38,119 nucleotides of DNA from NCBI GenBank assembly GCA_937871785.1, contig CALMON010000200.1, forward strand, positions 1 to 38,119. The letters run 5' to 3'. The stretch comes from an uncultured Granulicella sp. GTDB taxonomy: Bacteria; Acidobacteriota; Terriglobia; Terriglobales; Acidobacteriaceae. Shown piece after piece: positions 1 to 38,119 of the stretch. Every line of letters begins with the position of its first letter. The stretch's first letter is position 1. Made by a program: the position numbers and the translations under genes. The notes beneath the pieces were generated by a model. It ran no database searches, was not told the origin of the DNA, and saw nothing but the letters and a program-made list of their open reading frames with translations.

Positions 1-41
1 ACTCCGACGACCGCTTCTTGGGCAACAGCACCAGCCGTCGT

Positions 42-998
42 TTACTTAGAAACAAAGGTAAACAGTTGCGGGTTAGCAGGGTCGATCCGCACCGGAGCGG
101 AACTGCCGACCTGCGACGCGGGCGCCACCAGACGGCTCACGATCACCTTGGTCGAGGCCTGGTAGGGAACTCCCGTTTGCGGTGTGATAGTGCAAGTGTA
201 TTTCACCTGCGGGCTGCCGTTCACCGTCACTCCGGTATCGGAAACGCTGTCAATGCGCGCGATGCCGGGAAGCCCGGTTGCCATAAGGCGCTTGCGCAGC
301 ATGCGCGGCGCAAAGAACACGCGATACAACACGAAAACCGCGATCAATGGGCCAAGAATCCAAAGATAGCCCAGCAAACCGAAGATTCCGGGAAGGCCGG
401 AGTTGCCGGTGTCGTCGCGCACGGACTTCGACGCGGCCTCGCGCTTGGGCAAAACGGGGTCGGGCGCGACGCCCGGCGTGGGCAGAATGGTGGCTCCCGC
501 GGCCTGCAGCGCGGTACGCTCCATGCGGTATTCCCAGGTGGGGTGAGCGCGCGCCGCGTCGTCCAGGCCGGACACGTTCATGTCAACCATGTACGTTCCA
601 TGAACAGCGGTGACATTGTCTCCATTGGCTTGGAGGATGTCGTACACATGATCACCGGCATCGTTTGTTTTCACGAGTGAAGGCTTTTTATCGAAATAAA
701 AAGGCGCACTCTGCTGCATGCTGTGCACGGCGGCTTCATGAGAGCCCAGGTCGTTTACCTCGAGCTCCACTTCAATATCCATACCGAGACTCGGCTTCAC
801 ATCGAAAACACATTTTCGGCTGCCGGGCACCATCTGCCGAGCTTCGACGGTCGCCTGGTTCAGGGTGACCAGAGCGGCGATGTCATCGGGGTTCACCGCC
901 TTGCAAGGGTCGGAGGACACCTGGGCTGCTGCCGGCCATGCACCTGCAACCGCAAACACCGTCGCCGCCATCCACGTCCCACTTACACGTACGTTCAT
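42..998 (-). CDS. Secreted/membrane-anchored protein of unknown function
   Basis: 318 residues. A signal peptide (about 1-25, ending AAA-Q) is followed by an extracytoplasmic domain with two cysteines (C32 and C63), a Pro-rich linker (about 170-200), one membrane helix (about 206-228) and a basic-started C-terminal domain (230-318). The N-terminal domain begins with a DPC motif and loosely recalls DUF3558-type lipoprotein domains. The C-terminal domain resembles a small beta domain seen in other membrane proteins of unknown role (GIARIDSVSDTGVTVNG, then a closing VRIDPANP). Both resemblances are inference. The ATG at 998 follows a GGAGAAATCGAC ribosome site. The lipoprotein gene 76 bases upstream on the same strand may share its transcript. 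Existence is well supported; function is unknown. Confidence 0.8.
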   Translation of the reverse strand: MNVRVSGTWMAATVFAVAGAWPAAAQVSSDPCKAVNPDDIAALVTLNQATVEARQMVPGSRKCVFDVKPSLGMDIEVELEVNDLGSHEAAVHSMQQSAPFYFDKKPSLVKTNDAGDHVYDILQANGDNVTAVHGTYMVDMNVSGLDDAARAHPTWEYRMERTALQAAGATILPTPGVAPDPVLPKREAASKSVRDDTGNSGLPGIFGLLGYLWILGPLIAVFVLYRVFFAPRMLRKRLMATGLPGIARIDSVSDTGVTVNGSPQVKYTCTITPQTGVPYQASTKVIVSRLVAPASQVGSSAPVRIDPANPQLFTFVSK

Positions 999-1074
999 GT
1001 CGATTTCTCCGTGCCGGTCATGGCAGTGCAGTAACCCTGCGTCGTCCCAGTAAAGCTGTGGCCAGCGGAGCGCG

Positions 1075-1632
1075 TTACTCGCAGGCCTTGAACTTGATGT
1101 CGGCCGTCAAGTGGCTGCCATACTTTGTGCAATCCATCACAAGCTCGCCGCTCAACGGCTTGTGAAACTCGCCCATCGTTGCGGAATGCTCTTTGCGGTC
1201 GAATGTGAGCGTTTTGCAGCTCGACGAGTCGAGCACAATGCCCTGCATGTTTTTGAACACGTCGGAAGGGTTGCCGGTATTGACTTCCTTCATGGTCATC
1301 AACTGGGCTACGTAGCCATCACCGTTCTTGGCGATCATCAGCTCCGCGGGGCCGTTGGGGGCCTGGTCTCGGTGCAGGTTGCGGTCGGGGTCGTCGTTCT
1401 TTGGCGCGGCAAACATAAAGGTTGCCAGCTTGCTGCTGTCGCCGTCGAACTCATCGCGCTTACAAAGCGCGGGACTGGCGCTCCACTGACCGAAACCGCC
1501 GCCGGAACTGGCGAGATTTCCTTTGGCAGAGAAGAATTGCGGGCCGCAGCCCAGGGTCGTCACGGCGAGTAGGGAAGCAAGGCCCGCGGCGAAACCGCGG
1601 CGGGCGAAGGTGGAACTCGAACGGTCTAACAT
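1075..1632 (-). CDS. Putative lipoprotein of unknown function
   Basis: 185 residues from the ATG at 1632, chosen because GGAGG lies 7 bases upstream; an in-frame extension to 1770 has no such site. The N-terminus is a lipoprotein signal: basic start, a hydrophobic stretch (about 14-25), then TLGC, so a mature lipidated Cys is expected. The mature part holds further cysteines (in ALCKRDEF, SSSCKTL, MDCTKYG and the C-terminal KACE) that could form disulfides in the periplasm. I do not recognise the family. It is read before the gene ending at 42 and could form a two-gene operon with it. It is divergent from the SPFH gene, with a 175-base shared upstream region. Confidence 0.75.
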   Translation of the reverse strand: MLDRSSSTFARRGFAAGLASLLAVTTLGCGPQFFSAKGNLASSGGGFGQWSASPALCKRDEFDGDSSKLATFMFAAPKNDDPDRNLHRDQAPNGPAELMIAKNGDGYVAQLMTMKEVNTGNPSDVFKNMQGIVLDSSSCKTLTFDRKEHSATMGEFHKPLSGELVMDCTKYGSHLTADIKFKACE

Positions 1633-1807
1633 GGACGTTCCTCCAGGAATGCGCTTGCGATAACCGGGTTGGATGCGAATGTTTGCCGTGCAGCCAAGAA
1701 ATATTTCGTGGCTCTGGCGGGGGCGGCGAGGCAGAGCGGAACGCGGCTGCGCAACCGTGCGGCGGCCCACGGCATCCCAAGCTGCAAGGTTACGGAGGCA
1801 GTCGGCA

Positions 1808-2959
1808 ATGTCCCTATGGACGCGTTTGGGTCATGAACTTGTAGATATCATCGAGCTTCCGGACCAGTCGTCCGACATGCTGGTATCGCGCTTTGAGCGT
1901 TATCAGGACCAGATCAAATTCGGGGCGCAACTGATTGTGCGCGAAGGTCAGGTTGCCGTTTTCGTCAACGAAGGCAAGCTGGCCGACGTCTTCGGGCCGG
2001 GCACCTACACGCTCGAAACCCGCAACCTGCCGTTGCTGTCGACGCTGCAAGGGTGGAAGTACGGCTTCACCAGCCCGTTTAAAGCGGAAGTGTATTTCGT
2101 CAGCACGCGGCCGGTGCTCAACCTGCAGTGGGGCACGCAGCAGGCCATTACGATGAGCGTGCCGAACTATGGGCTCGCCACCATCCGCGCTTACGGACAG
2201 GCGTCGTATCGCGTTTCGGACGCGACTGTCTTTTTCCGGCAGATTGTCGGCACGTCGTCGGTGCTGGTGACGGACGACCTGCACAACTACCTGCGCGGGA
2301 TTATCGTAGGCCAGTTCGCGGCGGCGCTGACAGAAAGCAAGCCCTCGCTTGAGCAGTTGCAGGCGCACTCGGCGGACCTCGCGTTGAAGCTGCAGGCCTC
2401 CATCAACACGCAGCTTCATCCGCTCGGCTTCGAACTGGTGCAGTTCGTCGTGGAAAGCCTTTCGCTGCCTCCAGCGCAGCAGAGCGAGCTGCTTGAATAC
2501 AGCCGCTTGAACAACATTGACCTTGGCAAGTTCACGCAGTTTCAGGTTGCTCAATCGATCGGCGACATCGCGAAGAACACCGGCGGATCTGGTGGTGGTG
2601 CCGGTGGCATCGGCAACCTTGGCGCGGCGGGTATGCAGATTGGCGTAGGCATGGCGGCGGCACAGCAGGTGATGCGCGCGCTCAACACAGCGTTCCCGAA
2701 CATGCAGCCCGGCAGCGTCACGGTGATGCCACCCACGGTAACCACCTCGACGACGGCAGCGATGTTTCACGTCGCGCTCGACGGAAAGGCGCAAGGACCG
2801 TTCGGCGTCGACAAAGTCGCCGAACTGATTGCCGCCGGCAGCGTTACCCCGGCCACCATGGTCTGGCACCCCGGCATGGCAGCCTGGGCGGCGGCCGGTA
2901 CGGAGCCCGGTATCAGTTCGCTCTTTGCGCAGGAACCCCCGCCGCTGCCGCCAGCCTAG
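1808..2959 (+). CDS. SPFH domain protein with C-terminal GYF_2 domain
   Basis: 383 residues from the ATG at 1808, which has GGAGG 9 bases upstream; the longer in-frame reading is Arg-rich and unlikely. Residues about 1-260 form an SPFH/band-7-like domain of the YdjI/virion-core type, recognisable from the start through LIVREGQVAVFVNEGKLAD and GPGTYTLETRNLP. A Gly-rich linker (about 260-285) follows, then a C-terminal GYF_2 (DUF4339-like) module of about 50 residues with the typical GPFG, elements for a helix, and a VWHPGMAAWA motif. Proteins of this type lack a signal peptide and are thought to assemble on membranes as scaffolds. No phage-shock or other partner gene is adjacent, so the client is unknown. 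Confidence 0.88.
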   Translation: MSLWTRLGHELVDIIELPDQSSDMLVSRFERYQDQIKFGAQLIVREGQVAVFVNEGKLADVFGPGTYTLETRNLPLLSTLQGWKYGFTSPFKAEVYFVSTRPVLNLQWGTQQAITMSVPNYGLATIRAYGQASYRVSDATVFFRQIVGTSSVLVTDDLHNYLRGIIVGQFAAALTESKPSLEQLQAHSADLALKLQASINTQLHPLGFELVQFVVESLSLPPAQQSELLEYSRLNNIDLGKFTQFQVAQSIGDIAKNTGGSGGGAGGIGNLGAAGMQIGVGMAAAQQVMRALNTAFPNMQPGSVTVMPPTVTTSTTAAMFHVALDGKAQGPFGVDKVAELIAAGSVTPATMVWHPGMAAWAAAGTEPGISSLFAQEPPPLPPA

Positions 2960-3015
2960 TTTTCGGAAGCCGCGACTCCGGACTGGTCGTTTCACGTTTT
3001 GCATACACTGGCTTT

Positions 3016-3687
3016 GTGAGTTCCCCTACCGAAAACGCCTTCACTTCTACAGCAACCCTCTACGATCGAAACCGCTCGCGCCTGATCCCCGGCTTCGACA
3101 GCTTCTACCATGGCGCCATCGGCTTGGTTCCCGTCCACGCCCAGCGCATTCTCGATCTCGGAGCCGGGACGGGGCTGCTTTCGGCGTTCGTTCGGCAGCA
3201 GGTTCCCCTTGCCCGCCTCCACCTGATTGATTTCTCTGCGGCGATGCTCGTCCAGGCCGAAGAACGCTTCCGGGGCGATCCTCTGGTCACCTTCGAGGTG
3301 GCGGACTATACGGCGTCCGCGTTGGCTACCGGATACGACGCCGTTGTCTCGGCACTTTCTATCCATCATCTGGAAGATGAAGCGAAACGACGCCTTTTCC
3401 GAGCGATCTGGGAAGCACTCGAGCCCGGAGGCGTTTTCGTCAACGCCGAGCAGGTTCTTGGCCCCACCCCCGCGCTCGAGACGCTCTATAAGCAAATGTG
3501 GCTGGAGCAGGTCAGGGAGCTGGGCGCGACCGAACCGGAGATCGACGCATCGCTGTTTCGGCAGCGCGAAGATCGTTGCGCTTCTGTGGACGACCAGATG
3601 GTCTGGATGCGTTCCGCCGGATTCACTGACGTCGATTGCTGGTTCAAACAGGGTCGGTTTGCGGTCCTGGCCGCCACCAAGCCCTAG
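3016..3687 (+). CDS. Class I SAM-dependent methyltransferase
   Basis: 223 residues starting with GTG at 3016, 56 bases after the SPFH gene. Motif I of the Rossmann-fold methyltransferases is clear (ILDLGAGTGLLS, near residues 42-53), with an acidic residue at the end of strand 2 (LHLIDFSAAML) and a VVSALSIHHLEDE segment matching motif IV and post-IV. The length is typical of stand-alone small-molecule methyltransferases. The substrate cannot be read from the sequence. There is no strong ribosome site before the GTG, so the start is less certain than the family. It could be co-transcribed with the MFS gene 63 bases downstream. Confidence 0.85.
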   Translation: MSSPTENAFTSTATLYDRNRSRLIPGFDSFYHGAIGLVPVHAQRILDLGAGTGLLSAFVRQQVPLARLHLIDFSAAMLVQAEERFRGDPLVTFEVADYTASALATGYDAVVSALSIHHLEDEAKRRLFRAIWEALEPGGVFVNAEQVLGPTPALETLYKQMWLEQVRELGATEPEIDASLFRQREDRCASVDDQMVWMRSAGFTDVDCWFKQGRFAVLAATKP

Positions 3688-3750
3688 TCTGGGGGTGGCT
3701 GTCACAGTCGTTGGTTCGGAAGAAGAAGCGACATGCGATAGCCTTCCTGA

Positions 3751-5037
3751 GTGTCCTCTTCCGCCGCTCCCTCGCCCCACCGAACCGGTGTTGCTCGCTG
3801 GCTCCCCTGCGGAGCCATGCTCCTGCTGTCGCTGCTCAGCTACGCGGACCGCAGCGTGCTCGCGATCCTGAGCCCGACGATTCTGCACGATCTGCATCTT
3901 TCCGTCACGCAATATAGCTGGGCGATCACCGCCTTTCAGCTCAGCTACATGATCGGCAACCCGCTGTGGGGAGCGTACATGGACCGCGCCGGTTTGTTCC
4001 GCGCGGCCATTGTGGCGGTGGCGGTGTGGTCGCTTGCGTCGGGAGCGCACGCGTTTCTGCTCGGCTTCACCGGCCTGTGCGCGGCGCGGGCGGTGCTCGG
4101 GTTTGGCGAAGGCGCCACCTTTCCCGCCGGGCTCAAGACCGTCACCGACACCCTTCCCCCGGCGCAGCGGTCGACCGGCCTGGCCGTGGCGTATAGCGGA
4201 GGCTCGCTGGGCGCGGCCGTTGCGCCGCTGCTGGTCGTCCCGCTCGCGGCCCGCTTTGGCTGGCGTGCGGCCTTTGGGCTGTCGCTCCTCGTGGGTCTCG
4301 CCTGGCTCGCGCTGTGGACCGGCCTTCGCCGGCAGCTTCGGCCGCCTGCCGCAAGCGCTCCCACGGTTGATTCCGCGGGCCGAAATGTCTTTCCGCGCTT
4401 CAATCGGCCGCTCATCGCCACGGCCCTGGTGTATGGGCTGGGAGCCTCGCCGCTGGCGTACGGTTTGTATGCCGCGCCGCTTTATGTATCGCGGGTGCTG
4501 CATGTGACGCAGGGCGCGCTCGGTCATCTGCTCTGGCTGCCGCCCCTCGGCTGGGAGGCCGGATACCTTGTCTGGGGTCGCGTTTCGGACCTGCGCCTCA
4601 AGCGTGGACGCACGGCGCCGCTGCCGTTTTTCGTAGCGTTCGCCGCGGCGGGCGTGGTACTTCCGGGCATTGCGCTTTGCGCGGCCCTGCCGCACGCCGT
4701 CGCGCTCACGATGACCGGGTTCGTCCTCGCCATGTTCCTTTCAGGAGGCTTCATCGTCTTTGCGCTGGCCGATGGGCTCCGCCGCCAGCAGGCGTTTGAC
4801 ACCCCGGGGCAGAGCAGCGCCGGATTTCTGGCCGGCTTCTGCATTTCGAGCTGGGCTCTGGCCACCGGAGCTTTGATGCCCGTGCTCGGCAAGCTGTTCG
4901 ACAAGGGCGACTACGCCGCCAGCCTGTGGGGCATTGCCTGCGTTCCGCCAGTCGGCGTGCTGCTCTGGTGGGGTCTGCTGCGCCAGCCTGCAAAATCGTC
5001 AGCGCGGCTACAACCTCCGCGCGTTGACAGCTTTTAA
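3751..5037 (+). CDS. MFS transporter
   Basis: 428 residues beginning with GTG at 3751. Hydropathy shows about 12 membrane helices. The region after helix 1 (SYADRSVLAILSP) and the loop GAYMDRAGLFRA, corresponding to the MFS G-x-x-x-D-R signature between helices 2 and 3, place it in the major facilitator superfamily. The general look (D-R-S after helix 1, no large central loop) is closest to the anion:cation symporter (ACS) branch, which carries organic acids and sugar acids. This sub-family call is inference. The substrate is unknown, and the neighbouring methyltransferase gives no clear clue. An internal ATG at 3817 would remove part of helix 1. Confidence 0.87.
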   Translation: MSSSAAPSPHRTGVARWLPCGAMLLLSLLSYADRSVLAILSPTILHDLHLSVTQYSWAITAFQLSYMIGNPLWGAYMDRAGLFRAAIVAVAVWSLASGAHAFLLGFTGLCAARAVLGFGEGATFPAGLKTVTDTLPPAQRSTGLAVAYSGGSLGAAVAPLLVVPLAARFGWRAAFGLSLLVGLAWLALWTGLRRQLRPPAASAPTVDSAGRNVFPRFNRPLIATALVYGLGASPLAYGLYAAPLYVSRVLHVTQGALGHLLWLPPLGWEAGYLVWGRVSDLRLKRGRTAPLPFFVAFAAAGVVLPGIALCAALPHAVALTMTGFVLAMFLSGGFIVFALADGLRRQQAFDTPGQSSAGFLAGFCISSWALATGALMPVLGKLFDKGDYAASLWGIACVPPVGVLLWWGLLRQPAKSSARLQPPRVDSF

Positions 5038-5070
5038 GAGCCTGATATACCTTCTGTCGTGAGGGTTCCC

Positions 5071-5241
5071 ATGAAGAAGTCCGTGCTTCTCGCTGCAGTT
5101 CTGCTGATTGCTGTTACACCTGCGTTCGCGCAGAACGGTTGCGTCAACTCCCCTGAAAATCCTACGGTCATCCTGGCGCTCGTCGGCTCTGCCGGAGCTT
5201 TCCTGGCATCGGCGCGCTCGCACTTCGGCCGCCGCAAGTAG
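5071..5241 (+). CDS. Tiny exosortase-associated TM-motif-TM protein (SPENPT sorting signal)
   Basis: 56 residues from the ATG at 5071, with GAGGG just upstream; a GTG at 5059 would add four residues. The whole protein is a signal peptide (1-20, ending AFA), a short mature segment QNGCVNSPENPT (21-32), a hydrophobic helix (33-47) and a basic tail ending GRRK. The last three parts are the tripartite layout of a PEP-CTERM-like sorting signal, with SPENPT in the place of the PEP motif. It lies 143 bases before the exosortase gene. Tiny proteins of this TM-motif-TM build are known next to XrtJ exosortases in Acidobacteriota (recalled, not searched). After both cleavages only about a dozen residues, including one Cys, would remain outside the membrane. 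Confidence 0.82.
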   Translation: MKKSVLLAAVLLIAVTPAFAQNGCVNSPENPTVILALVGSAGAFLASARSHFGRRK

Positions 5242-5384
5242 CTTTCAGGTCACCACGCCCAGCGCTGGTGCCGGTTCAACTCGGCTGGCTTTCAAACCAG
5301 AACTCGGCACAAACCGGAAAGTATCTGCCTGTGGCTCCACTCCGGAAGAGGCGTGCGACGTCGTTTTCGTGAGAGAAAACGTGC
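5242..5384 (+). promoter_or_regulatory. Possible structured leader RNA upstream of the exosortase gene
   Basis: The 143 bases between the mini-protein and the exosortase hold nested complementary segments that could fold as a three-way junction. A closing helix pairs 5254-5259 (CACGCC) with 5350-5355 (GGCGTG). One arm pairs 5268-5273 with 5305-5310 and encloses 5285-5288/5297-5300. A second arm pairs 5314-5318 with 5341-5345. A separate 7-bp hairpin, 5362-5368 with 5375-5381, ends four bases before the exosortase ATG and holds the only purine-rich candidate ribosome site (GAGA) in its loop. I matched it to no known riboswitch class. The pairings are seen in the sequence; a regulatory role is inference. 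Confidence 0.4.
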
Positions 5385-7085
5385 ATGAAGATTGAGCTCC
5401 CGCGCTCCAGCTACAGGGAAACTGCTCTGGCCTCAGGCTCCGGCACCTCTCGTAGTTTCACACTTTCGAAAGGCCTTACCCTGTCGCAGTCGGCCGCGCT
5501 TTCCGCGTTGCTGTCCGTCGCGGGGGTGTTTTCCATTCTGTCCACGGCCATCTACCTGTGGGGTTTGTGGACGACCGACCCGCTCAAATCGATCGGCGGC
5601 CTGATTCCCATCGTCAGCTTCGTGTTGATCCTGCGCGCCTGGCGTTCGATTGGGTGGGAGATGGATGGCGCCTGGTGGGGCCTGCTCCTGCTCGCCGTCA
5701 CCGTGGTTACGGTACACATTCGCGACCGCGCCATCCTAGAGCTGGTGCTGTCGTCTTCCTGGGCCATTTTTGTTCCGCCCCACTCGCTGGTCGCGTTCGC
5801 CTATACGGCGGGCGCCGTGCTGCTGTTTGGCGGCGTCCGCCTGTTTCGAGCGGCGCTGTTCCCTATCGTTCTCACCTGGTTCGTCAACCCGGTCCCGAAC
5901 GCCTTCAACCTGCTGATCGACCTCCCGCTGCAGCACGCTTCGGCGAAGATCGCCCGCAGCTTCGCGCACCTGCTGGGCCAGCCGCTCACCTCCGACCAGC
6001 TCCGGCTGATGTTTACGCCAGACTTCGGTATGTTTATCGCCCCCGGCTGCAACGGCATTCGCGGCGCGATCACCATGGGCTTTATCGCGCTTATCGCCGG
6101 CTACGTGTATCGCTTCCGGCTTCGGTTCCATGTTCTTGCCGTGCTCGGCGCGATTTTGCTTGGCTACCTGTTCAACCTCATCCGCCTGTGCGTTCTGGTC
6201 CTCTACTATATTGTGGCGCTGCACATCCACTGGCTGCAAAGCCGCGCGGAAATGGGCGACTACATTATTGGCGCGTGCCTGTTTCTGATCGCGACGACCG
6301 TGCTTTTTACCGTCATCCTGCGGCTCAGCCCAACCCACAGCCTCCGCTTTCCGGCTCTTGCGCCACATGCCGACTCCGGCAGCCTGCTCGCGCCGAAATC
6401 CTTCCTTCCCCGGTTTGCGGCGCTTGCCCTGCTCATCGCGATTGGCAGCGTCAGCTATGCGCGCGCGCTTTCCGACCGCTCCGTTACGCAGGCCACTGCG
6501 CATCCCGACGCGCTCGGCCACTTCCCGCAGCATATCGGCGGCTACACCCTGGCGCGCGAGTGGAACGAGTACCTGGTCACCGGGGCGCTGATTTTTTACT
6601 GGGCAGACTACGCTCCCGACCACCCCTCGCCGAACCAACTGGAAGGCGGCGGCCGTGTGTCGGTCGGCATTTCGCCGGTGCTGGGAGCGCACGACACCTT
6701 GCTTTGCCACTCCGCGCGCGGAGAAGACTGGCTCTGGCACGACTCCGTCACCCTGCCCACAGCGGGCGTGCCGACCAGCTTCAGCGCGTCGTTTTATAAC
6801 GACGGCGCCACCCAGTATCTTGAAGCCACCACGCTCTGCACCGGCCCCACCTGCGGCCAGTACGCGTCGGCGCGCCAGCATTTCGGTTTCGTTTATAGCC
6901 GGCCAGACACCCACACGCTGCTGACGCAAAGCCCGGACCGCCCCATCCCCGTTCTGCTGCGGACCGAAACGACCGACACCGCCATGGCCCCGGACCGTGC
7001 GCGCGATGGGCTCGCCGCCAACCTGCGCGACTTCCTCGGTGCCGCCGACCTGGCTACGTTTACCCGAGCCGACCGCCAGCCCTGA
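5385..7085 (+). CDS. xrtJ: Exosortase (XrtJ type) with fused C-terminal EpsI-like domain
   Basis: 566 residues. Residues about 35-310 are a multi-pass membrane exosortase. The catalytic Cys is C222 in the APGCNGIR motif, the conserved Arg is R267 in FNLIRLCV, and the His is H280 or H282 in ALHIHW. Another membrane helix (about 343-360) then leads into an EpsI-like (DUF3485) extracytoplasmic domain (about 365-560). Exosortases are membrane transpeptidases that cleave PEP-CTERM-like signals and hand the protein on to the cell surface. The Cys-Arg-His triad is intact. The exosortase family is certain; the J subtype rests on the SPENPT mini-protein upstream and the apparent acidobacterial host. 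The leader before it may control expression. No glycan-biosynthesis locus, usual for exosortase systems, lies in the window. Confidence 0.88.
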   Translation: MKIELPRSSYRETALASGSGTSRSFTLSKGLTLSQSAALSALLSVAGVFSILSTAIYLWGLWTTDPLKSIGGLIPIVSFVLILRAWRSIGWEMDGAWWGLLLLAVTVVTVHIRDRAILELVLSSSWAIFVPPHSLVAFAYTAGAVLLFGGVRLFRAALFPIVLTWFVNPVPNAFNLLIDLPLQHASAKIARSFAHLLGQPLTSDQLRLMFTPDFGMFIAPGCNGIRGAITMGFIALIAGYVYRFRLRFHVLAVLGAILLGYLFNLIRLCVLVLYYIVALHIHWLQSRAEMGDYIIGACLFLIATTVLFTVILRLSPTHSLRFPALAPHADSGSLLAPKSFLPRFAALALLIAIGSVSYARALSDRSVTQATAHPDALGHFPQHIGGYTLAREWNEYLVTGALIFYWADYAPDHPSPNQLEGGGRVSVGISPVLGAHDTLLCHSARGEDWLWHDSVTLPTAGVPTSFSASFYNDGATQYLEATTLCTGPTCGQYASARQHFGFVYSRPDTHTLLTQSPDRPIPVLLRTETTDTAMAPDRARDGLAANLRDFLGAADLATFTRADRQP

Positions 7086-7229
7086 AGGCCTTTCACGCTC
7101 GCGGAGCGGCGAAGGCGGCCGACGGGAGCCTTCCGGTGGAGACGACCCATTTCGGTCGCGCCGTTTCTGCTCTCCTACTTGCAGACACACAAGATTCACA
7201 GACTTCAGATACACTTTCGGATAACCGCT

Positions 7230-10121
7230 ATGCGCCAGATCCTGCTCCTTCCCGCCTTTTTTGCTGCTGCTCTCGGCCTTGCCGGATGCGGAAGTTCGTC
7301 GTCGACAACAACGACAACAACGACGACCACACCCACCGCACCGGCCGCGACGCTTTCCTCCACGCAGCTCAATTTCGCCGGCACCCTGGCGGGAACCACG
7401 ACCGCGGCCCAGACCGTGACGCTGACGAATAGCGGAACGGCGGCGCTGGCCATCAGTGGCATCACACTCGGCGGCACCAATACGTCCAACTTCACGCTGA
7501 CGAACGGTTGCTCCGGCTCGCTGGCCATCGGAGCGAACTGCACGTTTTCCGTCACCTTTTCCCCTACCGCTTCGCCCACCAGCTATTCGGCGACCGTCAG
7601 CGTCGTGACCAATGCGGCCACCGCCACCCAGACAGTAGCCTTGGCGGGAACCTCGCTGACGCCGGGCGCCACGCTATCGACCACCGGTCTCACCTTTGCT
7701 GGAACGGCCCCCGGAGCCAACAGCCCCGCGCAAACCGTGACGCTCACGAGCAGCGGAACGGCTCCGCTCACCATCGGCAGCGTCACGGTCGGCGGAACCA
7801 ACGGGTCGAATTTTACGTTGACCAACGGCTGCTCGGGCACCCTGGCCACTGGCGCCAGCTGCTCCTTTTCCGTGACGTTTGCCCCCGGAGCCTCGGCTAC
7901 CGCCGGCACCGTTGACATCGGCGCGATCAACATCATCACCAACGCGCCGACATCACCGCAGGCCGTCAATCTGATCGGCACCACGACAGCCTCGGCCGCG
8001 CCCACGGCCATCCTGTCGTCCACATCGCTCACCTTCCCGGCCACCGCTTCCGGAGCGACCAGCCCTTCGCAGACGGTAACGCTGTTCAACACCGGCACGG
8101 CCGCTCTTACCATCGGCAGCCTCACCCTGGGCGGCTCCAATGCGACGAACTTCACCCTGACCAGCGGCTGCGCCAACACGCTGGCGGCCGGTGCGAGCTG
8201 CCCGATTTCCGTCACCTTCTCCCCGGGCTCCGCGATCGCCACAATCGCGTACAGCGCCGCCATCACCCTGGTGACGAACGCCACTCCCGCCACCCAGACC
8301 ATCAGCCTTTCGAGCAGCAGCTCCGTCTCGTCGCAGTGTGCCGCCACCGTTCCGCGCAAGGCGAACCCGAGCACCACCAGCAACTACGCTGGTTCAACGT
8401 TCACCGGGAAAGTGCTTGCCGGAACCACCCCCATGATCGGTGCCAGCGTGCAGCTTTACGCTGCGGGAAGCGCTGGCAACGGGTCCACGCCGATGGCCAT
8501 CGGCTCTTCCACCGTTACCGACGCGAACGGCGCCTTCAGCATCACGAAGTCGTATACCTGCCCCTTCAACCTATCGACTCTGTACCTGGTGTCGACCGGG
8601 GGCAAGCCCGGCGCGACCGGCACGGCCAACTCAGGCGCGGTTCTGCTCAGCGTCCTCGGCACCTGCGCTTCGGTCACCACGGGTACCAGCTACGTCGTCG
8701 ACGAAGCCACCACTGTAGCGGGAGCTTACGCCTTGGCGCAGTTCCTCGTTCCTGGCGGCAAGGCCGGCGCCAGCTCCACCAACTTCCTCGGCCTGCAACT
8801 GGCGGCGGCCAGCGCGGCCAACCTCGTCAATCCGCTCACGGGAACCTCCCCCGGCGCCACCTTTCCCGCCAGCGCAACGCCTCCTTCTGCGCTGATCAAC
8901 ACGCTTGCGGATGTGCTCAACGCCTGCGTCGTGGGCGGCTCGTCGACGACGGCCTGCACGCAGCTGTACGCATCGGTGGGCAATAGCGTTTCCGCACTGC
9001 CCACCAACACGCTCGACGCGGTGCTGAGCCTCGCGCTCAATCCCGCTGCCGGAAAGAGCCTGTACACCTTGTCGCAGACGTCCACGGCCTACACCCCGGG
9101 GCTTACGGCGGCGCCTACCGACTGGACCATGTACATCACCTACACAGGCGGTGGCATGAACGGCCCGTCCGGAGTCGGCGTGGACTCGACGGGTAACGTC
9201 TGGGTCGCCAGCTACTTCAACGCAGCGTCCTACTTCACCAACACCGGAAAAGCGGTGTTCCCCACCGGCATCACCGGGAATTACTTGCAGGAGTCTTACG
9301 GGCTCGCCGTCGATCAGAGCGACAATGCCTGGATTCCGGACGAGCAGGGACCGTATGGCATCAACAGCGGCATCGGCTCTGTAACGGTGTTGAACACGGC
9401 TGGAAGCTCGGCGGCAGGTGCCACGGGATACTCGGCTGGGGGCATCAACTTCCCGGTTGCGGACGCGATCGATACTGGCGGCACCACCTGGGTGGTGGAC
9501 TACGGAAACTCGCACGTCACACTGCTGAACCCTTCCGGCACACCGATTTCCGGTACCTCCGGCTACGCCAGCAACCTGTTCGACTTTCCCGTTGCCGTGG
9601 CTGTCGACGCCAACTGCTACGGCTACATCGCCAACCAGAGCAGCAACACAATCACCCGCGTGGCACAGGACGGCAGCAGCTTCACGAACTTTGTCGTCGG
9701 CAGCGGTGCCTCCGGGGTCGCCGTCGATGCCGGCAATAACGTCTGGTCGGCCAACTACTACGGCAACTCGGTCGGCCTGCTGGCGGCAAATGGAACGGTT
9801 GTTTCAAGCAGCTTGTCCGGTGGCGGCATCAACCATCCGCAGGGAGTTGCCATTGACGGCAACGGTAACGTCTGGTTGACGAACTACCGCGGACCGGCTC
9901 TCACCGAGCTGTCGGCGGCGACGAGCACCTCCCCTGGAGCAGCGCTTTCGCCCTCGGTCGGCTACGGTCCAGACGCGAACCTGCTGGAAGCGTTTGGGTT
10001 GGCGATCGACCCGAGCGGCAACATCTGGGTCACGAACTTCGGCAACAACACGCTGACGGAGTTCATCGGCATCGCCGCCCCGGTCAAAACGCCGCGGTTC
10101 GGACCAGTCGTTCAGCCGTAG
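7230..10121 (+). CDS. Choice-of-anchor-D lipoprotein with NHL-like beta-propeller
   Basis: 963 residues from the ATG at 7230. Signal peptide with lipobox LAGC (near residue 20), then a Ser/Thr run encoded by ACA/ACG repeats, which is a likely surface linker. Three Ig-like repeats of about 105 residues follow (about 37-355), each with QTVTL near the start, NFTLT, and a Cys pair (NGCSG/GANC-type); these are choice-of-anchor-D (ASPM/SPD-2/Hydin-like) domains. A central segment (about 360-640) with a carboxypeptidase-regulatory-like fold candidate follows, and the C-terminal third is a propeller with repeated GVAVD..GNVWVANY units typical of NHL/SMP-30-like proteins. It is probably displayed on the cell surface. 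It lacks a C-terminal PEP-CTERM signal, so it is not an obvious exosortase cargo despite lying 144 bases downstream. A terminator follows. Confidence 0.85.
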   Translation: MRQILLLPAFFAAALGLAGCGSSSSTTTTTTTTTPTAPAATLSSTQLNFAGTLAGTTTAAQTVTLTNSGTAALAISGITLGGTNTSNFTLTNGCSGSLAIGANCTFSVTFSPTASPTSYSATVSVVTNAATATQTVALAGTSLTPGATLSTTGLTFAGTAPGANSPAQTVTLTSSGTAPLTIGSVTVGGTNGSNFTLTNGCSGTLATGASCSFSVTFAPGASATAGTVDIGAINIITNAPTSPQAVNLIGTTTASAAPTAILSSTSLTFPATASGATSPSQTVTLFNTGTAALTIGSLTLGGSNATNFTLTSGCANTLAAGASCPISVTFSPGSAIATIAYSAAITLVTNATPATQTISLSSSSSVSSQCAATVPRKANPSTTSNYAGSTFTGKVLAGTTPMIGASVQLYAAGSAGNGSTPMAIGSSTVTDANGAFSITKSYTCPFNLSTLYLVSTGGKPGATGTANSGAVLLSVLGTCASVTTGTSYVVDEATTVAGAYALAQFLVPGGKAGASSTNFLGLQLAAASAANLVNPLTGTSPGATFPASATPPSALINTLADVLNACVVGGSSTTACTQLYASVGNSVSALPTNTLDAVLSLALNPAAGKSLYTLSQTSTAYTPGLTAAPTDWTMYITYTGGGMNGPSGVGVDSTGNVWVASYFNAASYFTNTGKAVFPTGITGNYLQESYGLAVDQSDNAWIPDEQGPYGINSGIGSVTVLNTAGSSAAGATGYSAGGINFPVADAIDTGGTTWVVDYGNSHVTLLNPSGTPISGTSGYASNLFDFPVAVAVDANCYGYIANQSSNTITRVAQDGSSFTNFVVGSGASGVAVDAGNNVWSANYYGNSVGLLAANGTVVSSSLSGGGINHPQGVAIDGNGNVWLTNYRGPALTELSAATSTSPGAALSPSVGYGPDANLLEAFGLAIDPSGNIWVTNFGNNTLTEFIGIAAPVKTPRFGPVVQP

Positions 10122-10144
10122 TCCGCATCCACCCTCAGACAGCA

Positions 10145-10171
10145 AGAGCCCGCGGCGATCCCGCGGGCTCT
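10145..10171 (+). terminator. Intrinsic-type terminator after the propeller lipoprotein
   Basis: An inverted repeat pairs AGAGCCCGCGG (10145-10155) with CCGCGGGCTCT (10161-10171) around a 5-base loop, 23 bases after the stop codon. The following sequence (CGCTCGTTT) is only modestly U-rich. Confidence 0.7.
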
Positions 10172-10282
10172 CGCTCGTTTACACGGTTGCTGGACCGCCG
10201 TCGTGTCTGCTGTCGGGCGGTTCCGACCTCAGCCCAGGATGACAACCTTCAATAGCCGAGCTACACCTGTGGAGAAAACGGT

Positions 10283-10564
10283 CTAGTTCAGCCGGAACCG
10301 CTCCCGCATAAGGCGCTGGAAGCGCGGCTTCCAGATCAGGTCGTAGGCAAGCTCCTTTTCAGGAAACATCCGCAACGCTGCGTTACGCGCTTCGGCGATC
10401 ATCCGCGACGCTTCGTCCAGCGTCAGTGAGCTGTCCTGCGCAACGGTCTGCATCACCAGATCCATCATGAACTGCATTCGCCGAATCTGACGGCGCTCCA
10501 CTTCCTGAGCGTCTGCGGCTGTGTCCGGGGTCACAGGGTCGTTGCGAATCGCTTCCGGTTCCAT
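10283..10564 (-). CDS. Small protein of unknown function
   Basis: 93 residues from the ATG at 10564, chosen because GGAG lies 7 bases upstream; an in-frame ATG at 10603 would add 13 residues but has no ribosome site. The protein is soluble, helical and charged, without signal peptide or membrane helix. The centre is rich in Arg, Gln and Met (RRQIRRMQFMMDLVMQTVAQ) and the C-terminus is basic (KPRFQRLMRERFRLN). I do not recognise a family. It lies after the terminator of the lactonase-like gene on the same strand, so it probably has its own promoter. Confidence 0.7.
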   Translation of the reverse strand: MEPEAIRNDPVTPDTAADAQEVERRQIRRMQFMMDLVMQTVAQDSSLTLDEASRMIAEARNAALRMFPEKELAYDLIWKPRFQRLMRERFRLN

Positions 10565-10636
10565 GGCTCGACTCCATTTCTCCAGATTGGATGATTGTTC
10601 CATCAACCGCGAACCAAGCGCGATGGCGGTGAAACG

Positions 10637-10666
10637 GCAAAGCCCCGGCCAGGACCGGGGCTTTGC
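10637..10666 (-). terminator. Terminator-like hairpin after the first lactonase-like gene
   Basis: A perfect 12-bp inverted repeat, GCAAAGCCCCGG (10637-10648) with CCGGGGCTTTGC (10655-10666), has a 6-base loop and sits about 36 bases past the stop of the gene ending at 10702. On the minus strand it is followed by CGTTTC, a weak U tract. Confidence 0.65.
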
Positions 10667-10701
10667 AAGAGCACTCAGGTGAGGCGCTCGGTTGGCTGAT
10701 C

Positions 10702-11925
10702 TTACGGGTTGACCAGCGAGCTGGAGTGCTCGCCATTGGCAGCCGTTGCAACACACGAAAGCTGATTGCCCGCGGAAAAGGCCGTGTTCTCAATCGCTTT
10801 CAGGGCGCCGGTGTGTGGGTCCAACTGGGCACCAGAAACCGAATTGTCCAGGTAGTTGGAGGTGTACAGGTAGATACCCAAGGCAGGTTCGATGGTGACA
10901 CAGGTCGGTCCCGTAGCGACCGTGGTACCGTTCGTTCCGGCAACTCCCGAAGGTTGACCGCTTGCCGGATCAAGAACATAGGTTCCCACCGTGCTGGCAC
11001 CGTAGTTAGCGGTATACAGGTACTTGCCACGCGGGTCGATCGTCACGTTTACGGGGAAGAACCCCGTCAGGAACGGGGCGTTCACCATGGCTGTGAGTGT
11101 TCCCGGTGAAGTCGAGCCGATAACGTTATATCCGTAGAGCTGGTTCGTGGCTTTGTCCGTCACATACACGAAGCGCGACGTGGGGTCCTCAACAATGCCA
11201 CTGGGGCTAACGCCTGCCGAAAAGCCGGTAGCCACTGTTTTGTTGCTGACCGTCGTGATCGTCGTTCCGGGAACAGGGCTCAACGCTCCGGTCGTGGTAT
11301 TTTGCGCAAAGCCGAGAACCTGCCCCTGCGCCGTGCCGGAGCTGTTTGTATCCGCGTCGACCACATACACAAAGTGCGTCAGGGCGCTGGTCGCCACACC
11401 CACGGGATTGTTTCCGACGTTCTGCGTCGTCGGTGTACCGAGGCTGTTGTCACTGTTGATCGGGAAAATGGTTACGCCGCCGGGGCCGGGGGACGCCGGT
11501 GTAAAGCCGTTCTGGTAGGTGAACGTCACATACAGGAACGCGCCGGCCGGGTCGATCGCGGCCGCGGTCGGATAGCTTCCCGTGATGTTGTACTGGTGTT
11601 GGCCGTAAAGCTTGCCATCGGTGCCGATGGCCAACTCGGTCACCTTGTTGTCCTGGCTGCCACCGATCACGTAGATGAACTTGCCATTCGGCGCCGTCAC
11701 GATGCTGACCGGGTTCGTCAACTGCGACGTAAACGGCGAGCCGGCAATCTGAGTCAGCGAACCAGTCTGGTAATCCACGTTGAACGCCGACACGCCGCCG
11801 TTCTGCGCTGAAACCGCGTACACATACGCCACCGTATAGTCGCGGCTGCAGGCCGTTATGCCGAGCCCGGTAGCGAGGGACACCATGGTGGCCAATGCCG
11901 CGCGGCCAATCTTGTTACGCTTCAT
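10702..11925 (-). CDS. Lactonase-family beta-propeller lipoprotein (paralogue A)
   Basis: 407 residues with a lipoprotein signal (hydrophobic 9-24, then ITAC) and a seven-bladed-type propeller built of about 45-60-residue repeats. Recurring elements are a blade ending in YVYAVS, FIYVIGG or YLYTANYG followed by a G-x-L/V turn, as in YVDPxTGxL-type YncE/6-phosphogluconolactonase-like proteins. In this group the fold is certain but enzyme activity rarely is; the lipid anchor argues for an envelope role rather than the pentose phosphate pathway. The ATG at 11925 has AAGGAAAGCGC in front. It is a tandem paralogue of the gene at 12027-13238, with 101 bases between them, and ends at a strong hairpin. 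Confidence 0.85.
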   Translation of the reverse strand: MKRNKIGRAALATMVSLATGLGITACSRDYTVAYVYAVSAQNGGVSAFNVDYQTGSLTQIAGSPFTSQLTNPVSIVTAPNGKFIYVIGGSQDNKVTELAIGTDGKLYGQHQYNITGSYPTAAAIDPAGAFLYVTFTYQNGFTPASPGPGGVTIFPINSDNSLGTPTTQNVGNNPVGVATSALTHFVYVVDADTNSSGTAQGQVLGFAQNTTTGALSPVPGTTITTVSNKTVATGFSAGVSPSGIVEDPTSRFVYVTDKATNQLYGYNVIGSTSPGTLTAMVNAPFLTGFFPVNVTIDPRGKYLYTANYGASTVGTYVLDPASGQPSGVAGTNGTTVATGPTCVTIEPALGIYLYTSNYLDNSVSGAQLDPHTGALKAIENTAFSAGNQLSCVATAANGEHSSSLVNP

Positions 11926-11951
11926 GCGCTTTCCTTACGTCGAACCGGGGA

Positions 11952-11987
11952 TTCCGGCCCTTGTTGGTCCAGCCGATGGGGCCGGAA
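11952..11987 (-). terminator. Hairpin between the two lactonase-like genes
   Basis: TTCCGGCCC (11952-11960) pairs with GGGCCGGAA (11979-11987). A second small hairpin, CCCGCC (12008-12013) with GGCGGG (12019-12024), lies directly past the stop at 12027. Neither has a U tract on the minus strand, so these may be weak terminators or RNA-stabilising hairpins. Confidence 0.35.
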
Positions 11988-12026
11988 CGTACTCGTGGTT
12001 CCACCACCCCGCCTTGGGGGCGGGAG

Positions 12027-13238
12027 TTAGTTCACGTTGCCGCTGATGGCCAGGCACTTGGCGACGCCGCTGGCAGGGAACGTCGACCCGCGTGACAAGC
12101 TCGACAGTTCGCCCGTCGTCGAATCGATGACCTTACCGGTCACCGTTCCGTCGTTCTGGTTGGACACATAGATGTACTGGTTGGTGGGGTCTTCGACCAT
12201 GCACACCGGGTTAGAGCCTACCGTGTAGGGCGAACCCGCAATGGCCTGCAGTTGGCTGGTCGATGCGTTGATCGTGAACGCCGAAATCGAGCTGAAGGGT
12301 CCTGTCGGTGTCGGATTCGCGGTTGCATTCAGCACATACAGGTACTTGCCGCTGTTATCCACCAGCGAGTAAACCGGGTTGCTGGTGCCCGTGATGTTGT
12401 TCACGACGCCACCGGTCAGCGGCGTCAGCGCGCAGCTTGCACCCACGGTGTACGGGAAGATTCTGTTCGAAGGCCCATCTGTCATGTAGATGTTGGCGCC
12501 ATTGCCGTTGATCGAGGTCAATCCACTCGCACCGACGATCGAGATTTCGCCGCTGGTCGTAGTTGCCAGCACGCCACTGGTGCCAAAAGCGTAGGGGAAT
12601 ACCGCGTTCTGGGTGGAATCGAGCGTCAGCAGACAGCCGCCGGCGGTCTTCATCATGATGGGCGCCACGCCGACGTTGAAGTAAGGGATGCCGGCCGGAA
12701 ACGCCGTCGTCTTCACATTGGTGTTCACCACCAGCGTCAGGCGGCCGGTGTCCGCATCGGACGAAAACGCCGTGATCGAGCCCACGCCAGAGCCATCGGG
12801 GGAAAAGCGATCCAGCACATAAAGGTATTGGCCGGTACCGTCAAACTGCGCCCACACGGGAATTTGGCCCTGACTGGAATACGTTTGCTGAAAGGTAAGC
12901 ACGCCGTCGTTGCCGACGCTGTAGAGCGAAATGCCGCTCGAGGTTGCCTTGGTTTTCGCGTCGCCGCCCGTGCCCTGGTTGATCACGTAGACGAATCGTC
13001 CGGCGGCCTTCACCACGATCGACACCGGGTTCACGCCACCCGAGCTGTACGGCGACCCGGGCGACTGCGTCAGGTTGCCGGTAAAGTCGTCGATCTTGTA
13101 CCCCGTGATCTGGTTGTACTGGTCGCCCAGAACCCACATAAAACCGACCGTGCCGCCGCCGCAGGCGGTCATCCCCAAACCCAGTGCCAATGCTGCAAAC
13201 GTAGCCGTGGCTACACGGCCAATCGAACGAAACTTCAT
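12027..13238 (-). CDS. Lactonase-family beta-propeller lipoprotein (paralogue B)
   Basis: 403 residues. Lipoprotein signal ending in MTACGGG, then the same propeller architecture as the downstream neighbour, with repeated blades such as FVYVINQGTG, YLYVLDRFS, YLYVLNATAN and YIYVSNQND. Shared phrases (a GSPYSSGGVNPVSIV blade here, GSPFTSQLTNPVSIV there) show the two arose by tandem duplication and then diverged. The Shine-Dalgarno region AAAGGAAGCGC before the ATG at 13238 matches that of the MlaD-like gene. A cell-envelope binding or scaffold role is inferred from the lipid anchor; lactonase activity is not established by sequence. Confidence 0.85.
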   Translation of the reverse strand: MKFRSIGRVATATFAALALGLGMTACGGGTVGFMWVLGDQYNQITGYKIDDFTGNLTQSPGSPYSSGGVNPVSIVVKAAGRFVYVINQGTGGDAKTKATSSGISLYSVGNDGVLTFQQTYSSQGQIPVWAQFDGTGQYLYVLDRFSPDGSGVGSITAFSSDADTGRLTLVVNTNVKTTAFPAGIPYFNVGVAPIMMKTAGGCLLTLDSTQNAVFPYAFGTSGVLATTTSGEISIVGASGLTSINGNGANIYMTDGPSNRIFPYTVGASCALTPLTGGVVNNITGTSNPVYSLVDNSGKYLYVLNATANPTPTGPFSSISAFTINASTSQLQAIAGSPYTVGSNPVCMVEDPTNQYIYVSNQNDGTVTGKVIDSTTGELSSLSRGSTFPASGVAKCLAISGNVN

Positions 13239-13486
13239 GCGCTTCCTTTATGCCTGCCGACTGCCGCGACCCAGCCCGCGACGTACAGCCGCGGAAGAGA
13301 AGGGTAGAACATGTCTCGGGAGGAGGTACCGAATCCTGCCCTTATTGTAGAGACTACGAGCGCTTTATGCCACTTTCGTTCGCTCGCAGCACCGTGCCCG
13401 TCGTATGGCTTTCCAGCGAAGGGACCTAGTTTTTGTTTGGACTCCGCCGCCGCCAAAAGGTTTGGGACCCCATACTCAAAAAAGCA
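13239..13486. other. Intergenic region between paralogue B and the M13 peptidase gene
   Basis: I see no convincing gene here. The half near 13239 must hold the promoter of paralogue B; a TACAAT on the minus strand near 13350 is a weak -10 candidate. The other half, about 13400-13486, directly precedes the terminator of the M13 gene and has a proline-rich open frame on the plus strand (TPPPPKGLGPHT) that reads like a dispersed intergenic element rather than a protein. Confidence 0.4.
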
Positions 13487-13508
13487 AACCCGGGCCGAAG
13501 CCCGGGTT
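13487..13508 (-). terminator. Intrinsic terminator of the M13 peptidase gene
   Basis: AACCCGGG (13487-13494) pairs with CCCGGGTT (13501-13508) around a CTTCGG-type loop. On the minus strand the stem is followed by TGCTTTTTTG, a real U tract. It lies 32 bases past the stop codon. Confidence 0.85.
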
Positions 13509-13539
13509 CCGTCAGCGTTCCAACGAGCGGTGCAGTCCC

Positions 13540-15615
13540 TTACCAGGTGCGGCAGCCGCCCGTCGCCGGCATCATCGGCTGGCCGGCCTTGCAGCCGAAC
13601 GCCTTGCCGAACTCCTCGAAGTTCTGCACGGTACCCTTGACGCGCCATTCGCCGGAAGAGTGCGGATCGGTCTTGGCCAGCACGCGCGCGGACTGCTCCG
13701 TCTGGTTCTGGCACCAGATCTGTCCGAACGAGATGAAGAAGCGCTGCGCCGGCGTGTAGCCTTCAAACGTGCCGTTCACGCTCAAGGGTTCGGAAGCCGC
13801 TCCGGGGACGGCGAGGGTCGCCTGCAGCGCCTGGAAAGCGATCCGGATGCCGCCATTGTCGGCCGTGTTTTCGCCCAGGGTCAGGTGCCCATTCAGGTTC
13901 TGCCCGGGAGCCACCTGGAAGCCGTCGTATTCCTTGGCCATGCACTCAGTGCGCTCGTGGAACTTGGCCAGATCGTCTTCGGTCCACCACACCCGCACGT
14001 TGCCATGGAGGTCGTACTTCGAGCCCTGGTCGTCGAACCCGTGGGTCATCTCATGGCCGATCACCACGCCGATGCCTCCGAAGTTCACCGCCGCGTCCTT
14101 CGTGGCCTCATAAAACGGGGGCTGCAGGATGCCGGCAGGGAAGTTGATATTGTTTTGCGGCGGGTTGTAATAGGCGTTCACGGGCGGCGGCGTCATGCCC
14201 CACTCCGTCGGGTCGACCGGCATGCCGAACTTTGCCAGGTTGCGCTTGCGCTCGTAGGCTCCGGACGACATCACGTTGCCGACCAGGTCGTCGCGCTTCA
14301 CCACCACGGTGGAATAATCCTTCCAATGGTCCGGATAGCCGATCTTGTCGGTGATCGCGTCCAGCTTTTTACGCGCTTCCACCTTGGTCGTATCGCTCAT
14401 CCAGGGCAGGGTTTGCAGGTCGGCGGCCATGGCGGCTTCAAGCGCATGCACCAGCTTTTCCATATTTTCCTTGGACGAACCGGGAAAGTTCTGCTTCACC
14501 CAGTCCTGCCCGACGGCTTCGCCCAGAGCCATGTCCGTCATGCGCGTGCAGCGCTTCCAGCGGGGCTGCTCTTCCTTTTGCCCATTCAGCGTGCGGTTGA
14601 AGAAGTCGAAAGTGGGTTCTGAAAACGACTTGCTCAGCAGCGGCGCTTCGGCATGGACGGCGTGCCAGCGCAGGTAGCTTTTGATGGCCGTCAGGGTGCC
14701 GTGCGAAAGCTCGTACTCCACGGTGGTCACGTACTGCGGCGAGCTGACGTTCAGGGTCTTGGCCGGCAGGCTGATGTCGTTGAAGTAGGCCTGCCAGTTA
14801 TAGTCCGGGCTCAGCTTCGTGACTTCCGCGACGGTCATGATGTGGTACCGCTTGGCGGGGTCGCGCAATTCGACGCGGTCCATCGAGCCCTTGGCCAGCT
14901 CATACTCGATCCAGAATGCATTGGCGGCTTCGGTCGAGGCCTGCTCGGGGGTGTCGCCGATCAGCACAAACATCTGCTTGATGTGGTCGATGTACTGCTC
15001 GCGAATCTTCTGGTAGCGAGCCGATGGGTTCAGGTAATAGTCGCGGTCCGGCAGCGTGATGCCGCCCTGTCCGGTCGCGGCGATCTGCTGCGTGCTGTCC
15101 ACCTGGTCCTGGGTGATGGCGACGCCGAAAAAGGCGCCGCCGCCACGCCGGTCCTGCTTGGCGTTGAACGCCGGCAGGTCGCGAATGCTGCGCAGGGCGG
15201 CGATGGAGTCAAGCTGTGGCTGCAAGGGCTTGGCGCCGAGCTGTTCTACTTTGTCGGTGTCCATGCAGGCGGCAAAATAGTCGCCGTATTGCTTCTGTAG
15301 CGGCGTCTTGGGAGCGTCGGCGGCAGCCTTCAGCTCGCTGTACAGAAGGTAGTTGTTGTAGTCGGCGAGCTCGTTGAAGCGGCCCCAGCGCACCTGGTCG
15401 GACGGGATAGGGTTGTTTTTGTTCCAGTTGCCGCAGGCGTACTGGTAGAAGTCGACGCAGGGATCGACTGTCTTATCGATGGAGGTCAGGTCGAAGATGA
15501 CGGGCTTCTTCGGAATCGACGTGGGTCCCGGAGGCGTATCGGTTGCGACGAAGCTTTGCGCGCCGCAAACACCGGCCGACAGCAGAAGCAGGGAAGAAAG
15601 AATACGGATGCGCAT
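13540..15615 (-). CDS. M13 family metallopeptidase (neprilysin/PepO-like)
   Basis: 691 residues with a signal peptide (about 1-19, ending CGA). A two-lobed M13 zinc peptidase: the N-terminal lobe begins with DPCVDFYQYACGNW, the family hallmark. The zinc site is HEMTH (521-525) with the third ligand E582 in GENTADNGG, and the chain ends with the family's C-x-x-W (CRTW). All catalytic residues are present and the length is normal. It probably degrades peptides in the periplasm or outside the cell. The ATG at 15615 is preceded by GAGGAGATCT. The gene stands alone: its own terminator follows, and the upstream region is shared with a divergent small ORF. Confidence 0.95.
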   Translation of the reverse strand: MRIRILSSLLLLSAGVCGAQSFVATDTPPGPTSIPKKPVIFDLTSIDKTVDPCVDFYQYACGNWNKNNPIPSDQVRWGRFNELADYNNYLLYSELKAAADAPKTPLQKQYGDYFAACMDTDKVEQLGAKPLQPQLDSIAALRSIRDLPAFNAKQDRRGGGAFFGVAITQDQVDSTQQIAATGQGGITLPDRDYYLNPSARYQKIREQYIDHIKQMFVLIGDTPEQASTEAANAFWIEYELAKGSMDRVELRDPAKRYHIMTVAEVTKLSPDYNWQAYFNDISLPAKTLNVSSPQYVTTVEYELSHGTLTAIKSYLRWHAVHAEAPLLSKSFSEPTFDFFNRTLNGQKEEQPRWKRCTRMTDMALGEAVGQDWVKQNFPGSSKENMEKLVHALEAAMAADLQTLPWMSDTTKVEARKKLDAITDKIGYPDHWKDYSTVVVKRDDLVGNVMSSGAYERKRNLAKFGMPVDPTEWGMTPPPVNAYYNPPQNNINFPAGILQPPFYEATKDAAVNFGGIGVVIGHEMTHGFDDQGSKYDLHGNVRVWWTEDDLAKFHERTECMAKEYDGFQVAPGQNLNGHLTLGENTADNGGIRIAFQALQATLAVPGAASEPLSVNGTFEGYTPAQRFFISFGQIWCQNQTEQSARVLAKTDPHSSGEWRVKGTVQNFEEFGKAFGCKAGQPMMPATGGCRTW

Positions 15616-15725
15616 AGATCTCCTCGGAAACAGGCCCAGGCAAAAGTGAAGGATGCTGCCAGCATACGCCAGTACGGACGTGTGTGAAAGCTGTGTGACC
15701 TGGGATTGTGAAAGGAGACGAAGGG

Positions 15726-15878
15726 ATGATGCGAAAAGTCTCGCATTCTCAGTTGCGGGAATCGCTGGCCGAAATCATTGCGGTCGGCAGCAAACGCCAG
15801 GCAGGCCCGTATGTCCTGCTCGGTGAGCTACGGGAAAGTCACGCAGAACCTCTATACGTCATGCTACCCGCAAGGTAG
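15726..15878 (+). CDS. Possible 50-residue small protein
   Basis: An ATG-ATG start at 15726 follows AAAGGAG with a spacer of 8 bases, one of the best ribosome sites in the window, and the frame runs 50 codons to a double TAG. The peptide is soluble and amphipathic with an unremarkable composition: a basic start (MMRKVSHSQL), a helix-like RESLAEIIAVG, then GPYVLLGELRES and a hydrophobic end. It has no signal peptide or membrane helix. It lies in the 376-base gap between the divergent M13 gene and the minus-strand MlaD-like gene; nothing else in that gap looks coding. I recognise no family. It could also be a chance frame, so confidence is moderate. Confidence 0.45.
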   Translation: MMRKVSHSQLRESLAEIIAVGSKRQAGPYVLLGELRESHAEPLYVMLPAR

Positions 15879-15991
15879 TAGAGCACGTCGGCTACGGTCA
15901 TGCGCAGACCGACAACCGCATGTTGTCGTCGAGGGGAACGGCTGGCATCGTGCCGCGATCGTCCTTCCCACCCCGTAGGTTTCGGCTACGA
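15879..15991. other. Short non-coding stretch after the small ORF
   Basis: Between the small ORF and the end of the MlaD-like gene I see no gene, no clear terminator and no repeat. Confidence 0.4.
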
Positions 15992-17077
15992 CTAGAAAAC
16001 CTTCAGATGAATGGTCAGGTATTTCTTGGGGTCCTGCCGGATGGTCGAAACCAGCGTCGTGCTTTCGCTCAGCAGCTTGTTCAGGTTGTCGTAGGCGGCC
16101 GGGTCGGTCGCGAGTTTGCCCAGGGTTCCCTTGCCGTCGTTCACGTTGCTCAGCAGTGTGTCCAGCTTGGTCACGGTGTCGTTCAGCTTGGCTGCAAACG
16201 CCGGGTCCTTGGTCAACAAGCCGAGCGTGCCGCGACCTGCGTCGGCTTCGGCCATCAGCGAGTTTGCGTGCTTCACCGTCGCGTTCAGGTTGTTGTACAG
16301 CGAGTCGTCTTTGAGCAGCTTGCCCGCCGAACCCTGCCCATTGTCCAGCGACTTCGCGAGCGAGTCCAGCCGCCCGGCCGCGTCGTTCAGCCGGTTGTAC
16401 AACTCCTCATCCTTCAACAGCTTGCCCACGCTGCCGTGGCCGCTGTTCAGGCTGGTCGCCAGCGTATTTAGCTCCGCAATCGTGCTGGTAGCCTTGTTGT
16501 ACAGGTCAGGATTTTTGAGCAACTGCCCTGCCGAGCCCTGCCCGCTTTGCAGGCCGTCGACGATCTTGTCCATCTTCGACAAGATCACGTTCAGGCTTTC
16601 GATGGTGCCTTGCCCGGCCTTCACGACCGATTCGATACTGGGCGACTCCAGCGTGCGGATTTCGTCGCCGTTCTGCAGCTCCGGCCCGCTCGCCACCTGG
16701 CTGTTGATGTTCACCACCGTATCGCCCAGCACGCCGATGGTGGACAGCGAGGCCTTTGAATCCTTGAACAGGCTGGCGTGAAACTTGGGATCGAGCTTCA
16801 TCACCACTTCGACCGGAGTGAGCTTACGCGCCGGGTCAGTCGACACGATCACCTTGGTCACTTCGCCGATCGTGACGCCCTGCAACTGCACCTCGCCGCC
16901 CTTCTTCAGGCCGGACGAGTTTTCGAAATACGTGTGCACGATCAGCTTTTTTGAAAACAGGCTCATGCCCGAAGCGCTGGTCATCAGAAACAGCAGGGCA
17001 ATCAGCAGGCCGGTCGAGACGAGCACAATCAGACCCACTTTTAGCTGCGACCACTTCACTTCCTGTTGACTGGGCAT
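15992..17077 (-). CDS. MlaD/MCE family protein with C-terminal 34-residue repeats
   Basis: 361 residues. Short cytoplasmic start, one membrane helix (about 13-34), an MCE domain (about 44-122, with GLKKGGEVQLQGVTIGEV and the STIGVLGDTVVNI end) and a long C-terminal region. MCE proteins bind lipids and, with an MlaE permease and MlaF ATPase, move phospholipids between membranes of diderm bacteria. Here the C-terminal part has five tandem repeats with consensus G-x-G-[ST]-x-G-x-L-x-x-[DN]-x-x-x-[YA]-x-x-[LA], starting at G179, G213, G247, G281 and G315, an exact 34-residue period. No permease or ATPase gene is adjacent. The ATG at 17077 follows AAAGGAAGCGC. Confidence 0.92.
   Translation of the reverse strand: MPSQQEVKWSQLKVGLIVLVSTGLLIALLFLMTSASGMSLFSKKLIVHTYFENSSGLKKGGEVQLQGVTIGEVTKVIVSTDPARKLTPVEVVMKLDPKFHASLFKDSKASLSTIGVLGDTVVNINSQVASGPELQNGDEIRTLESPSIESVVKAGQGTIESLNVILSKMDKIVDGLQSGQGSAGQLLKNPDLYNKATSTIAELNTLATSLNSGHGSVGKLLKDEELYNRLNDAAGRLDSLAKSLDNGQGSAGKLLKDDSLYNNLNATVKHANSLMAEADAGRGTLGLLTKDPAFAAKLNDTVTKLDTLLSNVNDGKGTLGKLATDPAAYDNLNKLLSESTTLVSTIRQDPKKYLTIHLKVF
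16034..16543 (-). repeat. Five tandem 102-base coding repeats in the MlaD-like gene
   Basis: These encode residues 179-348. The period is constant at 34 codons, while the copies differ in many bases, so the repeat is old and under protein-level constraint. The first three copies are closest (GQGSAGQLLKNPDLYN, GHGSVGKLLKDEELYN, GQGSAGKLLKDDSLYN). Confidence 0.85.
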
Positions 17078-17267
17078 GCGCTTCCTTTACTCGGAAAAAG
17101 GCGATCAATGGTCTGCAAAGGGGGATGGCTACCTGTCCATGGTACCAGCGCGGCTTGTCTTCAGTTCGCCCTGCAGATGTCAAACTTCGATGCTTCGTGG
17201 TTCGGGAGTGATGCAGGAAAGCGCACGGGCAGGGTGCTTTGGCCACCGGGGCGTCGAGAACCAAGCG

Positions 17268-17663
17268 CTACGGCATGCCGGAGGCGTCCTCCGCGATGAC
17301 GACCGCCATCGCCATCGTGCGGGTGTGCGTCAGGCTGAGCGACAGCCGACGGATGCCCAGACTCGCTCCGATTTCCGCCGCGCGGCCGTGCAGCCGCAGT
17401 TCCGGCCGCTGCCCGCGCTCGCGCGTCACTTCAAATTCCTTCCAGCCGACGCCGCGGCTGATCCCCGTTCCCAGCGCCTTGGCCCCGGCTTCTTTGGCCG
17501 CAAACCGCGCCGCGAAGCTTTCCGCCGCGTTTTTCTGCCGTGCCCGGCAATAGGCGACTTCGCCCGGGGTAAAGACCCGCGCCAGAAATTGCTCGCCATA
17601 GCGTTGGAGGCTGCGCTCAATGCGCTCAATCTCGATAAGGTCCGTTCCGATACCCACTACCAT
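17268..17663 (-). CDS. acpS: Holo-[acyl-carrier-protein] synthase
   Basis: 131 residues. AcpS moves the 4'-phosphopantetheine arm of CoA onto apo-ACP, the step that activates ACP for fatty-acid synthesis. The conserved VGIGTDLIEIERI start with D8, and FAAKEAGAKALGTG with E58, give the two Mg-binding residues. The C-terminal SLTHTRTMAMAVVI matches the family's SLSHT-x-x-x-A-x-A strand. Length is normal. The ATG at 17663 begins MVVGIGTD; no strong ribosome site is visible. It precedes the MlaD-like gene on the same strand by 190 bases of apparently non-coding sequence, so co-transcription is possible but not shown. Confidence 0.95.
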   Translation of the reverse strand: MVVGIGTDLIEIERIERSLQRYGEQFLARVFTPGEVAYCRARQKNAAESFAARFAAKEAGAKALGTGISRGVGWKEFEVTRERGQRPELRLHGRAAEIGASLGIRRLSLSLTHTRTMAMAVVIAEDASGMP

Positions 17664-17809
17664 GCTGGCAGTGTAGAGCCTTTTCCGCTGATCGGGTATT
17701 CCGCCCTGCTGCGGTCAGTCGCCTGCGCAGGCACCGTCGTTGCCACGCATCGCAACACCCCTCACGCCGCGCTGGGCGCGCTCCGATACCTACTTTGAGC
17801 CGACAAACT

Positions 17810-18238
17810 ATGCCGACAGACCTCCACTTCGCGCCGCTGCCGCATCCCGTTCCGCCACCGGTCCCCGCGCTGCTGGCCCTGGCGGCCTTCAGCTATGAAG
17901 ACCGCCGCGACATCCTTCCCGCGCTCTCGGAAGCCATGGCCCTGTGCGGCTGTTGGCTACTGGACCGCAAACCCACCTCGCTTACGCAAATGGAGTTTCG
18001 TTTCGAGCTGCAGCTCCATGCCATCGTCGAACTTTACGCCGCCCTGATTGCCGCCGGTCTGGAGCTGACACGCGGAAGCCATCTTGAGCTGACCGCGCTG
18101 TGCACGGTGAGCAAGCACAGCGGAGCGCCCGGAGGTTTCGGCGGCCTCGGCAGCGTGGTGACGGTGGCGCTGGAGGTCACGTTTCTGGACGAGATCACGC
18201 TGCCGGCCGTGATGGGCACGGGAACCGCCCATGCCTGA
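17810..18238 (+). CDS. Conserved-looking protein of unknown function
   Basis: 142 residues from the ATG at 17810; an in-frame TTG at 17795 adds five residues. Neither start has a strong ribosome site. The protein is soluble, with a Pro-rich start (APLPHPVPPPVPALL), a helix-rich body containing CGCW, and a C-terminal strand region (VVTVALEVTFLDEITLPA). I do not recognise the family. It is divergent from acpS (146 bases) and convergent with the MgtC-like gene, with a palindromic hairpin between the two stops. The good codon usage and the tight packing of the ends support a real gene. Confidence 0.65.
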   Translation: MPTDLHFAPLPHPVPPPVPALLALAAFSYEDRRDILPALSEAMALCGCWLLDRKPTSLTQMEFRFELQLHAIVELYAALIAAGLELTRGSHLELTALCTVSKHSGAPGGFGGLGSVVTVALEVTFLDEITLPAVMGTGTAHA

Positions 18239-18239
18239 C

Positions 18240-18263
18240 GGCCTATGCCGAACGGCATAGGCC
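18240..18263. terminator. Hairpin between convergent genes
   Basis: A perfect 10-bp stem, GGCCTATGCC (18240-18249) with GGCATAGGCC (18254-18263) and a GAAC loop, sits between the stops at 18238 and 18277. There is no U tract in either direction; it is probably a bidirectional terminator or RNA-end hairpin. Confidence 0.6.
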
Positions 18264-18276
18264 ACACTCGCGGGCG

Positions 18277-19545
18277 TTACAGGTGCGGACGCAGCTTGAA
18301 TTCCCCAACCACCGCGGCAATGCCGATGGCGGCAAGCCCCAGCGTAATCCACGTCAAACGCGCCGCCAGATCGTTGCGGCGCGTTTGACGCGCCCACACA
18401 GGAATGTTGGTGAGCGCGCTGGTAATCGAGCTCAGCACGGCTCCGGTAGCCGCCAATTGCGGGGTCAGCTCGCCGTGCGCCGAAAGGTGCGCCGCCGCCG
18501 CGGCGGTTGAGGCCGATGACACAGTTCCGCCGATCAGCGAAACAACAAGAAAGCCCGCGCCACCGAAGTAGCGTTGCGCCAGGGTGCCTGTGACCTGGAT
18601 GGCTAGAAACATGGCGCCGAAGCGCAGGATCTTGCCCATCGAGACCGGCGAGTCGAGGTCCAGCTCGGCCGGTTCGGTTTCTTCGCGCGGCCGCAGCCGC
18701 CAGATGCCGAGCACCGCGGCCAGTCCCATCAGCAACAGCGGCGCGGCGGCCAGCTTGCCTGAAGCCGGAGAAAAAAGCCCCAGAATCACGAAATTGCGCA
18801 GAAACATCGCCAACACCGTCAGCAGGGAAAGCGTGATGCCCATCGAAAGCGCATTCGCGCCCTCGCCGGTCACCCAGCTCGCCAGCTCCGCGATGGTCGC
18901 GGTGGAGTTGACCAGGCCACCCAGCACCGCCGCGTAGTACAGGCCTCGCCGCGCGTACAGGCGCAGCAACACATAGTTCAGGAAGCCGATGGCAGCCACG
19001 GCGATGACGGTAATCCAGGCTTCGCGCGGGTTGATGAGCGAGTAGCGGTCGATTGAATGGTCTGGCAGCGCGGGGTAGATGACGAAGCCGATCAGGCCCA
19101 GCAACACGGCCGAGCGCAGCTCGCCGGAGCTGACGCCGCCGGTGATACGCTGAAACTGTTCCGATAACGACAGCAGCATGGTGATGATGATGGCCGCCGA
19201 CACCGCCGCAAAAAACGGCGGCTGGCTGAAGCCGATCAGCATGCCCAGCAGCGCCGTGCTCACGAGCGCTATCGAGGTCGTCAGCCCAAGCTGCCGGCCA
19301 GGGGCCTTGTTGGCGCTCGGCTTCAGGCTCACGGCCAGGGTCAGGATCGTCACGACGCCCATGCCTTCGATCGCGAACGTCGTCCCCAGCAGCGCGCAAA
19401 GCGTTCCCAGTAGGCTCGTCAGCGAAAACGTCCGGATGCCGACGCCCTTGTGCTGCGACTCGCGCTCAAAGCCGATCAGCATGCCTACGGCGGCAGCGAC
19501 GGCGAGGCGTAGCGCGATCTGTTGGGCGTTGAAAGTCAGGTTCAT
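18277..19545 (-). CDS. MgtC/SapB and DUF4010 membrane protein
   Basis: 422 residues from the ATG at 19545; a TTG at 19563 could add six residues. About 11-13 membrane helices. The N-terminal part (about 1-140) is MgtC/SapB-like, with the family's RLAVAAAVGMLIGFERES and the GIRTFSLTSLLG loop. The C-terminal part (about 175-415) is DUF4010, with the LLGLIGFVIYPALPD segment and the STATIAEL and SSASTAAAAA stretches. Function of the two-part family is not settled; MgtC proteins are linked to growth in low magnesium and to inner-membrane ATPase control. No magnesium-transport gene is adjacent. The shared upstream gap contains no clear regulatory site. Confidence 0.88.
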   Translation of the reverse strand: MNLTFNAQQIALRLAVAAAVGMLIGFERESQHKGVGIRTFSLTSLLGTLCALLGTTFAIEGMGVVTILTLAVSLKPSANKAPGRQLGLTTSIALVSTALLGMLIGFSQPPFFAAVSAAIIITMLLSLSEQFQRITGGVSSGELRSAVLLGLIGFVIYPALPDHSIDRYSLINPREAWITVIAVAAIGFLNYVLLRLYARRGLYYAAVLGGLVNSTATIAELASWVTGEGANALSMGITLSLLTVLAMFLRNFVILGLFSPASGKLAAAPLLLMGLAAVLGIWRLRPREETEPAELDLDSPVSMGKILRFGAMFLAIQVTGTLAQRYFGGAGFLVVSLIGGTVSSASTAAAAAHLSAHGELTPQLAATGAVLSSITSALTNIPVWARQTRRNDLAARLTWITLGLAAIGIAAVVGEFKLRPHL

Positions 19546-19698
19546 GGGAGGGGCGGTAGTCAATCATTCTAAATGGTCGCTATGGGAAAGTTTCAGCGGG
19601 CAGCAAAGAGCTGAAGAGCATAGGGGATGAGGCGAAGGCAAAACTCCTTGCCCGCACCTTTTGCTCTATGCTGTACGACACCCTTGCAGCCGAGAATA

Positions 19699-20053
19699 AT
19701 GAGGAGGGACTTCCGCCATTTCGATGTGTGGCACAAAGCGCACGCTTTCAGCTTATGCATGTACTGCAAACAGAAGACTTCCCCGAGCCGAAACCCATGG
19801 TCCCGCCGCCACCCTCCGCAGAGGCTCTGCCGGCCTGACCATGAAGATCGCCGAAGGCTGCGAAGAGGATTTGGACCGCGAGTACGCGAGCTGCCTTCAG
19901 CACGCTCGTGGCATGGGCATGGACGTTGAAGACGAACTTCTGCTCGCCCGTGACCTTCAGTTCATCAAAGACGATACCCAGGAACGGTCGCAGGCCCATA
20001 TAGTTGCGGTGCGAAAGATGCTTTCCGGTCTCATGCGCTCCATCGCGCTTTGA
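19699..20053 (+). pseudogene. Frameshifted four-helix-bundle (S23-like) protein
   Basis: The sequence from 19699 to the stop at 20051-20053 spans about 118 codons, the usual length of the family once called 23S-rRNA-intervening-sequence (S23) proteins, but in three frames. Frame one gives MRRDFRHFDVWHKAHAFS, the family's start. A second frame gives LMHVLQTEDFP. A third gives RAETHGPAATLRRGSAGL, then IAEGCEED, and continues to the stop. Each fragment matches the expected family position, so at least two small indels have broken an ancestral gene. The single frame from 19724 is therefore a remnant. It ends 40 bases before ahcY. Confidence 0.72.
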
Positions 20054-20092
20054 TACTCTTGAAAGGTTGACGTAAGCACACAGGAGAACCGC

Positions 20093-21520
20093 ATGGCCAC
20101 CGCCACATTGCAGCAGACCGAGTATAAAGTAGCCGACATTACGCTCGCCGACTGGGGACGCAAGGAAATCACCATCGCTGAGCAGGAAATGCCCGGCCTC
20201 ATGTCCATCCGCCGCAAGTATGCCGCGGGTAAGCCTCTCGCCGGCGTGCGCATCACCGGCTCGCTCCACATGACCATTCAAACGGCCGTGCTGATCGAAA
20301 CGCTGGTCGAACTCGGCGCGACGGTTCGCTGGGCGAGCTGCAATATTTTCTCCACGCAGGACCACGCCGCCGCCGCCATCGCCGCCGCGGGTGTGCCCGT
20401 GTTCGCCTGGAAGGGCGAAACGCTTGAAGACTACTGGTGGTGCACCGACCAGGCCCTGAGCCACGAAGGCGGCAAAGGACCGCAGCTCGTCGTCGATGAT
20501 GGTGGCGATGTCACGCTGCTGATTCATAAGGGAGCCGAGCTCGAAGGCGGAGACCGGAGCTGGATCGACGGTCCGCAGGGCTCGGTCGAAGAAGAGGTCG
20601 TCAAAAAGCTGCTCGTCAAGACGCTCGCTGAAGCTCCGCAGCGCTGGACGGCTGTGGCCAAGGAATGGCGCGGCGTTTCGGAAGAAACGACGACCGGCGT
20701 CCACCGCCTGTACAAGATGCTGGAGCAGGGCAAGCTGCTTGTGCCCGCGATCAACGTCAACGACTCGGTGACGAAGTCGAAGTTCGACAACCTGTACGGC
20801 TGCCGCGAGTCGCTCGTCGACGGCATCAAGCGCGCCACCGACGTTATGATCGCCGGCAAGGTCGCGGTGGTGTGCGGGTTTGGCGATGTCGGCAAGGGAT
20901 CGGCGGCCAGCCTGCGTGGGCTCGGCGCGCGCGTGGTGGTCACGGAAGTCGACCCCATCAACGCGCTGCAGGCCGCCATTGAAGGTTACGAAGTCACGAC
21001 GATCGAAGAAACCCTCGGCCGCGGCGACATTTACGTGACCTGCACCGGCAATCTCGACATCATCACCTTCGAGCACATGAAGCTGATGAAGGACCAGGCC
21101 ATCGTCTGCAATATCGGTCACTTCGACAACGAGATCCAGATGGCGGAGCTCGACGGCGACAAGACCGTCACGCGGTTGAATATAAAACCGCAAGTCGATC
21201 AGTACACGTTTTCAAACGGCAACAGTATCTTTGTGCTGGCGGAAGGCCGCCTGGTCAACCTTGGTTGCGCGACCGGTCACCCCAGCTTTGTGATGTCGGC
21301 CAGCTTCGCAAACCAGACGCTGGCGCAGCTTGACCTGTGGGCGAACAAGGACAAGTACGCGGTCGGCGTCTACATTCTGCCCAAGAAGCTGGATGAAGAA
21401 GTTGCCCGCCTGCATCTCGAGAAGATTGGCGTCAAGCTGACGACGCTTTCCCCCAAGCAGGCGCAGTACCTCGGGGTTCCCGTTGAAGGCCCCTACAAGG
21501 CCGACCACTACCGCTACTAG
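20093..21520 (+). CDS. ahcY: Adenosylhomocysteinase
   Basis: 475 residues; the ATG at 20093 is preceded by CAGGAGAACCGC. It cleaves S-adenosylhomocysteine to adenosine and homocysteine, removing the product inhibitor of methyltransferases in the activated-methyl cycle. Conserved features include [15 protein letters not shown] near the start, the NAD-binding GFGDVGKG (262-269) in the Rossmann domain, the HFDNEIQM segment, and the C-terminal YKADHYRY that reaches the partner subunit. A roughly 40-residue insertion (about 150-190) is the usual one for long bacterial forms. It stands alone and ends at a strong terminator. No SAH riboswitch is visible in the short gap upstream. Confidence 0.97.
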
Positions 21521-21590
21521 CGTCTGCTCCTGACTCGGAGGCTCTTTGCTCAGGGCTATCCATCACCGGATGCAAACTGATCGCTGCACG

Positions 21591-21618
21591 AAAAGGTCGC
21601 CATCTCTGGCGACCTTTT
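21591..21618. terminator. Strong terminator after ahcY
   Basis: AAAAGGTCGCC (21591-21601) pairs with GGCGACCTTTT (21608-21618) around a 6-base loop. The flanking A and T runs let it act in both directions, for ahcY on the plus strand and the small gene ending at 21639 on the minus strand. Confidence 0.85.
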
Positions 21619-21638
21619 CTCGTTTGCGCTATCCGCAA

Positions 21639-21995
21639 CTACCGCGCGGCGGGAGGAACGCCCGGGTCGGTCCGCAGATTGTGCTTGTCGTTGTAGACTC
21701 GCCTGGACTCCGTGTTTTGCTGCCGCGCCAGCGTGTGCCGGTCCTGCGACGTCAGGTGACCGTTATCCTGCGCGCGCATTCCGCGCTCTTCCCGATTGAT
21801 GCCGTGTTCCTGGTGCTCCAGGTGGGCGGTTTCGTGCGGCGTCAACTGACCGCTGCGGGCACCCTGGTGAATGCGTGATTGCTGATTGGCCTTGCGGGCG
21901 TTGATGTCGTGCCGCTGGCTGTATGTCGTCTGCGCCAGAGCGGAGAAGGGGAGAGCGACGAGGGTGGCCGAAAGAAGAAGCGTCTTGAGGTTCAT
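21639..21995 (-). CDS. Small secreted charged protein of unknown function
   Basis: 118 residues from the ATG at 21995, chosen for the AAAGGA ribosome site; the track's longer reading adds seven residues. Signal peptide (about 1-22, ending ALA). The mature protein has no Cys and is rich in Gln, Arg, His and Asn, with two related helical segments, one around QSRIHQGARSGQLTPHETAHLE and the other around GHLTSQDRHTLARQQN, and a YNDKHN motif near the C-terminus. Similar secreted proteins with the SG-x-LTP-x-E pattern occur in soil bacteria, without known role. It is convergent with ahcY, with a terminator between them. Confidence 0.75.
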   Translation of the reverse strand: MNLKTLLLSATLVALPFSALAQTTYSQRHDINARKANQQSRIHQGARSGQLTPHETAHLEHQEHGINREERGMRAQDNGHLTSQDRHTLARQQNTESRRVYNDKHNLRTDPGVPPAAR

Positions 21996-22161
21996 GGCAG
22001 TGTCCTTTGCCCCCAAATCATGGGCGGGGCGGCTTTCTGCGCTGGTGGTTTGGATCGTGCTGCCACCGCGTACAGAAGAAAAGACACGGGTATAGCCGGA
22101 CGTGTTGCGCCGTGATCAACAACTATAAAGTTGCGGTCTGAAACACTTTTCAGGCAGGAAT

Positions 22162-23019
22162 CTAGGCCGAAGGTGAATCGAAATCCGGAGCGACGATCGC
22201 CTGGACGCCCGGCGTCGTCGTCACCTGCTGATCGATCAGCACCAGCGTCCGCACCGCGCCCGCAAGGTACCCGACGGAAGGTCCGGTCATCAGGGTCACG
22301 GTGGTCGAAACCGGAACCGTTCCTGTCGGCACAACGGCGATCGCGTAGGTTCCCGCCGGCACATTGATGTAGCCTGTGTTGCTGCCGAAGTTGACGTTCG
22401 TCACAAACGGCAGCGTCGTGGTCAGCTTGCCGGTGGAAGGCACAAGGTAGATATCCACCGCGCCCGCCCGCGTCGCCTGATCGACCACCCGCACCGAAAT
22501 TTGCCCCGAAGGGGCTGGTGTCGACTGATCCGTCAAGATTGTTTCCTGCAGGTTGGCCGCCACGTTACCCACGATGGCGGTGTACTGCTTGGTGCTGCCG
22601 AATGTTTGTCCCGCCGCCACGAGCGTGGTCTGCGTGTTCGCCTTCAAGGCCGAGACCGTATAGCTTCCCGGGGCCAGCGCGACGTACGACGTGACCGTGC
22701 CGAAGCCGAGATTGTAGGCGATGGCGGTTTTGTTCTGGTACACGTCCAGCCCGGGAGCATCGACGGAAGCGTCGATCACACGAAGCTCCGCCGCGTTGCT
22801 GGTACCGACATTGATGCTTTGGCAACCGGGCAGGCCCGCCAGCAGCAGCCCCAACAAGCCGACTCGCAGGATGACACCACGCACAGGGAGACGCGCCAAA
22901 AGCGGCTCGCAACGCCGGGTCGTCACGGGTTCGGCAGTCAGGCGGTCGGTCGGCGAGCGGTGCATACGCAGGTGGTCCATAGGCAAATGGTTCCCCAAAG
23001 CGGCAGTGCGAGGAGACAT
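22162..23019 (-). CDS. DUF4397 domain lipoprotein
   Basis: 285 residues as read from the ATG at 23019; other in-frame ATGs at 22980 and 22965 are possible and none has a strong ribosome site. The first 50 residues are basic and precede a hydrophobic stretch ending in LPGC, the lipobox. The mature protein has two DUF4397-type segments: AELRVIDASVDAPGLDVYQN with VALAPGSYTV, and GQISVRVVDQATRAGAVDIYLVP with NVPAGTYAIAVVP. This is a beta-rich extracytoplasmic fold with no known activity. The unusually long N-terminal extension suggests the true start is one of the later ATGs. Confidence 0.83.
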   Translation of the reverse strand: MSPRTAALGNHLPMDHLRMHRSPTDRLTAEPVTTRRCEPLLARLPVRGVILRVGLLGLLLAGLPGCQSINVGTSNAAELRVIDASVDAPGLDVYQNKTAIAYNLGFGTVTSYVALAPGSYTVSALKANTQTTLVAAGQTFGSTKQYTAIVGNVAANLQETILTDQSTPAPSGQISVRVVDQATRAGAVDIYLVPSTGKLTTTLPFVTNVNFGSNTGYINVPAGTYAIAVVPTGTVPVSTTVTLMTGPSVGYLAGAVRTLVLIDQQVTTTPGVQAIVAPDFDSPSA

Positions 23020-23123
23020 GACTCACTTTACCCGATTTTGGTACAAAACACCCGAACCAAAGCCGCCACTCCCCCATTTCGAAATCGCGCCTGTGGAGAT
23101 CGCGTACCGAACTCCACGGCAGG

Positions 23124-23435
23124 CTACTTTTTTACCTGCTTCGCGATCACCAGGTCCTTGATCTTGTCGTAGGTGGCCTGCGGGATGATGCCGCGCTGCG
23201 TCAACTGCGTTTTCGCAGTGTAGGGCCGGCCTTTGACGATGCGGTCGGCGTACGCGTCGCCGATACCCGGCAACGCTTTCAACTGGGCCGGTGTGGCGGT
23301 GTTCAGGTCGAGCAAGGGAGCCGGCGCGGTCGCCGTGGCGGCAGCTTTTGCGGTTTGCGCGGTCGACACAGGAAGGGCCAGCGGGGTCGAAAGCGCGAGG
23401 GTGGCAGCGGCGAGAAAGCGGCGAAAGGCGTGCAT
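23124..23435 (-). CDS. Secreted helix-hairpin-helix (ComEA-like) protein
   Basis: 103 residues from the ATG at 23435, which has GGAG 9 bases upstream; the frame extends upstream without such a site. Signal peptide (about 1-27, ending STAQ), an Ala-rich linker, then a helix-hairpin-helix pair: [31 protein letters not shown] and a second half with [18 protein letters not shown]. The NTAT...LPGIG core is typical of ComEA, the periplasmic DNA receptor in transformation, and of a broad set of short secreted relatives. No other competence gene is nearby, so DNA binding is likely but a role in uptake is inference. It is divergent from the TonB-like gene. Confidence 0.85.
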
Positions 23436-23570
23436 GGGCGATCTCCGTTGGGGTAGTCGACGACAAGTGATGGAAGCAGAGCATACCATTGAGAAGCCCT
23501 GTGCCGGAAGGCACGCGCGTCTAGGGGCGAACGCTGCTGCACGTGCAAACCCTACACCTGGAGGTCGAGC

Positions 23571-24005
23571 ATGCGACTTGTGAAGCAATTGATTTTCCTA
23601 ATGCTTTGTAGCGGTGGCACGATCGCGGCAGAAGCACAGACCGGCTCGGTAAACGGGTCTCAAACCGAGGCCGTCACCCGCCCTCCTTTGCCTCGCGGTC
23701 CGTTCCGCATTTCCGGCGGGGTGATGGCCGGGCTGCTGCTGACCAGGGTGGACCCGGTCTACCCGCCCGACCTGAAGGCTGCTGGCGTGCAGGGCACGAT
23801 TGAGCTTCGGGCCGTCATCGGCAAGGATGGCTCGGTCGAAACGCTGGAGGCAATCACTCCCGGGCCGATCCCTCTACGCGATGCGGCACTCGCGGCCGTG
23901 CGGCAATGGAAGTACCGGCCTTACCTGCTGAACGGGGAGCCGGTACAGGTCGACACGGTCATCCATGTCAGATTTCAGATCGAATCACCGCCACCCGGAG
24001 CCTGA
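23571..24005 (+). CDS. Secreted TonB C-terminal domain protein
   Basis: 144 residues; the ATG at 23571 follows TGGAGGTCGAGC. Signal peptide (about 1-22) followed by a short linker and a TonB C-terminal domain (about 55-140): [28 protein letters not shown], then [24 protein letters not shown] and a closing strand. Unlike a true TonB there is no retained N-terminal anchor or long Pro-rich spacer, so it may be a free periplasmic domain; such short energy-transducer-like proteins are abundant in Acidobacteriota. It ends 13 bases before the broken ABC gene, which runs in the opposite direction. Confidence 0.85.
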
Positions 24006-24018
24006 GCCAGCAACGCCG

Positions 24019-24723
24019 TTAGGGTGCGACGTAGCCGGCCATTTGCTCCGCATTCAGCATCTGCCCGTCGCGCATGTTCAACGTCCGGTGAGCGATCTGT
24101 GCGGCTTCCGGGTTGTGCGTGATCATCAGCACGGTCTGGTTCAGCTCGCGGCTGGACTCGCGCAGCATCCCGAGCACGGCGTCGGAGTTTTTGGTATCCA
24201 GATTGCCCGTTGGCTCGTCGGCCAGCACGATAGCGGGCCTCGTGATCAGCGCGCGGGCGATGGCGACGCGCTGCTGCTCGCCGCCTGAAAGCTCATTGGG
24301 GCGATGGCCGAGCCGTCCGCGAATGCCGAGCAGCTCGGACAGGCTGTCGAGCAGTTTTTCGTCGAACGGCTTGCCGGTGGCGGCGATTTCATGCGCCAGG
24401 CGGATGTTTTCCTCGGCCGAAACCGTCGGCAGCAGGTTGAAGCGCTGGAACACAAAGCCGATGTGCGCCCGCCGCAGCCGCGTCCGCTCCGCATTATATA
24501 GATTTGAAAATTCGTCATCCTTGATGTTCAGCTATCGTGTCGTCGGCGACGTCTGGCCGCCGAGAACGTAAAACAGCGTCGACTTGCCGGACCCGGAAGG
24601 CCCCACAATGGCGATGAACTCGCCGGGAGCGACGGTGAACGAGACGTCGCGCAACGCGGTTACGTCCAGTTTTCCGGAGCGGTACGTTTTTCCAACATGC
24701 TGGGCTTCAATAATCGACGTCAT
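24019..24723 (-). pseudogene. ABC transporter ATPase (LolD/MacB type) with in-frame amber codon
   Basis: The frame from 24723 to 24019 is a complete LolD/MacB-like ATPase of 234 codons, interrupted by one TAG at 24532-24534 (codon 64). Before it are Walker A (GPSGSGKST) and GGQTSPTT; after it, still in the same frame, come NAERTRLRRAHIGFVFQRFNLLP (Q-loop), LSGGEQQRVAIARAL (signature), IVLADEPTGNLD (Walker B) and MITHNPE (H-loop). No other stop or shift is needed to restore it, so this is either a very recent nonsense mutation, a base error, or a gene read through at low level. The partner FtsX-type permease is absent from the window. Confidence 0.85.
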
Positions 24724-25161
24724 GGGCTCGCCCTAGTCTACCGGATGACGCTTGCCGAGGCGTTCTCGGCCCCGGATTGCGCGATTTGTCGGAAGAAGAC
24801 CAAGCCCTGACTCACAACTCACCACTGACGACTCAAAACTGACCCGTACACCGAATCACGTGGTTTTCACAGGGGTGCCTAAAGTCACAGCTCCCGAGAT
24901 CGCAGCGTACCCGTGGGAAAGCCCAGCCCTAGAGCCCAGACCTGGAGCCCAGACCTAGAGCCCAGCTCTAGAGCCCAGCCTAGAGCCAAGCCCTATCCAG
25001 AAGCCATGGCGGATGCTGCGAAACAGTGCCCGGGAGGCTCTGATTCCGTCCGAAGCAGGTGGCCTCGCTACCCTCAGCGGCTCAAGCCGCACTCATTATG
25101 CAAGCTTTGGGCGACCGGTAAACCCGTCGCCTGACGAAACAAGGACGTCATCAAAGCCTTT
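24724..25161. other. 438-base non-coding region with repeats
   Basis: I see no gene. It contains a stretch of short ACTCA/ACTGAC-like phrases (about 24808-24845), the 13-bp tandem repeat described separately, and a small hairpin GGCGAC (25110-25115) with GTCGCC (25126-25131) near the end of ada. Confidence 0.5.
24921..24995. repeat. 13-bp imperfect tandem repeat, six copies
   Basis: Copies of GAGCCCAGACCTA start at about 24921 (partial), 24932, 24945, 24958, 24971 and 24983, with 11 to 13 bases each and one to three differences. It lies in the gene-free stretch between the broken ABC gene and ada. Confidence 0.85.
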
Positions 25162-26280
25162 CTAGCCCTGCTCGGTTTCCAGCAGCCAGCGCTTGCGTTC
25201 GACGCCCCACCGGTAGCCGGTCAACTTGCCGCCCGCGCCCACCACACGATGGCACGGCACCACCATTGCCAAGGCGTTGGCCCCGCAAGCCGCGCCCACG
25301 GCTCGAACCGATTTTGGCGCGCCGATGGCTTCTGCGATCTCCGCGTAGGTTCGGGTTTCGCCGCGGGGAATCTGCCGCAACGCCCGCCAAACCCGTTGCT
25401 GAAACGCCGTCGCCCGCACGTGGAAGGGCAGGGCCGACGCCGTCGGGTTTTCGCGCAGATGGCTCAGCACCGAACGCATTTCGGCACCGAGGCCCCCATC
25501 GTCGCGCCGCAGCACGGCCTGCGGAAACCGATCGCGCAGCTCGGCCGCCGCTTCGCCGTCGCCGTCCGCAAAGAGCACCGCGCATAGCCCTCGAGCCGTG
25601 CTGCCGACGAGAATTTTGCCGAGCGGCGAGTCTGCCACCGCGTAGCGAATCGTTTCGCCCGCGCCGCCGTCGCGCATGGCTGTCGGGGTCATGCCGAGCG
25701 TGGCGTCCGCATCCTCATACAAGCGGCTGCCGGAGCCGAAACCCGCCTCATACACCGCGTCCGTTATGGGAGATTTTGATGCTGGCCTTCCCGCCTCGTT
25801 CAGCGCGGCCGCCTGGCGCGCGCTCACCCGTTCGCGAAACCGCTCCTTGCGCTGCTCGCGCGCGAACTCGCCCGGCGTCACCCCGAGCACACGCTTGAAC
25901 CCGCGCAGCACGGCGAATTTACCGACACCGGCCACTTCGGCCATTTTGTCGAGCGAAACCCGGGAGCCGCGGCTTCCGGTCTGCGAAGCCATGTAGTCCG
26001 CCGCGCGGGCGATCGCCTCCGCCTGCGGGTCGGCTTTGGGCTCGACGCGGGCCGGATCGCAGCGCAGGCAGGCGCGGAACCCCGCCGCTTCCGCCGCTGC
26101 GGCAGTCGGATAGAAGCTTACGTTCTTGCGCTCCGGCCGACGGCTCGGGCAGCTCGGCTTGCAGTAGATGCCGGTCGATTTGACGCCATAAAAGAATTGC
26201 CCGTCCGCGCTCGGGTCGCGCGCCAGTACCTGTTGCCATGCCTTGCCCGCAAACACCGCCGGAGCCTGTTGTTTCGCCAT
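25162..26280 (-). CDS. ada: Ada: DNA-alkylation repair methyltransferase and regulator
   Basis: 372 residues from the ATG at 26280, chosen for AGGTGA upstream; in-frame ATGs to 26331 lack one. Three parts: an N-terminal zinc domain with C40, C44, C71 and C74 (FYGVKSTGIYCKPSCPS and CLRCDPAR), where the first Cys takes methyl groups from phosphotriesters; an AraC-type helix-turn-helix region (about 105-195); and the C-terminal O6-methylguanine methyltransferase with the active PCHR (C343). Methylated Ada activates its own gene in other bacteria. Cysteines and order are complete, so both repair and control are expected. No alkB or alkA gene is adjacent. Confidence 0.95.
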   Translation of the reverse strand: MAKQQAPAVFAGKAWQQVLARDPSADGQFFYGVKSTGIYCKPSCPSRRPERKNVSFYPTAAAAEAAGFRACLRCDPARVEPKADPQAEAIARAADYMASQTGSRGSRVSLDKMAEVAGVGKFAVLRGFKRVLGVTPGEFAREQRKERFRERVSARQAAALNEAGRPASKSPITDAVYEAGFGSGSRLYEDADATLGMTPTAMRDGGAGETIRYAVADSPLGKILVGSTARGLCAVLFADGDGEAAAELRDRFPQAVLRRDDGGLGAEMRSVLSHLRENPTASALPFHVRATAFQQRVWRALRQIPRGETRTYAEIAEAIGAPKSVRAVGAACGANALAMVVPCHRVVGAGGKLTGYRWGVERKRWLLETEQG

Positions 26281-26373
26281 GCCGCTCGTCACCTGCCTGT
26301 AGATATTGTGCATCGCAGGCGCGCCGCGCACACTCCGCCGGTTGCGGCCGAAGTGTGTTTGCTTCCGTTTACC

Positions 26374-27366
26374 TCAGCCGTGCAGCTTTTGGTGCCACGC
26401 CCAGGCGCTGGCAAGAATGTCGTCGAGGGCGGGGAACTCCGGCTGCCAGCCCAGATCCTTCTGCGCCTTGGCGCTCGACGCTACCAGCACCGCCGGGTCG
26501 CCAGCTCTTCGGCCGTGCATTTCGACCGGGATTGGCTGGCCCGTCACGCGTCGTGCGGCTTCGATCACCTCGCGCACGCTGAAGCCCTGCCCATTGCCCA
26601 GATTGTAGAGCGCCGAAGGCTGCCGCTCCAGCGACCGGAGCGCGAGCAGGTGCGCCCGCGCCAGGTCGCCTACGTGAACGTAATCGCGAATGCAGGTGCC
26701 GTCGACCGTCGGGTAGTCGTCGCCATAGATGCTGATGGCGGCGCGCCGTCCCAGGGCCACGTCGAGGATGATGGGGATCAGGTGCGACTCCGGCTCATGC
26801 GCTTCGCCGTACGCGGCCATGCTGTTTGCAGCGAGCGCCCCCGCCACGTTGAAGTAGCGCAGCGTCGCATAGCGCAGCCCGTGGATGCGCCCGAACCAGC
26901 CCAGCATCTGCTCCACCAGCAGCTTCGACTCGCCATAGGCGTTGGTTGGATTAAGCCGCGCGGTTTCTACGATGGGCGACGTTTCTGGCTCGCCGTAAAC
27001 GGCCGCCGTGGAGCTGAACACCAGACGGTCGGTCCCGGTTTCAGCCAGCGCGCGCAGAAAAGCGAGCGTTTTGGCGGTATTGGCTTCAAAATACAGGCCG
27101 GGTTGCTTCATCGACTCGCCCGCTTCAATCAGAGCGGCGAAGTGAAACACGCCGTCGAACCGGGTTTCGGTCAGCAACCTCGTCATGGTGGCGGCGTCGG
27201 CGATGTCGGCTTCCACCAGCCGTGCGGCGTCAGGTACTGCTCCCGAGCGCGAGTGACAAAAGTTATCCACGATCGTGACCGCGTGACCCGCCGCCAGCAG
27301 GAGCCGCGAAAGCGTGCCGCCGATATAGCCGGCGCCGCCGGTAACGAGATAGTTCTGAGGAATCAT
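26374..27366 (-). CDS. galE: UDP-glucose 4-epimerase
   Basis: 330 residues from the ATG at 27366; the frame extends to a GTG at 27408 but the family start aligns with MIPQNYLVTGGAGYIGG. It interconverts UDP-glucose and UDP-galactose, feeding galactose use and surface polysaccharides. Extended short-chain dehydrogenase fold: NAD motif GGAGYIG (10-16), the FSSTAAVYG strand with catalytic Ser/Thr, and Y144-x-x-x-K148 in NAYGESK. The C-terminal IRDYVHVGDLARAH and GNGQGFSVREVI are GalE-typical. Length is normal. It follows a small membrane-protein gene on the same strand by 78 bases, and ada follows by 93. Confidence 0.93.
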   Translation of the reverse strand: MIPQNYLVTGGAGYIGGTLSRLLLAAGHAVTIVDNFCHSRSGAVPDAARLVEADIADAATMTRLLTETRFDGVFHFAALIEAGESMKQPGLYFEANTAKTLAFLRALAETGTDRLVFSSTAAVYGEPETSPIVETARLNPTNAYGESKLLVEQMLGWFGRIHGLRYATLRYFNVAGALAANSMAAYGEAHEPESHLIPIILDVALGRRAAISIYGDDYPTVDGTCIRDYVHVGDLARAHLLALRSLERQPSALYNLGNGQGFSVREVIEAARRVTGQPIPVEMHGRRAGDPAVLVASSAKAQKDLGWQPEFPALDDILASAWAWHQKLHG

Positions 27367-27444
27367 AAGAATGCGTCGAGTTGCCGTGTGGAGGCAGGCG
27401 GAGTTCACCTGCGGAAGCGTCCAGGAGCTACGATCGAACTCGAA

Positions 27445-27936
27445 CTAGGTGTTGTTGCACTTGTCGTACCCGATTTCATGCGGTGCCGGCCAGACGAACG
27501 TGCCCGTCTTCTTATCCACGCGGATAAAGGCGCAGGTGGGCGCGTTGTTCAGCTTTGCCGCCACGATGATGCCGGTGCCGAACGTCCCGGAGCCTTCCGT
27601 TTTGGAAATCTCGATCACATGCGAGGTGATCGGCCCTTTGACCGGCGACTGGGTCGTCCAGTCCTCGGTAAAGCGGCTGACGGGGTAGTCGGGGTCGTTC
27701 TGGCCGTTGTTGTAGATGCCGTAGGCCTTTGCGTAATCTTTGGCTTCAAGCGCGGTCAGGAACTGGTTGACCTTGTGTTCCGCGGGCATATTGCTAAAAA
27801 ACCAGCCATGCCCGGCGACAAAGCCGCTGACGCCGAGAACGGCGGCAAGCAGAATCGCGGCGAGCGTGCCGAAGATCAGGTTGCGCTTCAGCCGGTCGCG
27901 GCTGGGGTCGTAGGCGGGCGCGTCGATGAGTGCCAT
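27445..27936 (-). CDS. Single-pass membrane protein of unknown function
   Basis: 163 residues. A short cytoplasmic basic start (SRDRLKRNL), one membrane helix (about 20-42) and an extracytoplasmic domain of about 115 residues containing FLTALEAKDYAKAYGIYN, a helix pair of the kind found in small stalk domains that resemble DUF4878/NTF2-like folds, and two Cys (in PTCAFIR and DKCNN) that could form a disulfide. The ATG at 27936 has GAGGG further upstream. I do not recognise a specific family. The order on the minus strand is this gene, galE, then ada; a functional link is not evident. Confidence 0.78.
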   Translation of the reverse strand: MALIDAPAYDPSRDRLKRNLIFGTLAAILLAAVLGVSGFVAGHGWFFSNMPAEHKVNQFLTALEAKDYAKAYGIYNNGQNDPDYPVSRFTEDWTTQSPVKGPITSHVIEISKTEGSGTFGTGIIVAAKLNNAPTCAFIRVDKKTGTFVWPAPHEIGYDKCNNT

Positions 27937-28060
27937 GGGGTAAGTCCCTCGAAAGTATTAGACACCGCTTGGAGCGAAGCAGTTCCCCCGCAGCGTCGGC
28001 AAGTTGATTCTAGCCGACGGCTCTGCGACGCGAACCAAGGGCGGAAGGGGTTGGATCGGT

Positions 28061-28099
28061 GATCTGCGTCGGTGATCTGCGTCGGTCATCTGCGGCGGT
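28061..28099. repeat. Three 13-bp direct repeats at the end of yraN
   Basis: GATCTGCGTCGGT occurs at 28061-28073 and 28074-28086, with a variant CATCTGCGGCGGT at 28087-28099. The third copy encodes the last residues of the YraN-like protein and its stop lies at the copy border. Confidence 0.75.
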
Positions 28100-28604
28100 T
28101 AAAGCCGGGCCGTTCGTTATGACGCCCGAACGCGTCCGGAAAGTGCTCGAACTCGGTCCCGGACGGGAGCAGGTAGACCGACAGGAGATCGAAGCGTAAG
28201 ACGACGCGGTCGCGCTGCGCCCGGGGAAGCTGCCGCAGGTAGGCCGCTGCGAGTAGCCGCAACTGCCGCTTCTTATCCGCATCGACAGCGGTTTCGGCGG
28301 GGGCGAAGTCGCGCGCGGTGCGGGACTTCACTTCGAAGATCACCAGTGTCGGTGCGGGCTGCGTGCGCAGGTCCCAAGCGACGAGATCGAGGTCGCCGCG
28401 CACCGTGGCGCTGGTCCAGCGCTCGGCAACGACGGTGTAGCCGAGCCGCCGGATGTGGAAGAAGGCAAGTTGCTCCCCGCGCATGCCGGTAACGAGGTGC
28501 GGCGGCAGTTTGCTGGGCGGGGCGAAGCGCTGCAGGGCTGCCAGCGTGCGCTGCTGCAGGTTCAGCCGGCGTGAGGCCGAATCCAGGGTGCCCACATTTT
28601 CCAT
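28086..28604 (-). CDS. yraN: YraN family (UPF0102) putative nuclease
   Basis: 172 residues. Restriction-endonuclease-like fold of the YraN/UPF0102 family: an N-terminal MRGEQLAFFHIRRLGYTVVAERW segment, then the active-site pattern GDLDLVAWD (D), LVIFEVKSR (E-x-K) and VDADKKRQLRLLAAAYL. All three catalytic positions are present. The N-terminal extension (about 40 residues) is longer than in E. coli. Family function is not settled; a DNA-repair or Holliday-junction role is suggested by the fold. It begins two bases after the stop of the gene upstream on the same strand, so the two are probably translated from one message. Confidence 0.9.
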   Translation of the reverse strand: MENVGTLDSASRRLNLQQRTLAALQRFAPPSKLPPHLVTGMRGEQLAFFHIRRLGYTVVAERWTSATVRGDLDLVAWDLRTQPAPTLVIFEVKSRTARDFAPAETAVDADKKRQLRLLAAAYLRQLPRAQRDRVVLRFDLLSVYLLPSGTEFEHFPDAFGRHNERPGFNRRR

Positions 28605-28606
28605 CT

Positions 28607-30765
<2,159 letters not shown>

Positions 30766-30780
30766 TAGGCTTGTCGCATC

Positions 30781-31542
30781 ATGAACACGCCGAATCCGCT
30801 GCCTAGTTTCGACCAAGCAGATTTCGCCCGCGCCGATTACGCGAATGCCCAGGCGCCGCCTGACGCCTGCGCGTATTGCTATCGCGGTCTGCCTGGCGAA
30901 TACTATCGCGTCGACGGTCACCTGGCCTGCCCGCAATGCGCGGGGCACACGCAGAGCCTTGTTCCGCCGGACTCGCATAAGGCGTATTCGAAGGCGCTGC
31001 TCTACGGCATGGTAACGGCGGCGCTCTGTTGTATCGCGTACGCGCTGCTGGAAATGACCGGCTTCATGATCGGGTATGTCGCGATCGGCGTTGGCTGGGC
31101 TGTCGCCAAAGCGATGATGAAGGCGTCTAACGGTCTCGGCGGGCGCCGCTACCAATGGACCGCGATGCTGCTCACCTATGCGGCTATCTCGATTGCGTTT
31201 ATGCCGGTCATGTTCAAAGCCATCAATAACAGCCGCGCCAAGCACGCGACGACATCAGGACAAACCGCAGGCACGCCAGCATCCACGCCCAACACGCCTG
31301 CCACTGCTGGTACCGCCCCCAAGCCGGCGGGCGGCTTCGGCAAAGCGATTCTGGCTATGGCGCTGCTGTGCGCCATCGGCTTGTTCTCGCCGTTTCTAAA
31401 GTTTTTCTTCAGCGTCGGCATCGGCCTGTTTGGCTTGTTCTTTCTCTTCATCGGCATGCAAACCGCCTGGCGGCTTACCCGGCGCACGGCCGCGGTCATC
31501 GACGGCCCTTATGCAAGCTCCGCCACCATCCCGTCGCTCTAG
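30781..31542 (+). CDS. Zinc-ribbon membrane protein of unknown function
   Basis: 253 residues. The N-terminus has CAYC and CPQC, a four-Cys pattern of a zinc ribbon (about residues 31-56), then about four membrane helices in two hairpins (about 76-120 and 190-235) separated by a Thr/Pro/Ala-rich linker. The first hairpin has IGYVAIGVGWAVAKAMM, shared with the following gene (IGYLAIGVAYLVARAMM), as is an SFDQA motif near the N-terminus. The two are therefore paralogues, one with and one without the zinc ribbon. The ATG is 15 bases after the pyrG stop and has no ribosome site, suggesting translation coupled to pyrG or a weak start. Function unknown. Confidence 0.82.
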   Translation: MNTPNPLPSFDQADFARADYANAQAPPDACAYCYRGLPGEYYRVDGHLACPQCAGHTQSLVPPDSHKAYSKALLYGMVTAALCCIAYALLEMTGFMIGYVAIGVGWAVAKAMMKASNGLGGRRYQWTAMLLTYAAISIAFMPVMFKAINNSRAKHATTSGQTAGTPASTPNTPATAGTAPKPAGGFGKAILAMALLCAIGLFSPFLKFFFSVGIGLFGLFFLFIGMQTAWRLTRRTAAVIDGPYASSATIPSL

Positions 31543-31706
31543 AAGTCTCCTCTTGTAAGGTATTGTCGCCAAACTTTGTCATGCTCCGCCCGCGGCAAAA
31601 GCCTGACAACTCAGATGAGGGAGCTACACAAAGTCCGCTACGCCGGTGGGCCCTTTCGCTGTCCGCTTAGGCGCCGCCGCGACCGGTGCGGTATCATTCG
31701 GGCACC

Positions 31707-32246
31707 ATGTCCCTCACCCCTCCCAGCTTCGATCAGGCCGAATACACCCAGGTTCCTCCGCCGCTGAGCCCGCAGCCGCTCGAACCGGCTGACGGCAGCG
31801 CCTTTGCCAAGGCGATCGTTTTCGGGCTGGTTGGCGTGGTCGCGGGAGCCCTGATCTACGCGGCGTTCATCCTGATCACGCACATCCAGATCGGCTATCT
31901 TGCCATCGGCGTCGCCTACCTGGTGGCCAGGGCGATGATGGTCGGCTCTGGCAACCGCGGCGGGCGCAACTATCAGATTGCCGCCATCGTGCTGACGCTG
32001 GTTTCGGTCGCGCTCGGCAACGCGTTCATGATTCTTTGGAGCGCGCATAGCGACCAGGGCGCGTCCCTTTCGCTGGGCAATCTCATGGTGGCCCTGCCGT
32101 ACGGCTTTGAAGAGCCGTTTTTGGAGTTCAAGGACAATGCCTTTGGCGGCGCCATCGGCATCTTTATCCTGTATATCGGGCTGCGCGCCGCCTGGCGTAT
32201 GACTTCCGGCCTGCCGGGAGCGTCGCAGCATCCGTTCCGGCGGTAG
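31707..32246 (+). CDS. Membrane protein, paralogue lacking the zinc ribbon
   Basis: 179 residues from the ATG at 31707; an in-frame ATG at 31686 adds seven. A short Pro-rich cytoplasmic start containing SFDQAEY is followed by three to four membrane helices: about 37-58 and 64-82 (IGYLAIGVAYLVARAMMVG), about 92-112, and one near the C-terminus (GAIGIFILYIGLRAAW, where the preceding gene has FLFIGMQTAW). It aligns with the preceding gene over the first helix pair and the last helix. No ribosome site precedes the ATG. Function unknown; co-regulation with the paralogue is likely from position but not shown. Confidence 0.8.
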   Translation: MSLTPPSFDQAEYTQVPPPLSPQPLEPADGSAFAKAIVFGLVGVVAGALIYAAFILITHIQIGYLAIGVAYLVARAMMVGSGNRGGRNYQIAAIVLTLVSVALGNAFMILWSAHSDQGASLSLGNLMVALPYGFEEPFLEFKDNAFGGAIGIFILYIGLRAAWRMTSGLPGASQHPFRR

Positions 32247-32317
32247 GGCGCTGCCGCTCGAGAGAATGTTTCGCTTCAGTTTGACACGTCGCTCCTATTT
32301 ACCCGTAAAGGTCCTCT

Positions 32318-34249
32318 ATGCGCCTGGCTCTCTGCTCCCTTCTACTCGTCTCGCCTTTTGCGGTTTCTTGCGCGGCTGCTCAAACACCCATCACCCTGGC
32401 GGTCGACCTCACCGATGCCCCGCGGAAAATTCTGCACGCGCAGGAAACGATCCCGGTGCGGCCCGGGCCGATGACGCTGGTCTATCCGAAGTGGATTCCC
32501 GGCGAGCACGGTCCGACCGGGCCCATCGACAATCAGGCGGGGTTCGTCATTTCTGCGAGCAACGGGAGCGGCAACGGGCAAAACATCAAGTGGGAGCGGG
32601 ATAAGGTCGATATGTACGCGTACCACATCGTCGTGCCCGCCGGCGTGACGTCGCTCAACCTCAAAATGGACTTCCTCGCCACCGCCGCCGCGCAGGGTTT
32701 TTCCGCCGGCGCCAGCACCAGCGCGAACCTCGCGCTTCTATCGTGGAACTCGGTCGTGGTGTATCCGGAGGGTGCTAAGGCTTCTGACGTGATGGTTTCG
32801 CCCTCCATGACGACGCCAGGAGGTTGGCGCTTCGGTACGGCACTCGAAGTTGACAATGTAACCCATGGCCCAGGTTGCTTCGCCCGCATCAACGACGGCC
32901 AAACGTTCTGCAGCTTCAAAACAGTCTCGCTGGAGCAACTCGTCGACTCGCCCGTCCTCGCCGGCCGCTGGTTCCGCGAGATCCCCCTCGCCACCGACAC
33001 CACTCCCAAGCACTATCTCGACCTCGCCGGCGACGGCCCCGAAGACATCGCGCTTTCCGACGAGCACATCGCCCAGTTCTCGAAGCTCATCCGCGAAACC
33101 GGCGCGCTCTACAAGTCGCGCCACTACGGCAGCTACCATTTCCTCGTCACGCTGTCCGACCAGGTGTCGCACTTCGGCCTCGAGCACCACCAGTCGTCCG
33201 ACGACCGCGTCGAGCACAACACCTTCACCGACGACAGCGCCTTCATTGCCAACGGCCTGCTGCTACCGCACGAGTTCACCCATAGCTGGAACGGCAAATA
33301 TCGCCGTCCCGCCGGGCTCGCCACGCCCAACTACCAGGTGCCCATGGAAGGCGACCTCCTTTGGGTGTACGAGGGGCTTACCGAATACCTGGGCGACGTA
33401 CTCGCCGCGCGCTGCGGCATCTGGTCCGCGCCTATCTACACCGCTCGCCTGGCGACGGTGGCCGCGTACCTGACCGACGCGCGCCCCGGCCGCACCTGGC
33501 GCGACCTCCAAGATACCGCCACCGAGGCGCAGATTTTGTACAACGTCGGCGGAGCCTACGACAACTATCGCCGCGGCACCGACTACTACGATGAAGGCGA
33601 GCTGCTTTGGCTCGAAGCCGACCTGCTGATTCGTTCGAAGACGAAGGGAGCGAAGTCGCTGAACGATTTTGCCGCCGCGTTTGAAGGCCTTGGTGGCAAC
33701 ACACCACCAAAGGTGGTGACGTACAAATTTGAGGACATCGTCGCTGCCTTGAATGCGGTCGTGCCCTACGACTGGACCGGTTTCCTGCGCTCGCGGCTCG
33801 ACTCGAACCAACTCCACGCGCCCGAAATGCCAGGCCTCAACACGCTTTCCGGCTATAAGCTCGTTTATACCGATCACCCCAATTTCTGGTCGCAACTGAG
33901 CGAAGCGCAGGCCGGCACCATCGACACGCGCTACTCGCTCGGTCTGCAGATCGGCCCCGACGGCCGCGTCGGTGACGTGATTGTCGGCGGCCTGGGGGAC
34001 CAGGCAGGCTTCGGCCCGGGGATGCGGGTGCTCGCCGTCAACGGCCGTGGTTATAGCTGGTCTTTGCTGCGCGCCGCCATCAAGGAAGCGCAGGGAAAAG
34101 GTCCGGCCATTGAATTTATCGTGGAAAATACGGGATACTACAAGGTCATTCGGCTCGACTATCACGACGGTGAAAAATATCCCGACTTCCAACGCGTGGA
34201 CGGCACCCCGGCTCGCCTCGACGATATCTTGAAGCCGATGACGAACTAA
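32318..34249 (+). CDS. M61 family metallopeptidase with PDZ domain
   Basis: 643 residues; the ATG at 32318 is preceded by AAAGGTCCTCT. Signal peptide (about 1-21). An M61 glycyl-aminopeptidase-type protein: an N-terminal beta domain, a central zinc peptidase with HEFTHSWNGK (318-327) and the third ligand E352 in YEGLTEY, the family's FGLEHHQSS (287-294), and a C-terminal PDZ domain (about 535-610) with DVIVGGLGDQAGFGPGMRVLAVNG. All three zinc ligands are present and the length is normal. It probably trims peptides in the periplasm. The flanking genes are unrelated, and it ends at a strong hairpin. Confidence 0.94.
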   Translation: MRLALCSLLLVSPFAVSCAAAQTPITLAVDLTDAPRKILHAQETIPVRPGPMTLVYPKWIPGEHGPTGPIDNQAGFVISASNGSGNGQNIKWERDKVDMYAYHIVVPAGVTSLNLKMDFLATAAAQGFSAGASTSANLALLSWNSVVVYPEGAKASDVMVSPSMTTPGGWRFGTALEVDNVTHGPGCFARINDGQTFCSFKTVSLEQLVDSPVLAGRWFREIPLATDTTPKHYLDLAGDGPEDIALSDEHIAQFSKLIRETGALYKSRHYGSYHFLVTLSDQVSHFGLEHHQSSDDRVEHNTFTDDSAFIANGLLLPHEFTHSWNGKYRRPAGLATPNYQVPMEGDLLWVYEGLTEYLGDVLAARCGIWSAPIYTARLATVAAYLTDARPGRTWRDLQDTATEAQILYNVGGAYDNYRRGTDYYDEGELLWLEADLLIRSKTKGAKSLNDFAAAFEGLGGNTPPKVVTYKFEDIVAALNAVVPYDWTGFLRSRLDSNQLHAPEMPGLNTLSGYKLVYTDHPNFWSQLSEAQAGTIDTRYSLGLQIGPDGRVGDVIVGGLGDQAGFGPGMRVLAVNGRGYSWSLLRAAIKEAQGKGPAIEFIVENTGYYKVIRLDYHDGEKYPDFQRVDGTPARLDDILKPMTN

Positions 34250-34300
34250 ATCTTCCTGCCTGCAATGTAGGTCTTGTTTTCAATGCCGAAAGCCAGACCC

Positions 34301-34333
34301 AGACCATCCCAGGCCGAAGGCCTGGGATGGTCT
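34301..34333. terminator. Strong hairpin after the M61 gene
   Basis: A 15-bp perfect stem, AGACCATCCCAGGCC (34301-34315) with its complement at 34319-34333, has a three-base loop and lies 51 bases past the stop, between convergent genes. No U tract follows on either strand. Confidence 0.65.
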
Positions 34334-34335
34334 AC

Positions 34336-34372
34336 AGAAGAGAACAAATCGCCATCCGTGCGGTTCTCTTCT
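34336..34372 (-). terminator. Second hairpin, overlapping the stop of the BrkB-type gene
   Basis: AGAAGAGAAC (34336-34345) pairs with GTTCTCTTCT (34363-34372). The right arm contains part of the stop codon of the minus-strand gene. It lies directly beside the previous hairpin, giving two adjacent stems between convergent genes. Confidence 0.45.
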
Positions 34373-35444
34373 ACACAGCCGCTCCGGGCTCGGCAGTAAC
34401 ATGGTCCGGAATATGACCTGCATCCTTCAATTGTTTTTCAGCGACAGCCGCATGAATTTCCGAGTTTATTTCCGCCCCTGCCAGTAAGGTTAAACCAGTA
34501 ACATAGAACCACGTCAGCAGAATGATCACGGCCCCTAGTGATCCATAGGTCGCTGAAAAACTATTGAAATAGTGCAGATACAGCCGAAATCCAAGCGAAG
34601 CAATAAACCAGAATAGAATGCCGATAGCCGCTCCCGGAGTCAGCCAGTGCCACTTTTTATTCTGAATATCCGGAGCATAGTAGTAAATAATTGCAAACAA
34701 AAGCATCAGCAGAGCCAACACAACGATCCATGCGGCGATCTTAAGCAGGATAATTTCTGTGCTTACGAGATAATGATTCCAATGTTGAAGCCGGATTCGC
34801 TTTACAAGGTAATCGGTGGTCAACAGTGAACCCAGCGTCAGCAGGATCACCATACTGAGCAGGACCGTCACCCCGATCGCCTGCAGCTTGGCCTTCCAGT
34901 ATGGCCGGGTCTCTCGCACCTTGTAGACGGTATTCGCTGTGTCCTGAATGGCCGCGAAGCCCACGCTCGCCGACCAGATGGCGGCCATCAGTCCAAATAC
35001 AATTTTCCCGCCAGTCGCCGACTGCGCCGTTTGATTGAACGTGTCCAGCACAATCTGAAAGGCCGATTTAGGAATCACAATCGACAGGTAATTCAGCATC
35101 GCGAGGTACACAGTGGACGTCGTTTTCGCGAGCAGCCCCAGGATGCTCGACCCAAACACCAACGTCGGGAAAAGCGCGAACAGAAAATAATAGCCAAGCT
35201 CGGCGGCACGCGAAACCAAGTTGTCGTCTATAAACGAGTTCGCTGTCCGCTTCAGCACGACCCACGGCGAAGCTCCTTGAAAGTCCCACATGTTGTGTAC
35301 CGGCGACCGCGACACCTCATTCCAGATGCGCTGGCGCAACGGGTCGGCGTGGGCCACCGTGTGGTCCTTCGAATCCATGGGAGCTGCAGCGGGAACGCCG
35401 CCGCCAACGCCACCACTTCCACCTGGGGCAGGCGTTTCAGGCAT
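34371..35444 (-). CDS. YihY/BrkB family membrane protein
   Basis: 357 residues. A Gly/Pro-rich cytoplasmic start, a short amphipathic region (WVVLKRTANSFIDDNLVSRAAELGYYFLFALFP, which is the family hallmark around residues 61-93), then six membrane helices. The A-x-x-x-x-Y-x-x-x-x-S/A-type first helix and the YYYAPD segment near residue 264 are conserved in the family. The name derives from BrkB of Bordetella but most members have no known role; earlier calls of ribonuclease BN were wrong. The coding sequence is visibly richer in A and T than its neighbours, which could mean transfer. The start at 35444 has no strong ribosome site; later ATGs are possible. Confidence 0.88.
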   Translation of the reverse strand: MPETPAPGGSGGVGGGVPAAAPMDSKDHTVAHADPLRQRIWNEVSRSPVHNMWDFQGASPWVVLKRTANSFIDDNLVSRAAELGYYFLFALFPTLVFGSSILGLLAKTTSTVYLAMLNYLSIVIPKSAFQIVLDTFNQTAQSATGGKIVFGLMAAIWSASVGFAAIQDTANTVYKVRETRPYWKAKLQAIGVTVLLSMVILLTLGSLLTTDYLVKRIRLQHWNHYLVSTEIILLKIAAWIVVLALLMLLFAIIYYYAPDIQNKKWHWLTPGAAIGILFWFIASLGFRLYLHYFNSFSATYGSLGAVIILLTWFYVTGLTLLAGAEINSEIHAAVAEKQLKDAGHIPDHVTAEPGAAV

Positions 35445-35592
35445 GATCGTCGACTCCGGAGGCCGTATAGCGCGTTTGCGTAACCATACACGCTCAGATG
35501 CAGACGGGTGCCGCGGCGTCGGCTGCCATGAAGCCGGCTCGAAACCTTACGCCTGCCGGTGCATCTGTACGTATGTAGACGCCAACCTTACG

Positions 35593-36540
35593 ATGTCCGC
35601 CCGCCCCCATCCTCGCGTTCTTACAAAACTTCGCCAGCTTTGGCGGCTGGTCCGCGAGTCGCACGCGCAACCGATGACCGGAACGCCGCGCCTGCCGATC
35701 ACCCCTGTGGACGGTGGGAGCGCCATCACTTTCATCGGCCACTCGTCGTTTCTTGTGCAAATGGCCGACCAGGCAGTGCTGATCGAACCAGTGTTAGCCA
35801 CCCGGCTGATTCTGCTGCGCCGCCAGCGCCCCCCCGGCTTGCGCCACGCGGACCTGCCGCCGCTTGACGCCGTGCTGCTGACGCACGCGCACATGGACCA
35901 CCTCAATCGCCCATCGCTGCGCGCCGTTTGCCGCGAAATGCGCCGCCGCGGTCTGCCCGCGCCGGTGGCCGTCGTGCCGCGCGGGGTCGCCGACCTCGTT
36001 CGCCCGCTCGGCTTCCGCGCCGTCCATGAGCTCGATTGGTGGCAAACGCAGCCGCTTGGTCCTCTCATGATCACCGCTACTCCCGCCAAGCACTGGGGTG
36101 CGCGGATGTTCCGCGACACGCACCGCGGCTTCGGCGGCTACACCCTGGCCGCGCCCGGCGCGCCGACGATCTACCATTCCGGCGACACCGCCTACTTCGG
36201 CGGCTTCCCGGAAATCGCCGCGCGGCTCCACCCGGATATCGCGCTTCTGCCCATCGGCGCTTACTTTCCGGATAGCTACCGCGCCGTCCACACCAGCCCT
36301 GAAGAAGCGCTACAGGCTTTCCGCGAACTGGGCGCGCACACCATGATCCCGATGCATTTCGGCACGTTCCGCCTTGGCCGCGAGCCCATGTCCGAGCCGC
36401 TGCCGCGCCTGTTGGCCGCTGCCGCCAAGCTCGGAATCGGCAGCCACATCCGTCCGCTCGAAGAGGGCGAAACCAGGCTGGTTTCCGTCCGCATCCCGCA
36501 GGCGCAACACTCACACGTGCGACAGACGGCGTCGGTCTGA
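35593..36540 (+). CDS. MBL-fold metallo-hydrolase (UlaG/NAPE-PLD-like)
   Basis: 315 residues from the ATG at 35593; the frame is open to 35290 but the upstream part is not protein-like. A metallo-beta-lactamase-fold hydrolase: ITFIGHSSFLVQ (about 45-56), then the metal motif THAHMDHLN (H98, H100, D102, H103), an AKHWGAR and GGYTLAAPG strand, YHSGDTAYFGGF with the bridging Asp, and MIPMHFGTFRL with the late metal His. This pattern fits the UlaG/NAPE-PLD-like branch, which acts on lactones or phosphodiesters; substrate cannot be read. No ribosome site is evident before 35593. It is divergent from the BrkB-type gene. Confidence 0.9.
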   Translation: MSARPHPRVLTKLRQLWRLVRESHAQPMTGTPRLPITPVDGGSAITFIGHSSFLVQMADQAVLIEPVLATRLILLRRQRPPGLRHADLPPLDAVLLTHAHMDHLNRPSLRAVCREMRRRGLPAPVAVVPRGVADLVRPLGFRAVHELDWWQTQPLGPLMITATPAKHWGARMFRDTHRGFGGYTLAAPGAPTIYHSGDTAYFGGFPEIAARLHPDIALLPIGAYFPDSYRAVHTSPEEALQAFRELGAHTMIPMHFGTFRLGREPMSEPLPRLLAAAAKLGIGSHIRPLEEGETRLVSVRIPQAQHSHVRQTASV

Positions 36541-36628
36541 CTGCCACAGGGGCGCTGGCTCCTTCGTAAGCCTCTCGACCGGAGCCTGCTGCGTCTAAAT
36601 GATTGTGCCGAGAGCGCAAGGAGTCACC

Positions 36629-37309
36629 ATGACCCGCACCCTTTTCCGTTCCGCCGCCTTTGCCGCGGCTTTCAGCTTCGGCGCGCTTCTTGGCTGCGAA
36701 GCCTCCGCCGCCACCGGCCCTTTGCCCGCGCCGACGGCCGACGCCCGTCTGGCCTCCGCCCCCGCGCGCGAAACGGCGATCTTTGCCGGCGGCTGCTTTT
36801 GGGGGACGCAATCGGTGTTTCAGCGGGTGAAAGGCGTCGTTGCGACGACTGCCGGCTATGATGGCGGCGCGGCCAACACCGCGACGTACGACCAGGTGAC
36901 GAGTGAAACGACCGGCCATGCCGAATCGGTAAAGGTCGTCTATGATCCATCAAAGATCACCTACGGGAAGCTGCTGCAGATTTTCTTCTCCGTCCATGAC
37001 CCTACGACGCTCAACCGGCAGGGGCCTGACCGCGGCACGTCGTACCGCTCGGAAATCTTTACCACTACGCCTGAACAGGCGAAAGTCGCGAATGCGTACA
37101 TCGCGCAACTCACGGCGGCGAAAGCCTTCAGCAGCCCTATTGTGACGAAAGTCGAAGCCAACAAGGGTTTTTACGACGCGGAAAGCTACCACCAGGATTA
37201 CGCCACGCTGAACCCGGATAATCCGTATATCGAAGTGTGCGACCGGCCAAAAATTGACATTCTGAAGAAGCAGTTTCCCGACCTGTTCGTGGACTACAAA
37301 CGCAAATAG
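36629..37309 (+). CDS. msrA: Peptide-methionine (S)-S-oxide reductase, exported
   Basis: 226 residues from the ATG at 36629, preceded by AAGGAG. It reduces methionine-S-sulfoxide in proteins, repairing oxidised residues. The catalytic motif GGCFWG with C56 is in ETAIFAGGCFWGTQ; the family's TTAGYDGG and the substrate-site HAESVKVVYDP follow. An N-terminal signal (about 1-22) ends in LLGC, which reads as a lipobox, so the enzyme may be a lipoprotein acting outside the cytoplasm; this is inference. No msrB follows. A resolving cysteine is expected in the C-terminal part; one Cys lies in IEVCDRPKID. Confidence 0.94.
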   Translation: MTRTLFRSAAFAAAFSFGALLGCEASAATGPLPAPTADARLASAPARETAIFAGGCFWGTQSVFQRVKGVVATTAGYDGGAANTATYDQVTSETTGHAESVKVVYDPSKITYGKLLQIFFSVHDPTTLNRQGPDRGTSYRSEIFTTTPEQAKVANAYIAQLTAAKAFSSPIVTKVEANKGFYDAESYHQDYATLNPDNPYIEVCDRPKIDILKKQFPDLFVDYKRK

Positions 37310-37382
37310 CGATTCGGGACGAGGGGTCCTGGGGGCCGGCGCTTCGGTGCATCCCCTTACGAGTCATGACGCAAGACTGGGG

Positions 37383-38119
37383 TCATACCTGACAGACAGG
37401 GCAATACACCGTCGTCCGGCCGCCGACGATAATCTTCTTGAGCGGCTTCGCGCAGTCGAGGCAAACCTCGCCCGCACGCCCATACACCTTGTGTTCAAGC
37501 TGAAAGAACCCTCGCACCCCGTCCGCGTCCACGTAGTCCGACACCGACGACCCGCCTAATTCGATCGCTTTCGCGAGCACCTGCTGCAGCGATGCATGGA
37601 GCCGCACCAACTCCGCTCGCGTCAGCTTACCTGCGGGCCGCCGCGGCCGAATGCCTGCGCGGAACAGGCTCTCGTCAGCGTAAATGTTGCCGACGCCGTG
37701 CAGGATCGACTGGTTCAGCAGGGCGGCTTTGATGGCCAGCTTGCGCCCCTTGAAGAGCTTCGCAAATTCGGCGACCGCGACCGTCGTCGGCTCCGCCCCG
37801 GGTCCCAGATAGCCACCTTCCGCGCGCACGACGGAAAGCCGTCCAAATCGCCGTGGGTCCACAAACCGCACTTCGCGGCCATCCGCGAGCGACAGCACAG
37901 CGTGGGTATGCGGCGGCAGCGGCACCTCCGGTTGCGAGACTAAAAGCCGCCCGGTCATGCCGAGGTGCACCAGAAACTGCGCCGGGTGACCCTCGCCGCC
38001 TACGGTATCGCCTTCGTCCTCGCTGCTGCCGCTGTTCTCGCTGCCGCTCTCGTCTTCGCTTCCGTTGTCTTCGCTTCTGCTCTTCTGGTTGTCCCCCCGC
38101 AGCGCAGCGGAGGAGTCTG
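37383..38119 (-). CDS. mutM: Formamidopyrimidine-DNA glycosylase, N-terminus beyond the window, with acidic insertion
   Basis: The frame is open from 37383 to the right edge (at least 245 residues; the start lies outside). MutM removes 8-oxoguanine and other oxidised purines. Recognisable parts are HLGMTGRLL, the DPRRFG strand, LLNQSILHGVGNIYADESLFRAGI of the helix-two-turn-helix, and the C-terminal zinc finger (CLDC and CPVC) ending CQV. Reading upstream of HLGMTGRLL, the frame continues without a stop through a segment rich in Ser, Asp, Glu, Asn and Gly (EDNGSEDESGSENSGSSEDE), absent from the usual family loop between these strands. The catalytic N-terminal Pro and Glu are outside the window. 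Confidence 0.93.
   Translation of the reverse strand, partial: DSSAALRGDNQKSRSEDNGSEDESGSENSGSSEDEGDTVGGEGHPAQFLVHLGMTGRLLVSQPEVPLPPHTHAVLSLADGREVRFVDPRRFGRLSVVRAEGGYLGPGAEPTTVAVAEFAKLFKGRKLAIKAALLNQSILHGVGNIYADESLFRAGIRPRRPAGKLTRAELVRLHASLQQVLAKAIELGGSSVSDYVDADGVRGFFQLEHKVYGRAGEVCLDCAKPLKKIIVGGRTTVYCPVCQV

Follow-up and report, generated by a model that had tools for sequence, protein, structure and literature searches.

Exosortase J and its 56-residue PExPT-CTERM target in an uncultured Granulicella: conservation, recurrent neighbors, and a possible peptide product

The locus and its genes

We analyzed a 38,119-nucleotide stretch of DNA from an uncultured Granulicella sp., a soil bacterium (hereafter, the window), in which a gene for a 56-aa protein (positions 5071–5241, + strand) precedes an exosortase gene that starts 143 nt after its stop. 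The mini-gene begins with ATG at 5071, directly preceded by a GAGGG run, and its stop ends at 5241; a start at the GTG at 5059 would lengthen the product by four residues. The full mini-protein, MKKSVLLAAVLLIAVTPAFAQNGCVNSPENPTVILALVGSAGAFLASARSHFGRRK, is composed, in order, of a signal peptide, MKKSVLLAAVLLIAVTPAFA (residues 1–20; 5071–5130), the segment QNGCVNSPENPT, a hydrophobic helix, VILALVGSAGAFLASA, and the basic tail RSHFGRRK (helix and tail, 5167–5238; helix dN/dS 0.05–0.07). Judging from the sequence, signal peptidase is predicted to cut after AFA, and a cut by the exosortase before Thr32 would leave the mature peptide QNGCVNSPENP (residues 21–31; 5131–5163), which contains Cys24 (5140–5142) and most of the SPENPT sorting motif (5149–5166). 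The coordinates, frame, residues, and parts reported in the first-pass annotation of this DNA agree with the sequence. Residues preceding the Cys of bacterial lipoproteins follow the lipobox rule, to which the mini-protein does not conform: in the alignment, its Cys closes a Q-x-G-C.

The mini-protein matched the NCBIfam family TIGR04200 (“targ_of_XrtJ”, PExPT-CTERM protein) at 83 bits (cut-off, 40; E = 8.9e-24), with residues 5–56 aligning to positions 6–57 of the 57-position profile, and it adjoins exosortase J (XrtJ), as membership implies. Given this E value and the purifying selection among relatives described below, the mini-gene is no chance open reading frame; moreover, as the model has only 57 positions, small size is a trait of the known family and not of this copy. 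The enzyme and mini-protein pair is already catalogued as TIGR04199/TIGR04200, and both window proteins pass the cut-offs with no difference in kind. The annotation had described the purpose of the mini-protein as undescribed, which may hold for its function but not for the family, since this is a named pair; a whole-word search of a literature library found no paper naming XrtJ, exosortase J, TIGR04199, TIGR04200, or PExPT-CTERM. Three features discussed below, namely the NHL neighbor, the association of SPECPT paralogues with polysaccharide loci, and the active-site Asp, are absent from the TIGR04199/TIGR04200 entries as retrieved.

The adjoining gene (5385–7085, + strand) encodes XrtJ (566 aa), which matched TIGR04199 (“exosortase J”) over nearly the whole model at 748 bits (cut-off, 200). 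It carries the exosortase/archaeosortase domain PF09721 (119 bits), and both the presumed nucleophile Cys222 (in PGCNGIRG; 6048–6050) and the presumed catalytic Arg267 (6183–6185) occur without exception in a set of 43 XrtJ-like sequences of full length and line up with the Cys and Arg of nine further exosortases from the order. A His is the defining third catalytic residue of the exosortase superfamily. Eight of the nine compared enzymes, presumably all eight of the XrtA type, have this His four residues before a Gly, whereas XrtJ has Asp292 (6258–6260; D-x3-G versus H-x3-G), invariant in the 43 sequences and present in XrtJ generally; Asp292 was placed by its distance to Gly296, the MAFFT alignment being gapped at that spot. 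The ninth, which adjoins a tagged gene in another genome (G193), also has Asp at the third catalytic place. Since Asp is common to the whole named family, which also passes PF09721, we filed the enzyme as exosortase J. As placed by spacing, an Asp at the position of the third catalytic His of other exosortases is a newly observed feature of XrtJ. Eighteen relatives of the enzyme on named contigs belong to Granulicella, Edaphobacter, Acidobacterium, and other Acidobacteria.

The C-terminal 195 residues of XrtJ (6498–7082), which lie inside the TIGR04199 match, form a fused domain with invariant His436, Cys485, and Cys490 (43 sequences). We call this domain EpsI-like by its position and by the fusion of EpsI to EpsH proteins described in PMC1569441, and not by a profile match. 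An AlphaFold2 model of whole XrtJ reached a mean pLDDT of 85 and a pTM of 0.84, and a model of the domain reached a pLDDT of 86, both models being confident. A sequence search with XrtJ matched no solved structure, and Foldseek returned no match at E ≤ 0.001 for the models of the whole protein or the C-terminal domain. The first twelve fold matches of the domain included SciW, DcrB, and PsbP at E values of 0.014–0.1, below significance; SciW binds a transmembrane domain according to its PDB title, which would suit a helper for the hydrophobic tail, this match being equally below significance. In one genome (G073; L096 and L104), XrtJ looks split, with the EpsI-like part encoded as a gene of its own behind a short exosortase; next to an orphan target, this genome has another EpsI-like stretch, whose match is interrupted by a stop.

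Downstream of XrtJ lies a gene for an NHL/choice-of-anchor-D protein (7230–10121, + strand; NF012200 and NHL matches; cluster c2), with a lipobox recognized by eye. Further downstream, two neighboring genes on the − strand (10703–13238) encode Lactonase-type beta-propeller proteins, both of which are probably lipoproteins, again judged by eye.

Distribution and conservation of the pair

We investigated the distribution of both families. The window's own genome (83% complete) yielded five over-cut-off TIGR04200 genes together with two XrtJ genes, and no further exosortase was found in this 83%-complete assembly. One of the paralogues (L072; G000:C47:40659-40832) has four Cys in its mature part, GGCDNTCTPCTNSPECPT. 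Among 200 genomes of the order, for which the best 30 candidates per genome were scored and target counts are hence lower bounds, the target was detected over the cut-off in at least 42 genomes and XrtJ in 40. At least 39 genomes held both families, which supports the earlier description of an exosortase and a partner substrate consisting almost wholly of sorting signal. Among the matches listed, three genomes had only the target (G069, G167, and G193) and one only XrtJ (G150, with a sub-cut-off tagged gene upstream of it); in G193, an exosortase adjoins the target, scoring 82 bits and thus below the XrtJ cut-off. In a 396-genome draw of the phylum (best 16 candidates per genome scored), at least 17 genomes had TIGR04200 over the cut-off, all of them in the window's own family.

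Of the 50 over-cut-off XrtJ genes, 46 had a same-strand tagged gene no more than 3 kb upstream (two of the tagged genes being sub-cut-off), and 46 of the 47 adjacent pairs were spaced by 106–270 nt; in the remaining pair, an NHL gene lies within an interval of 2131 nt. A motif scan near the four XrtJ genes without a tagged gene (L085, L106, L107, and L108) found no hidden target. The mini-protein had been called a private substrate, which does not hold: five targets accompany two XrtJ in its own genome, and 26 of the at least 71 over-cut-off targets in the 200 genomes do not adjoin XrtJ. G167 (93% complete) carries at least seven open target genes, one with Leu for the motif Ser, and our searches found neither an exosortase nor an EpsI-like domain in it; as this genome is 93% complete, the absence of XrtJ could be a gap. 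G069 has an intact target without XrtJ, with another exosortase present. In G088, which has neither XrtJ nor target, a 43-aa frame (L223; G088:C1:1782612-1782737) resembles the XrtJ end (20.7 bits, E = 6e-4) and sits between a gene that looks frr-like by eye and an Omp85 gene; this frame is possibly what remains of a lost pair.

Conservation was counted over 65 distinct sequences, obtained from 69 of the 71 over-cut-off targets (G141:C1:48661, G083:C1:1004718, and all sub-cut-off targets were left out). Pro28, Glu29, Pro31, and Thr32 (P-E-x-P-T) were invariant in all 65, followed by Cys24 (64), Gly23 (63), Ser27 (61), Ala20 (60), and Gln21 (58), the last two on either side of the predicted signal peptidase cut. 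The Cys sits at a fixed spot three residues before the motif, and the conserved pattern is Q-x-G-C-x-x followed by SPExPT. For 52 close pairs drawn from 23 target sequences, dN/dS was approximately 0.002 in the motif, 0.05 in the helix, 0.16 at positions −20 to −7, and 0.19 in the six pre-motif residues, and for a wider set of 107 pairs it was 0.035 in segment plus motif versus 0.24 in the signal peptide, all of these values being descriptive only because the pairs have sequences in common. Cys24 underwent no non-synonymous change across the 52 close pairs, its codon changing synonymously; among the six pre-motif residues, Gln and Gly had few replacements, and positions −5, −2, and −1 were free to vary. 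The 12-residue segment is thus not uniformly conserved: with respect to the proposed check on the mature segment, the Cys and Q-x-G-C are kept, but the other three residues vary.

The fixed Cys raises the question of whether it is itself the modified residue, in which case the product may be a Cys-lipidated lipopeptide, lipidated first and relieved of its tail afterwards, as proposed for MYXO-CTERM. Near-invariance of a Cys three residues before the motif would fit this, and the likeness extends to the MYXO-CTERM proteins, where cleavage requires an invariant Cys that lies a short way ahead of the helix and basic tail and is proposed to be lipidated (PMC11980579). The systems differ in that myxosortase is a CPBP-family protease (PMC11980579) with a cell-surface receptor as its prototype substrate and MYXO-CTERM has no PExPT motif, whereas the enzyme adjoining the mini-gene is an exosortase of PF09721. 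The residues before the Cys, mostly Q-x-G, also form no normal lipobox. We regard a lipidated Cys as unlikely.

Neighboring genes

We examined gene neighborhoods in 60 stretches of up to 20 kb together with the window, which were gene-called and clustered by a custom script. Two arrangements recurred: target–XrtJ–NHL protein, as in the window, and target–XrtJ–Omp85. At least 26 of the 50 XrtJ genes had a match of the c2 (NHL) type no farther than 2.5 kb away, and the target–XrtJ–NHL arrangement sits largely at one syntenic site, which we count as one event. NHL genes also flank targets elsewhere, namely five of the at least seven G167 targets (one of these NHL genes being a remnant) and targets in G186, G192, G073, G155, and, with XrtJ, G084. 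The G167 loci (L073–L079) hold PExPT minis, and the NHL remnant adjoining one of them contains stops; in G155, a sub-cut-off target lies between two NHL genes. Eight of 17 orphan targets (eight genomes) lay within 3.5 kb of an NHL match against 0.40 expected (Poisson P ~ 1e-8), a P value that is indicative only because the genomes were chosen after seeing the neighborhoods and the NHL gene numbers were estimated, namely from match counts. Four of these 17 (in G162, G084, and two in G034) were entered as non-adjacent from coordinates and maps. The repeated occurrence of targets near genes for NHL beta-propellers, including targets that no exosortase adjoins, is a new observation.

The linkage is local. 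We rejected the NHL family as a strict phylogenetic partner because it also occurs in genomes without targets (e.g., G008, G040, and G045) and because, at E 1e-40, the best six candidates per genome included no member of it in G043, G128, and G170, which have XrtJ and target. One might still suppose that the mini-peptide acts as a sorting signal in trans, bonded to the NHL protein (its Cys might, for instance, form a disulfide) and carrying it to the surface or to polysaccharide. The repeated pairing at unrelated sites, on the same strand except in G073, would be expected under such an arrangement. Conversely, many NHL proteins have a lipobox of their own (11 of 22 as called, several others having truncated starts in the gene calls), so that a second anchor would be unneeded, the tail-model matches listed for the own and 35 further genomes (see below) include no NHL–PExPT fusion, and the weakly matched 710–717-aa frames from other families of the phylum lack the PExPT motif. 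Delivery in trans is, in our judgment, quite improbable.

SPECPT-type targets, eight in number and all in the window's genus, showed another linkage: five of the eight, as orphans, head a cluster whose first genes are c22 and c23; in the window's genome, c22 encodes a Poly_export/SLBB protein (L071 copy) and c23 a protein like Wzz/GNVR. The SPECPT gene lies directly before c22 in L071, L092, L094, and L095, and in L093 one small opposite-strand open reading frame intervenes. This position at the head of a polysaccharide-export cluster is likewise newly observed, and it is one synteny in one genus; much of both the XrtJ–NHL and the SPECPT–polysaccharide linkage is shared synteny, reflecting few independent events. 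G009, of the sister family, has a tagged pair with a Poly_export gene and an exosortase close by. Exosortases have classically been linked to exopolysaccharide (PMC1569441 and PMC12188702).

Two other candidate partners were rejected. The Omp85 protein (five POTRA matches) was dropped after inspection of control genomes, because Omp85 occurs without XrtJ or target (two proteins in G088) and away from XrtJ (G034 and G074); we take this neighbor to be BamA kept by synteny, the adjoining c11 looking like frr by eye. A two-component/chemotaxis link was seen at two orphans only (L072 and L078), chemotaxis genes adjoining one and a response regulator lying near the other, and was not recurrent. Within the part of the clustered neighbors that was searched, no receptor or regulator gene recurred.

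Tagged proteins, related systems, and a possible product

To our knowledge, no bacterial exosortase product has been chemically defined. We searched for larger proteins bearing the same tail with a tail-only model built from 33 rows. In the window's own genome (83% complete), the best 150 of 240 candidates yielded five tagged open reading frames, all minis of 52–62 aa as called, and no larger tagged protein; the next match was at chance level (12.7 bits, E = 0.7). The concern that large proteins of this genome might share the tail thus found no support among these 150 candidates. In 35 further genomes (best 150 candidates per genome scored), tagged proteins clearly longer than the minis occurred in G160, G150, G003, G009, G013, and G015. 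Those of the sister family (G003, G009, G013, and G015) were often of low complexity and mostly 86–158 aa as called, with two more of at most 120–149 aa; G160, of the window's genus, had a longer Gly-rich one and G150 a single one. All of these are still small. Sub-cut-off frames elsewhere in the phylum (G418, 710 aa; G439, 717 aa; G300, 143 aa) were rejected as chance matches without PExPT. Four matches of 16–20 bits (G186:C57, G069:C16:288987, G155:C9, and G035:C62) covered profile positions from 6 or 9 onward only.

Longer tagged proteins in the sister family might suggest that the minis are shrunken remains of such surface proteins, and the places where XrtJ is missing, together with the possible 43-aa remnant in G088, would be in keeping with decay. 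The low dN/dS of the motif, the near-invariant Cys, and the several open paralogues per genome speak against decay, and we hold this origin to be quite improbable too. As for the window copy, the suggestion that it is a degraded one is answered by P-E-x-P-T invariant in 65 of 65 relatives, Cys in 64 of 65, and a motif dN/dS of approximately 0.002.

The pair resembles XrtA/EpsH and PEP-CTERM in its signal peptide, Pro-Glu motif, helix, basic tail, and membrane Cys enzyme, as well as in the exopolysaccharide-gene link (PMC1569441). The tagged proteins of PEP-CTERM genomes are highly diverse, with a median of eight per genome (PMC1569441), whereas here we find near-identical minis with a fixed Cys and an enzyme with Asp for His. 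Archaeosortase A, which acts on PGF-CTERM proteins, is likewise an exosortase-like enzyme, and cleavage is accompanied by C-terminal lipid attachment in that system; its substrates differ in including the large S-layer glycoprotein (PMC7157517 for both points).

We propose that the mini-gene encodes a minimal dedicated substrate of XrtJ. Sec would export the mini-protein, and once signal peptidase had cut behind AFA, a single helix and the basic tail would hold QNGCVNSPENPT at the inner membrane, on its outer face. Cys222 of XrtJ would then attack at the PENP-T motif, the helix would be discarded, and the new C-terminus would be passed to a lipid or glycan acceptor. Most likely, XrtJ removes the tail and links the remaining 11 residues to a lipid or glycan at the surface, the product being a surface-bound, Cys-containing peptide of approximately 11 residues. 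This peptide may work with the co-encoded NHL beta-propeller lipoprotein and, for some paralogues, with the exopolysaccharide export locus. For this reading as a whole, partner included, we see about an even chance. Pairing, conserved anatomy, purifying selection, and recurrent neighbors are observed here; the two cut sites, the transfer, the acceptor, the NHL partnership, and the function are what we infer from them. G167, with targets and no exosortase found, and G069, with a target and no XrtJ, speak against a simple enzyme–substrate view, as do, for the substrate model, the four XrtJ genes without a tagged gene nearby and an XrtJ lacking the usual third His.

AgrB and AgrD offer a likeness of another kind, in which a tiny one-Cys precursor has its C-terminal tail removed by a dedicated membrane cysteine protease. 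Small size and such a protease, along with several paralogues that differ at positions −5, −2, and −1, would be compatible with a released signaling peptide or with a regulator that titrates XrtJ. Unlike in AgrB/AgrD, no receptor or regulator gene recurs near the mini/XrtJ pair in the part of the clustered neighbors searched. The first-pass annotation had raised the possibility of a test substrate controlling the enzyme, which finds no support, G167 keeping at least seven target genes while our searches found no exosortase there to titrate; we consider a signal or titrating regulator very unlikely. Ring formation is speculation here, and the further idea that XrtJ is a peptide maker, with the mini-protein Cys capturing the acyl-enzyme to give a cyclic thiolactone, displayed or released, that is read by the NHL lipoprotein, strikes us as highly improbable; if true, exosortases would include a peptide-cyclizing branch.

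A surface-attached peptide made by XrtJ remains our preferred reading. With a 56-residue substrate and a mature product predicted at approximately 11 residues, this pair would be about the simplest system for locating the cleavage position and identifying the attached group by mass spectrometry, and the NHL neighbor and the fixed Cys are concrete starting points for tests. Were the peptide itself to be the product, exosortases would do more than anchor larger surface proteins.
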